Source: Phycisphaerae bacterium
GTDB lineage: Bacteria > Planctomycetota > Phycisphaerae > Tepidisphaerales > Tepidisphaeraceae
Assembly: GCA_030448225.1 (NCBI GenBank)
Contig: JAUJNJ010000010.1
Coordinates: forward strand, 29,073-93,072
DNA length: 64,000 nt
Direction: 5' to 3'
Below, one piece after another: positions 1 through 64,000 of the stretch. The notes beneath the pieces are model-generated. The model worked only from the letters and a program-made list of their open reading frames with translations. It ran no database searches and had not been told where the DNA came from. Positions within the stretch are counted from its first letter, which is position 1. Each line of letters begins with the position of its first letter. The position numbers and the translations under genes are program-made.

Positions 1-1020
1 CGCGAGGGGGCGATTGGCATCAACTCCCAGCCGATAGTCACCGCCCGCTTCGGCGCCGTCGAGGGCGTGCCGGTCTCGGAACTCCTCGAACGCCAGCGCC
101 GCGACGACCGCCGCGACGCGGCTAACCGCGACCGCGCGGGCGGCGACGACAACCGAACCGGCGACGGCGACGGCGACGGCGACGGCGGCAGACCGCGGGA
201 GCAGCCGCGGCCGAGCCGGCGCGGGCTGACGCGCGAGCGCATCACCTACGGCGACGCCCTGCCGCGCGGCAACCGCGTGACGGCGGGGGCGTTCCCGTCG
301 GGCACGCCGGGCGGCAACGGCGTCAGCATCGAGGAGAACTGCGCGCGCCTCGGCGTGGGCGTCGGCTCGACGCTCACGCTCGACGTGCAGGGCGTGCCGG
401 TCGACCTGCTCGTCACGAGCCTCCGCACCGTCGACTGGCGCACGTTCGGCATCAACTTCTTCCTGTTCGCCGAGCCCGGCCCGCTCGACGACGCGCGCAG
501 GCGCGTGGCCGTCGCCCGCATCGCCCCGGCCGACCTGCCGCGCGTGCAGGCGGCCATCGTCGGCGCGTTCCCGAACGTCACCGTGATCCACGTCCGCGAC
601 GTGATGGACAAGGTCCTGGCCGTGCTCAACAACCTCGGCGTGGCCGTGCGGGCGCTGGGGCTATTCACGGTGATCGCGGGCGTGGTCGTGCTCGGCGGCA
701 CCGTCGCCGCGACGCAGGCGCGGCGGGCGCGCGAGGTGGCGCTGCTGAAGACGATCGGCATGACGCGCCGCGACGTCGCCGCCGTCTTCGCGATCGAGTA
801 CGCGCTGACCGGCGCCGTCGCCGCCCTCGTCGGCGTCGCCGCCGGCGGCATCCTCGCGTGGGCGGTCCTGACGCAGGTGATGGACCTGCCCTGGTCGCCG
901 CAGTTCTTCGAGACGGCCGCGGCCGCGGCGATCACGGTCGCGCTCGCGGTGATCGCGGGTCTGGCCGCCAGCGCCCGCGCGCTCGCCACGCGGCCGGTCG
1001 AGGTGCTGCGGTCGGCGTAG
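1..1020 (+). CDS. ABC transporter permease, FtsX family, C-terminal part
   Basis: The frame is open from base 1, so the gene starts outside the window and the ATG at 67 is not a convincing start. The last ~150 residues have the FtsX permease pattern: a hydrophobic helix (VIAGVVVLGGTVAATQ), the cytoplasmic coupling segment REVALLKTIGMTRRDV, two more hydrophobic helices and the usual ending ATRPVEVLRSA. The part before it would be the periplasmic domain. That domain carries a Gly-Asp run and a charged, low-complexity stretch coded by a GGCGAC tandem repeat. FtsX-type permeases pair with a MacB/LolD-like ATPase to move lipoproteins or act as mechanotransmitters. The ATPase would lie upstream, out of view. 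Family is clear; substrate is not. Confidence 0.85.
   Translation, partial: REGAIGINSQPIVTARFGAVEGVPVSELLERQRRDDRRDAANRDRAGGDDNRTGDGDGDGDGGRPREQPRPSRRGLTRERITYGDALPRGNRVTAGAFPSGTPGGNGVSIEENCARLGVGVGSTLTLDVQGVPVDLLVTSLRTVDWRTFGINFFLFAEPGPLDDARRRVAVARIAPADLPRVQAAIVGAFPNVTVIHVRDVMDKVLAVLNNLGVAVRALGLFTVIAGVVVLGGTVAATQARRAREVALLKTIGMTRRDVAAVFAIEYALTGAVAALVGVAAGGILAWAVLTQVMDLPWSPQFFETAAAAAITVALAVIAGLAASARALATRPVEVLRSA
160..183 (+). repeat. (GGCGAC)n hexanucleotide tandem repeat
   Basis: Four perfect GGCGAC units lie in frame in the permease gene and encode alternating Gly and Asp. An in-frame hexamer can change length without breaking the protein. Confidence 0.8.
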
Positions 1021-1111
1021 TCCGCGGATGCGCCCGGACCGGCCGTGGTGGTGGAAACGGCCCGGTGCGACGGCGGGATAAAGTCACCGGCGCGCGGCGC
1101 GAGTCGCGGCG

Positions 1112-2527
1112 CTACTTCTTCGGGTCCGCAGCCTGAGCGGCTGGCGTCGGGTTCGCCTTGGCGTCCTTCAGCAGCCGCAGGGCGACCTCCACCAGCTTTT
1201 CGCCCGAACCGCTGGCGCAGCGGGCGCTGAGCGGCTCGTAGTTCCCCTCGCGATAGGCGCGCTCGGTGGGGATGTAGCCGATCGAGCCGTTGGCGAGCGT
1301 GGCGATCGTCGTGTGCGCGAACGGTGAGCCCTGCTTAATCGCTAGGCCGAGTTCTACGAAGATCTCGCCGGGCAACGACACGATCGCCACGTCCGCCGCC
1401 AGCGCCACGACCTGCACCTCCACCTCCAGCGGCTTGCCCTTGCGGGCGGCCACGTCCAACACCTTGAACGCCCGCGCCTTCTCCACCGTGCCCGGCGCGC
1501 CCTTCCCGAACTTCACGGCGATCTGCCGGGCCTCGGCCACCTCGGCGTCGGTCACCGGCGGCAGCGCGAGCGTCACGCGTTCGCTCCGCACGCGCGGCGC
1601 GTAGGCGTTGATCGGCCGTAGCTGCGGGTACGACTTAGTGACGACTTCCGCCAGCGCGGCACCGATGCGCTCGGCCTCGTCGAATCCCTTCTGCGGGCCG
1701 CCCTTCCATGAGTCGACGTGGTTGATGTCGCCGGCCGTGCCGATCGAGAAGAGCGTGACCATGTCGGCCCCCTTCGCCCTGGCGAGGTGCGTCGCCAGCG
1801 GGTGCGGGAAGTCGGCGGAGATTTCCGTGCCGCCGACGACGTCGAGGTGGATCGCGAAGTTCACGTAGGTGGCGATCGCCTTTCCGTCGAGCGACTCGGC
1901 GTAGAGCAGCGGCACGTCCGCGTCGGTCGGGCCGGCGGGTCGCACGATGTCGGCGTTCGGCCGCTTCACGTTCCACCCGACCGTGCCGTCCTTCATGAGC
2001 TTGCGGCGATTGAACGCCAGCCCCGGCGCCTGGCCGCGGCCGGCCATCAGCTTCGCGGGGGCGAGGCGGTCGATCGCCTGTTTTACGCTTTTGGCGATCA
2101 GGTCCGGCAGCGCGTCGTTGTACTGGCCGGCGAGGTCGGCCCGGCCGCCGAACGCGGCGTCGCGCGCCGACCCAGTGCTCATGCGGGGGCCGGTGTGGGT
2201 GTGGGTCGCGCTGATCATGACGCGCTCGCCGGGCAGGCCGGCCACCTCCGCGATTCGCCGGCGGGCCGCCTCGACCGTCGGGCGCGACAGGGAGATGAGG
2301 TCGCACACGACGAGCGCCACCCGCGCGCCGGCCTGCTCCACCACCATCGTCTTCGCGTACAGGTCGTCGTGTACGCCCGTCGCCGACCGGAGCGAGTAGT
2401 AGCCCGCCATCGGCGTCCCCTCGGGCGGCGTGATGACGACCGCGGCGGCGCCGACGCGCAGTTCGGCGGCGGGCGCGAACGGGGATATGAGAAGCAGCGA
2501 CAGGAGTGCTGGGATGATCGCTCGCAT
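1112..2527 (-). CDS. neutral/alkaline non-lysosomal ceramidase-like hydrolase
   Basis: An intact 471-residue protein. It begins with a Sec signal (MRAIIPALLSLLLISPFAPA, probable cleavage after AA). The mature part starts LRVGAAAVVITPPEGTPMAGY, the usual opening of the neutral/alkaline ceramidase N-terminal domain in bacterial relatives. The zinc-site region SATHTHTGP gives His109 and His111. Later pieces such as NFAIHLDVVGG and SLPGEIFVELG also match the family. The protein is shorter than classical ceramidases (about 650-700 residues) because it lacks the C-terminal Ig-like domain, which is common in planctomycete members. The substrate could be an N-acyl lipid or another amide. It stands alone, convergent with the permease and divergent from the phosphoesterase at 2970. 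Confidence 0.85.
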   Translation of the reverse strand: MRAIIPALLSLLLISPFAPAAELRVGAAAVVITPPEGTPMAGYYSLRSATGVHDDLYAKTMVVEQAGARVALVVCDLISLSRPTVEAARRRIAEVAGLPGERVMISATHTHTGPRMSTGSARDAAFGGRADLAGQYNDALPDLIAKSVKQAIDRLAPAKLMAGRGQAPGLAFNRRKLMKDGTVGWNVKRPNADIVRPAGPTDADVPLLYAESLDGKAIATYVNFAIHLDVVGGTEISADFPHPLATHLARAKGADMVTLFSIGTAGDINHVDSWKGGPQKGFDEAERIGAALAEVVTKSYPQLRPINAYAPRVRSERVTLALPPVTDAEVAEARQIAVKFGKGAPGTVEKARAFKVLDVAARKGKPLEVEVQVVALAADVAIVSLPGEIFVELGLAIKQGSPFAHTTIATLANGSIGYIPTERAYREGNYEPLSARCASGSGEKLVEVALRLLKDAKANPTPAAQAADPKK

Positions 2528-2956
2528 GAGGTGGGCTCCACTGTCGGCAGTGGCCGGAGGTTGAACGTGGGTCGAATCAACTTGCTGTTATACGGCACGA
2601 CGTTGGCCCGTGCGACGGTCGCCGGCGCGCGCGTGCAGCTTGGCCTGGGCGCCGGCGTGCATCGGGCCGGCGCCGCTGCGGACCGCTCGGTGTAATCTGC
2701 TTGCAAAATCGATCGCCTGAACCGGCGTCCCAAGTCCGCCACGTCCGCGGCGAGATCCCCTCACCCCCGCCCTCTCCCGCGAGTACGGGGCGAGGAGAGA
2801 GCCGCACGGCCTCTCGGGGACCTTCACCGTCCGGACGGGAATGTGGTCCGTATGGACGATCATTCGCGGCGACGGCGTCGTTCGGCGCTCGCGGCGGCAG
2901 CGGAGCTGCCGTCGCCGCTGGGCGTCGGACAAGTTAAAGTACCTGTCGGTCCAACC
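2528..2956. other. intergenic region with a CTCTCCCG-type repeat
   Basis: This is the divergent spacer between the ceramidase-like gene and the phosphoesterase gene. At about 2757-2815 it holds a C-rich then G-rich stretch (ctcacccccgccctctcccg, then a complementary gggcgaggagag) that can fold on itself. It resembles the short dispersed intergenic repeats common in planctomycete genomes. Promoters for both neighbours must lie here, but I cannot place -35/-10 boxes. Confidence 0.45.
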
Positions 2957-2962
2957 AGGAGA
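2957..2962 (+). promoter_or_regulatory. ribosome binding site fixing a TTG start
   Basis: AGGAGA ends 7 bases before the TTG at 2970. No ATG gives the signal peptide seen in the downstream protein, so this site supports the TTG start. Confidence 0.6.
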
Positions 2963-2969
2963 ATTGATC

Positions 2970-5096
2970 TTGAGCACGTCCCAAGCGCCGGCCGCCGGCT
3001 CGTCTCGGCCCTCGTCGTCTGCCTCGCGTTCGCCGCCGGTCACGCCCGCGCGGACTTCACGTTCGTCCATTGCTCCGACACCCACTTCGCGCCGGCAAGA
3101 ACGACGTGATCAACGCCGAGATGTTCGCCGAGATCGCCAAGCTCTCGCCCGCGCCGGCGTTCGCGATCAACACCGGCGACGTCTGCGAGTACGGCACCGA
3201 CGCCGAGTACGAGATGTACCAGCAGGCGATCAAGCACCTCGGCGGCGTGAAGATCTACCCCACGCCGGGCAACCACGACGTGCGCTGGAACCCGCGCGGC
3301 AAGGAGACACGCGCGGCACCGGCCGGCCGCTCTACGAGAGCTGGGATCACGAGAACGTCCACTTCGTCACGCTCGACTCCACCGTGCTGCTCGAGCACTG
3401 GGGCCACTTCTCGCAGGAGTCGCTCAATTGGCTCGCCGCCGACCTGAAGAAGGTCGGGCCCGACCGGCCGGTGGTGATCGGCTTTCACCACTGGATCGGC
3501 GCGAGTCGGTGCAGGTCGACAACGAGCCGAAACTGCTCGATGTCGTCCGCCCGTACAACGTCGTCCTCTGGCTCCAGGGCCACGGCCACAGCGACATCGA
3601 CTGGAGCATCAACGGCGTGCGCGACGATGGTGAAGGGCTCTACCAGGGCTCGTACAACCTCATCGAGGTGACGAAGGACGAGATGCGGATCAGTAAGCTG
3701 CTCCATCCCAGACCCGAAGAAGGCAGCGGGGAAGGACCTCGTGCGCGACAAGAGCATCCCGGACGAGAAGGTCGCGCGGACGACGAAGCACCTCATGACA
3801 ATCCCGCTCAAGCGTCAGCAAGCCCCGGAGTGGGCGGCCGACGCGAAGCTGACGGCCGACGCGATCGCCGTGACCGCCACCGCGCCGGAAGGCGGCACCC
3901 TGCAATACCGCCTCGGCACGGACAAGCCGCAGCCGCTCGAAGGCGGTCAGGCGAAGATCCCGACAAAAGGCTTAGCACCCGGTCAACACGTGGTGACGGT
4001 GCAGGCCGACCTGCCGGACGGGCGGGCGTACCAGATCCCGGTGTCGGTCACGCTGCCGGGCGTCGCGCCGGCGTGGGAGGTGAACGTCGGCGGCGAGGTG
4101 CAGTCGCAACTCGTCCGCGACGGCGACACGCTGTTCGTCTCGTCGATGGGCAATGATGTGATTGCAATAAATGCCGCCGACGGCGCCGAGAAGTACCGCG
4201 TGAAGACCGGCGGCCCGATCTTCTCGGCCTGCCACGTCGACGGCGACACCGTCTACTTCGGCTCGGCCGATCACTTCGTCTACGCCGTCGCCAAGGCCGA
4301 CGGCAGCGTGAAGTGGAAGGCCGAGACCGGCGGCGCGGTGCTGGCGGGGCCGAACGTGGCGAAGGGCGTCGTCTGCGTCGGCACGACCGACACGAAGATC
4401 TACGGCCTCGACGCCGTCACCGGCAAGGTCGTCTGGACGGTGCCGGGCAAGAACATGTTCCAGAGCAAGACCGCCACCGACGGCGAGCGGTTCTTCGTCG
4501 GCGGGTGGGACAACCACTTCCGCTGCATCGACGCGGCGAGCGGGAAGCTGCTGTGGGACCTCGAGCTCGGCCGCAAGCAGCGGTTCGACAACTTCAAGCG
4601 CCTTCGCCGCCCGCCATCACCGCGCCGGCCGTCGGCGGCGGCAAGGTCTACGTCAGCACGAACGACGGCATCCTCCACGCGCTGAACATCGCCGACGGCA
4701 CCGAGGCGTGGCAGGTCGACTGGAAGAAGATGGGCTATTCCAGCCCCTCTTCCACGAGGGTTACGTCTACGCGGCGGCGCTGGCCGACGAGGGGAAGGTC
4801 TTCTGCGTCGACGCCAACACCGGCGTTCCGCTGGACCGCCGAGACCGGCTCGGTCATCTACGACTCGAGCTTCTGCTTCGGCGGCGGGCACGTGTTCATC
4901 GGCAACGTGAACGGCACGGTCAACGCGATCCGCGCCGCCGACGGCGCGATCGCCTGGCAGTACCGCATGCCCCGGCCACCTCCTCGGCTCCCCCGCCGCC
5001 GATGAGCAGCGCGTCTACATGGGCTCGATGAACGGCGACGTGATGGCCCTGCCGATCGTCGCGGGCGCGCCGGCCCGGCGGGAGCCGACGCGGTGA
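2970..5096 (+). CDS. metallophosphoesterase fused to a PQQ-type beta-propeller (several frameshifts)
   Basis: One gene of about 700 codons that shifts frame seven or more times, near 2990, 3092, 3330, 3507, 3715, 4605, 4735, 4825 and 4975. The joined product opens with a signal peptide (RRLVSALVVCLAFAAGHARA). A calcineurin-like phosphoesterase domain follows, with metal-site motifs VHCSDTHF, NTGDVCEYG, TPGNHDVRW, GFHHWIG and LQGHGHSD. After a beta-rich linker come repeated propeller blades, for example MGNDVIAINAADGAEKYRV, ADHFVYAVAKADGSVKWKA and TKIYGLDAVTGKVVWTV. The protein is probably periplasmic. The first three breaks are each repaired by adding one base in a C/G run, which points to assembly errors rather than decay. 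The role of the fusion is unknown; a phosphomonoesterase or phosphodiesterase with a propeller docking module is reasonable. Confidence 0.75.
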
Positions 5097-5651
5097 ACAT
5101 CAGGACCGCGCCCGGCCGGTGCCGCATCAACCCGCCACTCCTGACGCGCTGGTGCTCTACGACGGAGAAGATCCGCCACAGAGGCACGGAGACACCGAGG
5201 CGGCACGGAGAAGGATGACACGCCGACACGCCGGCGGCATCGTCGGCGACGACTGCCTCGAGGGTGACCTTGTAGTGGCGACGCATGCGTCGCGGTCGAC
5301 GGGCAGCGCCGAACCTCCCGCGGACGACTTGTGGCTGCGCACAACGCGACGCAGGCGTCGCCACTACAGGTCCGACGAAGCGTCATCGATCACCCGCAGG
5401 CTCTGAGAAGCCACGGCGTGCATGGAGCGGACCCGCGACTCGATGTATTTCTCGATGAAACGCTTCGGCGGCGGCCGGGAACGCACGCCGGACGAACGGG
5501 CGCATCCGGCGCCCTTCCGCCGATGCGACCCGTCGACGTATGGGCGACGGACCGCTCGTCGCGCGAGCGAGGTCCGCGATCCTGCGGCGTCGAGCGCGGC
5601 CCGAGAATTTTTGCGGTTGTCGGCCCGCGCGCTCTGAGCATTATCCCCCGC
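5097..5651. other. repeat-rich intergenic DNA
   Basis: No coding frame is convincing here. At about 5172-5215 there is a degenerate run of the form ccacagaggcacggagacac, a type of dispersed non-coding repeat seen in planctomycetes and relatives. It is followed by the long inverted repeat listed separately. Confidence 0.45.
5266..5372. repeat. long inverted repeat (REP/MITE-like)
   Basis: The left arm at 5271-5292 (tgtagtggcgacgcatgcgt plus cg) pairs with the right arm at 5347-5368 at 21 of 22 positions. With a one-base gap the pairing extends outward to 5266 and 5372. About 54 bases separate the arms. No transposase lies inside, so this would be a non-autonomous palindromic element if it is mobile. 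Confidence 0.65.
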
Positions 5652-5943
5652 ATGTCGGCACGTGAGGACACCTTTGCGGTCGCGGGCGCGCGGCTCGACA
5701 CGGCGATGAACAGCCTGCGGCTCGGCGTCGATGCGCTGTAGTGCGCCGACGGCGCGGCCGAGGTCGCGCGGTGGCTCGACGTGATCGAGCGGGCCGCGGA
5801 AAAGGCGGAGCGGGCCGCCGCGTCGCTCGAGGACCGCGTCGCGCTGCCGGAACTCGTCGCCGCCGCCGCCGCCGCGGACGCCGCCGGCGCGATTCGTCAC
5901 CGGTTCCCACGCGTCCCCTCACTGAGCGCCGCACCGTGCCCTC
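5652..5943 (+). pseudogene. small hypothetical ORF interrupted by an in-frame TAG
   Basis: The frame from the ATG at 5652 reads MSAREDTFAVAGARLDTAMN and stops at a TAG (5739-5741). The same frame then continues with a helical, Glu/Ala-rich sequence (WLDVIERAAEKAERAAASLE) for about 50 codons. Nothing is recognisable by family. It could be a small helical protein with a sequence error or a true nonsense change, or chance coding in GC-rich DNA. Confidence 0.25.
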
Positions 5944-6174
5944 CGCGACCTACTACTACGTGCTCGTCGACGTGCAGGCGTTGCGGCGCCCGATTGTTCC
6001 CCGCCGCCGCCCCGCACCGCGGCCGGTCAGAGGCGCGGCGGTGGCTCTACCGCGAAGGGTACCGCGCGTCCGGCGTCGGCTGGGCCCGACGCCGACCGCA
6101 TCCGCGGCCTCGCCGACGGCGAGGTGATCGTCGCCTGGAAACTCGACCGCACCGGCGGCGAGGTGTGGCATTGA
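5936..6174 (+). CDS. small hypothetical protein, probably frameshifted
   Basis: A GTG at 5936 opens PSATYYYVLVDVQALRRP. Two other frames then give protein-like text (EARRWLYREGYRASGVGW, then ADGEVIVAWKLDRTGGEVWH) ending at a TGA at 6172-6174. Joined, this would be a protein of about 80 residues with one or two missing bases. I recognise no family. It may be chance coding. Confidence 0.25.
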
Positions 6175-6678
6175 TGATCTCGGGCGCGAAGGCGAGGTTC
6201 ATCGACGGGATAGGAATCGTCAGCAGCCGGCCACGCACTCGCGGCGGGAGGATCCACCCAGCGCTCCCGCCCCCGCCCGGAGGGCTTCATGGGCATGTGT
6301 AGCCGCTGCGGCTATCTCGCCCCGTCACCCCGAGGAGCGACAGCCGATACATCCCGGGGTGGGGAAGCGTATGCGCTCCTGAGATCCCTCAGGTCGCTAC
6401 CGCTCCGTTCGGGATGACAGGTTGCGCCTCGCGCTGTCACGCCCGCCGTCCAACGCTCGACTCACTGTGCAGTCTTCGAACTTTCCGGGAGCCTGCTCCA
6501 CGGCCCCTCACATCGGAGGTCGCTACCGCGCTGTCGACGCGACGAAAGCGTGGACGGTGACCAAAGGGGTCCGCACGGGGCGGAAGAGCGGAACTCGCGC
6601 GCGGTCCTCCTCGCGTTCGGTAACGTCCGCCGAGGAGGGCGCGCGGTGACGGAGTGGTGCGCGTGACTTCGGGCGGGG
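6175..6678. other. intergenic region with a dispersed repeat
   Basis: About 500 bases without a supported gene. The stretch at about 6322-6420 (gtcaccccgaggagcgac at one end, ctccgttcgggatgacag at the other, with gagatccctcagg between) has the form of a dispersed imperfect palindrome known from many bacterial intergenic regions. The remainder shows nothing I can name. Confidence 0.4.
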
Positions 6679-8047
6679 CTACGCCAGGACCTCGCGGAGG
6701 ATCCGGCCGTGGACGTCGGTGAGGCGGAAGTCGCGGCCGGCGTGGCGGTAGGTAAGGCGCTCGTGATCGATGCCCATCAGGTGCAGGATCGTCGCGTGCA
6801 GGTCGTGCACCTCGACGGCGTCGGACTCGAGTTCGAGCCGATCTCGTTCGTCTTTCCGTGGACCATGCCGCCCTTCACGCCGCCGCCGGCCATCCAGACC
6901 GAGAAGCACGCCGTGGTGGCCGCGGCCGTTCTTGCCCTCGATCGTGGGGTGCGGCCGAACTCCGTCGCCCAGACGACGAGCGTCTCCTCGAGCATGCCGC
7001 GCATCTTCAGGTCGCGGATCAGGCCGGACATCGGCTGGTCGGCGCTGCGGGCGAGGACCTCGTGGTCGGCCATGTCGCCGTGCGAGTCCCAGTTGGCGGC
7101 GTTGCGGTTGTTGGAGCCGGTGTCGATCAGTTCGATGAACCGCACGCCGCGCTCGGCGAGTCGGCGGGCGACGAGGCACTGCCAGCCGAAGCCCTTGGTC
7201 TCGCCCCGCTTCAGGCCGTAGAGGGAGAGGACCGCGTCGGACTCGGCGGCGACGTCAAACGCCTCGGGCCCCGCCTGCTGCATGTGGAACGCCGTCTCGA
7301 ACGCCTTCACGCGCGGCCAGCGCCGAGTCGCCGCGCGCTGTTGGAGGTGGCCGCGGTTGAACGCCTCCATGAGGCCGAGTTCCGCCTCCTGCACCGGGCA
7401 TCGGGCTGCGCGAGCGGAGGTTGGCGATCGGCGTGGCGCCGGGGATCACGCGCGTGCCCTGGTGGTGGGCGGGCAGGAAGTCGCTGGCGTAGACCTGCGT
7501 GCCGCCGTAGGGCAGCTCCGGCGCGATCACGACAAATGAGGGCAAGTTTTTGTTAAACGTGCCGAGCCCGTAGCTGAGCCACGACCCCATGCTCGGGCGG
7601 GTGAACGTGGCGGACCCCGTGTGGATGCCGAGGGCGGCCTCGGAGTGGTCGAAGTGGGCGGACTTCATCGAGCGGATGAGGCAGACGTCGTCCATGCATT
7701 CGCGGACCTGCGGGAACAGGTCGCTGACGACCGTGCCGCACCGCTTGTTGGCGCTGTAGCCCCACATGCTGCCGCGGTTCTTCCCCTTACCGGTTTCGGG
7801 CTTGGGGTCGAACGTGTCGATGTGCGAGACGCCGCCGGTGGCGAAGAGGAAGATCACGCGGCTTCGCCTTGGGCGCGAAGTGCGGCTGTGCGGGGCGAGC
7901 AGGTCTTCGGTCGCCGCGGCGGCGGAGGCGAGCGCGTCGGCGGCGGGCTCCTGCGCGCAGTTCGGAGAGGAGGCCGGGCAGGAGAATCGAGCCGCCGACC
8001 ATCGAGCGGATCATGTTGCGGCGGCTGAAGCGCGGTGCGTGATTCAT
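6679..8047 (-). CDS. DUF1501 family Tat-exported protein (frameshifted)
   Basis: The start at 8047 is preceded by AGGAGG about 10 bases away and gives a twin-arginine signal ([20 protein letters not shown]). The body reads [69 protein letters not shown] and [13 protein letters not shown], all classic for DUF1501, a sulfatase/alkaline-phosphatase-like fold. It ends with [20 protein letters not shown]. The gene shifts frame near 7960, 7860, 7400 and 6930. It lies 110 bases downstream of the PSCyt1/DUF1553 gene on the same strand. This gene pair recurs in many copies in planctomycetes and is usually inferred to work together in periplasmic polymer breakdown. The biochemical activity of DUF1501 is not established. 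Confidence 0.85.
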
Positions 8048-8157
8048 CGGGGCGAAGCCTCCTGGGGCCGTGTCGCGGGCATGTCGTTGAACTGGGACGT
8101 GAGCGCCGTTGGCACCGGTGCCGGGCGGCGGCGGCGCGATCGCGGCCGGGCGATCCG

Positions 8158-10692
8158 TCAGTCGACGTACATGAACTCGTTGATGCGGAACAGGACCCGC
8201 GCGTAACTCGACCACGCCGCCTCGTCGGCCGCGCCCGTCGGCCCGCCCGGCGACGCCTCGCCCGCCGCGGAGCCGTGGCGCGACGGCGGCCGGTACCGCT
8301 CGCGCAAGCCGTCGAGGAAGCCGATCGCGGCGACCGCCTCGTCGTCGGAGGGGGCGCGGCCCAGCGCCAGCTCGAACGCCCGCGCCACGCGCCCCGCGTC
8401 GTCCGGGCGCTCGCGGCGGACGCGGGCGGCGAACTTGTCGGCCTGGTCGTGGACGAACGGGTCGTTCAGGAAGTATAGCGCCTGGATCGTCGTGATCGAA
8501 CTGTCGCGCGCGGGCGTGCTGGCGTTGCGGTCGGCGCCGTCGAACGTCGCGAAGAACGTCGGCATGTTCAGCCGCGCCGCCATCAGGTAGATGCTGCGCC
8601 GGTCGCTCGGGTACGCCTCGCGGAACGGGTGGTGCTGGGTGAACTCCCGCTTGTCGGCCGGCGGGAACGGGTGCGCCTCACGCATCGGCGAGGGGTCGAG
8701 GTCGCCGCTCAGCAGCAGCATCGTGTCGCGCAACGTCTCGGCGTCGATCCGCCGGCGGTTGAACCGCCAGTGTTGCGCGTTGTCCGGGTCGACCGCCAGG
8801 TTCGTCGGTTCGTCGTCGCTGGCGACGGCGTAGGCGCGCGAGAGCATGATGAGGCGGTGCAGGCGCTTGAACGACCACCCGTCGGCCACGAAGCGGTTAG
8901 CGAGGTAGTCGAGCAGTTCCGGGTGCGCCGGCGGCGCGCCGCGGATGCCGAACTCGCTCGGCGTGCGGACGATGCCGCGGCCGAAGTGGTAGTGCCAGAC
9001 GCGGTTGACGATCACCCGCGCCGTCAGCGGGTTGGCCGGATCGCTCAGCCAGTTCGCGAGCTGGAGCCGCCCGCTCCCCTTCGCCTCCTCGGGCGCGAGG
9101 CGCTGGCCGCCGAGAATTTCCAGAAAGCCGCGGGGCACCGTCGCGCCGAGGTCCTCCGGGTCGCCCTTGATCTGCACCGCGGCGTCGGCGGGCTGCGCCT
9201 CCTCCGAGACGGCGTACGCGAGCGGGGCCCCCTGCAGGCGGTCGACCAGGTCTTCGCGTTCCTCCTCGAGGTCCTTGATCGTCTTCTCGATCTGCGGGAG
9301 TTGCTTCTTCTCCTCGTCGGTCCCACGCCGCGCGATCATCCGGCGCTTGCGCTGGAGCTTCGTCACCTCGTCGCTCGCCTCCCGCAACCGCGCGTTGGCG
9401 GCTTCGGCCTTGGCGACGCTTTCCTTCGGGCCGATCGGCACGAAGTCGGTCGGCTTGCTATCGAGCTCGATCCCGGGGAACGGGTAGCGCGTGCTGTTGA
9501 AGATGCCGTAGAGCGCGTAATAGTCCTCGTCCGACACCGGGTCGAACTTGTGGTCGTGGCACCGCGCGCACGAGAGCGTCAGCCCGAGCACCGTGCGGCC
9601 CACGTTGTCGATCGTGTCCTCGATCGTCAGGTGCTGCGGGTAGCGCGTCTTGAGCGACCCGAAACGCCGGGCGAGCGCGACGTAGCCGGTGGCGATCACC
9701 TGCTCGTCGCGCTGCTCGGTGCTCGTCGCGGGCAGCAGGTCGCCGGCGATCTGCTCGCGGAGGAACTGGTCGTACGGCTTGTCGGCGTTGAACGCGTCGA
9801 TCACGTAGTTGCGGTACAGGTAGGCCTGCGGGACGGGGAAGTCGGAGTTGTCGCCGGCGGTGTCGGCGTAGCGGACGAGGTCGAGCCAGTGGCGCCCCCA
9901 CCGCTCGCCGTACTGCGTCGAGCCGAGCAGGCGGTCGACGACGCGCCCGAACGCCTCGGGCAGCGGCGCGGGGTCGTTGACGAACGCCGACACGTCCTCC
10001 GGCGACGGCGGCAGGCCGGTCAGGTCGAACGTCGCGCGGCGGATCAGGGCCGGGCGGGTCGCGTCACCGACGGGGTTCAGCCCGCGCTTCTCGAGGGCGG
10101 CCAGGAGGAAGCGGTCGACGTCCGTCCGCGGCCACGCTGCGTCCTTCACCGCCGGCCCCGGCACGTGGGCCGGGCGCGGGCGGAACGACCAGAACGCCTT
10201 CGCCTGTTCGAGGTCGATGCGCTTCGCGTCGGCCGGCGTCGCGCCGCCGTGCCGCGGGTCGGGCGCGCCGCGGCGGACCCACTCGGCCAGGTCGGCGATG
10301 GCGGCGTCGGGCAGCCGCTTCTTCGGCGGCATCTGGTGGTCGGGGTCGAGGGATCGGATCGCGGCGATCAGCCGACTGTCGTCCGGCTTGCCCGGCACGA
10401 TCGCCGGCCCGCCCGCGCCGCCGGCCAGCACGCCGTCGCGCGTGTCGAGGAGGAGCTTCCCCTTCACCTGATCGGCTTTGGCCGAGTGACACGCGTAACA
10501 GTTCTCGATCAATACGGGCCGGACCCGCTTCTCGAAAAATTCCGAATCGACCGGATCGAGGGCGACCGGCGACGCCGGCGCGGCCGGCGCCGTCATCCCG
10601 GCGGCGCTGGCGGCGGGGGCAACGCCGAACGCCGCCAACAGGATCGAGCACAGACGGATTAGGATGCCGTGCGAGTACAGGAGACGCTCCAT
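8158..10692 (-). CDS. PSCyt1/DUF1549/DUF1553 planctomycete cytochrome-type protein
   Basis: An intact protein of 844 residues from the ATG at 10692; an upstream in-frame start would add an unlikely leader. A signal peptide covers residues 1-31. The planctomycete cytochrome C domain follows with haem site CYACH at Cys65, Cys68 and His69, and the pattern RLIAAIRSLDPDHQMPPKKR. The DUF1549 region has DRFLLAALEKRGL and RATFDLTGLPPSPEDV, and a second possible haem site CARCHDHKFDPV. A charged coiled-coil segment lies around residues 440-500. DUF1553 has LADWLSDPANPLTARV-like text (here LANWLSDPANPLTARVIVNR) and RVWHYHFGRGIVRTPSEFG. It forms an operon-like pair with the DUF1501 gene downstream. Extracytoplasmic location is likely; the exact reaction is unknown. 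Confidence 0.9.
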   Translation of the reverse strand: MERLLYSHGILIRLCSILLAAFGVAPAASAAGMTAPAAPASPVALDPVDSEFFEKRVRPVLIENCYACHSAKADQVKGKLLLDTRDGVLAGGAGGPAIVPGKPDDSRLIAAIRSLDPDHQMPPKKRLPDAAIADLAEWVRRGAPDPRHGGATPADAKRIDLEQAKAFWSFRPRPAHVPGPAVKDAAWPRTDVDRFLLAALEKRGLNPVGDATRPALIRRATFDLTGLPPSPEDVSAFVNDPAPLPEAFGRVVDRLLGSTQYGERWGRHWLDLVRYADTAGDNSDFPVPQAYLYRNYVIDAFNADKPYDQFLREQIAGDLLPATSTEQRDEQVIATGYVALARRFGSLKTRYPQHLTIEDTIDNVGRTVLGLTLSCARCHDHKFDPVSDEDYYALYGIFNSTRYPFPGIELDSKPTDFVPIGPKESVAKAEAANARLREASDEVTKLQRKRRMIARRGTDEEKKQLPQIEKTIKDLEEEREDLVDRLQGAPLAYAVSEEAQPADAAVQIKGDPEDLGATVPRGFLEILGGQRLAPEEAKGSGRLQLANWLSDPANPLTARVIVNRVWHYHFGRGIVRTPSEFGIRGAPPAHPELLDYLANRFVADGWSFKRLHRLIMLSRAYAVASDDEPTNLAVDPDNAQHWRFNRRRIDAETLRDTMLLLSGDLDPSPMREAHPFPPADKREFTQHHPFREAYPSDRRSIYLMAARLNMPTFFATFDGADRNASTPARDSSITTIQALYFLNDPFVHDQADKFAARVRRERPDDAGRVARAFELALGRAPSDDEAVAAIGFLDGLRERYRPPSRHGSAAGEASPGGPTGAADEAAWSSYARVLFRINEFMYVD

Positions 10693-11202
10693 CACTGAGT
10701 TACGTGCACGCGGGACAGCCGGCCCCTCGTATCCGTTACAACCGCCGAGCCGGAAAGTTGTGTCCGCCGTCCGGGCGCGGCCGGCACGCAGCATCGCCGG
10801 GCACGCTGATGTCAGTTTTTACTTACTTTGTTCTTTCAAACACGCGAGTTATTAACTACAATCCTGTCGCGGTTTCGGTTCATTCTAGCAGGTTCATCGA
10901 GTCCCGGCTCATTTCCGCCGAACCGCGTCGTGCCCATTTCTCGAAATTGTCGTTGATCGTACGGATCGGAACGTGAGGGGGCTTTGTCGGCGGTCGGCAC
11001 GAACGCGTGCGACCGCTACGCGATAGCCTCGGCGGTCGCACGTCGATTCGCAGTCGACGCCCGAACCACCCGTGCATCTCGCGTGTGCCGGCGGGGCTCG
11101 TCCTCGTGCATCCGGCATTTCAAATGGACGACGCGAGGCGCGGCGCGGGGGTCGCCGCCGAAGCGAGACGGGTCGCCGTTTTCACATCCGGACGAACGGT
11201 CT
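10693..11202. other. divergent promoter region, partly AT-rich
   Basis: This spacer separates the DUF1553 gene (-) from the PEP-CTERM gene (+). The part at about 10812-10890 is unusually AT-rich for the window (tttttacttactttgttctt), which suits promoters firing both ways. I cannot assign individual boxes. Confidence 0.4.
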
Positions 11203-11209
11203 GAGGAGG
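11203..11209 (+). promoter_or_regulatory. strong ribosome binding site
   Basis: GAGGAGG ends 7 bases before the ATG at 11217 and fixes the start of the PEP-CTERM protein. Confidence 0.65.
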
Positions 11210-11216
11210 CCAGAAA

Positions 11217-13227
11217 ATGCAGTCCAACCATGTCCCGGCCGCGATGCGGCCGAATGTCGCTACTTTATCCGAAGCCGGCCGCCGCCGCCGCCGCCTTTCC
11301 GTCGCCGTTGCGGCGTTCGCCGCGGCGTTCGCCGCCCGCGACGGGCGCGCTGCCACCTACTACTGGGATGCGGTCCCGGACACCACGAACACGCTCGACT
11401 ACGGGAGCGGCGAGTTCTCGTCAACCGCCGCCAACTGGTGGACCGGCACCGGCTACATCGGCTGGACGAACGCCGCCGACGTCGCGCAGATCGGCGGCGG
11501 CACCTACGGCGGCAAGACGTACCCGGCCGGCGCGGGCGCGCCGGCGCAGGTGCTGACGTTCGGCGAGAACATCACGCTCAACCAGATCACCCAGGGCGGC
11601 GCAAACGCGAGCACCCAACCGGTGACGTTCCGCAGCGCCGACGGCGCCGACCACACGCTCACGCTCGTCGGGACCAACGCCGGGTTCGGGAACAACTCGA
11701 ACACCTCTGCGTTCATCGTCGACGTCGTCGTGACCGGGACCGTCGGCGTGCGGCAGTACAACGCCGGCGTGGTCAACTACACCCGGGCGAACACGTTCAC
11801 CGGCGGCCAACTGATCACCAACGGCGTCCTGCGGGCGACCGACGGCGTCGGCCTGCCGTCGAACAACCTGCTCACGATCACGAGCGGCGCGTTCGAGACC
11901 AGCGGCACGTTCACCCGACCCGTCGGCAACACGCCCGGCGCCGTGCGGCTCCAGGGCGGCGACGGCGGCCGGGGGCAACAGCGGCTTCAGCGCGTTCGGC
12001 GGGCCGCTCACGGTGAACCTTGGCGGGCGCGGCGACGCCCGCAACGATCACGTGGGGCATTCCCGACGGCGTCGCGGGCACCGCGGCCGATTTCAACCCC
12101 AACTCGCTCATCCTCAACGCCTCCACCGCCGACAGCCCGATCACGCTCGCCAACGACCTCGACATGTACCAGGCGTCGGGGGTCCAGAACCGCGGCCTGA
12201 TGGTCAACTCCGCGACCCAACCGGCGACCATCACCGGCCTGATCAGCAGCTCCGGCGCCGGCAGGACCGTGGTCGTGAAGAACGGCGGCGGCACGCTGAT
12301 CCTGCCCGCGCCAACACCTACGCCGGCGGCACCCGCATCACGGGCGGAACGCTGGCGGTCGGCAACGACGGCGTCCTCGGCACCGGCGGCCTGGAGGTCG
12401 GCGTGACCTCGGCGACGTTCCGCTCGGCCGATGCCGCCTCGCGGACGCTGGCCAATCCGCTCACGCTGACCACCGGCGGGACCCTCGGCGCGCCTGGCAC
12501 CGGCGACCTCACGTTCACCGGCGAGGTCGTGTTCGGCAGCGGGGCCAAGACCGTTACCGTCGACAACAACACGACGAACTTCGCCGGCCCGCTGAACGGG
12601 ACCGGAGCCCGATGACCAAGGCCGGCCCCGGCACGCTCGTCTACTCCTTCCTCGACAGCTTCAACGGCTCGTATACGAAGCCGACGGCGGTCAACGCCGG
12701 CACGCTGAAGCTTGTCGCCGGGTTCGGCAACAACCCGATCGTGCTCGCCGAGCATCAGCGTCGCCGCCGGCGCGACGCTCGACGTGACGGGCGTGACCGA
12801 CGGCTTCCTCGTCGGCAACGCGAGCACCGGCGGCCAGACGCTCACCGGCACCGGCGGCACGGTCCTCGGGCGGGCCGGCTTCACCGACGGCGGCACGTTC
12901 CGGGCGGACCTGGACCTGCCCAGCCCGTCGACGCCGACCCTCACGTTCGGCGCGCTGACGATCGAGCAGTTCGGCATCGAGACGCTCGCGTTCAGCGGCA
13001 CGGCCGACGGCACGAGCACCTACGTGCTCGCGGCGTACCAGTCGCTCGCGGGCAGCTTCGACTCGGTGGTCCTGCCCGAGTCGTACGAGCTGGACTACGG
13101 GCCGCGGACGAGCCCCGGGCAGATCACGATCACGCCGGTGCCCGAGCCGGGCGCGGCGCTGCTGTCGCTCGGCGGCGGGGCGCTGCTGGTCCGCGGGCGA
13201 CGGGCGCGGCGGCAGTCGCGGGCGTGA
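11217..13227 (+). CDS. PEP-CTERM protein with autotransporter-type beta-strand repeats (frameshifted)
   Basis: An N-terminal signal with an Arg-rich start (RRRRRLSVAVAAFAAAFAA) leads into a long beta-rich passenger. Typical repeat phrases are NTFTGGQLITNGVLRATDG, NTYAGGTRITGGTLAVGN and GTGGLEVG. The C-terminus has the sorting signal VPEPGAALLSLGGGALLV followed by an Arg cluster (RGRRARR), the tripartite PEP-CTERM pattern. The frame shifts about five times, near 11970, 12035, 12312, 12612 and 12755. Such proteins are recognised by an exosortase and processed at the membrane; no exosortase gene is in the window. It is followed closely by a pseudopilin gene on the same strand. Confidence 0.8.
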
Positions 13228-13340
13228 GCAGCGAAGAACCGCCGGTCCGCCCGCCGCCGCGGCGGGGCCGGCCGGCGGCGTGCGCCTCGACGCGCCCGCG
13301 CCGCGTCATCGACGGTCGAAACTGACGGAACAGGTGGAAC

Positions 13341-14206
13341 ATGAAGAGCTCACGGCGCGCGGGTTCACCCTCGTCGAACTCCTGGTGGTCATCGGGATCA
13401 TCGCACTTCTTATCAGCATCCTGCTGCCGGCCTTGAACCAGGCGCGCGGAGCGGGCGCGCACGCTCAAGTGCCTGTCGAACCTGCGCCAGATCGGCATGG
13501 CGGCGGCGATGTACACGAGCGAGTCCAAGGGGGTACCTGGTCCCCGCCGACGTGTTCGACCCCGCGGGGCGGCGAGCCGTACGGGCGGTCGTGGAGCGAC
13601 ACGTGGGTGACGATCCTCGTCGCCCAGAAGTTCCTGCCCTACCCGACGACCGGCGACCAGGTGAACCCGCCCAGCGTCGACAACGTCTTCCACTGCCCCG
13701 CCGGCGTCCTCGAGGAGTCGCGGATCGCCGCGATCTCCACCGGCCTGCCGACCAACCGCCGCGACGCGCAGGGGGCGATGGGCTACCTGCACCAGTCGGT
13801 CGCGCCCCGCGGGCTGCAGCCCGGGCTCAACGTATTCTCGTGGTACGGGATCAACGGCTCGTCCGACCCGAACAGCACGAGCATCGCCCACCGCCGGGTC
13901 CAACGCGTCGCCGCCGGCACGCGCGGGAAGCGGAAGGTGACGGCCGTGCGGAGCTCGAGCGAACTGGTGTTCATCTTCGACGGCATCCTCGGCCTGAACC
14001 ACCAGAGCACCAACGCGAACCGGCTCAACGCGCGTCACAACGGCCAGAAGACGACGAACGTCGCGTTCCTCGACGGCCACGCCGAGTCGTTCCCGACGAA
14101 GTCGCTGCCCGGCGGCGACGGCAACGCCAACCCCGCGGGCACCACGTTCGGCCTGACGAACCTCCGCAACTTCGCCTACCCGAAGTGGCGCATCGACCAG
14201 CCGTGA
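13341..14206 (+). CDS. type II pseudopilin-like protein with H-X9-DG-type end (frameshifted)
   Basis: The ATG at 13341 begins MKSSRRA, then one missing base shifts into [20 protein letters not shown], the prepilin cleavage/methylation motif (cleavage after Gly, Glu at +5) and hydrophobic helix. Further shifts lie near 13448 and 13535. The pieces LKCLSNLRQIGMAAAMYTSE and, near the C-terminus, TTNVAFLDGHAESFP match the DUF1559-like/H-X9-DG family so abundant in planctomycetes. Processing needs a prepilin peptidase, not present here. It follows the PEP-CTERM gene by about 110 bases, so the two may be co-transcribed. Confidence 0.8.
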
Positions 14207-14301
14207 CGTGCGACGTGCGAGCGTCGACGGCCCGCGATCCGATCGACGCGCCGGAAGTGACGCCGTCGCTCGAGGCAATTCCGAAACGGAGACCATGACC
14301 A

Positions 14302-14343
14302 AAGGCCCCGGGCGGCGAAGGAAGCTTCGCCGGCCGGGGCCTT
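14302..14343. terminator. hairpin terminator between convergent genes
   Basis: The arms aaggccccgg (14302-14311) and ccggggcctt (14334-14343) pair perfectly. An inner stem cggcgaag/cttcgccg closes on a 4-base loop, with one G-G mismatch between the two stems. It lies between the pseudopilin (+) and the D,D-carboxypeptidase (-) and may serve both. There is no long T-run. Confidence 0.65.
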
Positions 14344-14404
14344 GTCACATCCCACGCACGCGGCCACGCCGGGGCGTGTGCGGCGTCGTTGGAGGATAGC
14401 CCGT

Positions 14405-16054
14405 TCATCGCTGCTGCGCGACGGCCGGGCGGGTCGCCGGGGCGGTCGCGGGGACGCTCCGAAGGTCCGGCCAGGCGACGAGGAGGCGGATCGCCTCGTC
14501 CTGTAGCGCCTCGTACGGCTTCACGCTGCCGTCGATCCCGTTGTAGATGAACGAGAACGCCAGCCACCGCCCGCCGCGGGTGCGGACGTAGCCGCTGCAC
14601 GCGCGCACGCCGCCGATGAAGCCGGTCTTGGCGAAGACGTGGCCGGCGACGTCGGTGAGGCGCTTGCCGAGCGTGCCGTCGCGGCCGGCGACCGAGAGGC
14701 TGTCGCGGAAGACGCCGCCGTCGCGGTGGGCGAACATCCGCACGAGCAGGTCGCTCATCAGGCGGGCCGTCACCCGATTGTCGCGGCTGAGGCCCGAGCC
14801 GTCGGCGACGACGAGGCCGGCGTCGTCGATGCCGCTGCGCCGCAGGAACCCGCGGACGGCCTCGCCCCCCGCCTCCCACGAGCCCGGCTCGTCGCGCCCC
14901 GCGTCGGCGCGGTGCTGGCGGCCGAGCATCTTGCAGAACGCCTCGGCGAAGACGTTCTGGCTGTTCTTGTTGATCCGCCACAGCGCGTCGGGCATCGCCG
15001 TCTCGTGCGTCGCGACGATCGCGTCCGCCGGCGGCACGAGCGACCCGCCGAGCGGCTTGTCCGCGCGCCTGATCTCCCCCTCGATCCGAATCCCGCGCGA
15101 GGCGAGGTGCGTGCGGAGCGCGTCGGCGAAGAAGTGCGCGGGGTCGGTGACGGCCTTGCTCTCCAGCGCCGTCCGCTTCGTCACCGCGCCGCTCAGCGTG
15201 AACACCGGCGCTTCCGGCTCGCGCACGATGGCGGCCTCGGGGCCCGCGCCGGTCGTGACCTTGTTGAGGATCTTCACCCCCGCCGTCGGCGGCATCACCG
15301 CGAACGCCGCGGGCGCGCCCTTCGCGGCCGCGGGGGTGAGGGTGACGTCGATGCAGTTGTCGTTGAAGTTCAGACCCGCGACCGGCGCGGCGTACCAGTC
15401 ACCGCGGAACGACTTGCTCCACGACGGGTGCGTGAGCTGATCGTCCAGCGCGCCGCCGTAGTAGTAGAGATCGCCGCGGACGCGTTCGACGCCCCGCCGC
15501 TTCAGCGCGTCGGCCCACGCGTCGAGAATCGTGAGGGGCGTGCCGCCCGCCTTCTTGGCGATCGTCGGGTCGCCGGTGGCGGGGTCGCCGGTGCCGATCA
15601 GCCAGAGGTCGTCGCCGTCGATCGCGAGGTACGTCTTGAACGCGTGGCCCGCGCCGAAGCGGTCGAGGTCGGCGGCGCTCGTCGGGAGCTTCATGTTGCT
15701 CGCCGGCAGCACCGGCCGGTCGGCGTCGCTCGCGTACAACTCGCGGCCCGAGGCGATGTCGACGACGCGGGCGCCGTAGTGGACGCTGCCGTCGTCGCGG
15801 CGGTGCAGCGTCTCCGACAGCCTCCGCGCCAGCGCCGCCTCCGCCCCCGCGGGCGGCGGCGGCGGCGCGGCCGCCCCGCGACCGGCGGCCGCGCACCCGG
15901 TCTGAAGGAGCGAGAGGACGACGAGTGACAACAACACTCGCGTTGCTGCGAATCGCCGGGCGGCGTAGCCCCCTCCGCCCCGTTTGGCTGTCGCCCCAAA
16001 GGGTCCGCTGCATGGGAGGTATAGTCTTCTGAAGCTCGACCGCGAAAGGTTCAT
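14405..16054 (-). CDS. dacB: D-alanyl-D-alanine carboxypeptidase/endopeptidase (PBP4 type)
   Basis: An intact protein of 549 residues. It has a long basic leader and then a lipoprotein-like signal (LLSLVVLSLLQTGC). The penicillin-binding motifs are in order: SxxK in LPASNMKLPTSA, SxN in DGSGLSRDNRVT and KTG in HVFAKTGFIGGV. The wide gap between SxxK and SxN is typical of the PBP4/DacB family, which carries large inserted domains. It would trim or cleave peptidoglycan peptides in the periplasm. Its start overlaps the stop of the upstream amidase gene by 4 bases (ATGA), so the two are probably translated together. It is the last gene of a three-gene cell-wall cluster. Confidence 0.9.
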   Translation of the reverse strand: MNLSRSSFRRLYLPCSGPFGATAKRGGGGYAARRFAATRVLLSLVVLSLLQTGCAAAGRGAAAPPPPPAGAEAALARRLSETLHRRDDGSVHYGARVVDIASGRELYASDADRPVLPASNMKLPTSAADLDRFGAGHAFKTYLAIDGDDLWLIGTGDPATGDPTIAKKAGGTPLTILDAWADALKRRGVERVRGDLYYYGGALDDQLTHPSWSKSFRGDWYAAPVAGLNFNDNCIDVTLTPAAAKGAPAAFAVMPPTAGVKILNKVTTGAGPEAAIVREPEAPVFTLSGAVTKRTALESKAVTDPAHFFADALRTHLASRGIRIEGEIRRADKPLGGSLVPPADAIVATHETAMPDALWRINKNSQNVFAEAFCKMLGRQHRADAGRDEPGSWEAGGEAVRGFLRRSGIDDAGLVVADGSGLSRDNRVTARLMSDLLVRMFAHRDGGVFRDSLSVAGRDGTLGKRLTDVAGHVFAKTGFIGGVRACSGYVRTRGGRWLAFSFIYNGIDGSVKPYEALQDEAIRLLVAWPDLRSVPATAPATRPAVAQQR

Positions 16055-17205
16055 CGGATCGCCTCCCCGGTCGTCTTCGCGGTGGCACGCGCCGTCGGCT
16101 GCGTGGTCGGGGCTGTCGTCGGACCGCCGTGCGGCTCACTCCGGATCGTGCCCGCCGCCGACTTGCGCGGCTTGCCCATCAGCTTGCGGGCGCTGTCGAT
16201 GACGTGATCCCACTGAAACGCCGGCCCCGGGTCGCTCTTGTTCTTCTGCACGTGGTAGTGGCCGATCACGCCCTGGTACTCCTCCCACTGCGCGTCGGTC
16301 AGCACGTGGGGGATGAGTTGGCCCTGCTCGTCGCGCGGGTAGTCGCACTCGATCTTCGGCAGCACCGTGCAGAGGGCGGCGGTGAGCTTGATGAGGGAGG
16401 CGTACTGCTGCGGGGTGAAGTCGTACTGCCGCCGCGGCGAGCCTTGGATCTCGCCCACGACAAGTTCGTTCCGCGCCGGGCGGCCGACGAAGTCCTTCGT
16501 CCGCACGCCGGTGCCGAGCGACTTCGGCAGCGTGATGCGGGTGCGGCCGTCGTCGTCCTTCGCGTACCACGCCTTGAACGGGTCGACCTCCCCGCTGGCG
16601 TAGGCGCCGAGGTTGGCGATCTCGATGCCGACCGAGCGGTGATTGGACTTCGTCGCGTGCCACGACGCGTCCTTCACGTCGAGCGTCTGGTAGATCGTGC
16701 CGTCGATGTCGAGCATGAAGTGGACGCTGAGGCCGCGCATGTCGTGCAACACGCGGAAGCACCGCTCGCTCGTGCCGGCCACGTCGTAGTGCAGGACGAA
16801 TTGGTCCACCTTGTCCTGCACGAGCGCCAGCGGCCACCCACCGCCGCGCACCTGCTCGGCCTCCTGCGTGGTCAGGACCTTCGTGCGCGTGCCGTAGCGG
16901 TTGGGCGCGTCGAGTTGCATCCGCTTCGGCTGCGTCGCCGCCGCCTGCGTGGTGGCCGCCCACGACGCCTGCTCGGGCGGCGCGAACCGCCGCTCCACGC
17001 GATAGGCGTCGTAGCCGCCGGGGTCGGTCCAGAGGACGACGGGGGCGCCGGTGCGGAACAACTGCCCCGCCACCACGATCTCGTCGCCGTAACGCTTGAC
17101 CGGCGTGCCCGGCTTCACGCCGCGGCGCGAGGCGCAGCCGATCGACAGGCCGGCGCAACACAGGATCAGGACGGTGATGACGCTGCGTCGGAGCGGTATC
17201 GACAT
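16051..17205 (-). CDS. N-acetylmuramoyl-L-alanine amidase, Amidase_2 family, lipoprotein
   Basis: An intact 384-residue protein with a lipoprotein signal (VLILCCAGLSIGC; Cys after Gly). The amidase core shows DQFVLHYDVAGTSERCF (first zinc His), SWHATKSNHRSVGIEIAN and VIGHYHVQKNKSDPGPAFQW, which gives the second His and the Asp zinc ligand in the pattern H-x-H...K.DPGP.F.W of the AmpD/N-acetylmuramoyl amidase family. A Gln/Thr/Arg-rich C-terminal tail follows. It would cut the bond between muramic acid and the stem peptide. It lies 86 bases downstream of a second amidase gene and overlaps the D,D-carboxypeptidase gene. Confidence 0.88.
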   Translation of the reverse strand: MSIPLRRSVITVLILCCAGLSIGCASRRGVKPGTPVKRYGDEIVVAGQLFRTGAPVVLWTDPGGYDAYRVERRFAPPEQASWAATTQAAATQPKRMQLDAPNRYGTRTKVLTTQEAEQVRGGGWPLALVQDKVDQFVLHYDVAGTSERCFRVLHDMRGLSVHFMLDIDGTIYQTLDVKDASWHATKSNHRSVGIEIANLGAYASGEVDPFKAWYAKDDDGRTRITLPKSLGTGVRTKDFVGRPARNELVVGEIQGSPRRQYDFTPQQYASLIKLTAALCTVLPKIECDYPRDEQGQLIPHVLTDAQWEEYQGVIGHYHVQKNKSDPGPAFQWDHVIDSARKLMGKPRKSAAGTIRSEPHGGPTTAPTTQPTARATAKTTGEAIR

Positions 17206-17291
17206 GGGGCGAATCTCGGTAAGCGAAACGCCCGCGCGCGGGCGCGGACCGGGCGCGACTTTACCCGCACCGCGTTATTAATGGAATGTCG

Positions 17292-18002
17292 TCAGCGGGC
17301 CGGGCGGGTGTCGGGCGCCGTCCGCGCGATGCGCGTCGTCGGGCCGTTCGGGAGCGGGTCGCGGTAGACGATCTCCGGCCGGTGCCCTTCGCGCAGGGCG
17401 GCCGCCCACTTCTGGATCGAGCCGTCCTCAATGTAGCGGTAGAGGTCGCGGCCGGGGCAGACGGTTTGGCCGTTCACGCGGTCGTTGTGCCCGGCGATGT
17501 CCGACGTCGGGATGTCGAGCGTGTGACCCAGCCACGCGACGAGGCGCACGAGGCTGTCGAGTTGCTCGGGGCTCATCCGCTGCTGCTCGAAGTTGCCCAT
17601 GAGTTCAACGCCGACGTGCCCCTGCAGCGCGTACTGCGTGTTCGACTCCGGCTCGTACCGCAGCGACCGCCCCTCGTAAATCGTGCCGTCGGGCGCGATG
17701 AGGAAGTGGTACGGCAGGTCCGGCCACTTCTTCTCCCGCTGCCCCCACGCCTGCATGTTCCGGACGAACACCTCCGGCGTCGTCTTCCCCGTCCACAGCG
17801 TGCCGGCGTGATGGATCGTGATGAACTTCGGCGTGTGCGCCCGCGCGTCCGGGATCGGCTGCGCCTTCGAACCCCAGTCCGCCGCGGCCACGATGAGCGG
17901 CTTGTCCACCACTGCCGGCCGCGCCGGCCGTCCGCCCGACGTGGCGCAACCGGCCGCCGCAACACCGCACAAGAACCAGAGTAGATACGGGTTGTGGGAC
18001 AT
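17292..18002 (-). CDS. N-acetylmuramoyl-L-alanine amidase, PGRP-like, lipoprotein
   Basis: An intact 236-residue protein. A short lipoprotein signal ends in GVAAAGC. The amidase/PGRP fold is shown by FITIHHAGTLWTG (first zinc His), WPDLPYHFLIAPDGTIYEGR, HVGVELMGNF and DIAGHNDRVNGQTVCPGRDL, which supplies the second His and the Cys zinc ligand. The Cys ligand separates it from the AmpD-like gene next door. It is the first gene of the cell-wall cluster 18002 to 14405, so regulation of all three probably comes from the AT-rich region upstream of 18002. Confidence 0.88.
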   Translation of the reverse strand: MSHNPYLLWFLCGVAAAGCATSGGRPARPAVVDKPLIVAAADWGSKAQPIPDARAHTPKFITIHHAGTLWTGKTTPEVFVRNMQAWGQREKKWPDLPYHFLIAPDGTIYEGRSLRYEPESNTQYALQGHVGVELMGNFEQQRMSPEQLDSLVRLVAWLGHTLDIPTSDIAGHNDRVNGQTVCPGRDLYRYIEDGSIQKWAAALREGHRPEIVYRDPLPNGPTTRIARTAPDTRPAR

Positions 18003-18597
18003 GCTGCTCGACCTTAACGTTCAACCGGCGGCGGAGGTGGCGGCTGCGGCAACGATTGCTTGCACGTTCGTCAATAGAAATAGAATATATCGCCCGCGTG
18101 TTTAATCCGCGAGCCGCAGACTTCGGCTGCCCCGGAGCTTCGCGTTCCGCCCTGACCTCCCCCTTTCGCGGAACTGCAGCAGAGGGCCCGCCCGCCGGCT
18201 CTCGGGCGCCGCCGTGCCGTGTTGGATGGCCGGACCCGCGACGCCGGCTAATCCGATGCTGGGCTCCCGGCGGGCGCGTCAGCGTTGCCTCCTATCGAGC
18301 GGAGCACCTGCCGCAGTAACGGCCACCCATCGGTGCAAAATATCTCAGTTCCACGTGAAAATTCGCACACAATTCTCCTGAGCTTCACGTTGGCACGGTG
18401 ATATAGTTCAGTAGATAGATCCTGCGTCAAGAAGCGGGGGCGGGCGACAGAGTTTTCACCGACTGTTGAGTCTTGGGTGTGAGGCGGAGGAAGCGGCGAA
18501 CCGCCGCTGAGGGGCGGGGCAGCAACTTCGCGGTTGGTCCAGGGCACACTTCGATTGTTCGTTGTCGCGGTGAAGAATTCGGCCGAGGAGTTTAAGC
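18003..18597. other. divergent intergenic region
   Basis: About 590 bases between the amidase (-) and a pseudopilin gene (+). An AT-rich stretch lies at about 18069-18103 (caatagaaatagaatatatc), a likely promoter region for the amidase cluster. A second, less GC-rich part at about 18335-18420 could serve the pseudopilin. A CGAGGAG ribosome site (18584-18590) precedes the ATG at 18598. I see no gene. Confidence 0.4.
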
Positions 18598-19425
18598 ATG
18601 AAATTCGCCAGTCGAGCCCGTTCCGCCGCGCCGCGCTGCCGCGCCTCCCGTGGCCGCGGCTTCACGCTCGTGGAACTGCTCGTCGTCATCGGGATCATCG
18701 CGCTGCTGATCTCGATTCTGCTCCCGGCGCTGAACAAGGCCCGCGAGCAGGCGCGAAAGGTCGCCTGCGCGAGCAACCTGAAGACGCTCGGAGCCGCAAT
18801 CTTCATCTACGCGGGCGAGTACAAGGGCAAGACGCCCCAGCACGTGACCAACGGCTCGCCGCTCGCGTGGCTGTTCGACCTCCCGCTGGAGACGCGCGAC
18901 GCGCTCAACCGGTACGGGACCGTCCGCGACACGCTCTACTGCCCGGGCAACGCCGACACGCAGAACGTCGACGGCCTCTACTGGTACCCGAGCGGCCGCG
19001 CGACCGGGTCGAATCAACACTGCGCCACCGGCTACCAGATGTTGTGGCGCAAGCCGCCGCGTCGCGGCACCGGTCCGCAGCCGACGCCCCCGATGAACGG
19101 GCTGGGCCCGGTGCTACTCTACGGGCGCAAGTACGTGGAGAAGATCACCGAGAAGCAGACGCTGACGATTGCCGGGCGGCAGGAGGTCCGCGTCGGCTCC
19201 GAACTGGAGGTCGCGACCGACATGGTCAACTCGATCATCGGCCCGCCCGAGAAGTTCGAGAGCGCCCAGGGCGGGTTCGGCGAGCGCCATCGCACGGCGC
19301 ACATGCGCGGCGAAAAGCCTGCCGGTGGGAACATCCTGTTCCTTGACGGCCACGTGAGCTGGCGCAACTGGGAGGAAATGAAGTTCCAGTGCCAAGACGG
19401 ATCGCGGAACCGGTACTACTTCTGA
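18598..19425 (+). CDS. type II pseudopilin-like protein, DGH-motif family
   Basis: An intact 275-residue protein. A basic leader ends at the prepilin cleavage site, [19 protein letters not shown], with Glu at +5 and an uninterrupted hydrophobic helix. The body has the family phrases [20 protein letters not shown] and, near the end, [19 protein letters not shown]. It should be inserted in the inner membrane, processed by a prepilin peptidase and assembled into a pseudopilus or kept as a surface protein. The gene lies about 240 bases upstream of a PEP-CTERM gene on the same strand. Confidence 0.9.
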
Positions 19426-19664
19426 ACGTATGATTGATGCACGACCAACGACCACTTCCCCTGTTCAATTTGCGGCCATGGCGGTGACGATCACCCCCGT
19501 AACGGCCGAGTTCGGTGTCGAACGTTAACGACAGCAGGCGCGCGGGTGCCCGGCCGGTGGGAGCCGGAACGCGTCCGTCAAATGCCGCGCCGGCTCATGT
19601 GTCCGTGTCCGATCGGTAGTCCGCCTGCGTAACCGCGGGTGCCGGTATCTAGGTGGAGAGCGAG

Positions 19665-21985
19665 ATGATGCACAAGACGTCGAAGATGATCATCGGCGCC
19701 GCGGTGGCCGCGGCGTTGGGCGGATTCGGGCCGCACGCGTTCGCACAGTTTGATACCGAGTCCATTTCGAGCGGCAACTGGTCCGACACCAAGGACGACG
19801 CCGGGAACATCGTCTCGACGCGCTGGAGCTTGAACGAGCCGACGAACACCGCCGTCGGCTCGCCCAACGGCGCGGCGACGTTCGCGATCATCAACCAGGG
19901 TCACACGATCACGATCGATCAGCCGCGCGAAACCGCCCTGCGGGTCGACCTCGGCACCGGCACCGACCCGACCAACGTCGGCAACCTCGTGATGACCGCC
20001 GGCGACCTGACGATCAGCGAACCGGACGGCGACGCGGCTGGATCCTTCCCCTCGCTACGAGTCGGCGTCAGCTCGGTGGGTAACGCGACGATCACCAACG
20101 GGACGATCACCGCCGCCGACGAGGTCCTCGTCGGCTTCGGCCTCGACGCGTTCGGCGCCCCGGCGCCCGGCGTCGGCACGCTCACCATCGGCGGCGGCGG
20201 CGCGGGCACGTCGGCGACCGTCTCGGCCACCGGCCGCGGCGTGGTCGTCGGCGTCTTCAACGGCGGCAAGGGCACCATCAACCTCAGGGAGGGCGGGACC
20301 CTCAACTCGTTCCGAAACCTCGACATCGGCCGCTTCCGCAACAACACCACCGGCCAACGCGCCAACGGCACGGTCAACATGACCGGCGGCACGATCAACG
20401 TCACCGCCGCCGGCGCAGACCTCACCGTCGGCTTCGCCGCCGACGGCCGGTTTGACGTCTCCGGCAACTCGGTCGTGAACGTCGCCGACAACCTCGTGAT
20501 CGGCATCGATCCCGGACGCCCGCCAGCGGCGACGTCCCCGCTCGCCCCGCCTCCTCGGGCGTGGTGACGCAAGCCGGCGACTCGGTCCTGAACTTCCGCG
20601 AACTCCTCGTCGGCGAGCGCGGGTTCGGGAGCTACACGATGGAGTCCGGGACGATCAACGCCCGCGGGGCGATCATCCTCGGCCTGTTCGAGACGGCCAG
20701 GGGCACGTTCACGCACCGGGGCGGCACGATCACCTCCAACGGCGCGGTGTTCGTCGGCTGGCGCGCGCCAGCACCTACACGCAGTCCGGCGGGTCGATTA
20801 CCGCCAATGACTACCTCATCGGCACCGACACGGCCGGCGACTACACGATGACCGGCGGCACGCTGAAGTCGGTCAACGTCATGTCGGTCGGCTTCGCGCG
20901 GTTCGGCACCGTGGTCGGCCGCGGGCGTTCACCCAATCCGCTGGCGACGTCGACGCGGGCGAACTGCTCATCGGGCGGCCGGCGAGGGCACCTACACCCT
21001 CAGCGGCACCGGGACGATCGACGCGGACTCGCAGGTCAACGTCGGCACGTTCGACGCCGCGGTCGGCACGATGGTGCAGTCGGGCACGAGCCGCGTCACC
21101 GCCGGCGGGTTCCTCGTCGGCGAGAACGGCCGCGGCACCTACACGATCCGCGACACCGCGACCGTGAACGTCACCGGCGTCGGCGCGAACGGCCGCGGGT
21201 TCCCGTTCGGCCCCAACGGCGGCTTCGCCAACCTCGTCGTCGGCCGCAACGGCGCCGGCGGATCGGTGGGCGAGGGCCGGGTGAACCAGGAGGGCGGCAC
21301 GATCAACGTCGCCACGAACGTGTTCGTCGGCGACCGCGACGACTCGAGCGGCACCTACCGCATCTCGGCCGGGCAGCTCAACGTCACGGGCAACCTCAAC
21401 GTCGCCACCGCCCTGCAGAGCGACGCCATCGCCGACGCCGACCGCACCGAGCCGACCGCCAGCGACGACCGCGAGTTCCAGTCGACCGGCGTGCGCGGGC
21501 GGTTCGAGGTCGTCGGCTCGGCCGGCGACATCAACGTCACCAACCACCTGCTGGCCAACCCCGCCGACCGCAGCGCGTTCCGCAGCACGCCGGCCAGCGT
21601 GGCCGAGCTCGTGTTCGAGTTCGTCGGCAACGCGATCAGCGTGATCGACGTCGGCGGCGTGGCCGACCTCGACGGCGCGGTCATCGACATCGACAACGCC
21701 GTGCTGACGCCCGAGAGCCGCGTGAACCTCATCATCGCCCAGCGCGGGCTGGCCAACGCCGGCACGGTCGACGCGACCTCCGGCACGACCGAGAACGTCG
21801 GCACCGGCGAGATGTTCACGCTGGCGGCCGAGGATCAGGGGATCTACCGGCTCGACGTCGTGCCGTTCGGGACCGCCGGCGGCGAGATGCTCCAGGTGTC
21901 GGCCGTCCCCGAGCCGTCGGCGATCGCGCTGCTCGGCCTCGGCGGGCTGGGCCTTCTCCGCCGCCGTCGCGGCCGCGTCGCCTGA
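19665..21985 (+). CDS. PEP-CTERM protein with repeated beta-strand motifs (frameshifted)
   Basis: The start gives a signal peptide MMHKTSKMIIGAAVAAALGG. The mature protein is a run of short units around a GT-x-T pattern, for example GNATITNGTITAADEVLVG, GTVNMTGGTINVTAAGADL, YTMESGTINARGAIILG and YTIRDTATVNVTGVG, which suggests a right-handed beta-helix. The C-terminus is VPEPSAIALLGLGGLGLLR with RRRRGR, a clear PEP-CTERM signal. Shifts lie near 20530, 20765, 20930 and 20985; the last 900 bases are open. The ribosome site GGAGAGCGAG overlaps the region just before the start. It pairs with the pseudopilin gene upstream. Confidence 0.82.
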
Positions 21986-22026
21986 GGCGGCGCGCGCACC
22001 TGAAATGGTCCGGCTGAACTTTTTAG

Positions 22027-22070
22027 CTCCCCGCCGCGGTCGTCGCGCGATCGACGTCCGCGGCGGGGAG
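22027..22070 (+). terminator. hairpin terminator after the PEP-CTERM gene
   Basis: ctccccgccgcgg (22027-22039) pairs perfectly with ccgcggcggggag (22058-22070), 42 bases after the PEP-CTERM stop. The following tctcttt is only weakly T-rich. Confidence 0.65.
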
Positions 22071-22399
22071 TCTCTTTAGAGCTTCGAAGAGCGCCGGCGG
22101 CGCGAGCGGTGTTATCCTGAGCGCGGCGAAGGATCTCCCGTGGTGCCTACGGGGCCCGCGGGAGATCCTTCGGAGTACCTCAGGTTTACAAGGCTGCGTT
22201 TCGAGTAGCTTTTGAAGCTCTTAGTGGCGAGCGCGCCGCGGCGCCGGCGACGCGGGTCGTGTCGGGCGTTGCATCCCCGCCGCGTTCGACAAGAATGGGA
22301 CGTCGTGCATTGGACTTCCGTCGCGCGCGACCCGCGCGCGTGCGGCACCGGCGTGAAGTGCCGGGTCGCGTGGGCTGTTCGAGGCAATCCGAGGTGGAA
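22071..22399. other. intergenic region holding a dispersed palindrome
   Basis: About 330 bases between the terminator hairpin and the dehydrogenase gene. Besides the repeat at 22116-22184 nothing is recognisable. GAGGTGG at 22391-22397, just before the ATG at 22400, is the ribosome site of the next gene. Confidence 0.4.
22116..22184. repeat. dispersed imperfect palindrome, copy 1
   Basis: The left arm is 22116-22140 and the right arm 22159-22184. The inner 13 bases pair perfectly (gaaggatctcccg with cgggagatccttc) and the outer ends cctgag/ctcagg also pair. Related copies lie at 28806-28830 (left arm, 23 of 25 identical) and at 56740-56755 (right arm, 16 identical bases). Confidence 0.7.
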
Positions 22400-25300
22400 A
22401 TGAATCTGTCTGGCTCCCGCGGCACCGCCGCGCTGTTCGCCGTTGTTCTGGTCGCGCTCGTCGCCGCCACCCCCGCCGCGGCCGCCGGCCCGAAGGGCGT
22501 GGCGCCCGTAGGGGCCGACGGGCAGCGGGTGAACCTGGACTTCGAGGCCGGCTCGCTCGACGGCTGGACCGCGACCGGCGACGCGTTCGCGAAGCAGCCG
22601 ATGAAGGGCGACACCGTCGCGCCCCGCCGCAAGGACCAAAAGAGCGGCCACCAGGGCGAGTACTGGGTCGGCGGGTTCGAGGCCGTCGGCGATGACGCGA
22701 CCGGCACGCTCAGCAGCCGGCCGTTCAAGGTCGACAAGCGCTGGGGCAGCTTCCTCATCGGCGGCGGCGCGTGGTTCGAGACGCGGGTGGAACTCGTCCG
22801 CGCCGACACGAACCGCGTCGTCTTCCGCTACTCTGCCTACGACGGCGAGACGCTCCGGCCGGTCGTCGTCGACTTCGGCAAGCACGTCGGGCGGGAGTTC
22901 TTCGTCCGCCTCGTCGACGAGCGCAAGGGCCACTGGGGCCACCTGAACTTCGACACCTTCCTGCTGTACGACGGGCGCCCCCAACTGGCCAACGCCCTGC
23001 CGGGCAAGCCCGCCACCCCCCCGCCGGCGCCGGACGTCGTCGCGCACGCGGGCGTGAAGCCGGACGAGGCGGTGGCGGCGATGACGATGCCGGACGGCTT
23101 CCGCGCCACGCTGTTCGCGGCCGAGCCGGACGTCGTGCAGCCCATCGCGTTCACCACCGACGCCCGCGGGCGCGTCTGGGTCGCGCAGTGCGTGACCTAC
23201 CCGGTGCGCCAGCCCGAGGGGCAGGGCAAGGACAGCATCATCATCCTCGAGGACACCGACGGTGACGGCCGGCACGACAAGCGCACGGTCTTCGCCGAGA
23301 AGCTCAACCTCGTCAGCGGGATCGAGGTCGGCTTCGGCGGCGTGTGGGTCGGGGCGGCGCCCTACCTGCTGTTCATCCCCGACGCCGACCGCGACGACCG
23401 TCCCGACGGTCCGCCGCAGGTGATGCTCGACGGGTGGGCGTACCAGGACACGCACGAGATGCTCAACACGTTCGCCTGGGGCCCCGACGGGTGGCTCTAC
23501 GGCTGCCACGGCGTGTTCACGCACTCGAACGTCGGCCGCCCCGGCGCGAGCGACGCCGAGCGGCAGCGCATCAACGCCGGCATCTGGCGCTTCCACCCCA
23601 CGAAGCACGTGTTCGAGGTCTTCGCCGAGGGCACGAGCAATCCGTGGGGCCTGGACTTCAACGACCAGGGACAGATGTTCATCGAGGCGTGCGTGATCCC
23701 GCACTTCTGGCACGTCATCCAGGGCGCGCACTACCAGCGGCAGGCGGGCACGCACTTCAACCCGTACGTGTTCGACGACATCAAGCAGCACGGCGACCAC
23801 GTCCACTACGCCGGCAACCAGGGCCCCCACGCCGGCAACGGCCGCTCCGACACCGCGGGCGGCGGGCACGCGCACTCGGGCGCGATGGTCTACCTCGGCG
23901 GGTCGTGGCCCGAGCAGTACCGCAACCAGCTCTTCCTCGGGAACATCCACGGCCAGCGCATCAACATGGACATCCCCGAGCCCAAGGGCTCCGGGTACGT
24001 CGGCAAGCACGGGCCCGACTTCCTGAACTTCAACGACCGCTGGTCGCAGGTGGTGAACTTCCGCTACGACCAGGACGGCAGCGTCTACTTCATCGACTGG
24101 TACGACGAGGAGCAGTGCCACACGCCCAACGAGGCCGCGCACGACCGCACGAACGGGCGGATCTACAAGCTGGCGTACGGCGACACGAAGATGACGACGA
24201 CGGCCGACCTCGCCAAGGCGACCGACGCGGAGTTGCTGAACCTCCAGCTCCACAAGAATGACTGGCACGTCCGCGCCGCCCGCCGATTGCTCCAGGAGCG
24301 CGCGGCGGCCGGGAAGCTCGACGAGACTGTCCGCCTCGGGCTGATCTCGATGATCGACAAGAGCCCCGACGAGACGCGGCAGCTCCGCGCCCTGTGGGCG
24401 CTGCACGTGACGGGGGGCGTGCCGGCGGAGGTGGCGACGTCGATCCTGCGGAGCGCGGCGGCGGCGGCGAAGTCGCCGTACCTCGTGGCGTGGACGATCC
24501 AATTGCTCGCCGAGGACGGCAAGCCGTCGGCCGAGGCGCTGACGGAGTTCGCCCGGCTGGCGAAGGAGTCGACGTCGCCGGTCGTGCGGCTGTACCTCGC
24601 GTCGGCCCTGAAGCGCATCCCGGCCGAGCGGCGGTGGGACGTGCTGGCGGGCCTGCTCGGCCGCAGCGAGGACGCGACGGACCATAACCTGCCGCTGATG
24701 TACTGGTACGCCCACGAGCCCCTTGCCGCCGCCGACCCGGGGCGCGCGCTCGCGGCCGCGCGGGCGGCGAAGATCCCGAACATCCTGGCGTTCACCGTCC
24801 GCCGCATCGCCGCGATGGAGGGCGACGCGCCGATCGCCGCGCTCACCGGCGCGCTCGCCGGCGTCTCGGACGAGTCGCAGCAGGTGGAGATCCTGCGCGG
24901 CATCAACGAGGCGCTGCGCGGCCGCCGCAGCATGAAGATGCCGCCGACGTGGGCCGAGACGGAACGGGTGCTCGCCCGGAGCGCCAACCCGGCGGTGGCG
25001 GCGCCGGCGAGGGCCCTGGGCGTCGTCACGTTCGGCAGCCCCGCGCGCTGTCGATGTTGAAGGAGACGCTGACCGATCCGACCGCCGAGGTCCGCGAGCG
25101 CCGCGCGCGCGCTCGAGGCGCTCCTGAACGCGAAGGTGCCGACGCTGGCGCCGCTGCTGCAAGACCTGCTGAAGGACGTGGCCCTCCGCGCGCCGCCCTC
25201 CGCGGTCTGGCCGCCTTCGAGGAACCGACGACCGCCAAGGCGATCCTGGCGAACTACGCGTCGTTCACGCCGGAGGAGAAGAAGGACGCGCTGACGACGC

Positions 25301-26530
25301 TCAGCGCGCGCGTCGAGTCGGCGGGCGTGCTGCTCGCGGCGATCGAGGGCGGCGCCGCCGGCATCGCGCCGAAGGACGTGTCGGCCGACATCGTCCGCCA
25401 GCTCCGCAACCTCCAGAGCCGCCGAGATCGACAAGCGCGTCGAGAAGGCCTGGGGCGTGATGCGGGCGACGCCGGAGGACAAGCTGAACCGGATGGCGCA
25501 GGTCCGGAAGATGGTCGAAGGGCCCGGCGTCCCCGCGGGCAACGCGTCGCACGGCCGCAAGGCTGTACGCGAAGACCTGCATGCAGTGCCACACGCTGTT
25601 CGACACCGGCGGCAAGGTCGGCCCTGACATCACCGGCGCCAACCGCGGCGACCTCGCCTACCTGCTGGAGAACATCATCGACCCGAACGCGGTTATTCCC
25701 ATTGATTACCAGTTATCCATCGTGCAGACGAAGGACCTGCGGGTGGTCGACGGGATCATCAAGAAGCAGGACCAGAACGCGCTGACGATCGTCACCACCG
25801 CCGAGACGCTCACGCTGCCCCAGTCGGAGATCAGGCGGGTGAAGCCGAGCACGATGTCGATGATGCCCGAGGGCCTGCTCGACGGCATGACGGAGCAGGA
25901 CGTGCGCGACCTGTTCGCCTACCTCCGCAGCCCCAGCCAGGTGCCGCTGGCCGCGACGGCCGACGCGGCCAAGGCGTTCTTCAACGGCAAGGATCTGACC
26001 GGCTGGGAGGGCAACCGCGAGGTGTGGTCGGTGCAGAACGGGGAACTCGTCGGCAAGACCGAGAAGGGCCTGAAGCTGCAACGACTTCCTCCGGAACCAG
26101 CTCGCCGTCGGCGACTTCCGCCTCGTCGTGAAGGTGAAGCTCGTGCCCAACGGTGAGAACAGCGGCATCCAGTTCCGCAGCGAGGCCGATCGAGGGCGGC
26201 GAGATGCGCGGCTGCCAGGCCGACATGGGGGCCGGCTGGTGGGGCAAGCTTTACGAGGAAAGCGCCCGCGGTCTCCTCTGGGACAAGGGCGGCGACCGGT
26301 TCGTGAAGGCCGAGGACTGGAACACCTACGAGATCCTCGCCGTCGGCAGCAAGATCCGCACGGCCCTCAACGGCAACCTCTGCGTCGACCTCGACGACCC
26401 GAAGGTCGCCCGCAACGGCGTCATCGCCGTGCAGGTTCACTCGGGCGGCCCGACCGAAGTGCGGTTCAAAGACTTCCAGCTCGAGCTCAACCCGAAGTTC
26501 GAGATGAAGACGGTCAAGGCGCAGCAGTAG
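22400..26530 (+). CDS. PVC-type haem-binding dehydrogenase with HEAT repeats, cytochrome c and DUF1080-like domain (frameshifted at the end)
   Basis: About 1370 codons. A Sec signal is followed by a jelly-roll-like domain (LDFEAGSLDGWTATGDAF). A six-bladed PQQ/sugar-dehydrogenase-type propeller follows: TMPDGFRATLFAAEPDVVQP, GRVWVAQCVTYPV, GPDGWLYGCHGVFTHSN, GTSNPWGLDFNDQGQMF and SVYFIDWYDEEQCH. Then come HEAT-like helical repeats and a haem c site, KTCMQCHTLFDTGG, with the usual GPDITGANRGDLAYLLENII and MPEGLLDGMTEQDVRDLFAY. The end (FFNGKDLTGWEG, NSGIQFRS, ARNGVIAVQVHSGGPTEVRF) is a DUF1080/3-keto-disaccharide-hydrolase-like domain. The first 2660 bases are open. Shifts cluster near 25045, 25115, 25195, 25420, 25560, 26085 and 26195. 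Likely periplasmic oxidation of a sugar or alcohol with electron transfer by the cytochrome; the substrate is unknown. Fusion of dehydrogenase and DUF1080-like domain in one chain makes a glycan role plausible. Confidence 0.85.
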
Positions 26531-26849
26531 CGGCGTGGTCGAAGGGAACATCGAGGGGCGGGGGCACCGCAGCGCCGCCGTCCGCCGTTGACTGCGAGCC
26601 GGCGTGGGTCGGGCGCGGGGGCGGAGGCGTTTCCTCATCAGCCAAAAACATGTCGCGGCTATGAAGGGTCATTCTGCCGACGTGGATCTGACGTGTCCGG
26701 CGCGTTCGGACCGGCGACACCCGCTCGGCCGTCGTCGTCAACTCGCCGCCGCCGCTCGGATCGGGTCTGGGGATTCGAGCGGGCGTGGCCGACATCCGCC
26801 GTCGTTGCCGCCACGGTTGCTAGGCGTCGGTGACGCAGGAGAGCGCCCA
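26531..26849. other. intergenic spacer
   Basis: About 320 bases with no recognisable gene or repeat. AGGAGAG at 26837-26843 is the ribosome site of the next gene. Confidence 0.4.
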
Positions 26850-28589
26850 ATGAATCGCCGCCACTTCCTCACTACCGCCGGTGCCGCGCGCAACTGTTCC
26901 CTTCATTCCCGATGCCGCCGGGCAGGCCGATCCGCCGGCACCCGCCCCGGGCGCGTGGCGGATCGCCGCCGAAGGCGGCTCGTCTTCGAACACGCCGACA
27001 AGTGGACGAAGGCCGTCGGTGCCGCGGAGCAACTGCGGGCGGCGGGCTTCGAGGTGGGCGACCTGCCGCTCGACCGCTCGCCCTACCGCCTCGACGCCGA
27101 CCTGATCTTCCTCGGCTCCTTCGCGAGCGAGAGCCCGGCGTACAAAGCCTACATGCGCGAGCACGCGCAGGAACTGTACCGCTTCGTCGACCGCGGCAAG
27201 GTGCTCGTGCAGATGGCGCAGGCGGATCAGACCGAGGCGGTCCCGCCGTTCCTGCCGTCGACGCATGGCGCGAAGCGCGACGAGCCGGACTACCCGCAGG
27301 CGTTCATCGTGTCGCCCGATCACCCGCTGGCCAAGGGGCTGCCGCACGACGGCGGCGTCGTCCGCTTCGACCGCAAGGACCGCCGCACGATCTGGGAGGC
27401 GTTCGTCGAACAGGGCGGCTTCGAGGTGATCGTGGCGGCCGAACCCGAGGCGGTTCACCCGGGGTTGATGGAGGGCGCCTACGGCCAAGGCCGGATCGTC
27501 CTGGCGGCGATGGACTTCGACAAGCTCAAGTTCGTCGGCGGCGGCGAGTACGCGACGGCGGCGCAGCGGGCGTTTGCCGCCGCGTTCTTCAAGAATCTCC
27601 GCGACCACGCGCTCAACGTGCGCGACCGCACGACGCGCGCCCTCGACGTCACGCCGAGCCCGCAGACCGCACAGGAGCACGTGCCCGGCTCGTGGACGCT
27701 GGCGGTCCTGCCGGACACGCAGGTCTACGCGCTGCGGTTCCCCGGCCTGTTCTCGATGCAGACGAGCTGGGTCGCGCGCAACCGCGAGCGGCTCGACATC
27801 CGCTACGCACTGCACCTCGGCGACGTCACGAACAACAACACGCGCCGGGAGTGGGAGAACGCCCGCGACGCGCTCGAGTTGATTCACGGCCGCGTCCCGT
27901 TGGCGATCGTCACCGGCAACCACGACCACGGCCCCAGCGGCGACGCCTCGACGCGCGACACGCACTTCAACGAGTACTGGCCGCTGGCGCGCAGCCGGTC
28001 GCAGCCGACGTTCGGCGGCTCGATGCGCGAGGAGGACCACAACAACACGTTCCACCTGTTCGAGGCCGGCGGCGGGAAGTGGATCGTGGTCGCGCTCGAG
28101 TGGTCGCCCCGCGACGAGACGGTCGCGTGGGCGAACGAGGTGATGTCGAAGCACGCCGGCCCCGCCGCCGGGGGCCGCCGCGGCATCCTGATCACGCACG
28201 CGTACCTCAACAACAACGACCGTCGGTACGACCACACGGACGCCGCGCACCCGCAGGACTTCAACCCCCACGAGTACCGCACGCCGGGCTCGAAGAACGA
28301 CGGCGAGCAGCTCTGGCAGAAGCTCGTCCGCCGCCACGACTTCGCGCTCGTGCTCAACGGCCACGTCCTCGGCGACGGCACCGGCTACCTCGCGAGCAAG
28401 ACCGACGCCGGCCGGACCTGCCACCAGATGCTGTCGAACTACCAGATGCGCGCGCTCGGCGGCGAAGGGTACCTCCGCCTCGTGGAGTTCCGGCCGGACG
28501 GCAAGACCGCGCAGGTCAAGACGTACTCCCCCCTGTACGAGAAGTACATGCTCAGCGCCGACCAGCAGTACTCCTTCGAACTCGACTGA
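26850..28589 (+). CDS. Tat-exported protein: ThuA-like domain plus metallophosphoesterase (two compensating frameshifts)
   Basis: The start MNRRHFLTTAGAA is a twin-arginine signal. The frame then slips for about 100 bases: residues such as TVPFIPDAAGQADPPAPAPG are in another frame from about 26890 to 26985. It then returns to the original frame and stays open to 28589. The first domain (EHADKWTKAVGAAEQLRAAG, DADLIFLGSFASES, VIVAAEPEAVHPGLMEGAYG) resembles a ThuA/glutamine-amidotransferase-like fold. The second is a calcineurin-like phosphoesterase: LAVLPDTQVYA, ALHLGDVTNNNT, IVTGNHDHGPSGD, ILITHAYLNNNDR and ALVLNGHVLGDGTGY. It follows the haem-binding dehydrogenase on the same strand and may share its function. 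About 580 residues; periplasmic. Confidence 0.82.
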   Translation: MNRRHFLTTAGAARNCSLHSRCRRAGRSAGTRPGRVADRRRRRLVFEHADKWTKAVGAAEQLRAAGFEVGDLPLDRSPYRLDADLIFLGSFASESPAYKAYMREHAQELYRFVDRGKVLVQMAQADQTEAVPPFLPSTHGAKRDEPDYPQAFIVSPDHPLAKGLPHDGGVVRFDRKDRRTIWEAFVEQGGFEVIVAAEPEAVHPGLMEGAYGQGRIVLAAMDFDKLKFVGGGEYATAAQRAFAAAFFKNLRDHALNVRDRTTRALDVTPSPQTAQEHVPGSWTLAVLPDTQVYALRFPGLFSMQTSWVARNRERLDIRYALHLGDVTNNNTRREWENARDALELIHGRVPLAIVTGNHDHGPSGDASTRDTHFNEYWPLARSRSQPTFGGSMREEDHNNTFHLFEAGGGKWIVVALEWSPRDETVAWANEVMSKHAGPAAGGRRGILITHAYLNNNDRRYDHTDAAHPQDFNPHEYRTPGSKNDGEQLWQKLVRRHDFALVLNGHVLGDGTGYLASKTDAGRTCHQMLSNYQMRALGGEGYLRLVEFRPDGKTAQVKTYSPLYEKYMLSADQQYSFELD

Positions 28590-28805
28590 CCGGCCCCGAC
28601 CAATCGTGCGAGACCCCGACGACCCGGCACGCGGGGTCGCGAGTGGCCGCGTGTTTGCGTCCCCTCACGCGCCGGAGTCGGCCACAAGCGCGCGGCAGAG
28701 CGAGCGACCACACGCGTGCCCGCGGCAACTCGAACTCGGACCAACTCGTTGCGGTCGGGTTCGGACGACTTCGCATCAGCACATCGCGGGAGCCGTTCCG
28801 CTCCT

Positions 28806-28830
28806 CCTGAGCGCGGCTCAGGATCTCCCG
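28806..28830. repeat. dispersed palindrome, copy 2 (left arm only)
   Basis: These 25 bases match 22116-22140 at 23 positions. The right arm seen in copy 1 is not found nearby. Confidence 0.6.
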
Positions 28831-28949
28831 CGGTCCGGGCGGCCGCGAGCGCTCCTCTGCTGCGCGGAGAATGATACGCGCCCGATCCATTCCACGCGGA
28901 GATGCGATTCGCTCTGGCGGGATCACGATCGGGCTCGGTGCGCGCGGCG

Positions 28950-28987
28950 AACGGCCTCCCGCTGACTCGCGGGAGGCCGTTCCTTTT
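28950..28987 (+). terminator. intrinsic terminator
   Basis: aacggcctcccgc (28950-28962) and gcgggaggccgtt (28969-28981) form a perfect 13-base stem with a 6-base loop, followed by cctttt. The T-tract lies on the + side, so it best suits transcription coming from the phosphoesterase gene at 26850-28589. Confidence 0.75.
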
Positions 28988-29057
28988 CGCTCGTTGGTGT
29001 TGTCGCCGGCCGCGCCGGATCCTGTTCCGCCACGGCACGACCCGGTTTCGCCGTCGC

Positions 29058-32000
29058 CTAGCGGGCGCGGCGGCGACGGCGGGCGAGCAGGGCGAGACCG
29101 GGGAGCAGCAGGCCGATGACGCCGGGCTCGGGAACGGGCGTGGTCGACAGCCGCAGCGTCGACCCTTCGATGCTGAACGTCCCGCTGACGTCCTCGGACG
29201 AGGCGTCGGTCATCAGCACGAAGTCCTGCGCCTCCACGCCGGTGGCGGTCGCGCCGGTCCAGTCGATCAGCGTGTAGCTCTGGCCAGGCGCCAGGCCGCC
29301 GGCGTCGGACACGCGGACGCTCACGCCGCCGGTGCCGGCGCCGGTGAACGTGCCGCCCGTGACGAGCAGCGAGTCGGAGTCGGCGGTCCCGAGGTCCAGC
29401 AGGAGGACCGAACCGTCGAGCAGTTCGAGGCCGCCGGCGAGCGTGATGTCGCCGGTCGTGCCGGCCCCGGTGCTGCCCGGGGCCACGCTCGCGCCGCGCC
29501 GCACCTGCGTCGCCCCGCCGACGCGGCCGGCGCCGCCGAGCGTGGCGCCGTCGGTGACGAACACGCGTCCGGCGGACGTGGCCGACGCCGCGACGCTAGT
29601 GTTGTTCGCGAGGAGCGTCCCCGCGCCGACGTAGGTGTCGCCGCTGTAGGCGTTGCCGCTGCCGGCGAAGTTCGCCACGCCGCCGCCGACCTTGACGAGC
29701 CCGCCGGTGGCCGTGCCGCTGCCGGCGATCTCGCCGGTCAGGTCGAGCCGGCCGCCCTCTGCGATCGACAGCTCGAACGGGCGGTCCGTGAGGATCGGCC
29801 CGGAGAACGTCGACGTGCCGGAGGTGTAGGTCGTGCCGATCGTGACGACGCCCGTGCCGGCGCCGGTTCCGAAGATGATCACGTCCCGCCCGAACTTGAT
29901 GCCGGACGCGCCGAGCAGGAGTCCGGCGGCATTCACGTTGTTGTCGGCCGCGGTCGACAGCGTAACGATCTGGACCGACTTGCCCATCGGTCCCGGCTGG
30001 TCCGGCAGCACGTCGGCGGTGACGGTGACCGTCCCGGTGTCGATGTTGGTCTCGCCGGTGTAGTCGCTCTGGGTGCCGGAGAGCGTCAGGTTCCCGAGCC
30101 CGCGCTTGCCGAGGCGGCCGCCCGCCAGCTCCGCCGGCGCCCCCTGCGAAAAGGGCGTGATCTTGCCGGAGAACTCAACCGACTCGAACCGCCCGCCGCC
30201 GACGTTGATGCCGGAGGAGACGACCCGGACCTCGCCGGCGCCGGCGATGCCCTCGAAGTCCTCGGCGCTGGTGTCGAACGACAGGTCGAGGACCGCGCCG
30301 GCGTTGATCGTGACGAACGTGTCGGAGTCGAGCGTGTTGCCCACGCCGGTGCGGAACATGCCCTCGGCGACGACGACGTCCGCGTCGGCGACGCGGCCGC
30401 CCGCGCCGGCGAAGTTCAACATGCCGGTCCCGGTCTTCGTGAGCGTGCCGCGGCCGTTGAGCCGCACGCCGCTGGTGGCGGTGAACGTCACGTCGTTGGC
30501 GCCGGTGTCGATGACGTTGTTCGTCCCGTTCACGGTGAGGACGCGACCCGAGGAGAACCCGCCGGCGGTGACGCGGAGCGTGCTGTTGCTGAGGACGATG
30601 CCGCCGGCGGCGGCCCCGAGGTTGGCGTCGGACGACACCTCGACCGTGCCGCCGAAGATGCGGGTGCCGCCGGCGTAGGTGCTGGTCCCGCCGAGCACGA
30701 GCCGCCCGTCGCCGGACTTCGTGAGCCCGTTCACCGGCGCGTTGCCGATCGCCGAGTTGATCGTGAGCGTGTTCGCCGCACCGTTGACGACGGCGAGGAT
30801 CTCGGCGTTGGCCGCTTGGGCTCCGACGATCGTGCCGCCGGTGATCGTGCCGCCGGCGGAACTGAGGATCCCGCCCGCCGCCAGCGACAGGGTCTGTCCC
30901 GCGCCGATCGTGAGCGTTTGGTCGGAGGCGAAGTTCAACGAGTTCAGCGTGCGGCTCGCGGCCACCGGGCCGGTCAGCGGCCCGGTGATCTTCACGTTGT
31001 CCGTGTCCGAGAACGCCGCCGGGTCGTTGGACGTCTGGTAGGCGTTGAACGCGACGATCGCGCCCGTGTTGCCCGGCTGGGTGGCCCAGTCGTTGCCGCG
31101 CGTGGCGAACGGGATGATGCCGTTGATCTGCTCGACCGGCTCGGGGTCCGAGACCGTCCCGGCCGGGATGGCGAGGGTCGCCCCCCGAGTGGGCACCCCG
31201 GTGAGGCTGCCGGCCGAGAGGCTGGCGCCGGCGTCGAGGTCGAGGACGGACGCGCCGGTGATCGAGAACACGGGGATGCCGTTCGAGGGAACCACCGTGG
31301 TGCCGATGGAAATGCTCGCTAGCGTCTGCGCCGCCGCCGCGTCGCCGGCCGAACGGATCGACAACGTGCCTTCGAGGTCCAGGCGGGCGGCGGGGTTCAG
31401 GCGGTCGGCCACGTTCTGGGCGGTGTTGTCGAGAAGCAGGCGGGCGCCGTTGTTGACGTCGATCACCGCGGTGCTGCTGAGCCGCCCCCCGCCGCTCAAG
31501 CGGAACGTGCCGGCGTTGACGGTCGTGGTGCCGGTGTAGGTGTTGTCGCCCTCGAACGTGTAGGTCGTGGCGCCCGAGCCGACGTCCTTGGTGATCCCGG
31601 CGCCGAGCACCCCGGCGCTGTCGGGCAGGCCGAGGATGCGGCCGGAGACGGTGAGGTCGGAGGTGAAGTTCAGGCCGATGCCGGAGTTGCCGCGGAGGAC
31701 GAACGTGCCGGCGCCGCTCAGCCCGCCCATCGTGTCGCCGTTGTCGTTGAAGTCGAACGTCGCGCCGGCTGCCACGGTCACGAGCGTCGATTCGCGCAGG
31801 ATATCGCCGGCGCCCGTTCCGCGGGCGACGGTGCCGTCCGGGTTGACGGTCATCGTCTCAGTCGTGTTACCGTCGGCCACGCGGACCTCGCCCGCGAGTA
31901 CCGTGAGGTCGCCGGTCAGGCCGGTGAGGTTGCCGACGAGAATCGGGTTCGTGGAGTTGTTCGTGAACGTGATGTCCCCGTCACCACGGATCACGTTGTT

Positions 32001-32525
32001 GGCGGCGGCGGTGGTCGGCGACTCCAGGTTGGCCAGCACGAGTTGGCCCGCGCCGGCGGCCACGTTGACCGACAGGTTTGCGCCCTCGGCGATGCTGATC
32101 GGGTTGACGAGCGAGAACCCGCCGGCGCCGGTCTGATCGATCGACGCCGTCGTGGTTGTCGCGCGGAGGGACAACTGGTTCGGGAACGCCGCCGTCCCCG
32201 TGCCGGTCGCGACGAGCCTCGACCCGGGGCTCGTCGTCGCGAACGTGAGCCGCTCGAAGTAGAACGCCGGGATCCGCGTGCGGTCGTAGTCGTTGGTGAC
32301 GGTGTACGCGGGGTCGCCGCCCCCGAAGGTGATCGTGTCGCGAACGCCCCCGCCGGTCGGGGCGCGGCCCTCTGCATACTGGTTCGGGTCCGACAGGTTC
32401 CCGGACGTGTTCGTGTACGTGAACTGCTCGGCCCGCGCGGTGGCGGGGCCGACGGCGGCGAGCAAGCCGATCGAACCGAGTGCGGCGGCCGCGGCCGTCG
32501 AGAGCTTCAGGTGTGCATTTCTCAC
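29058..32525 (-). CDS. large PEP-CTERM protein with autotransporter-associated beta-strand repeats
   Basis: Open over its full 1155 codons. I choose the GTG at 32525 because GGAGAGGAG lies 6 bases upstream and the protein then begins with a clean signal (TAAAAALGSIGLLAAVGPAT). The passenger is made of repeats typical of the autotransporter-associated beta-strand family: TYTFEGDNTYTGTTTVNAG, STYAGGTRIFGGTVEVSSD, QSDYTGETNIDTGTVTVTA and NAYSGDTYVGAGTLLAN. The C-terminus has VPEPGVIGLLLPGLALLARR and more Arg, a PEP-CTERM sorting signal. No outer-membrane barrel domain is present, so it is not a true autotransporter. It lies 183 bases downstream of a pseudopilin gene on the same strand and may be co-transcribed with it. 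Confidence 0.9.
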   Translation of the reverse strand: MRNAHLKLSTAAAAALGSIGLLAAVGPATARAEQFTYTNTSGNLSDPNQYAEGRAPTGGGVRDTITFGGGDPAYTVTNDYDRTRIPAFYFERLTFATTSPGSRLVATGTGTAAFPNQLSLRATTTTASIDQTGAGGFSLVNPISIAEGANLSVNVAAGAGQLVLANLESPTTAAANNVIRGDGDITFTNNSTNPILVGNLTGLTGDLTVLAGEVRVADGNTTETMTVNPDGTVARGTGAGDILRESTLVTVAAGATFDFNDNGDTMGGLSGAGTFVLRGNSGIGLNFTSDLTVSGRILGLPDSAGVLGAGITKDVGSGATTYTFEGDNTYTGTTTVNAGTFRLSGGGRLSSTAVIDVNNGARLLLDNTAQNVADRLNPAARLDLEGTLSIRSAGDAAAAQTLASISIGTTVVPSNGIPVFSITGASVLDLDAGASLSAGSLTGVPTRGATLAIPAGTVSDPEPVEQINGIIPFATRGNDWATQPGNTGAIVAFNAYQTSNDPAAFSDTDNVKITGPLTGPVAASRTLNSLNFASDQTLTIGAGQTLSLAAGGILSSAGGTITGGTIVGAQAANAEILAVVNGAANTLTINSAIGNAPVNGLTKSGDGRLVLGGTSTYAGGTRIFGGTVEVSSDANLGAAAGGIVLSNSTLRVTAGGFSSGRVLTVNGTNNVIDTGANDVTFTATSGVRLNGRGTLTKTGTGMLNFAGAGGRVADADVVVAEGMFRTGVGNTLDSDTFVTINAGAVLDLSFDTSAEDFEGIAGAGEVRVVSSGINVGGGRFESVEFSGKITPFSQGAPAELAGGRLGKRGLGNLTLSGTQSDYTGETNIDTGTVTVTADVLPDQPGPMGKSVQIVTLSTAADNNVNAAGLLLGASGIKFGRDVIIFGTGAGTGVVTIGTTYTSGTSTFSGPILTDRPFELSIAEGGRLDLTGEIAGSGTATGGLVKVGGGVANFAGSGNAYSGDTYVGAGTLLANNTSVAASATSAGRVFVTDGATLGGAGRVGGATQVRRGASVAPGSTGAGTTGDITLAGGLELLDGSVLLLDLGTADSDSLLVTGGTFTGAGTGGVSVRVSDAGGLAPGQSYTLIDWTGATATGVEAQDFVLMTDASSEDVSGTFSIEGSTLRLSTTPVPEPGVIGLLLPGLALLARRRRRAR

Positions 32526-32531
32526 TGCGTT

Positions 32532-32540
32532 CTCCTCTCC
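32532..32540 (-). promoter_or_regulatory. ribosome binding site fixing a GTG start
   Basis: Read on the - strand this is GGAGAGGAG, six bases before the GTG at 32525. It argues against the longer in-frame extension upstream. Confidence 0.65.
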
Positions 32541-32708
32541 GGGCGCGCCCGATTCGGGCGTGCCATGGTTTCCAAATCCGGATACGTGTTGATTGCCCGC
32601 CTCGTGCCGCCCGACCGGGCCGGTGCGACGGACGGGTCTGGCGGCGCGTCTCATCCGAAGGCGGTCGCGAGACGGGGGCGGAGGCGGACGGGCGCCGCGC
32701 TTCGGCGT

Positions 32709-33650
32709 TCATTGGTTGTAGACGTACTTCGTCATTCGCTGGCCGCCCACGAGCGTCGTGGAGATCACCAGCCCCGGGCACTGCTGCATCGTGAAGTTGT
32801 TGTTCTGCGCGAGCCCCTGGTAGCTGCGGACCCACGCGAGGATGTGGCCGGGGCCGCGGGGCACCCACTCGACGTGGCCGTCGGCGAACGCCATGTTCGA
32901 CCCCGCGCTGCCGTGGTTGTTCCCGGCGTCGGGCCAGTTGTTCATCTTGTTCGGGTCGCTGGAGGAATCCTTGTCCATGTCGACGATCAGGATCGTGGTC
33001 GACGGCCCCCTCAACTTCCCGAGCCGCTTGATGACCGCCGACGTCACGTTGTTGGCGCCGGTGCGGTAGCGCGGGTCGCCGGGGCTGATGCCGAGTTGGC
33101 GGTTGAACGTGCCGACGCTGCGGCCGTCCATGACGTACCCGTCGATCCACATGCCGGCGGAGTACCAGGCGAGCGGTTCATAACTGTGGCCCGAGTCGTC
33201 GGCCGCGTTCGACGCCGAGATTTCGATGTCCTCCAGCACCGGGTAGCCCCACTTCACCCGCCACGTCGCCTCGGGGATGAACGTGCCGGGCCGGATGGCG
33301 TTCTGGGTGCTAGGGCAGACGGCGGCGTTGACGTCGGTGACGTACTTGGGGAACAGGCTGCCGAGCGAGTCGTCGGCGCCGCTGTCGTTCGGGAAGAAGT
33401 TCGGCCGCTTCTGGTTCTCGCCGGCGCGGATCGTCGCCGCCAGCACGATCTGCCGCAGGTTGGACGAGCACTTCATCCGGTCGGCGGCCTGCCGCGCCTT
33501 GTTGAGCGCGGGCAGCAGGATCGCGATGAGCGCGGCGATGATGCCGATCACCACGAGCAGTTCGACGAGCGTGAAACCCCGCCGCCGCTGAACAGGCGCG
33601 GGCGCGGCACCGGGTGTAGCCGCTCGGGTGATGTTCTTTGAGCTTTTCAT
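32709..33650 (-). CDS. type II pseudopilin-like protein, DGH-motif family
   Basis: Intact, 313 residues from the ATG at 33650 ([19 protein letters not shown]). Cleavage motif and helix: [20 protein letters not shown], then [20 protein letters not shown]. The C-terminal part has [18 protein letters not shown], the DGH signature. The middle, with its date/name-like blocks and Cys in AAVCPST, is typical of the family. It is upstream of the large PEP-CTERM gene. The region before the start is AT-rich (tattaattgatatg) with no clear ribosome site. Confidence 0.88.
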
Positions 33651-34128
33651 ATCAATTAATAACACGATAGTAGTAAACACAGCCAAATCTGCCGCGGGCC
33701 GTCCACGCATGTTGGCCATGTGCGTCGTCAGGCCTCAACGTCGGACGATCCCTTAACTCGCGCGCCGGCCCGCTTCGCCGGAACCGAGACGTCGTCGGCC
33801 GGTACCGGCCCTTCCCGAGGGGCGGGATTAGAGTCGCCGGTGGTTAGAATGCTGTTAGCACCCCGTAAACCTTTGGAAGATCTCGCGCCTGAAGTCCGGT
33901 CTGTGCAGCGAGTTGCTAACGCCGCGCTCACGGTCCGCGGCGGTCGAGACGTGCTGAACCGAGGAAGCAGGACGCGATGACGTCTTCACTCGCCGCGCGA
34001 CGTCCGACGGAAAAGAAGAACCCCGGCGGCACGCGAACATCGTCGCGGGGCGCCGGGGTTCCAATTCGTTCAAAATTTTGCCTGCGGCCGGCCACACGCC
34101 CGTCGCGCGAGGGCGTCGAAGGCGGCGA
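33651..34128. other. intergenic region
   Basis: About 480 bases between two - strand genes. The part next to 33651 is AT-rich and probably holds the pseudopilin promoter. A terminator for the upstream dehydrogenase lies at 34019-34060. No gene seen. Confidence 0.45.
34007..34060 (-). terminator. intrinsic terminator of the second haem-binding dehydrogenase
   Basis: aaccccggcg (34019-34028) and cgccggggtt (34051-34060) pair perfectly. Read on the - strand the stem is followed by ttcttctttt, a good T-tract, 69 bases after the stop of the gene ending at 34129. Confidence 0.75.
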
Positions 34129-36763
34129 CTAGCGACCGGCGAACATCTTGTGGCCGCGGTCGCCGCCGGAGAGGAGGTAGGCCATGAGGTCGAGGACCTC
34201 ATCCTCCTCGAGGAGGTTGAGCAGTCCCTCGGGCATCGGCGACAGTTTCGACGGGCGGATCGACTTCACCTGCTTCGTGTCGACGCTCGTGAGGTCGTTC
34301 GGGTCGTACATGTTGGTCATCACCCGCAACGAATCGCCGGCTAGGTTAACGATCCGGCCGACAACCGGGTCGCCCTTCGTCCGCACGATCGCGACCTGCG
34401 CGTATTGGTCGCTGATCTCCTTGTGCGGCAGGATGATCGACTCGAGCAGGTCGCGCGGGCCGAAGCGCCCCGCGACGCCGGTGAGGTCGGGGCCAACCGC
34501 GCCACCCTCGTTGGCGAACCGATGGCAGGCGAAGCAGCCGACCGCGCCGAACAACTGGCGACCACGGTCGAAGTCGCGCCCGGCCAGCCCGTCACGGGCC
34601 ACCGCCGGTGCAAGGTCGTCGACGTTCCATTCCTTCACCTTCGTACGGCCCTTCAACACCGACGCGAACGCCGCCTGCGGCGACGCGACGTTGGGCTTCG
34701 CCTCGATCACCGGCTTCAGCGCCGCCAGGGCGTCCGGCGGCAGCGCGGCGACGGCTTCCTTCTTGATGTTGGCGACGAAGTTCCCGAAGCTCGCCCCGCC
34801 GCGGTAGCCCGCGGCCTTCTGGAACCACTCCATGTACTGTCGCCGCTGGTCCATCGTCCAGCCGGTCTTGAGCATCCGGAGCGACTTCGCGTAATCGAGC
34901 TGCTCCTCCTGGGTCGGCGCCTTGGCGAGCAGCGCAACGGTCTTCGCCGCCGCCGTCGGCGCCTGGAGGTAGATCAGCAGTTCGCTCAGCATCGAGTTGA
35001 GCGTTTGCGACGTGGCCGGGTAGTGCGGGTCGAGCTTCGCGATGATCGTGCTCGCGCCGGCGGCGTCGGGCGGGCCGAGGCGCGTGAAGGTCAGGCCGTA
35101 GGCCCGCAGCAGTTCGAGCCGCTGCGCCTCGTCGAGCGCCTTCCAATCGATGCGCTGCAGCGCGGCTAGGATCTCGGCCCGTCGCGACGGGTCCGGCTGC
35201 GGGTCGGACGGCTTGCGGTGGACCGGGTCCTGCGCGCTCGCCCGGGCGAGGGCGATCATGGCCGTGATCGACGCCTGCGGGTCCTTCTCCGACAGCGCCC
35301 GTTCGCGCCATTGATCGACGGGCTGGTGCTCGATCGCGATCCGCGCGGCCGAGCGAAGGACGCGGTCGGGGCTAGCGAGGTGCGGCCACGCCGCGTCGAC
35401 GGCGGCGGGGTCCTGGCGGCCGTGGAACGCTTCGAGCGTCCGGCGAATGGCCATCGCGTCGGTCCCCTTGGCCGCGTCGCCGGCCGGCGCGGTCGACTCC
35501 TGCCCCTGTACGTCACGCGGTACAGGCCCGACTGCGTCTTGCGGCCGCCGACGGCGAAGTAGAGCTTCGCCCGTCGTGCGGGTTGACCACGAGGTCCGTC
35601 AGCGGCAGCGCGCGGCGGCGACGAACTCCTCCTTCTCCGCCGTGTACCCGGCGCGTCCGGCTTCAGGTGGATGGCGTAAAGCTTGCCGTAGCTCCAGTCG
35701 CAGATGAACAACGCGTCCTGGTACTTCGACGGGAACTTGGCCGTAGCCGAACGTGACGCCGGTCGGCGAACCCGGGCCGATGTTGACGACCGGCGGGAGC
35801 GTGTCGGCGTAGTGGACGGGCCACTTGCCGGTGCCGTTGCGCCAGCCGAAGTCCACGCCGCTCGGCACGAAGTTCACGCGCGTCGGCCGGTACCAGGGGT
35901 GTTGACGTCCCACTCCATGTCGGCGTCGTAGGTGAACAGCTCGCCCCGGCGGTCGAAGGCGGCGTCGTACTGGTTGCGGAAGCCGGTCGCGAACAATTCC
36001 CAGTTCTTCCCGTCCGGGTCGACCCGGTAGATGCAGCCCGCCGGGGCCGAGCACGTCGGCCATGAACCTCGCTGCGTCGGGCATGCGGGGAGCAGGTGGT
36101 CCTCGCTCCAGTGGCGCGGCACGCGCGACCGGCGAGCTCCGTCATGACCGTCTGATTGCCGACGACGCAGTAGAGCGACTTGCCGTCGGGCGCGAGCAGG
36201 ATCGCGTGCGGCCCGTGCTCGCCGCCCTTGTCGAGCTTGCGGAGCAGTTCCACCTGGTCGAACTGGTCGTCACCGTCGGTGTCGCGGACGCGGTAAAGCC
36301 CGCGGCCCTGGAACGCCTCGTCGGCGACCATTACATAAAGGCTGTCGAACGCGAGCAGGCCCTGCGCGTGGCCGATCTTCACGTCGAGCATCTCCACCTT
36401 CGTCTCCGCGGCCGATGCCCCGGGGGCGCGGCGTGACGCGGGCGAGGCCGCCGTACTGGTCGGAGACGATCAGCCGGCCCTTCCGGGTCGACGCACATGC
36501 TGACCCACGAGCCCTGCGACTCCTTCGGCACGTTGTACAGCAGCTCGACCTTGAAGTGCTTCGCGACCCGCACCTGGTCGGCCGGCGTGGCCGCGGGGGT
36601 CGCGGCGCTCGGGTTGCCCGCGGTAGCGGCGGCGTCGGCCGCCTTCGCGCTCACCGGGTCCGCCGCCCGCACGCATAACGCCGCGGTCGCGATGCTGGAA
36701 AATGACAACGCCCCGCGAATCGATTCCGCCTCGTGCTCGCCTGCTTCCTCTCGGGCTCGGCAT
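34129..36763 (-). CDS. PVC-type haem-binding dehydrogenase with c-type cytochrome (frameshifted)
   Basis: The 3' half is one open frame of about 440 codons. The 5' half is split into six or more frames, with breaks near 36690, 36465, 36400, 36125, 35910, 35740, 35660, 35590, 35520 and 35460. Joined, it reads: exported N-terminus; propeller with [76 protein letters not shown] and [20 protein letters not shown]; a helical region; then [20 protein letters not shown] (haem site CFACH near 34530), [20 protein letters not shown] and [20 protein letters not shown]. The order matches the other two dehydrogenases here, but there is no DUF1080-like end. The start at 36763 is uncertain. Likely a periplasmic PQQ- or calcium-dependent dehydrogenase passing electrons to its own haem. 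Confidence 0.78.
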
Positions 36764-37187
36764 CCGCCCCGCCACGGACGTGCCCCAGGACGACGTATCG
36801 GCCCCGTGGTTAACCCCCACGCGAAGAACGTTCGAATCGAGCATCCGCCGACCGCTACGTCGCATGTGCGATCTGGCTGGCCCGGGCGGTCCTCGCCGGC
36901 ACGCCTTCGCCGCCACTCATGATACACCAGACGAAGCCGATTGATGACCGAGGGTGGCCCCGGCCGAAACGGAGCGGGAGACCTCCGGCGTCGGCACGGC
37001 CCGTGTCCGGCGCGGCCGACACTGGATGATCGCATCTGCACGAACGCGTTTCCCCGTCTGCCGAGTCGCCCGCGCTCGAACTTTGGGCGGCTTTGTAACA
37101 ACTCGCATCAGCAACATGCGGTAAACTGCCCGCCGTTGGGCCGGCGAGTGTGGATTCGATGCGAACTGCCGTTGAGAGGGAAAGCCC
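36764..37187. other. intergenic region
   Basis: About 420 bases between divergent genes, uncertain on the left because the dehydrogenase start is not fixed. I see no repeat, hairpin or gene. Confidence 0.3.
37174..37180 (+). promoter_or_regulatory. ribosome binding site fixing a TTG start
   Basis: GAGAGGG ends 7 bases before the TTG at 37188, which is the start that gives the complete zinc ribbon. The ATG at 37193 is in the wrong frame. Confidence 0.5.
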
Positions 37188-37461
37188 TTGCGATGCTCCA
37201 AGTGTTCATCCTCGCTTCGGGACGACGCGGTTTGCCCGCGGTGCGGCCAACCGATCGCGCGAGCAGCCGCGGAGCGGTGGCGGGCGGCCCGGCCGGTGAA
37301 GGCGAGGTCCCCTGGGCCGGGATCGTGTTCCTACTCGGCCTGCTGCTCGGCCCGGCGGCCGTACTGGCGGGCGTCTACACGGACATCCGGGCCTGCTCAC
37401 CGCTGGCGTGGTCGTGTCGGCCGTCGTGGTGCTGACGGGACTGCTGGGCTTCGTTCTGTGA
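37188..37461 (+). CDS. small zinc-ribbon membrane protein (frameshifted)
   Basis: About 90 codons. The TTG start gives RCSKCSSSLRDDAVCPRCG, a C-x2-C...C-x2-C zinc ribbon. After a shift near 37285 the product reads VPWAGIVFLLGLLLGPAAVL, a first membrane helix. After another near 37390 it reads AGVVVSAVVVLTGLLGFVL, a second helix, ending at a TGA at 37459-37461. A zinc ribbon followed by two helices is a common small-protein layout (zinc-ribbon domain-containing protein) without known function. Confidence 0.5.
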
Positions 37462-37555
37462 CACGGTCGTCGCGGTGACGCGCCCGGCACGTTCGCGATC
37501 GCCCGCCCGCGGCGCGGCGGTCTTCCGATAGACCCTGGGTTCGGCGGTTCCAGTT

Positions 37556-38733
37556 CTACCACCCGGCGGGCGGCCGAAACTTCGCGATGAAGATCTGCGT
37601 GGTGTTGTCCGCCGTCCGCTTGCTCGACCACATCAGGTAGCGACCGTCCGGAGAGAAGACGGGAAGGCCGTCAAACCCGGCCTTGTGCGTGACGCACCTT
37701 GTGGGACCCCTCGTCGCGCATCAGGTACAGCTCGTAAGTTGTGGTGGCCGTGCGCTCGTCGCGTAGACGACGTGGCGGCCGTCGGGGTGGAAGTACGGGC
37801 CCCAGTTCACGTTCGCGTCGTCCGTCAGCTGGCGTTCGTTCCGCAGCCCGGCGATGTTGCCGGCGGCGTCGAAGGCGAGGTCGGCGACGAACACCTGTAG
37901 CAGATCGTTCCCTTTCCGGTCGCTGCGGTAGACGAGGCAGCTGCCATCGGGCGAGAAGAACGGCCCGCCGTCGTATCCTTTCGCGGTGGTGAGGCGGACG
38001 ACGCCGGTGCCGTCGGGCCGCATCACGTAGAGGTCGAGTCGCCGTCGCGGCGGGAGCCGAACACCAGCCACTTGCCGTCGGGGAATAGGCGGCTTCGGCG
38101 TCGTAGGCATTGTTGTCGGTGATCGGCGTCTTGGCGAGGTCACCCTGCCGCCGTCGGCCGCGGCACCGTCACTGCGTCGCGCACGTCGGCGCGGTAGATC
38201 TCCATGCCGTCCGGGAAGTCCCGGTAGTTCCCCCTGCCGCTGGTAGCCGGCCGCGGGCGCGTCGGCTTTCCTTGCGGCTTGGTGGAGGCGAAAGACGAGC
38301 GAGTACTTCGTCGGGCGAGAAGTAGCCGCACGTGTTGCGTGTTCGGCGGGCTGACCCGCACCGGCTTCCCCATCCCCACGACGTCGCCGTCCTTCAAATT
38401 CAGCGGCGCGCAGATACATCTGGTAATGCTGCTCGCCGGCCGGCGTCGCCTGGAAGACGATCCACTTCATGTCCGCCGAGAAGTACGCCTCGCCCGCCCG
38501 GCTGAAGTTGCTCGACAGTTGGATGACGTCGTCGAGCGCGGCCTCCCGCGCCGCCCGCGTCGCCCGCGGCTGCCGTGGTCGTCGTCGGTCGTGTGGCGGT
38601 CGACCCGTTCGACGTCGTTTGCCCAAGTCCCCCCGGGGTCTTTCGCACCACGGCCGGCCATGTCACAGCCGACGGGGTGAGGCATAAGATCGCGAGGGCC
38701 GCGCGCGCGAGGCGTTCAGGGTGGATTTCTCAC
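37556..38733 (-). CDS. TolB-like WD40/PD40 beta-propeller protein (frameshifted)
   Basis: The joined product shows repeated propeller strands ending in FSPDG: SADMKWIVFQATPAGEQHYQ, GYDGGPFFSPDGSCLVYRSD, NWGPYFHPDGRHVVYATS and GLPVFSPDGRYLMWSSKRT. This is the PD40/TolB-like pattern. The N-terminus is probably the GTG at 38733 with a signal sequence (ALAILCLTPSAVTWPA) after one missing base. Five or more shifts lie at about 38720, 38600, 38400, 38250, 38060 and 37690. About 390 residues. Planctomycete relatives are often called biopolymer transporter TolB-like; here there are no Tol/Pal genes nearby, so the role is open. Confidence 0.7.
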
Positions 38734-38989
38734 TGAAAATCGCAGGTTTGACGGAGGGCCGGGCCGCGGGCGGGCGGGAACCGGGGGCGAAAAACTGGCT
38801 TCCCTTTTCCGGGCATTCGATCATACTAGCCGCGCCGTAGGGAGAAGTAAGCCGCGCGCGACGGGTCCGGGCGCAGAAGTCGCCGTCGCGCGGGTCGACC
38901 CATCCTTGCCTTTGACGTGGGTGCCCCGCGAGATCGGGGTCGGGCCAATCCGTCACATTTTGTGCCCGACCAGTCCACCGGTCGACCAA
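38734..38989. other. short intergenic region
   Basis: About 250 bases between divergent genes; the right border is uncertain because the start of the next gene is not clear. Nothing recognised. Confidence 0.3.
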
Positions 38990-39655
38990 CCGCACGGACG
39001 CGATGCCGCGCTGGACGCGAAAGTCAGACAACGGTTGGAGGCCGCGGCTCGCGCGTCGACGATCATGGTACGGCCGGCCCCCGCCTGCGCGAGGACGCCG
39101 GGCGGCTGTGGCGCCCGCGTGCTGGCGTTCGTCGCGCGCGCGGGTTCGTCGCCGACGGGCTCGACCGCGACGCGGCGGAGCTGGCGTGCCTCGCGATGCA
39201 GCTCCCGCTGCGCCGCCACCACCCGCTGCCGACGCGGCGCGGCTCCGCACGAATCTCCGCGCCCGCGCCGGAGGAGCCGCCGAGATGTTGATCAACGTCG
39301 CCGGCGAGGCCGCCGACGAGGTGCTGCTCGACCGTTCGATCCGCGTGCTCCACGAGACGCACCAGCGGCATCGCCGATGCTCGAGGAGTCGCGCTGCTCG
39401 CCGACGCGGTCAACCTCGAGGACTTCGGCGTCACCGGCCTGATGCACCAGATGATCCAGCTGACCCGCAACGGCGACGGCATCGTGCAGCTCGCCGACGG
39501 GTGCCGCAAGCGCGGCGAAAGTACGGCTGTGGGACGCGCTGACTCAAGGACGGGTTCCACTTCGAGCCGGTCCGCCAACTCGCCCGCCGCCGGCTGGAGA
39601 ACGCCCGCCAGCTGTGCGACCTGCTCCACGAAGAGCTCGACGAGACCCTCCCTGA
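38990..39655 (+). CDS. conserved-looking protein of unknown function (frameshifted)
   Basis: The joined product of about 220 residues is strongly helical: RGFVADGLDRDAAELACLAM, MLINVAGEAADEVLLDRSIR, VLHETHQR, ADAVNLEDFGVTGLMHQMIQ, LTRNGDGIVQLADGCRKRGE, YGYWDARLKDGFHFEPVRQL, then ARRRLENARQLCDLL. Breaks lie near 39240, 39375, 39520 and 39550. The start is not known. I do not recognise the family with confidence; the pattern is a little like an all-helical HD-type hydrolase, but I cannot find the HD pair. Its probable stop (TGA 39653-39655) overlaps the ATG of the amidohydrolase (39655), so the two are likely translated together. Confidence 0.45.
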
Positions 39656-40917
39656 TGACGCGCTTCGCCCGACGACCCGACGACATCGCCGCGTCGCCTC
39701 CTCCGCCGCGTGGGTCGCCTTGATGGACCGTCCGCCATTCCGCGACGGAGCGGTCCTCATCGACGGGAACCGCATCGCCGACGTCGGTGCCGCCGCCGCG
39801 CTCTCCGACCGCCATCCCGACGCCGAGACCGACGACCTCGGCGACGTCGTGCTCGATGCCGGGGCTCGTCAACGCGCACACCCACCTCGAGCTGAGCCTG
39901 CTGAAGCAGGGCGCCGACGAGCCTCGCGGACTGGCTGATCCGGCTGCTGTCGCAGGCGCGGCAACCCGGCCGACGCCTCGCGGGACGTGCTGGCCGCCGT
40001 CGGCGCGGGCGTGGCGTGCCTGCGGTTCGGCGTGACCGCGGTCGGGGACGTCAGCGCGCAGTTCCCGTTCACCCCGCCCGCTGCTGCGCAAGTCGCCGCT
40101 GCGCGTCGTCAGCTACGGCGAGTCCGCGCGATGGCCACCCCGCCGCCCACTGACGTTGCCGCGCATCGCCGCGGCGGCCGACAGGCGAGGAGGCGGGAAG
40201 CTCACCGTCGGCCTCACGCCCCACGCGCGTATTCGGTCGAGATCGACGGCTACCGCGAGTGCGTGCGGGTGGCGACGGAACACGGCATGCCGCTGGCGAC
40301 GCACCTGGCGGAGTCGACCGACGAGGCGCGTTTCTCGAACATCACGCCGGACGGTTCCGCGAACTGTGGGAGCGCATCGGCGGGTGGGACGAACACGTCC
40401 CCCGCTTCGCCGGCGGACCGGTTCGCTTCGCCAAGGCTGTCGGCCTTTTGGACGTCCCCACCTTGCTCGCCCACGTGAACTACGTGGACGACGCCGAACT
40501 CGATCTCCTCGCCACCGGCCCGCGAGCGTCGTCTACTGCCCGCGGACGCACGCCTACTTCGGCCACGCGCTCACCGCTGGCGCGAGATGCTGGCGCGGGA
40601 TCAACGTCGCGATCGGCACCGACAGTTGCGCGAGTTCCCCGACCTCAACCCCCTCGACGACGCCCGCCTGCTCCGGCGCTCGCCCCCGACCTCGACCCGC
40701 TGGCTATCTGGCGGATGGCGACGCTTCGCGCGGCGAGAGCTTTGGGCGTAGAAGCGAGCGCCCGGCACGCTCACCGCCGGCAAGGCCGCCGACATCGTGG
40801 CTTTCCCCGCGACGACGGACGCGCTCGCCGAGCTCTGGATAGCCCGTCCTGCCAGCCGCCCTCTGGATCGACGGCCGGCGGCGAATTGATCATCCATCAG
40901 CGGCCAGAACAGATTGA
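39655..40917 (+). CDS. amidohydrolase, TRZ/ATZ-deaminase-like (frameshifted)
   Basis: The joined product of about 420 residues has the family order: AWVALMDRPPFRDGAVLIDG at the N-terminus, GLVNAHTHLELSLLKQG (metal-binding H-x-H), TVGLTPHA and YSVEIDGYRECVRVATEHG, MPLATHLAESTDEA (third His), LLAHVNYVDDAELDLLA (fourth His), VVYCPRTHAYFGHA, INVAIGTDSCASSPDLNPL (metal Asp) and a C-terminal GTLTAGKAADIVAFP. This is the chlorohydrolase/guanine deaminase-type amidohydrolase family. Six or more frame breaks lie between 39860 and 40830. Substrate is unknown; likely a deamination of an amino-ring compound. Cytoplasmic. Confidence 0.75.
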
Positions 40918-41307
40918 TTGGCAGACACCGGAGTTGCGGCGTTTACCGGGTTCCACGTTGTACATCGCGCGCCGGTGGAGTCTGCAACTCGTTCTCTATT
41001 TCAGCAATTTGCGGTATGGAAGCTTTGCAGCCACCCTGAGCCTTCGTGAGGCCCGGGTGAGGGGCGAGGGGCGACGGATGGTCGGTCGAACAGCTCTCGC
41101 CTGCACTTCCTTCGGTCGAAACCAGTTCACGCAGAGCGGCGTGGCCACCTGAGGTGGCCACGCCGATCGTCGCGTCTAGTGGTCAATACGCGTTCGTACC
41201 GGGAAGTGGTTGCGAATTGCTGCCTGCTCGCATCGTTCCCGAAGTTCGGGCACGCGATGTGTATTGCGGATTCAAGAAACCCCAAGCAAGATCGAAAAGA
41301 GGTGGTC
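40918..41307. other. intergenic region with palindrome
   Basis: About 390 bases between convergent genes. A G-rich stretch (gtgaggggcgaggggcgacg) at about 41055-41074 resembles the repeat near 2757-2815. The perfect palindrome at 41137-41165 is listed separately. No gene. Confidence 0.45.
41137..41165. terminator. perfect 29-base palindrome, possible bidirectional terminator
   Basis: cggcgtggccacct (41137-41150) and aggtggccacgccg (41152-41165) pair at every base around one central G. In practice the hairpin loop would be a few bases wider. It lies between two convergent genes, as a terminator would, but has no T-tract on either side. Confidence 0.55.
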
Positions 41308-42312
41308 TTACGCCACGGATCCCCTCGGGGTCGGCTGGGGCAGGTTGTAGAGGTGGCCGTACTCGCGGAACCACTCGACGAAGCGGCGCAGGCCCTCGGG
41401 CAGCGTGATCCGCGGCTCGTAGCCGATCTCGGAGCGGGCGCGGGTGAGGTCGGCGTAGGTACGCTCGACGTCGCCGAGCTGCGCGGGCTGGCGGTCGATG
41501 ATGGCGGGCTTCCCGATCGCGCGTTCCAGTTCGGCGATCAGGTTCCGCAGCGACACGGGCTCCGAGCCGCCGAGGTTGTAGATGCGGTAGCGGTCGATGT
41601 GCCGCAGCGCGGCGCAGATCCCGGCGACCGTATCGTCGACGAACGTGTAGTCGCGGCTCGTCGACCCGTCGCCGAACATCGGGATGGGAGAGCCCTGACT
41701 GATCAGGCGCGTGAACTTGTGGATCGCCAGGTCGGGCCGCTGGCGCGGGCCGTAGACCGTGAAGAACCGCAGGCACGCCACCGGCAGGCGGTACAGGTGG
41801 TGGTACGTGTAGCAGAGCAACTCGCCGGCGCGCTTCGTGGCGGCGTAGGGGCTGATCGGCTCGCCGACGGGGTCTTCCTCGTTGAACGGCACCCGCGAGA
41901 GGTTCCCGTAGACGCTCGAGCTCGACGCGAACAGGAACTTCCCGACGCCGTGCCGCACGGCGGCCTGCAGGAGGTGGGTGGTGCCCTCGACGTTGACGCG
42001 GGCGTAGTAGGCGGGCTGCTCGATGCTCGGGCGCACGCCGGCCATCGCGGCCAGGTGCAGGATCGCCTTGGGGCGCGTCAGCTCGACGAGGCGGTCGATC
42101 GCCACGCCGTCGGTGATGTCGATCTCCTCGACCTCCAGCTTGCCGGCGGCGCCCTGGATGCTGCGGAGGTTCATCTCCTTCCACGAGCGGTCGTAGAAGT
42201 CGCAGAAGTTGTCGGCGCCGATCACGTTGTAGCCCTGCTCGATCAGGGCCTCGGCCGCGTGCGAGCCGATGAAGCCGGCCGCGCCGGTGACCAGGACGTT
42301 CTCTTTGGGCAT
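41308..42312 (-). CDS. NAD-dependent nucleotide-sugar epimerase/dehydratase
   Basis: Intact, 334 residues from the ATG at 42312. Extended short-chain dehydrogenase fold: NAD-binding VTGAAGFIGSHAAEALIEQG, AILHLAAMAGVRPSIEQP, the catalytic SSSSVYG and YAATK pairs, and FTVYGPRQRPDLAIHKFTRL with SRDYTFVDDTVAGI. The MAGVRPSIEQP and YGPRQRPD phrases are those of UDP-glucuronate 4-epimerases, so that is the best guess; other UDP-sugar epimerases are possible. It would act in the cytoplasm on sugars for surface polysaccharide. It lies about 250 bases downstream of a histidine kinase gene on the same strand. Confidence 0.88.
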   Translation of the reverse strand: MPKENVLVTGAAGFIGSHAAEALIEQGYNVIGADNFCDFYDRSWKEMNLRSIQGAAGKLEVEEIDITDGVAIDRLVELTRPKAILHLAAMAGVRPSIEQPAYYARVNVEGTTHLLQAAVRHGVGKFLFASSSSVYGNLSRVPFNEEDPVGEPISPYAATKRAGELLCYTYHHLYRLPVACLRFFTVYGPRQRPDLAIHKFTRLISQGSPIPMFGDGSTSRDYTFVDDTVAGICAALRHIDRYRIYNLGGSEPVSLRNLIAELERAIGKPAIIDRQPAQLGDVERTYADLTRARSEIGYEPRITLPEGLRRFVEWFREYGHLYNLPQPTPRGSVA

Positions 42313-42565
42313 GCGTTGCTCCGCCTCTCGGGACCGGCCACGGTTCGGGCTCACCGCACGCGCCCAGTCGGACGGAAGATGTTATCGGACCCCGGGACGC
42401 AGGACGATGAATTTGTTTCGGCGGCGCGGGCGCCGGGACGCGTCGAGATCCTCGTGCCCGCCGTGGGATTTCGACCGTCGCGTCGAGTGCGTTGCGGGTG
42501 CCGGGCCCTTGCCGTGGCCGCCGCGGCGTCCGCCTCGTCGGGTCGGCAATACGCTGCCCGAACCC

Positions 42566-43738
42566 TCAAGTCCCCGCGCCGATCAGGGGCGGCGCGGCGA
42601 TGTCGGTAGCGGAGCGCCCCGGCGTGGGGGGAGCCGCCTGCGGGACGATGAGGGAGAACCGGCTGCCGGTGCCGACGCCGCTTTCGATCGTGATGTCGCC
42701 GCCGAGTTGCTCGGCCAACCGCTTCGCGATCGACAGGCCGAGGCCGAACCCCTTGCGGCGGTTGCGCTCGTGGTTGTGGGCCTGGAAGAACTCTTCGAAC
42801 AGCCGCTCGCGGTCCGCCGGGGCGATGCCGACCCCGGTGTCGATCACGTGGATCAGGACCGCGCCGCCGCGCCGCTCGGCGTGGATCTCCACGCCGCCGG
42901 ACTCGGTGAACTTGATCGCGTTGCCCACGAGGTTCGCCAGGATCCGCTCGAGCTTCATCCGGTCGCTCCGGAGCATCAGCCCGGCCGGCGCGTGGCCCTT
43001 CACGAACAGCCCCTTCTCGGTCGCGGCGGCGTTGTGGGCCGCCACGGTGCCGTGGACGATCGCCTGCACGTCGACGTCTTCGACCTTCGTCGGATCGGCA
43101 CCGGCCTCGAGTCGGGCGTATTCGAGGAAGCCGTCGAGCAGTTGTGCGGCGGCGCGGGCTTGGATCTTCATGTCGCTCACCGCCCCTTTGAGGGTGTCGG
43201 CGTCGGAGGTCGTGGCGGCAATCTCGGCGAGGTTCGCCTGTAGCAGCAACCCGTTGAGCGGCGTGCGCAGGTCGTGGCTGATCGCGTTGAGGAAGAAGCT
43301 CTTGCGCTTCGATTCTTCCTGTGACTTCTCCAGGTCCGCCGCGAGCCGGCTCGTCCGCCCGAGCTCGTTGTACACGACCTTCAGCCCGCGGGCGCCCCAG
43401 GCGTATCGCCACGTGAAGTAGACGAGCGCGATCATGAACATGTCGTACAGCCGCCAGGCGGGCCAGACCATCTTGATCGGGATGAAGAGGTAGCCGCAGA
43501 TCCCGCAGAAGAGGAAGATGTTTCTGAGGTCGCCGAGCGCGCGCTTCGCGGGGATCGGGGGCAGGCCGCGCTGGTTGCGGGCCCAGTGCAGGGCGATGAG
43601 GCAGTAGCCGCCGGCAACGGCGATGTCGAGCACGACGGTGAGGCCGATCCAGAACGTGTCGCCGCCCATGCACTGGAAAAGCGTGTGGTACCGGCCGTTG
43701 CCGGCGAACCAGTCGGCCGTCTGTCGGACCCATTCCAT
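42566..43738 (-). CDS. membrane sensor histidine kinase
   Basis: Intact, 390 residues from the ATG at 43738. The N-terminal ~130 residues hold four hydrophobic helices (for example FWIGLTVVLDIAVAGGYCLI and IFLFCGICGYLFIPIKMVW), reminiscent of small sensor regions with no large periplasmic domain. A short coiled-coil leads into the H box FFLNAISHDLRTPLNGLLL. The ATPase has N box NLVGNAIKF, G1 DTGVGIAPADRERLFEEFF, G2 KGFGLGLSIAKRLAEQLGG. No response regulator lies next to it, so it is an orphan kinase in this window. Confidence 0.9.
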   Translation of the reverse strand: MEWVRQTADWFAGNGRYHTLFQCMGGDTFWIGLTVVLDIAVAGGYCLIALHWARNQRGLPPIPAKRALGDLRNIFLFCGICGYLFIPIKMVWPAWRLYDMFMIALVYFTWRYAWGARGLKVVYNELGRTSRLAADLEKSQEESKRKSFFLNAISHDLRTPLNGLLLQANLAEIAATTSDADTLKGAVSDMKIQARAAAQLLDGFLEYARLEAGADPTKVEDVDVQAIVHGTVAAHNAAATEKGLFVKGHAPAGLMLRSDRMKLERILANLVGNAIKFTESGGVEIHAERRGGAVLIHVIDTGVGIAPADRERLFEEFFQAHNHERNRRKGFGLGLSIAKRLAEQLGGDITIESGVGTGSRFSLIVPQAAPPTPGRSATDIAAPPLIGAGT

Positions 43739-43934
43739 AGCCGGACTCCCCGCTGATGGCACGGCGCACGTGGGACGGACGCGCCCGCATCCCAGATAAA
43801 CACCGGTACGAGAAAAGCACCTATGCGACCGGCGGATCGGTGCCGGCCCGTCGCCGACCCGGGCGGCAGGAGCGGCAGGCGGGACAGCCGCCATCGATCG
43901 CTACGGAGGCGCCGTTCAAATGTTTGGAAGAAAA

Positions 43935-44564
43935 TCAGGCGTCGAGCCCGGCGGCCCGCCGGACCGACTCGCGGTGTGCCGGGCGGACGTCGATCGTCAC
44001 CATTCCGGCGGCGCGGGCGGCGCGGAGGCCGAGCTCGCCGTCCTCGAAGGCGCAACACCGCTCGGCCGGCACGCCGATCCGGCGGGCGGACTCGAGGAAG
44101 ATGTCGGGCGCGGGCTTGCCGTTCGCCACGTCGTCCGCCGTCACGATCGCCCGAAAATGCTGGAGGAGGCCGAGCGCGCCGAGCGTCTTCGTGCAGATCG
44201 ACCGCGTCGCCCCGGTCGCCACCGCCATCGGGAGCCGCCCGGCGTATTGGTGGACGAGGTCGACGACCGGCTCGATCGGCACGACCTTCGGGATGAGCTC
44301 CGCGAACAGCCGCTCCTTGAGGTCGGCCGCCTCCTGCACGGGCATGTCGTAGCCGTGCCGGTCGTTGAGCAGTTCGATGATGCCCACCGTCGGGATGCCG
44401 GCCAGTTCGTAAAACATCGCCTCGGGCAGCTCCGCCCCGTGTTCCCGCAGGGCCGCCGTCCACGCCTGGAAGTGCAGGGGCATCGTGTCGGCGATGGTCC
44501 CGTCGCAGTCGAACACGAGGCCCTGGACGTGGTCGGGGATCAGGATGGGGGTAGGTGGGGTCAT
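43935..44564 (-). CDS. HAD-family phosphatase, beta-phosphoglucomutase-like
   Basis: Intact, 209 residues. Motif I is VFDCDGTIADTMPLHFQAW, motif II VATGATRS, the Lys of motif III is in GKPAPDIFLESARRIG, and motif IV is CCAFEDGELGLRAARAAGM. The cap is helical and inserted after motif I, as in phosphoglucomutase/phosphatase HADs. It would act on a small phosphorylated sugar in the cytoplasm. A 196-base gap separates it from the kinase gene; the next gene upstream is divergent. Confidence 0.88.
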   Translation of the reverse strand: MTPPTPILIPDHVQGLVFDCDGTIADTMPLHFQAWTAALREHGAELPEAMFYELAGIPTVGIIELLNDRHGYDMPVQEAADLKERLFAELIPKVVPIEPVVDLVHQYAGRLPMAVATGATRSICTKTLGALGLLQHFRAIVTADDVANGKPAPDIFLESARRIGVPAERCCAFEDGELGLRAARAAGMVTIDVRPAHRESVRRAAGLDA

Positions 44565-44753
44565 CGCAGGATACCGGTCCTCATCCGTGAAGCATTCGCC
44601 GCAGTGCGGCGCGTCGTGCGCAAATAAACGGGAATTGGCGCGTCGGGCCGCCCGGTACGCGCTACGTGATACCCACCACGTATTTCCCCGTGGACTTCGC
44701 GGGCGGCCGAGTTATCGTCATCATGCGCCCGTTCGCAAGGCGACGGCCGCAGG

Positions 44754-45299
44754 ATGAAGCCGACGGCCGACCAATTTCACGCGCTCGCCCTCGACGAGAT
44801 CGACACCCTCTACCGCACCGCGAAACGGCTCACGCGCGACGCGACGCGGGCCGAGGACCTCGTGCAGGAGACGTACGCCCGCGCGCTGGCCGCGCGGGCG
44901 AGCTTCGACCTGCAGGCGTTCGGCATCCGCCCGTGGCTGCTGCGGATCATGCACAACCTGCACTACACCCGCGCCGGACGGGAACGGCGCCAGCCGACCT
45001 CGATCGACGGCGAGACGCTGACCGCCCTCGCGACCGACGACGGCGCATCGGCGTCGCGCCCGCTCGGGCTCGACCTGGAACGTCTCGACGGTCCCGTCGC
45101 GCGGGCCCTCCACGAGCTACCCGAGGATTACCAAGCCGTACTGCTCCTATGGGCGGTGGAGGAACTGTCCTACAAGGAGATCGCGATGGCGGTCGACGTC
45201 CCGATCGGCACCGTCATGAGCCGCCTCCACCGGGCGCGGCAGAAGTTGTCGGAACGCCTCGGCGCCTACGCCCGCAAGGAAGGGATCCTTCGGGAATAA
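44754..45299 (+). CDS. ECF-type RNA polymerase sigma factor
   Basis: Intact, 181 residues, the usual ECF size. Region 2 reads YRTAKRLTRDATRAEDLVQE then TYARALAARASFD. Region 4 reads YQAVLLLWAVEELSYKEIAM with AVDVPIGTVMSRLHRARQKL, the DNA-binding helix-turn-helix. The middle is short, as in ECF factors. The next gene downstream is a one-TM protein that is probably its anti-sigma factor, a standard pairing. Genes it controls are unknown. Confidence 0.92.
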   Translation: MKPTADQFHALALDEIDTLYRTAKRLTRDATRAEDLVQETYARALAARASFDLQAFGIRPWLLRIMHNLHYTRAGRERRQPTSIDGETLTALATDDGASASRPLGLDLERLDGPVARALHELPEDYQAVLLLWAVEELSYKEIAMAVDVPIGTVMSRLHRARQKLSERLGAYARKEGILRE

Positions 45300-45414
45300 T
45301 CGCCACGGTCCGGTTGTTATAGCGTGCGGGCGGGGACGTCGGGGCCGGCTGGAGCCGCATCCCCGGCCGACGAAACGAACTGTCTCAACCCGCCGCTCCA
45401 CCCGTGAACAACAC

Positions 45415-46259
45415 ATGAATCCGACCGGACCGGACAACTTCAACGACCCCGCCCTCCGGGCAGCGGTGCGGCGCGCCTGGGCGGGCGAGCGGGCGCCTCA
45501 GTCGCTTCGGGACCGGGTCGAGGCATCCTTGGCGGCGTCGGCAGCGACGGGAGAGGCGGGCTCCCAAGACGCAGCGCCGTTGCGAATCGCCGAAGCGGAT
45601 GCGCCGATGCGGCCGAGCGCGGAGGCTCGGCCGGCCGCCTCGCTTCGGCGGCGGGCGCCGTGGTTCAGCCTGGCCGCGGCGGCGGTGCTGATGCTCGCGC
45701 TCGGCGGCGGCATCGTCTACGTCGTCCAAAGCGGAACGCTCGGGGGCGCGCGGCCCCGCCGATGCCGCCCGCGGCTGGCGAGCGCGCTCGAAGCGACACG
45801 ACGCGTGCGTCGCGCTCCCGAGTCACCAACTGCTCGACAACGCCCCGCCCACCGGCGACCCCGCCGCGCTCGCCGCCGATTTGCAACGCCGTCTCGGCCG
45901 GCCCGTCCTCACCGCCCCGCCCGGGCCGGGCTGGGCGTTCCGCGGCCGCCGGCGTGTGCAACGTCGGGGCGATCCCGACCGCCCACCTCCTGTACGCCAA
46001 CGGCGCGCGGATGGTCTCCCTGTTGTCCCTCCCCGCCGATCGTTTTCCCGAGTTGATCGGCGACGTCGAGTTCGAGTCGGACGGCCGGCCGATCGTCGGG
46101 TTCACCCGCGGCCAAAGTCTCTACTGCCTCGTCGGCTCATCCACCGCCGAGCCGGTGACGGTCGCCGACCTCCGCGCCCTCCGCGACCGGCTGCGCGACA
46201 CGGTGGCGCTCCGCCGGCACGTCCGTCTTCCCGCTCCGACGTTCGCACGGCTCGACTGA
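45415..46259 (+). CDS. probable membrane anti-sigma factor (frameshifted)
   Basis: The gene begins MNPTGPDNFNDPALRAAVRR with a charged cytoplasmic part of about 80 residues. One membrane helix follows (FSLAAAAVLMLALGGGIVYV). The joined extracytoplasmic part has HQLLDNAPPTGDPAALAADL, NVGAIPTAHLLYANGARMVS and LRDTVALRRHVRLPAP. Two breaks lie near 45760 and 45950. About 280 residues. The single central helix, the position 115 bases after an ECF sigma gene and the same strand make an anti-sigma role likely. The N-terminal part lacks an obvious zinc-binding H-x3-C-x2-C motif, so it is not a classical ZAS anti-sigma factor. Confidence 0.6.
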
Positions 46260-46436
46260 GGCGTCGTCGCCGAGCGTCCGGCCCCGTCAACGCGACCTTC
46301 GGCGAACCCACGCGACCCGGCGGTTGCCCGCGTAACGCAGGCGGGCCGGCTATCGGACCGGCCGACGTCCCCCTCGCAACGGCCTTCCCCGACCGGCGTC
46401 TACCCCACCCGGGCCGCTTCGCATAACATCGCCGGT

Positions 46437-48188
46437 ATGCCCAGCGAGCCGCCCGCCGAAGGTGCCGAACCGACCGAGTCTCCATCGCCGTCGTCCGGTG
46501 CCGTGCCGTCGCGCGACGTGGCGCCGGGCGCTCCGTCCGCCCCGTCGTCCGCCTCGTCCGCGGCCGCGCCGGAGGGGGGCGTGAAGGAGACGGTCGAGTC
46601 GATCCTGATCGCGTTCATCCTCGCGTTCATCTTCCGCGCGTTCGTCGTCGAGGCGTTCGTCATCCCCACCGGCTCGATGGCCCCGACCCTGCTCGGCGCC
46701 CACATGCGGTTCGACTGCACCGACTGCGGCTACGACTTCGACGTCAACTACTCCAGCCCCTCGTCCGGCGGCGGCGAGGTGAACATCCCCGCCTACGCCG
46801 ACGGCAACACCTACGCCGTCCACTGCCCCAACTGCGGGCTGAAGGTCCCACGGTCGCTCCGCCCCGACGGCGTGATGAAGGACGTGCCGCCCGGCGACCC
46901 GGAGAACGACGCCACCGCCCCGCCAGTTCACTACGGCGACCGCATCCTCGTGCTGAAGTACGTCTACGAACTCTTCGAGCCGAAGCGGTGGGACGTGGTG
47001 GTCTTCAAGAGCCCGGACGTGCAGCCGGGGGAGGCGCCGTTCACCGTGAACTTCATCAAGCGGCTGATCGGCACGCCGAACGAGTCGGTGATGATCCTCG
47101 ACGGCGACATCTACTCGCGCCCGCGCGGGGCCGAGCAGTACGCGGTGCAGACCAAGCCGCGCGTCGCGCAGGACGCGCTGTGGCGCGTCGTGTACGACAA
47201 CGACTACCTCCCCCGCCGGCCCGGCTGGACGCAGCCCTGGCGGCCTGTGGCCGGTTCGGGGTGGGACGTCCGCGCCGGCGAGCAGACCGACGCCCGCCGC
47301 CAGTTCGCGTTCGCCAACCCGACCGGCGCCGGGTGGATCGCGTTCGAACCTGACCCGTCGTCGCAAAGCGAAAACCAGCCGCTGACCGACTGGCTCGCCT
47401 ACGCCGTCACCCGCCGGCAGTGGCCGAGCGGCTCGCCCGACAGCTTCGACAGCGACGGGCTCGTCGCGCAGAACAACGTGAGCGACCTGAAGCTCGACCT
47501 CTTCTACGAGCGGCGCGAGGGGGACGGCCCGCTCCGGCTGGAGTTGACGAAGCTCGACGACACGTTCACCGCGGAGATCTACCCCGACCGCGTCCGCCTG
47601 CTCCGCGCCGCCGGCGACGCGGCGCCGATCGAGGTGATGCCGCCGGTCGCGCTGGCCGAGGGGCGCCGCGGGCCGCTGCGGGTGGAGTTCACGAACGTCG
47701 ACTACCGCGTCGCGCTACGGATCAACGGGCGCGACTACCTGGCGACGACGCCGCAGCAGTACGCGCCGGACCTCGACCGCCTCCGCCGCGCCTACGACCG
47801 CCGCGAGCAGTTGCCGCCGGCGCGGGTGCGGATCGGCGCCGAGGGGCAGGCGTGCCGCCTGTCGCACGTCGGGCTGTGGCGCGACGTCTACTACACGAAC
47901 CGCGACGCCCAGTCGATGCCGCAGTTCGCGCTGCCGGACAACCCGGTCGAGTTGGGGGCCGACGAGTACTTCGTGCTCGGCGACAACGCGCTGATGAGCG
48001 GCGACGCCCGCTACTGGGGCCGGTCGGTCAACCTGCCCGGCGAGAACCTCACCGCAGGCCCCGCCCGCGTGCCCGGCCGGTTCCTGCTGGGCCAGGCCTT
48101 CTTCGTCTACTGGCCCGCCGGCTACCGCCCCTTCCGCGGCGCCCCCGGCCTCGTGCCGAACTTCGGCGACATGCGGTCCATCCACTGA
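46437..48188 (+). CDS. lepB: signal peptidase I with zinc ribbon and large insert
   Basis: Intact, 583 residues, about twice the usual length. A Pro/Ser/Ala-rich cytoplasmic leader precedes one membrane helix (ILIAFILAFIFRAFVVEAFV). The catalytic Ser80 is in VIPTGSMAPTLLG. A zinc ribbon not found in E. coli LepB follows: Cys94, Cys97, Cys130 and Cys133 (DCTDCGYDFD and HCPNCGLKV). The catalytic Lys208 is in NFIKRLIGTPNESV. A beta-rich insert of roughly 270 residues (about 230-505) separates this from the last conserved box LGDNALMSGDARYWG. It cleaves signal peptides of exported proteins, of which the window has many. It lies 177 bases downstream of the sigma/anti-sigma genes and may be read with them. 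Confidence 0.9.
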   Translation: MPSEPPAEGAEPTESPSPSSGAVPSRDVAPGAPSAPSSASSAAAPEGGVKETVESILIAFILAFIFRAFVVEAFVIPTGSMAPTLLGAHMRFDCTDCGYDFDVNYSSPSSGGGEVNIPAYADGNTYAVHCPNCGLKVPRSLRPDGVMKDVPPGDPENDATAPPVHYGDRILVLKYVYELFEPKRWDVVVFKSPDVQPGEAPFTVNFIKRLIGTPNESVMILDGDIYSRPRGAEQYAVQTKPRVAQDALWRVVYDNDYLPRRPGWTQPWRPVAGSGWDVRAGEQTDARRQFAFANPTGAGWIAFEPDPSSQSENQPLTDWLAYAVTRRQWPSGSPDSFDSDGLVAQNNVSDLKLDLFYERREGDGPLRLELTKLDDTFTAEIYPDRVRLLRAAGDAAPIEVMPPVALAEGRRGPLRVEFTNVDYRVALRINGRDYLATTPQQYAPDLDRLRRAYDRREQLPPARVRIGAEGQACRLSHVGLWRDVYYTNRDAQSMPQFALPDNPVELGADEYFVLGDNALMSGDARYWGRSVNLPGENLTAGPARVPGRFLLGQAFFVYWPAGYRPFRGAPGLVPNFGDMRSIH

Positions 48189-48234
48189 CCGGCCGCCGGG
48201 GAAATCGAAGGTCACCACGGCAGCAACATTGGGG

Positions 48235-48741
48235 TTAAGCCGGCGCCGCCCCGCACTCCGGGCAGCGGCCGGGCGTGGCGCGAAGGTCGTACCCGCAGGC
48301 GGGGCATTGGCCGGCGCGGCGGCGGCTTCGCCGGCGGCACGTCACCCACGTGAGGCGTGCGGACAGCGAGAGCGTCAGCAGCACCAGGGACCACAGCGGC
48401 ACGTTAACGCACCAATCGAACGACCCGCCCCCGGACATGAAGCCAAAGCCGAGCGCGTGGTACCGGCGGGCGGGACGGTCCAATTCCGCCTGCTCGTGCC
48501 ACGAATGCAGGAGCCCGCCGTCGAACGCCACCCTCACCGCCGGGACCCGCCCCGGATCGACGTCGCGAATCCGATGAGCCAGCAACTGCCCTCGCGACAC
48601 GTAGACCCCGTACCCGCCGCCGGTGTCCGAGCGCACCACGCCCGCCGACGCCCAGTAGCTCCGCACCCAGAGCACGCTCAGTGCGGCGAACAGCAGCAGC
48701 AGCGAGAGCGCAAAGGTGAAGGTGAACAGGCGGCGACGCAC
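48235..48741 (-). CDS. one-TM protein with C-terminal zinc ribbon, paralogue A
   Basis: From the GTG at 48741 it begins VRRRLFTFTFALSLLLLFAA, a basic start and membrane helix shared with paralogues B and C. A middle domain follows, then a second hydrophobic stretch (VPLWSLVLLTLSLSARLTW). The end is the double-CxxC ribbon CPACGYDLRATPGRCPECG. About 168 residues. I prefer the GTG over the upstream in-frame start because all copies start with this phrase. The ribbon is a hallmark found in many planctomycete proteins of unknown function. It follows the signal peptidase gene, convergent. Confidence 0.8.
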   Translation of the reverse strand: MRRRLFTFTFALSLLLLFAALSVLWVRSYWASAGVVRSDTGGGYGVYVSRGQLLAHRIRDVDPGRVPAVRVAFDGGLLHSWHEQAELDRPARRYHALGFGFMSGGGSFDWCVNVPLWSLVLLTLSLSARLTWVTCRRRSRRRAGQCPACGYDLRATPGRCPECGAAPA

Positions 48742-48848
48742 GAGATGGAGTGTACCGCAGGTCGGGGAGACTGCTGATGCACTGCCGCGGCCCTCGTCGG
48801 AGAGGGGGTCTCGCACGATCGGGGCGAGGCTTGGGGCGACGCCGCGTC

Positions 48849-49292
48849 CTAGCAGTTCGCCCGCGCGTTACGGATCTCGCGAACGTGCGCCCGCACCTCT
48901 CGAACCGGAAAATTTGACTGCAGCCCCCGCCGCCGACGCCGCAGGTGCTCTTCGGCCTGACCGAGCGCCTCGGCCGCGGATTTGCCGGCCTCGAGTAGCA
49001 CGAGGGAGAGCAGGTAGTGGGCGTCCAACTGAAGGCTCCGCGCGTCGGCGGTGGCGCACCGGCGGCGCAGTTCCGCGAGGGTGGCGGCGACCAATTCCCG
49101 CAGGATCGGCTCGGCCTCGCCGTCACGGCCGAGCATGTGCAGCGTGTTCGCGCGGTTGTACTGCGCGACCGGACACGCCGGGGCGACGGCCAGCGCCCGT
49201 TCGAACCACGGGAGCGCGGCGGCGTACCGCCGGGCCTCGTGCAGGTCGAGCCCTCGCTCCACCAGTCGTTCGTGATCGAGCCGACGCGCCAT
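48849..49292 (-). CDS. small tetratricopeptide-repeat protein
   Basis: Intact, 147 residues. It contains at least two TPR-like helix pairs: GLDLHEARRYAAALPWFERA with LAVAPACPVAQYNRANTLHM, and LQLDAHYLLSLVLLEAGKSA. There is no signal peptide, so it is probably cytoplasmic. It sits between two members of the zinc-ribbon family on the same strand; a scaffold role is a guess. Confidence 0.75.
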   Translation of the reverse strand: MARRLDHERLVERGLDLHEARRYAAALPWFERALAVAPACPVAQYNRANTLHMLGRDGEAEPILRELVAATLAELRRRCATADARSLQLDAHYLLSLVLLEAGKSAAEALGQAEEHLRRRRRGLQSNFPVREVRAHVREIRNARANC

Positions 49293-49395
49293 CTCGCTAC
49301 CCCTTCCCGCTTGATTGCCGGCCCGTCCGGCGCGACGGCCGCCGCAGGCGCAACGTTCGCCTCCTCCAGCTCCGCCGCCACCGCCGCCGCCGTCG

Positions 49396-49842
49396 TCAAG
49401 GCACGACCTCAGCTCCGCACTCCGGGCAGCGGCCGGGCGTGGCGCGGAGGTCGTACCCGCAGGCGGGGCATTGGCCGGAGCTTCGTCGCCGGCGGGTGCG
49501 TCGCCATGCCCGGACCCGCGCGGCCGGAGCCGCGGCGGTCAGGGCGGCGAGGAACCAATGAGGCGCGCCCGCAGTGAAAACCACCACGCCCTGCGGGTAA
49601 TACGTGCGGTACCAGCCGAACCCGAACGCTTCCGGGCCGCTCCGTCCGGCGGTGCGGGCGGAAACGCCCTCCGCGGTGCGGTAGCCCATCCCGAGGCCGC
49701 GGACGGAGAACAGGACGGAGCGGCGCTCGTTGGACTGCAGCGCGTCCCCGTCCGTCAAGTAGATCCGCGCCCACAGCACGCACACGGCCACGCACAGCAG
49801 CAGCGACAGGGCCGAGCAGAGGGTGAACAGGCGACGACGCAC
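49396..49842 (-). CDS. one-TM protein with C-terminal zinc ribbon, paralogue B
   Basis: 148 residues from a GTG at 49842. N-terminus RRRLFTLCSALSLLLCVAVC, then a middle of about 60 residues different from A and C, a second hydrophobic segment (HWFLAALTAAAPAARV) and the ribbon CPACGYDLRATPGRCPECG. The DNA coding the ribbon (49413-49458) is identical over 46 bases to that of paralogue C (49869-49914), which points to recent duplication or gene conversion. Confidence 0.8.
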   Translation of the reverse strand: MRRRLFTLCSALSLLLCVAVCVLWARIYLTDGDALQSNERRSVLFSVRGLGMGYRTAEGVSARTAGRSGPEAFGFGWYRTYYPQGVVVFTAGAPHWFLAALTAAAPAARVRAWRRTRRRRSSGQCPACGYDLRATPGRCPECGAEVVP

Positions 49843-49851
49843 GATGAGAGT

Positions 49852-50535
49852 CTACCGCGCCTGCTCCGCTCCGCACTCCGGGCAGCGGCCGGGCGTGGCG
49901 CGGAGGTCGTACCCACAGGCGGTACAGCAACCGGCCCGGCGGCGGCCGGCGGTGAGGCGCGCGCGACGGAGCCGGTGGGCGAGGAGGCCAGCCGGCGGGA
50001 CGCCGATGACCAGCAGGGCGGACGCGACCGCCCATGCGGGCACGCGCCAACGCCTCGCGTAGACGACGGCCGTGTCGTCCGTGTACGCCAGCAGGCCGAG
50101 CTGATGGACGAACCCGGCGCCCGACCACTCGGTGCGGCGCACCGGCATCATCATCGTGTCGGTCGACGCGGACCGCGGGAGGACCGTCAGCCGTTCCGGC
50201 GCCGGAGACGGCGTGCCGTACCAACTCCCGTTCGTGAACCCGGAATGCCACACGTCGACCAGTTCATCTGGCCGGAACCAATTTGCCGGCTCGTGCCACA
50301 ACCGGAAGCCGCGTGCCCGCCCGGGCCGGTGGCCCGGCGCCAGGTACGTTCGCTCGGGCGGGCCGATGCTGACGTGGACGGCGCCGCGGGACAACAAGAA
50401 GCCGAACGAGGTCGCGGAGGGGTCGTGCCGTGCGAAACCCACTCCGTAACTCAAGCTCCACACCCACAGCGCCCCCGCCGCCACGCAGAGCAGCAACGAC
50501 ACGGCCGAGCAAAGGGTGAAGAGGCGTGGGCGCAC
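49852..50535 (-). CDS. one-TM protein with C-terminal zinc ribbon, paralogue C
   Basis: 227 residues from a GTG at 50535. N-terminus RPRLFTLCSAVSLLLCVAAG is close to B. The middle is longer (about 130 residues) and unrelated in sequence to A or B, followed by a hydrophobic stretch (AWAVASALLVIGVPPAGLL) and the ribbon CTACGYDLRATPGRCPECG. It is upstream of B with a 9-base gap, so the two are very likely one transcript. Confidence 0.8.
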   Translation of the reverse strand: MRPRLFTLCSAVSLLLCVAAGALWVWSLSYGVGFARHDPSATSFGFLLSRGAVHVSIGPPERTYLAPGHRPGRARGFRLWHEPANWFRPDELVDVWHSGFTNGSWYGTPSPAPERLTVLPRSASTDTMMMPVRRTEWSGAGFVHQLGLLAYTDDTAVVYARRWRVPAWAVASALLVIGVPPAGLLAHRLRRARLTAGRRRAGCCTACGYDLRATPGRCPECGAEQAR

Positions 50536-50544
50536 GATGGGAGT

Positions 50545-50700
50545 TTACCCCGCCTGCTCCGCTCCGCACTCCGGACAACGGCCGGGCGTGGCGCGGAGCG
50601 TCGTAGCCGCAGGACTGGCAGAGGCCGCCCTGCTTGCGGCGGGCGGCTCGGACATATGCCCCGAGGTGCGCTGCCGGGCGGACAATAGTCGCTCGCGCAG
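50545..50700 (-). pseudogene. C-terminal remnant of a fourth zinc-ribbon paralogue
   Basis: Ends at the TAA at 50545-50547, only 9 bases from paralogue C. It keeps RAARRKQGGLCQSCGYD and, after one missing base, LRATPGRCPECGAEQ. The conserved RRLFTL start and membrane helix are absent, because the stop of the dehydrogenase gene lies only 200 bases upstream. It is probably a truncated copy. Confidence 0.6.
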
Positions 50701-50754
50701 CGACCACTGCGGCAGGCGGACGCAATGGTCTGCCCAACCCAGTGCGTGTGCGCG

Positions 50755-53700
50755 CTACTTCCCCGCCGGTTTCCCCTCCGCGACGAACCGCAGCAGGTCG
50801 GCCATGTCCTGCGGCTTCAGCCCTTCCTCGAGGCCGTCGGGCATTATCGACAGGCCCATCGACCGCATCGCCTTGATCGTGTCGCGCGCGGCAATACCAC
50901 CTCCGTCCCGTACGCCATCCGCAGCGTGACGGCGTCGGCCGTTTCGGCCGCGACGATGCCGACGTGGGTGTCGCCCTTGCGGGTCTGGACGAGGTAGGCG
51001 GTGTAGTTTGGCGCGACCTCACGGCTCGGGTCGATGATGTTCGCCAGCAGTTTCTGGGATCCAAAGTTTCGGACCGTCTCCAGGTCCGGGCCGAGCGCGT
51101 GGCCGGCGCGCCGAGGCGGTGGCACGAGGCGCAGCGGGCGTCGAAAAGCGTCCGGCCGCGGGCGGCGTCGCCGGGGAGGTGGGCCGCGGCCGCGAACGGC
51201 GCGCACGACGTCCTCGCTTGCCGGCGCGCGACGCGAACGCCTTGGCCGCGGCGGCCCGCACGGCGGCGTCGTCGCTCTGGCGGAGGGCCGCCACCTGCGA
51301 CGCGGTGAGATCGCCGGCGCGGACGGCGCCGGCGTCGATCGCCGCCAGCAGTTCGGCGGCGCGGGCCTGGCGCTTGATCAGCACGTCCGCGGCCGCCTCC
51401 CGCACGCGCGGCGAGTTCGCAGCGGCGGAGGAGTTCCGCGGCGAGGTCCCCTCGTCGAGCCGATCGAGTGCCGCGACGGCCGCGAGTTGAACGTCCTGCG
51501 GGTCGCGCGGGCCGAGCCGCGCCGACAGCAGCGCCGCGGCCGACGCGTCCCACGTCGTGTGGGCGAGCGTCCCGGCCGCGGCAGAACGGGCGGCGGGGAC
51601 GGACTTGTCGTCGGCGACGATCGTTCGCCCGCCGCAGGATCTCCGCCCACTCCCGCGACTCCCGGAACTTCGCGGATGCGCGCGCGCCGTCCGCGAGCCG
51701 CCCGAGCGAGCGACATCGTCTCGGAAACGTCCGGCCGTTCGACCGCCGCAGCACGCGCGCGATCTCTTCGCCGCGCCGCGCCGCGATCATCCCGGCCAAT
51801 TTCGGCCCGAGCCGGCGCGCCCGGCGACGGCCGCGGGCGACGCGTCGGCGTAGAGGCTTGCGAACAGCGCGACCGCCTCGCCGCCGATCGCCTTCAGCAC
51901 GGCCGCCTCCACCCACGGGTCGCCCCCGCCGGCGGCGTAGATCGCCGCGAGGTGCCGGGGCCGATCCGGATGGGTGATGATGCCCAACGTGAGGGCGAGT
52001 TGGTAACGGACGTTCGCCGACGGGTCGCTCGCGAGTTCGCTCAGGCCGCCGAGCAGATTGGCGTCAGCCAATCCACCGGCCCGCAGGAAATTCTCGCCCA
52101 ACCGCACGGCGTGTTTCCGCACGTCTTCGTCCAGATCGCGCATCGCCGCCGCGACGTGTTTCGGCTCCAGCGCCGAGGCCGCTCAGCCGCGTACATCGCG
52201 TGGAGTCGCCCGAGCGCGGCGGTTCTCGCATCCGCCTGCTTCGCCGCCGGCATTCGCAACATCGCGTCGAGCAACGGCACCGCGGCTGCGTCTTGCCGCT
52301 CGAACAGCAGGCGGGCGGCGGTGTCGCGGTGCCAGCCGTTGGGGTGGGCGAGCGTGCGGACGAGTTCCGCGGCCGGGGCCGCGCCGAGCCGCACCGGCGG
52401 GCGGCGGGTGAACTTCTCCGGCACGACGCGGTAGATGCGGCCGCGGTCGTTGCCGCTGTTGAGGTCGAGGTGCTTCTTCAGCGACGGCGGGAGCGACCAG
52501 GGGTGCTCGATCGTCTGGCGGTACATGTCCAGCACGTAGAGGCACCCGTCCGGTGCATTGAGGAACTGCACCGGCCGGAACCACGTGTCGGTGCTGGCGA
52601 GGAACTCGCGTTTCTGCTCTCGGGCGCGCGGCGCGCGTACGACCACGCCGTCGAGCGCGCGGTTTCTTGCGGTGTACGAGGTGGCCGCCCGCGTCGCCGA
52701 TGACCGCGTCGCCGGCTAATGGTGGACCGTACGCGTCGCCGCGGTAGATCGTGACGCCGGTCGCGCCGGTGAAATATCCGGCCGATCGGCCGCCCCCCTC
52801 GATCATGCCCCGCACCGCGCCGCTGACGCGCCACTTCGTGCGGATGACGCGCCACGGCTCCTCCGGGCTGGCGCGGTACACCTCGGCGGCGGGGCCGTCG
52901 ACGGCGATGTCGATCAGCGGCCGGGGCATCGCGTAGTCGCCGGCGTCGGCGACGGCGTAGCGGCGGTCGTAGGCGAAGGTTTGGATGTGGTGGCTGTTCG
53001 AGCAGACGTAGGTGCGGCCGGCGTCGTCGAACGACAGGCCGTGCTGCCCGCCGCCGTTCTCGGCGCGGATCTCGAGCGTGCGCGGGTCGAACGAGAACCC
53101 GCTGCCGCGCAGGTCGAGCGCGTCTGCCGGGCCAGCGCCGGCGCGGCGGACGCGCCCGCCGGAGAGGGAGGCCGAGCCGTGGACGCGGTTGTCGAGGCCC
53201 CAGTTGAAGCTGTTGAGCAGCGCCTGCACGTTGAGCTTCGCGTTGCCGTCGGCGAAGCCGGTGTAGACGACGCGGCGCTCGTCGGCGACGCCGTCGCCGG
53301 TCATGTCCTTCAGGTACAGCACGTCCGGCGTCGAGCCGACGAAGACGCCGCCCTGCCAGCAGAAGATCGCGGTGGGCCAGGCGAGGTCGTCGGCGAAGGT
53401 GGTGGCGCGGTCGAAGGCGCCGTCGCCGTCGGTGTCGTCGAGCAGGCGCACCCGGCCGAGGCGGTCGTCGCGGCGCTCGGAGTAGTCGCGCATCTCGATG
53501 ACGTACAGCCGGCCGTTCTCGTCGAAGCAGCCGGCGATCGGGTCGACCACGAGCGGCTCGGCCGCCGCGAGCTCGACGCGGAAGCCGGGTCGGACCTTCA
53601 TTGTCGCGACCGCGTCCTTCGGCTCGACCGCTGGGTATCGCGGCATCTCCGCTTCGCTCACCTCGGGCTCCGCCGCGACAGTCGAACCGGCGGCGCAGGC

Positions 53701-53793
53701 GAAGATGGCGATTGCGAGCGCCGCGACCGCGGCCCGCGGGAATCGAAACGGCACGTGCTGAGCGAAAACGAATCTCTCACCGGATGAACGCAT
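50755..53793 (-). CDS. PVC-type haem-binding dehydrogenase with c-type cytochrome (frameshifted)
   Basis: About 1010 codons. The first 370 codons are open: a signal peptide (AVAALAIAIFACAAGSTVAA), then propeller text ATMKVRPGFRVELAAAEPLV, DPIAGCFDENGRLYVIEMRD, RLLDDTDGDGAFDRATTFAD, LLNSFNWGLDNRVHG and ENGGGQHGLSFDDAGRTYVC. The frame then slips at about 52670, 52185, 51830 and several more times to the end. Later parts give STDTWFRPVQFLNAPDGCLY then VLDMYRQTIEHPWSLP, HEAT-like repeats, a haem site GRTLFDARCASCHRLG near 51125, and LGPDLETVRNFGSQKLLANI. It ends DMADLLRFVAEGKPAGK at 50755. Same architecture as the genes at 22400 and 34129. Its start is only about 70 bases from the divergent amidohydrolase. 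Confidence 0.8.
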
Positions 53794-53863
53794 GAATCTC
53801 CTGTTGCCCCCGTTTCAACGTCCGGCGGACCGGGTTGCGGACGGCGCACGATACGCGAAGAAT

Positions 53864-54889
53864 ATGCGCACGATGAATCATCGCACGATCTCCCGCCGGT
53901 CGTTCGTCGCGTCGTCGGCCGCGGTGCTCGCGTACGGGTGTGGCGACACGCGGACGGGCCAGGCGCCAGACGCCGCCCACGCGCCTTCGCGCCCCGCCAC
54001 GACCGCGGCGACGCGCCCGGCGACGGCCGCGGCGGAGCCGATCATCGACATCCACCAGCACACGAACTACGCCGGCCGGACCGACGAACAGCTCATCGCC
54101 CACCAGCAGAACATGGGCGTCACGACGACGATCCTGCTCCCCGCCGGCCGGCCCGTCTCGACGCCCACCACGCACGCGGGCAAGTCCAACGGCCTGGCCG
54201 CCCAAGCCGGACGGAACGAGTCGTGCTACGCGATCGCGCGCGAGCGGCCGGGCCAATACTACTTCTTCGCCAACGAGGTGTCAGACCTGCCCGACGCGCG
54301 GGCGGAGATCGAGAAGTACCTCAAGCTCGGGGCGATCGGGATCGGCGAGCAGAAGTTCGGCATCGACGTCGAGTCGGGTGCCGCCGACGCGATCGCGGGG
54401 CTGGCGAAGGAGTACGGCGTCCCGGTGCTGAACCACTTCCAGGTCGGCATGTACAACCACGGGTACGATCGCTTCCACCGCGTGCTCGAGAAGTACCCGG
54501 CCGTCAACTTCATCGGCCACGCGCAGACGGTGTGGGCGAACGTCGACCGAAAGAACGTGGACGACCCCAAGTCTTTGTACCCCAAGACGCCGGTGACGCC
54601 CGGCGGCATCACCGACCGCTATTTGCGCGACTACCCGAACTTCTTCGCCGACATCTCCGCCGGCTCCGGCCTCAACGCGCTCAACCGCGACCTGGACCAC
54701 GCCCGCACGTTCCTGAAGGCCCACCAGGACAAGATCCTCTACGGCAGCGACTGCAACGACCGTGTCGGCAAGGCGCCGCTCTGCCAGGGCGCGATGACGA
54801 TCGTGGCCATCAAGCGGCTCGCCGCGGACAAGGCGGTCGAACGAAAGATCCTCCACGGGAACGCCGCCCGGCTGTTCCGGATCGCCTAA
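53864..54889 (+). CDS. Tat-lipoprotein amidohydrolase, TIM-barrel metal-dependent hydrolase
   Basis: Open frame; I take the ATG at 53864 (53873 is equally possible) because the longer frame from 53792 would overlap the divergent gene. The start carries a twin-arginine signal with a lipobox (TISRRSFVASSAAVLAYGC), so the protein is probably a Tat-exported lipoprotein. The hydrolase has IIDIHQHTNYAG (metal H-x-H), GVPVLNHFQVGMYNHGYD, VNFIGHAQTVWANV and KILYGSDCNDRVG (metal Asp), and ends GNAARLFRIA. This is the amidohydrolase_2 (decarboxylase-like) family. Substrate is unknown. The next gene starts 26 bases later. Confidence 0.87.
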   Translation: MRTMNHRTISRRSFVASSAAVLAYGCGDTRTGQAPDAAHAPSRPATTAATRPATAAAEPIIDIHQHTNYAGRTDEQLIAHQQNMGVTTTILLPAGRPVSTPTTHAGKSNGLAAQAGRNESCYAIARERPGQYYFFANEVSDLPDARAEIEKYLKLGAIGIGEQKFGIDVESGAADAIAGLAKEYGVPVLNHFQVGMYNHGYDRFHRVLEKYPAVNFIGHAQTVWANVDRKNVDDPKSLYPKTPVTPGGITDRYLRDYPNFFADISAGSGLNALNRDLDHARTFLKAHQDKILYGSDCNDRVGKAPLCQGAMTIVAIKRLAADKAVERKILHGNAARLFRIA

Positions 54890-54915
54890 AGGCGTTTGCG
54901 ATTGGCCCATCTGAT

Positions 54916-55476
54916 ATGGCTGCGACGACGGACCTGCAAATCGAAACTGCGCGGGGCGCGGTGACGATCCGCGCGACGGCCGTGGAAGACGCGGGGCCAC
55001 TCCGCGCGCTGCGGCTGGAGGCCCTGACGGGGAGCCCGACGTCGTTCGGCTCGTCGGTCGAAGAGATCGACTCGCACGACTGGACTGCGCTCGCCACCGG
55101 CGGCCCAAACGACGCGTGCTTCGTGGCGGAGCACGCGGGGGCGCTCGTCGGCTTGGCCGCGATCCACCGCCCCGCGCGGCGCAAGCACGCGCATCACGCC
55201 GACGTCTGGCGCGTGTACGTGCAGCCGGCGTGGCGGAGGCTCGGCCTCGCGCAGCACTTGGTGAACGCCTGCGTCGACTGGGCGGCGCGGACGGGCGTGG
55301 CGATCGTGAAGCTGACGGTCGTCCCCGAGAGCGGCGCGATGGCCTGCTACCTTCGCTGCGGCTTCCACATCACCGGCGTCGACCCGGCCGCGCTGCAATG
55401 GGAGGGGCGCTACTACGACGAACTGCTCATGTGCCGGTGGATCAGCCGCGACGCGCCGCCCCGGCAACAGGCTTGA
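54916..55476 (+). CDS. GNAT-family N-acetyltransferase
   Basis: Intact, 186 residues. The acetyl-CoA-binding region reads VWRVYVQPAWRRLGLAQHLV with the R-x-x-G-x-A loop. TIRATAVEDAGPLRALRLEA is the usual first strand and helix, and LTVVPESGAMACYLRCGFHI the last conserved part. It would acetylate an amino group of a small molecule or protein in the cytoplasm. It lies 26 bases after the amidohydrolase gene and is probably in the same operon. Confidence 0.9.
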   Translation: MAATTDLQIETARGAVTIRATAVEDAGPLRALRLEALTGSPTSFGSSVEEIDSHDWTALATGGPNDACFVAEHAGALVGLAAIHRPARRKHAHHADVWRVYVQPAWRRLGLAQHLVNACVDWAARTGVAIVKLTVVPESGAMACYLRCGFHITGVDPAALQWEGRYYDELLMCRWISRDAPPRQQA

Positions 55477-55556
55477 TCGCGTGTCGCCCAACAGGCGTAT
55501 TCACGTGATCTAAACGGACGGGCCCTGGACCCTCCGGCGCGGGTTTACCTTTCCGA

Positions 55557-56633
55557 ATGCTTCCCCTACCCTTCCGCGGCATGGACGGCATGAAGGTCGG
55601 GCTCATCGGGGGGTCGGGGTTGGGAGAGGCGATGCTCGCGCGGGCCGGCGGCACGCGGCACGACGTCGACACGCCGTTCGGCCGCCCCAGCGACTCCGTC
55701 GTGGAGACGACGCTCGGCGGCGTCCCCGTCTTCTTCCTGTCGCGTCACGGGCCGGGCCACCTGCTCAACCCGTCGCAGGTGCCCTACCGCGCGAACCTGT
55801 TCGCGCTGAAGCAACTTGGCGTCACCCACGTGATCGCCTCCGGCGCGGTCGGCAGCCTGCGGGAAGAGTTCAAGCCGCGCGACCTCGTCCTCCCCGACCA
55901 GATCATCGACAAGACCCACCGCCGGCCCGGCACGTTCTTCGACGCCGCGGCCGTTCACGTCGAGTTCTCGGAACCCTTCTGCCCCGTCCTGCGTCAGTTG
56001 ATGTTGGAAGCCGGTGCGGAGGTGAGCGGGAGCGACGTCGGGAGTGGAGAGCGGGGAGTGGGAGGTAAGACGGATGCGCCCGCCCCACCCCCCACTCCCC
56101 ACTCTCCACCCCCCACTCCGGCGTACGCCGTCCACGACCGCGCCTGCTACGTCTGCATGGAGGGGCCGGCGTTCTCGTCGCGGGCGGAGAGTTTGATGCA
56201 CCGCCTGTGGGGCGGCGACCTCATCGGCATGACGGCGATGCCCGAGGCGAAGCTCGCCCGCGAGGCGGAGATCTCTTACGCGCTGGTCGCCCTCGTGACC
56301 GACTATGATAGCTGGCGGCGCCCCCCGGCCGGCGACCTCGGCCCGGGCAAGGCGGCCGCCTTGCCCGCCGCGGCGGCGCGGCCCCCGGAGTTGGCTCCGG
56401 CCGATCCGTACGTCCTGCTCCAGGAGATCATTGCCAACCTGCGGGCGGCGTGGGACAATGCGATCGACTTGATCGAGCGCGTCGTCACCCGCATGGCCGG
56501 TCGGCAGGACGAGTTGATGGCCGCCCCGGCCCGCGACGCGCTCCGACTGGCGATCTGGTCGGACAAGACCCGCATCCCGACCGACGAGCGGGAACGCCTC
56601 GGCCCGCTCTGGGGGCGTCACCTGCAATCGTGA
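55557..56633 (+). CDS. mtnP: S-methyl-5'-thioadenosine phosphorylase with two repeat-derived inserts
   Basis: Intact, 358 residues from 55557, or 347 from the ATG at 55590, which gives the normal family start MKVGLIGGSGLG. Family motifs: FFLSRHGPGHLLNPSQVPYR, VIASGAVGSLREEFKPRDLV, YVCMEGPAFSSRAESLMHRL, GGDLIGMTAMPEAKLAREAE and ALVALVTDYDSW. It splits 5'-methylthioadenosine with phosphate to adenine and methylthioribose-1-phosphate in methionine salvage; purine nucleoside phosphorylase activity is a weaker alternative. The family is usually about 260-290 residues. The excess comes mostly from two in-frame inserts coded by palindromic DNA, at 56041-56119 (residues about 162-188) and around 56345-56366. 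Confidence 0.9.
   Translation: MLPLPFRGMDGMKVGLIGGSGLGEAMLARAGGTRHDVDTPFGRPSDSVVETTLGGVPVFFLSRHGPGHLLNPSQVPYRANLFALKQLGVTHVIASGAVGSLREEFKPRDLVLPDQIIDKTHRRPGTFFDAAAVHVEFSEPFCPVLRQLMLEAGAEVSGSDVGSGERGVGGKTDAPAPPPTPHSPPPTPAYAVHDRACYVCMEGPAFSSRAESLMHRLWGGDLIGMTAMPEAKLAREAEISYALVALVTDYDSWRRPPAGDLGPGKAAALPAAAARPPELAPADPYVLLQEIIANLRAAWDNAIDLIERVVTRMAGRQDELMAAPARDALRLAIWSDKTRIPTDERERLGPLWGRHLQS
56041..56119. repeat. palindromic element inserted in frame in mtnP (1)
   Basis: The left arm ggagtggagagcggggagtg (56041-56060, plus gg) pairs with cccactccccactctccac (56091-56109) with one mismatch, and more ccccactcc follows to 56119. It codes GSGERGVGGKT...PPPTPHSPPPTP, a low-complexity stretch that splits the normal enzyme between AEV and the YAVHDRACYVCMEGPAF region. 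Confidence 0.75.
56345..56366. repeat. perfect palindrome in frame in mtnP (2)
   Basis: A 22-base perfect palindrome (gggcaaggcgg and its complement). It codes GKAAALPA inside a Pro/Ala-rich insert between DYDSW and the C-terminal helices. Confidence 0.75.
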
Positions 56634-57003
56634 CAATCGCGACGGCCGGCGGCGCGACCCGGGCCGACACAACCACCGACACCGCGTCCCCACGCGAGAT
56701 GCTGAGGCGTGCCGAAGCATCCCCGCGTGGGGGACGGCCGATCCTTCGGAGTACCGCGGCATGACGTTCCACCAGCCCCACCGTTCCGCCACCAGCCGGA
56801 CTCCGGACGCGACCACCCCGACTTCCGGATCGCACCAGGCCGCGACGGCACGCGTCGCGCACGAGACGGCCATCACCGATTCCGTCGGCCGCCGCGCAGC
56901 GACGGCTCGCGACGTCAGCTGCTGAGCGGAGCATCTGCAATCACTCGGGCAACCTGGCCCGCGTTCGCCCGCCTCGTTCGTTACCGCGGATCGATCGGCC
57001 CGC
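56634..57003. other. intergenic region with dispersed-repeat copy
   Basis: About 370 bases without a supported gene. At 56740-56755 it holds gatccttcggagtacc, identical to 22164-22179, in a setting (gctgaggcgtgccgaagcat upstream) that again looks like half of a palindrome. Confidence 0.45.
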
Positions 57004-60000
57004 GTGCAGCGCGCGGCCGCGCTGCTGCTGCTGATCCCGGCGGTCCAGTTCGCCCAGCCGCAGCCGCAGGTGGCGGAGGTGCGCGTCGACGTGCAGGGCC
57101 CGGGCATCAATCCGAACGCGATGGCCGGCAAGGACGCGCAGGAGGGCGTGTTCGTCCGCGATTCGGCGCGTTGGCGGTCGAGAAGTTTGCGTTGGCGCAG
57201 AAGATGGAACGGCTGAAGGAGTGGGACAAGTCGGCCGACCTCTACCAGGAGATCCTCGAGAAGTACGTCGACCGCGTCGTCCCCTCGCAGGTCGACAAGG
57301 ACAACAAGATCTACCAGTACACGAGCGTGGTGAAGGGCGTGCAGGAACAGCTCGCCAAGTGGCCGCAGGAGGGCCGCGACGTCTACCGCGCGCGGTACGA
57401 GGCGACCGCGCAGGCGATGCTCGACGCGGCGCGACGACCTGTTCACGCTCAACGCGGTCCTGTCGAAGTACTTCATCACCGAGGCGGCGAAGGGGCGGGC
57501 GACCGGCTGATCGACCTGAACCTCGAGCGCGGCGAGTTCCTCGCCGCCGCCCGCCTCGGCGACCGCCTGCTCGACCGCCACCCAGGCCTGCTCGCCGAGC
57601 GGCCGGGCGTGCTGTACCGCACGGCCCTCGCCTACCGCCTCGCCGGCGACGCCGATCTGCGCAGGGCGCAAGGGGCGACGCTGTGCGCGACCACCCGCGC
57701 GAGCTCGGCACGCAGCGCGGCAAGGAGGTCGTGCTCGCCGAATCGCTCGACGCCGAGCTGAAGTCCGCCGCCGCCGCCACGGCCGCCGCCGCCGCGCTGC
57801 CGGGGCGCGGGCGGCGACTCGCACCGGATGTTCGGCGGCGACGAGACCCGCGGCCGCGTGTCGCCGCGCAGGGGCGGCCGGGCGCCAAGCTCTACTCCGT
57901 CGCGCTCGCCCGCCGGACTGGGGCAACGTGCAGGCGCAGCAAGCCGCGGATCCTCGACAACCAGCACGAGCAGGCGTCCCGCGCCGGGCAGACGCTCGGC
58001 ATCATGCCCGTCACCGACCGCGGCGAGCTGTTCTTCCAGGACGGCCATGCGTGTACGCGGTCAGCCTCGAGAGCGGCGTGCCGCTGCCGGGCTGGGCCCA
58101 GACCTACCCGCAGAACGGCCGCTACGTCGCGCCCAACACGTGGGGCTCGGCGCTGCGGCGCAGCAGCTCACGGTCACGCTGACCGACACGTCGCTCCTGG
58201 CCGTGCTCGGCCAGCCCGACAAGCAGGCGCGCGATGATCGGGATGCAGCCGCAGGGCGAGTCGCGGCTCGTCTGCCTCGACCGGGCGACCGGCGCCGAGC
58301 CGCTGGTCGGTCGTGCCGAGCGGACTGCAGTTGCCGAAGGAGTCCGAGGGCGTCAAGGCGGCTGCAGATCACCGGCTCGCCGCTCGTCGTCGGCGACAAC
58401 GTGCTGGTCACGGCCCGCACGAACAAGACGGGCCAGCAGTTCGAGGACTGCTGGGTGCTCTGCTTCGACGCCGGCGGCGGCAAGTTCCGCTGGTCGTGCT
58501 ACGTCGCCAGCGCCCAGCGCGCCGGGCGATGTGGGGCATGCAGCAGACGTCGATGGCGGAGAACGCCGCCCACCTCGCCTACGCCGACGGCCGCGTCTAC
58601 CGCATGACGAACCTCAGCATAAAAACCGTCGCGCTCGACGCCTACAGCGGCACGATCGCGTGGCTCAACATCTACCCGCGCGTCGCGCAGTTGTTCGACC
58701 CCAACGCGCCGTTCAACCTGTTCGTCAACGCCCAGTCGCAGCAGCAGCAGGCCCGGCCCGCCCGTGGACGCACAACCCTGGTGATGGTCCGCGACGGGCG
58801 ACTGTTCGTGCTGCCGACCGAGGGCAAGCACCTGCTCGTCTACGAGGCCGGCTCCGGCGTGGAGCTCAAGCGGTCCGCCTCAGCCACCTCGGCGACGCCG
58901 ACACGCTGCTGGGCGTGATGGGCGACCGGCTGATCGTCGCCAGCGGGCAGCACGTCCACTGCCTGAACTGGCCGAAGTACGACGCGGAGAACTTCACCGA
59001 CGACGCGCTGTTCTGGCGCGGCGGCCCGGTCGGCGACTCGGTCTTCGGCCGCGGGTTCCTCACGGCCGACTCGGCCTTCGTCCCCGCGCGCGACCGCCTG
59101 TTCCGCTACGACATGCGCAACGGCAAGGCGGTCGACACCTACCCGACGTACGACCGCAAGTGGGACGAGGCGAGCGAGGGCCCGGGCAACGTGATCGTCA
59201 CGAGCGACCACGTCGTGATCGCCGGCGCCGACCGCGTCGACGTCTACACCGACCTCGCCGCCGCCGGCTGCAAGCTCGACCGCGAGGTCGCCGCCGCCCC
59301 GACCGACCCCAGCCCCGCCCGCGCTACGCCGAGGTGATGTTCGTCTCGGGCGACCCCGACGCCGCGCTTCGCCAAGCTCGACGAGGCGGTCGGCCTGCTC
59401 GGCGGCCAAGTCGCTGGCGGCGGGGCGGCCGCGCGAGCGGCTGTTCAACGACGCGCTGACGTTCGCGCAAGAGCCGCCGACGACGCCCGCGACGGCTCGG
59501 CCGCCCGCACCGCCGCCTTCTTCGACCCGCGCCGCCGCCGCGGCCGGCAACCTGCTCCAGCAGGTCCACTACCGCCTGGCGCGGCGAAGTTCGCCCGCGG
59601 CACGCGACGCGGCCACGGCCGTCGCGCTCTACCAGCAGGTCCTGTCCGACCCGAAGCTCCGCCCCGTGCCGCTGCTCGAGGAGGGCACCGGCGGGCCGAC
59701 GCAGGCCGGCGCCGTCGCCGAGGCGGCGATCGCCGACGTCGTCCGCGACGCCGGCGCGCAGGTCTACGAGCCGTTCGAGGCCCAGGCCGCGCCGCGCTCG
59801 AGCGGGCGTCGGCGGCGAACGACCCGGCGCCCTGCTGGACGTCGCGCGGTCTACCCCAACGCGGCCGTCGCGACGCGGGCGATGCTCGCGGCGTCCGACG
59901 CGTTCGAGGCGGCGAAGGACCCGCGCGCGCGCGATCCGCGTGCTGCGGCAGCTGTACTTCAAGTACCCGACGAGCCCGGACAAGGCGTGATCATCGAGTC

Positions 60001-61886
60001 GATGGCGCGCAACTACCCTCGCGATCCCCAACCGCCGACGACGTCGCCGCCGCCTGCTCGCGCAGGGCGTTGCCTTGCCGGGCGAGCCCAAGCTCCAGAA
60101 GCCGCTCGCCCTGCCCGGCGGCGGCCGCCGCCGGCCGGCGCGACGTTCGCCGCGGCGCTGGAGGAGATCCGAAAGATCCGCGGCGAGGAGGCGGTCCGGA
60201 CGCTGCCCGACTTCCGCCTGCCGGTGCCGGCCCGCGACGAGCCGCGGGAGGCGCGCAGCGGGCCCGCATGAAGGGCGTCCGCACGCGCGGCCGCAGACGC
60301 TCGCGACCGGCGTCGGCTGCTCGTCCTGCTGCTGCGCGAGTTCTGCCCGCGCCGACCGCGTCGTCGCCTGGTCCGAGGCCGACGGCCTGTTGATCTTCGA
60401 GGCCGGGCGCGCGGATCGGGTCGCGCGAGCAAGGCGATGGCCGGCGCGCCCGCGGCCTCGCCTGGGTGGGTGACGACGCGGTCGTCTGGAGCGCCTCGCG
60501 CGTCGCGCTCGTCCCCGGCAAGGGGGCGACGCGGCCTGGACGCTCGACCTGAAGACGCTGCCGACGCTCGAGGTCATCAAGGCGGGCGGCGAGGTGGCGA
60601 ACGCCGCGGGCGGCGGCGGGCAGCAGGCCGGGGGCGTGGGGATGTTGGGCGGGCAGCTGATCGTCCGCGGCAACGCGCGATTCATCGTCCGCAACGGCAA
60701 CGTCCAGCAACTCGGGCAGCCCCCGGCCGTCGCGCAAGGCGGCCCGCAGCGGCGGGCGGGCCGGACGCGCCCGAGGCGGTCGTGGAGGTGCGGCCGGTCG
60801 GCGAACGCGTGCTCGTCTGGACCACGACCGGCCGCCTGCTGTCGGCCGAGCTGAAGGACGGCCGCGTCGCCTGGCAGACCCGCCTGGCCGCGGGCGCGCT
60901 CGACCGCGTCGCGGCGACCGAGGACTTCACCGCCGTCAAGGCGACCGACGACGCCGGCGTCCGCCTTGTCGCGCTCGACACGTTCACCGGCCAGATCCGC
61001 GGGACCAAGACGTTCAACGTGCAGACCGGGCTCACCCCGGTGAACATCCCGCTGGCCGCCGACGGCACGCTCGTCTACACGCTGCCCGACCGCCTCGTGC
61101 TGAAGGACCTGTACAAGCCGTGGGGCGACCGCGAGCGCCGAGGTGGCCGCCCCGCCCGCAGCCGCCGTACACCGGCGCGATCGCACCGGACCATCTGCTG
61201 ATCGCCGAGGGGCGCATCCTCGCTGGCCGACAGCGGGTCGCAGAGCCCGATGCCGAACGAGAAGTACCGTGCGCGTCCACTTGCTGAGACCGGGCAACCG
61301 CTGCCGCTGCGGCACCGCGCGCCCGACGGCGACCAGGACGTCGACCGCGTGCTGACGGCCGGGCACAAGAACTGGGACGTGCGCGTGGTCGGTCGGCCCG
61401 CGGCTGTACGTCGTCGGCCGCAGACGGTGATCGCGTACAACCTCGACCGGCCGGCCGAGACGGAAGGGGATGATCGACACGAGCGACCCGCAGTCGCCGC
61501 CGAACATCCGCGACGCGTTCCTCGGCCAGAACTACCCCGTGCTGCCCGACGAGCCCGGCACCCAGCCGCCCGCCGACGTCGTCGCCATGCAGGAGGAGAA
61601 CCGCATCATCCGAACCGAACGGGGCCATGCCCGCCCCGGCCCCGGCCCCGGCGGGGCAGCGGCCGCCGGCCGGACCGCGCGGCTTCACGTTCGCCCGCTA
61701 CCCCCACCTCGCCGGACAACCCGGCCGAGAGCGGTCGCCTCGACTACGTGAAGGACCCGACCGACCCGCCGGATTCGCCGGCGGGTGGCAGGCGGCCAAC
61801 GGCGGCTTCTACTTCGTCACCGGCGACGGAAGCACAGGTCCTCCACGGCTCCGACCCCGCATGCCGCGAGCCGCGCGGCATCTTAG
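57004..61886 (+). CDS. very large TPR plus PQQ-type beta-propeller protein (about 20 frameshifts)
   Basis: About 1600 codons. The GTG at 57004 gives a signal peptide (RAAALLLLIPAVQFAQPQ). TPR-like text follows: EKFALAQKMERLKEWDKSAD, LYQEILEKYVDRVVPSQVDK, LIDLNLERGEFLAAARLGDR. Then come many propeller strands: GIMPVTDRGELFFQDG, LGVMGDRLIVASGQHVHCLN, GRGFLTADSAFVPARDRLFR, VEVRPVGERVLVWTTTGRLL, TEDFTAVKATDDAGVRLVAL with DTFTGQIRGTKTFNVQTGL, and WQAANGGFYFVTGDGST near the end. The frame changes every 100-300 bases throughout, the worst-affected gene of the window. The stop at 61886 is a best guess. Such proteins are exported and of unknown role; resemblance to BamB is only in the propeller. Confidence 0.65.
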
Positions 61887-62059
61887 TGCCTATCCGAATA
61901 TCCCGACGTCTTCCCGTTTCGCCGCAGGCCCGAAGGGCCCGCCGCCGTCTGTTCGATGGACTCTTAGCGGCTTCCGCCGCCGATGCGCGCATCGGCAGGT
62001 CCGGCCGCGGCGATGGCCACGGCCTCATGGTAAGCGCGTCGACGGGCGGCGGCGGAGCA

Positions 62060-63587
62060 TCATCTTCTGGGCGCGGAGCCGCAACGCGTCCGCCTCCGCC
62101 AGCAGCCACAACCACGCCGCATCAGCATGTGGAACGGGGCGAGGTTCAGGTTGAAGTACGCCTTCAGCCGCCGGCCGTCGCGCCGCCCGGCCTCGCCTGC
62201 GCGTCGCCGCCCGGCGATGCGAACGAAACGCCACTTCAGGAACCGCATCAACGCGTAGCTCGGAATCGCCAGCACGCCGCGCGCGAGCACCGGGCGCGCC
62301 GGGACGAACGCCTTGTTGAACCGGTACGCCGGCGTCACGAGGAAGATGTAGTAGAGGGCCGTGTCGTACAGGAACGCCGCCGACACGAGGTCGTGCTCGC
62401 CCAAGAAGTAGTACTTGTCGCGGTAGACGCTTTCGAAGAAGCGGTGGTACGACCGGACGAACGTCGCGTTGCGCCGGGCGAGCCGCGTTCGCGGTTCTCG
62501 CGGCGTTGTCGGTATGGGCGAGGACGAGGCGGACGGGTCGAGTCCACCGAGAACGCCGCGTGGTCGAGCCCGGGCGAGTAGTACGGGTCGATGAACGCCG
62601 CCGCGTCGCCGACCATCGCCCACCCGGGGCCGGCGTACTGGCGGGTGACGTAGCCGCGACGCGCGACAGCCCGCGGAGGTCGTCGCGTCGGAGCGTTCGC
62701 CGTCGAGCAGTTCGGCGCGCCGCCGGGTGTTGCCGCAGGAACGCGGCGTATGCTGCTCCGCGGTTCGGGGCGAGGTGCAGCCGCGTGGAGGCGCTTGTCG
62801 AAGACGGGTGCCGACGCTCGTCTCGCCGTTGCCGAGCGGGATCACCCAGACCCAGAACCCGTGCCTGACGTAATGGTTCGTCCCCAGTTGCCGCGAGCCG
62901 ACGTTGCTCGCCGCCGCCGCCGGCCCGCGCGGGCGGCCACGTCGTCGATGTGGGCGCATCGCCGCGCCACCGCGCCCAGACTGCCGCGATTGCGGGTATC
63001 GTTCCAGTCGATCAGCGCGAGCCGCTTGCCGAGCAGGTGGGCACGCCCGGCCCGACGCGTCGATCAGCCACGTACACTTAATGACGGCGACTTCTCGGCG
63101 GCGGCGGCGGTACCGCACCCGCCGTCTTGCTCACGACCGTCACCCGATTGTCATAATCGCCTAGCTCGACGTCGCGGACGGACGCGGGTCGGGCCAGTTC
63201 CGCGCCCGCGCCGACCGCCAGCGACAGGACGTGCTCGTCGAGCACGTCGCGGCGGAGCTGGAACGATGGCACCGCGCTGCGGAGGAAGCCGCCGGTCTCG
63301 CTGGCGTCGGCGTGCCCGGTGACGCGGGCGTTGGCCGACCAGTATCGCAGCCCCTCCTTCGGCAGGTGCTCGACCTCGAGGTGCTGCCAGAGCGCGAGCC
63401 GGCGGGTGAGGAACATCGCCGACATCTCGGTCGTCGCCTCGCCCACCTTCGCGTCGAACCCCGCCAGCTTCTCGACGATCAGCACTCGCAGCGCCGGCCG
63501 CTCTCGCAGCAGGAGCAGCGCCGCCGACGCGCCGGAGAACGCGCCGCCGATGACCACGACGTCATAAAAATCGGGAGAGGGCCGCAC
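62060..63587 (-). CDS. flavin-dependent oxidoreductase, tryptophan-halogenase-like (frameshifted)
   Basis: The GTG at 63587 starts RPSPDFYDVVVIGGAFSGAS, the FAD-binding GxGxxG-type turn (here GGAFSG). KVGEATTEMSAMFL lies where halogenases and geranylgeranyl-reductase-like enzymes have their GES/GEA loop. The phrase GFWVWVIPLGNGETSVG contains W-x-W-x-I-P, the motif used to recognise flavin-dependent halogenases. DASGR and, after breaks, WAMVGDAAAFIDPYYSPG-like text (VGDAAAFIDPYYSPG is seen directly) complete the FAD fold. Breaks lie near 63115, 63030, 62960, 62770, 62680 and 62510. About 510 residues. It could chlorinate or brominate an aromatic compound, or be a related FAD monooxygenase; the Lys-Glu pair of true halogenases cannot be confirmed. 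Confidence 0.72.
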
Positions 63588-63901
63588 GCCGGCATGATAG
63601 CCGCCGCCACCGCCACCTTCACGGCCCGCCCCGCCCGAACTCCCCGTTTTTGGAAGCGCGGTCGTGCCGGGCGGCCGTGACCAGGTTCGCCCTCGGCACG
63701 ATCGATGAGAACGGGTGCGGCCGGCGCCGGCTGAGGACGGCGGGCGTCGAGTCCGGCGCTGATCCGGCGGCAACGATCCCGCTGCGTCCACGCTGTGGCG
63801 GACGCAAGGCGATGAGTGACACACGGCGGGACGGCAAGAGAAGGTGGAGGATCGCACTTCTCGCGTGGCCGTAAGGCGAGCCGTTCCCTACCATCCCGCC
63901 C
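63588..63901. other. intergenic region
   Basis: About 310 bases between divergent genes. I see no repeat or RNA. It must hold promoters for the halogenase-like gene and the partial gene at the window end. Confidence 0.35.
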
Positions 63902-64000
63902 ATGCACGAGACGCGGCCGAGTTCAAGGCATTCTGTTGTCCGCCGCCGCCCGCCTGCCGTCGTCACCGTCATGCTGGCATTAACATGCGCGGCTGCGGTC
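63902..64000 (+). CDS. start of an exported protein, cut by the window end
   Basis: From the ATG at 63902 the frame is open to the last base (33 codons): MHETRPSSRHSVVRRRPPAV followed by VTVMLALTCAAAV. A basic n-region and then a hydrophobic core form a plausible Sec signal peptide. No domain is visible yet. Confidence 0.5.
   Translation, partial: MHETRPSSRHSVVRRRPPAVVTVMLALTCAAAV

Follow-up and report, generated by a model that had tools for sequence, protein, structure and literature searches.

Similar ends and variable middles in a tandem family of small planctomycete membrane proteins: modest homogenisation in one window and signs of exchange in relatives

The locus analysed here lies in a window of 64,000 nucleotides, the term being used for the whole stretch of DNA, and raises the question of why neighbouring genes begin and end alike while the parts in between look unrelated. 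The original prediction explained this by cassettes, the ends recombining while the core diversifies. Here, the relatedness of the middles, the divergence of ends and middles and the signs of recombination were analysed in the window and in related genomes.

The locus and its family

Genes C, B, a TPR-repeat ORF and A follow each other in this order on the minus strand of 48235-50640, with a ribbon fragment of a fourth copy upstream of C (Table 1). ORFs, translations and a string search confirmed the predicted three genes and remnant with common start and ribbon: the start VR(R/P)RLFT is common to A, B and C, which finish with CGYDLRATPGRCPECGA and a few further residues, and the end CGYDLRATPGRCPECG is common to all three and the fragment. 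A, B and C are intact ORFs, for each of which an own promoter is possible. The frame break in the ribbon of the fragment may be real decay or a read error. The PVC-type heme-binding gene at 50756-53793 on the minus strand (TIGR02604/DUF7133, HEAT, TIGR02603) is in pieces across several frames and is either a pseudogene or a product of indel errors in the contig; the frameshift of the fragment may be an error as well. The TPR-repeat ORF had no tblastn match (E 1e-5) in the fetched loci. On the plus strand, at 46437-48188, the window encodes a signal peptidase I of 583 aa, which apparently carries long insertions, its Pfam match being split into three stretches. Matches to it at E<=1e-30 were present in 23 of 26 related genomes, and since identity to the longer matches in relatives is about 45-57%, no close relative was found.

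Table 1. Positions of genes, repeats and putative promoter boxes at the tandem locus
Feature	Position in window	Strand	Remarks
Gene A	48235..48741	-	168 aa; predicted TM1, beta domain, TM2, Arg-rich tail, zinc ribbon
TACACT, at -13 of A	48749..48754	-	from sequence; A absent from TANNNT scan listing
TPR-repeat ORF	48849..49292	-	separates A from B, same strand
Gene B	49396..49842	-	148 aa; predicted architecture as gene A; shortest middle among A, B, C
47-nt run, B ribbon, identical to C	49412..49458	-	position derived from string search and run comparison
Junction block, C/B	49761..49905	-	C ribbon end, stop, spacer, B start and TM1; 86% identical to 50454-50598
TAGACT, -10-like, at -12 of B	49849..49854	-	overlaps C stop codon; candidate leaderless promoter, from sequence
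Gene C	49852..50535	-	227 aa; architecture as A by profile; longest middle among A, B, C
47-nt run, C ribbon, identical to B	49868..49914	-	position derived from string search and run comparison
Junction block, fragment/C	50454..50598	-	fragment ribbon end, stop, spacer, C start and TM1
TAAACT, at -12 of C	50542..50547	-	overlaps stop codon of fragment; from sequence
Ribbon fragment of fourth copy	about 50545..50640	-	basic tail and ribbon; frame broken within ribbon

A, B and C fall within a large planctomycete family of small membrane proteins that apparently has no name. Homologues at E<=1e-3 numbered 4180 for A, 2250 for B and 1385 for C, and the few rows named by organism among the best 120 matches listed for each were Phycisphaerales or Tepidisphaeraceae. 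Of 26 genomes from a single family, that of G001 (the genome of locus L001, a Phycisphaerales MAG), 21 contained matches to the protein family, with 1 to 90 per genome, fragments included, as did at least 6 of 199 genomes drawn evenly across the phylum; the stretches fetched from two related genomes held at least 42 and 36 full-length copies. Scans of A, B and C against Pfam and NCBIfam gave no model at its cut-off: DZR (PF12773) reached 21, 20.2 and 14.2 bits, with a gathering cut-off of 27.3, and NF049953 (zinc ribbon-containing (seleno)protein DG), which has the C-terminal ribbon in common with the family, reached 18.8, 22 and 15.8 bits, the best being 22 against a cut-off of 130. DZR and Zn_ribbon_3 (PF13248) have two CxxC knuckles in common with the family, and DZR touched 69 of the 73 members of alignment A1 at E<=0.01, Pfam covering only the ribbon. 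None of the three proteins matched a PADLOC anti-phage defence family at E<=0.1, and no paper on the motif CGYDLR was found in the literature searched.

Architecture and relatedness of the middles

In the predicted architecture, a basic start is followed by a first transmembrane helix (TM1), a small beta domain whose loop varies in length, a second helix (TM2), a stretch rich in Arg and a ribbon with four cysteines. The modelling of the middles for a common fold, as had been proposed, was run on A and B and yielded the same strand order in both AlphaFold2 models (pLDDT 79.7 for A and 82.2 for B), namely TM helix, three strands, loop, two main strands, TM helix and ribbon, with one short strand more in A; the two models are not independent, their alignments overlapping and A and C being rows in the alignment of B. 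Comparison with solved structures gave no clear fold match: the RseB/MucB periplasmic sensor domain (PDB) was tied with unrelated rows. The 238 family ORFs collected in the window and in eight genomes contained 142 distinct full-length copies, on which most family-wide comparisons were based, some using 92 full-length copies; the other 96 ORFs were partial or duplicate and left out of the pair tests. Most of the fetched copies are those that score best or lie in clusters, and not every copy is included. Over the 142 copies the standard deviation of length was 11.4 residues for the loop, 4.6 and 5.7 for the strand parts and 2.0 for TM1. Their net charge amounted to +2.4 in the start, +0.2 in the middle and +5.6 after TM2. 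With positive charge flanking both helices on the side of start and ribbon, the middle should face outward; by the positive-inside rule, that is, by charge alone, start and ribbon are probably cytoplasmic and the middle is probably outside the membrane.

The claim that the middles have no visible similarity held by eye and in pairwise alignment, the scores being -16 for A/B, 0 for A/C and -40 for B/C as compared to a between-genome mean of -12, but profiles detected distant similarity. An HMM of 119 hits of a search with A as query, with A, B and C left out of training, matched the three proteins end to end at 172.6, 135.7 and 121.9 bits, covering HMM positions 3-171 in A, 5-169 in B and 5-171 in C. 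Middles including TM2 scored 71.6, 42.9 and 18.2 bits, values that 0 of 1000 shuffles reached in each case; after removal of TM2, 45.5, 7.0 and 5.7 bits remained, scores that 0, 22 and 9 of 1000 shuffles attained, so that in B and C the soluble part by itself gives weak evidence of homology. Moreover, the G, P, W, P, G and F positions of the middle are kept at 67-85% in the 142 copies. Judged by the profile and by the strand order predicted for A and B, the middles are one homologous domain and not unrelated inserts.

Repeated junctions, mosaics and divergence

The ribbon DNA of B and C had been described as identical over 46 bases: the identity is real, and the longest run is 47 nt, with 32 nt for both A/B and A/C. 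Searched with up to 3 mismatches, a 20-nt ribbon string had 3 matches in the window as compared to 0.02 expected. The repeated DNA extends beyond the ribbon into a contiguous junction block of 145 nt, from the ribbon end of one gene to TM1 of the next, which is 86% identical at fragment/C and C/B. Against a codon-usage null (26 ORFs), ribbon codons were in excess for A/B (18/21 vs 12.2, P 0.0045), B/C (16/19 vs 11.0, P 0.010) and A/C (15/19 vs 11.0, P 0.036). The signal was weaker in the starts, with an excess for A/B (P 0.013) and none for B/C (P 0.09) or A/C, and no excess was observed for TM2 or the middles. Synonymous divergence of TM2 in the window was as high as that of the middle, though TM2 lies on the "constant end" side, and the ends of B had 40/50 codons in common with a copy from another genome (G008), as compared to 34/49 for A and 32/47 for C. 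Taken together, codon comparisons in the window point to modest homogenisation at the junction and are no proof of cassette exchange there.

The junctions also hold promoter-like boxes. Of the 142 copies, 126 had a start that could be used; TANNNT started between -20 and -8 in 57 of these, with 31 boxes starting exactly at -12; three shifted control windows gave 11-13 copies each. This suggests that the boxes are candidate leaderless promoters, family-specificity not being implied. Some tandem copies in relatives (L051, L059, L111) lack the box; by eye, their start is preceded by GAAGGGA-like purine runs, which looks as if one transcript served them. In G001, five similar copies on four contigs (L124, L123, L106, L108) have a stretch of DNA in common that begins 0 to about 66 nt before the gene and stops at about the gene end, or in one pair about 60 nt past it, as if the gene and its upstream box were a spreading unit.

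Two groups of relatives lend support to cassette exchange, which is not shown for the window. In the three tandem copies of L107 (G001), the ends are 83-85% identical with a synonymous divergence (pS) of 0.26-0.30, and one middle is foreign to both sisters, the DNA similarity stopping near the edge of TM1 and coming back at TM2. In G024, L073 has 76-83% of the ends in common with the L072 pair, in which the two middles are similar to one another and to those of L078, L082, L087 and L088; the L073 middle scores 24-30 with this pair as compared to 52 with L088. In each mosaic the middle of one member is foreign to its sisters and its ends are not, with a pS of 0.26-0.40 in the ends and 0.45-0.70 in the middles. 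A search for donor middles gave a best E of 0.045 for L107-1139 and, for L073, 0.0022 (P0168) and 0.0032 (L088), none of which is convincing. In tandem pairs with unalignable middles, ribbon codons were more alike than in same-genome controls in 22 of 28 pairs (p 0.004, the pairs being non-independent), as were the N-end residues (p 0.018), and the codon excess was non-significant for the N-end (p 0.10) and TM2 (p 0.14). Across 92 full-length copies, the nearest neighbour came from the same genome for 53% by ends and 33% by middle (permutation mean 19%), or 46% and 32% when partners at the same locus were excluded.

These mosaics, with limits near the TM edges, the same-genome preference of the ends and the repeated junction block of the window are what would be expected if recombination at the repeated ends carried whole middles from one copy to another, in the manner of silent-cassette or antigenic-variation systems. 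The pilin (pilS/pilE) and vls cassette systems combine constant flanks, a variable core and tandem repeated junctions, a pattern that the family has in common with them. Unlike these systems, however, the family consists of separate full ORFs, no single expressed site with silent copies was seen, the two mosaics lack a convincing donor, and middles are kept together with their ends in some between-genome pairs. In addition, the middles form one domain by profile and strand order, TM2 of the window is not conserved along with the ends, the start of B/C gives a weak signal, B is closer in end codons to a copy from another genome and two of six young groups of paralogues diverge evenly, all of which speaks against a simple cassette and makes exchange of this kind an unlikely general explanation. 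The original idea is thus partly supported: recombining ends find support in the two mosaic groups and in the ribbon codon excess of the tandem pairs and the window, and a simple cassette is unlikely.

Divergence among relatives bears on a second explanation, namely that the genes are old duplicates whose ends are held by purifying selection alone, the shared ribbon DNA being due to codon bias at about 73% G+C. Amino acid identity of the ribbon is 73% even between genomes, codon usage in the window is strongly skewed, and the codons that B shares with the G008 copy fit as well. Of the six groups that stand out among young same-genome paralogues, L172 (G005) and L051 (G021) diverge evenly, as plain duplication would have it; in the other four the amino acid identity of the ends is far above that of the middle (representative pairs, p 0.0036 to 2e-17). 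The synonymous comparison of ends with middles that had been called for was carried out. With the Nei-Gojobori method, pS was higher in the middle for 21 of the 23 pairs, and a count based on codons of unchanged residues gave 20 of 23; the pairs are non-independent and the excess is inflated where middles align badly. Lower synonymous divergence in the ends is not predicted by selection on the protein alone, and together with the ribbon codons above codon-usage expectation in the window it leaves plain paralogy rather improbable, slightly more so than the cassette explanation.

As for amino acid changes, dN of the middle was at least 2.5-fold that of the ends in most young groups examined. Three of the four uneven groups supplied seven pairs for bootstrapping, in which dN/dS was 0.82-1.54 in the middles and 0.27-0.96 in the ends, with intervals of the ends spanning 1 in 4/7. 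Values above 1 are not significant, all nine bootstrapped intervals beginning below 1, and 1 is reached in only 6/19 alignable pairs; the L107 middles gave 0.44-0.61 with dS saturated. Between genomes, nine pairs had alignable middles: the middle was less conserved than the ends in five and not significantly so in the other four, which were chosen for highest middle identity out of 11 listed and showed a middle dN/dS of 0.17-0.42. In L106-3414/L093, the middle agreed at 59/87 positions and the ends at 33/81. B and P0238, its best non-self hit and, by sequence, likely its orthologue, agreed evenly (N-end 18/28, middle 38/63, TM2 19/32, ribbon 18/21). Among paralogues, middles hence change fast; afterwards at least some of them are kept. 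The cassette idea had been expected to fail if the middles proved to be one slowly evolving domain: one domain they appear to be, but among paralogues their evolution is not slow. That the middles are relaxed, near-neutral linkers between working helices and ribbon, as a dN/dS of about 1 in several young pairs might indicate, is highly improbable in view of the purifying selection on the best-conserved between-genome middles and the kept G, P, W, P and GF positions.

A possible set of sensors or adaptors

The explanation that we favour, with a confidence little better than even, is a diversifying sensor or adaptor family whose ends owe their likeness mainly to purifying selection and, to some extent, to homogenisation between copies. 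The outer domain of each copy would recognise a different ligand or partner, and all ribbons would dock on one shared cytoplasmic partner; given such a partner, the ends would stay alike mainly through purifying selection. Recombination in the repeated junction, comprising ribbon, stop, spacer, start and TM1, might homogenise the ends slightly, create and delete copies, such as the fragment upstream of C, and occasionally result in a foreign middle flanked by ends that are kept. An inner ribbon that stays constant and an outer domain that varies would fit a sensor or adaptor set that shares an inner partner. No ligand, partner or function for the family was found in this analysis. A more far-reaching proposal, which we regard as doubtful, is modular receptor diversification, in which the junction, with one gene's end, a possible promoter and the next gene's start, would be a recombination site where outer-domain cassettes are shuffled onto a constant chassis of membrane part and ribbon, giving a genome-wide repertoire of membrane receptors.

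The family follows a rule whose consequences can be tested: the chassis is kept and the outer domain is free to change after duplication. If middles are exchanged, the family would represent a diversification system of a kind not found for planctomycetes in the literature searched. Since anchor and ribbon are kept while the outer part changes quickly, the three genes may be a bacterial set of sensors, and if the copies are receptors, they would offer a ready collection for studying what these planctomycetes sense.
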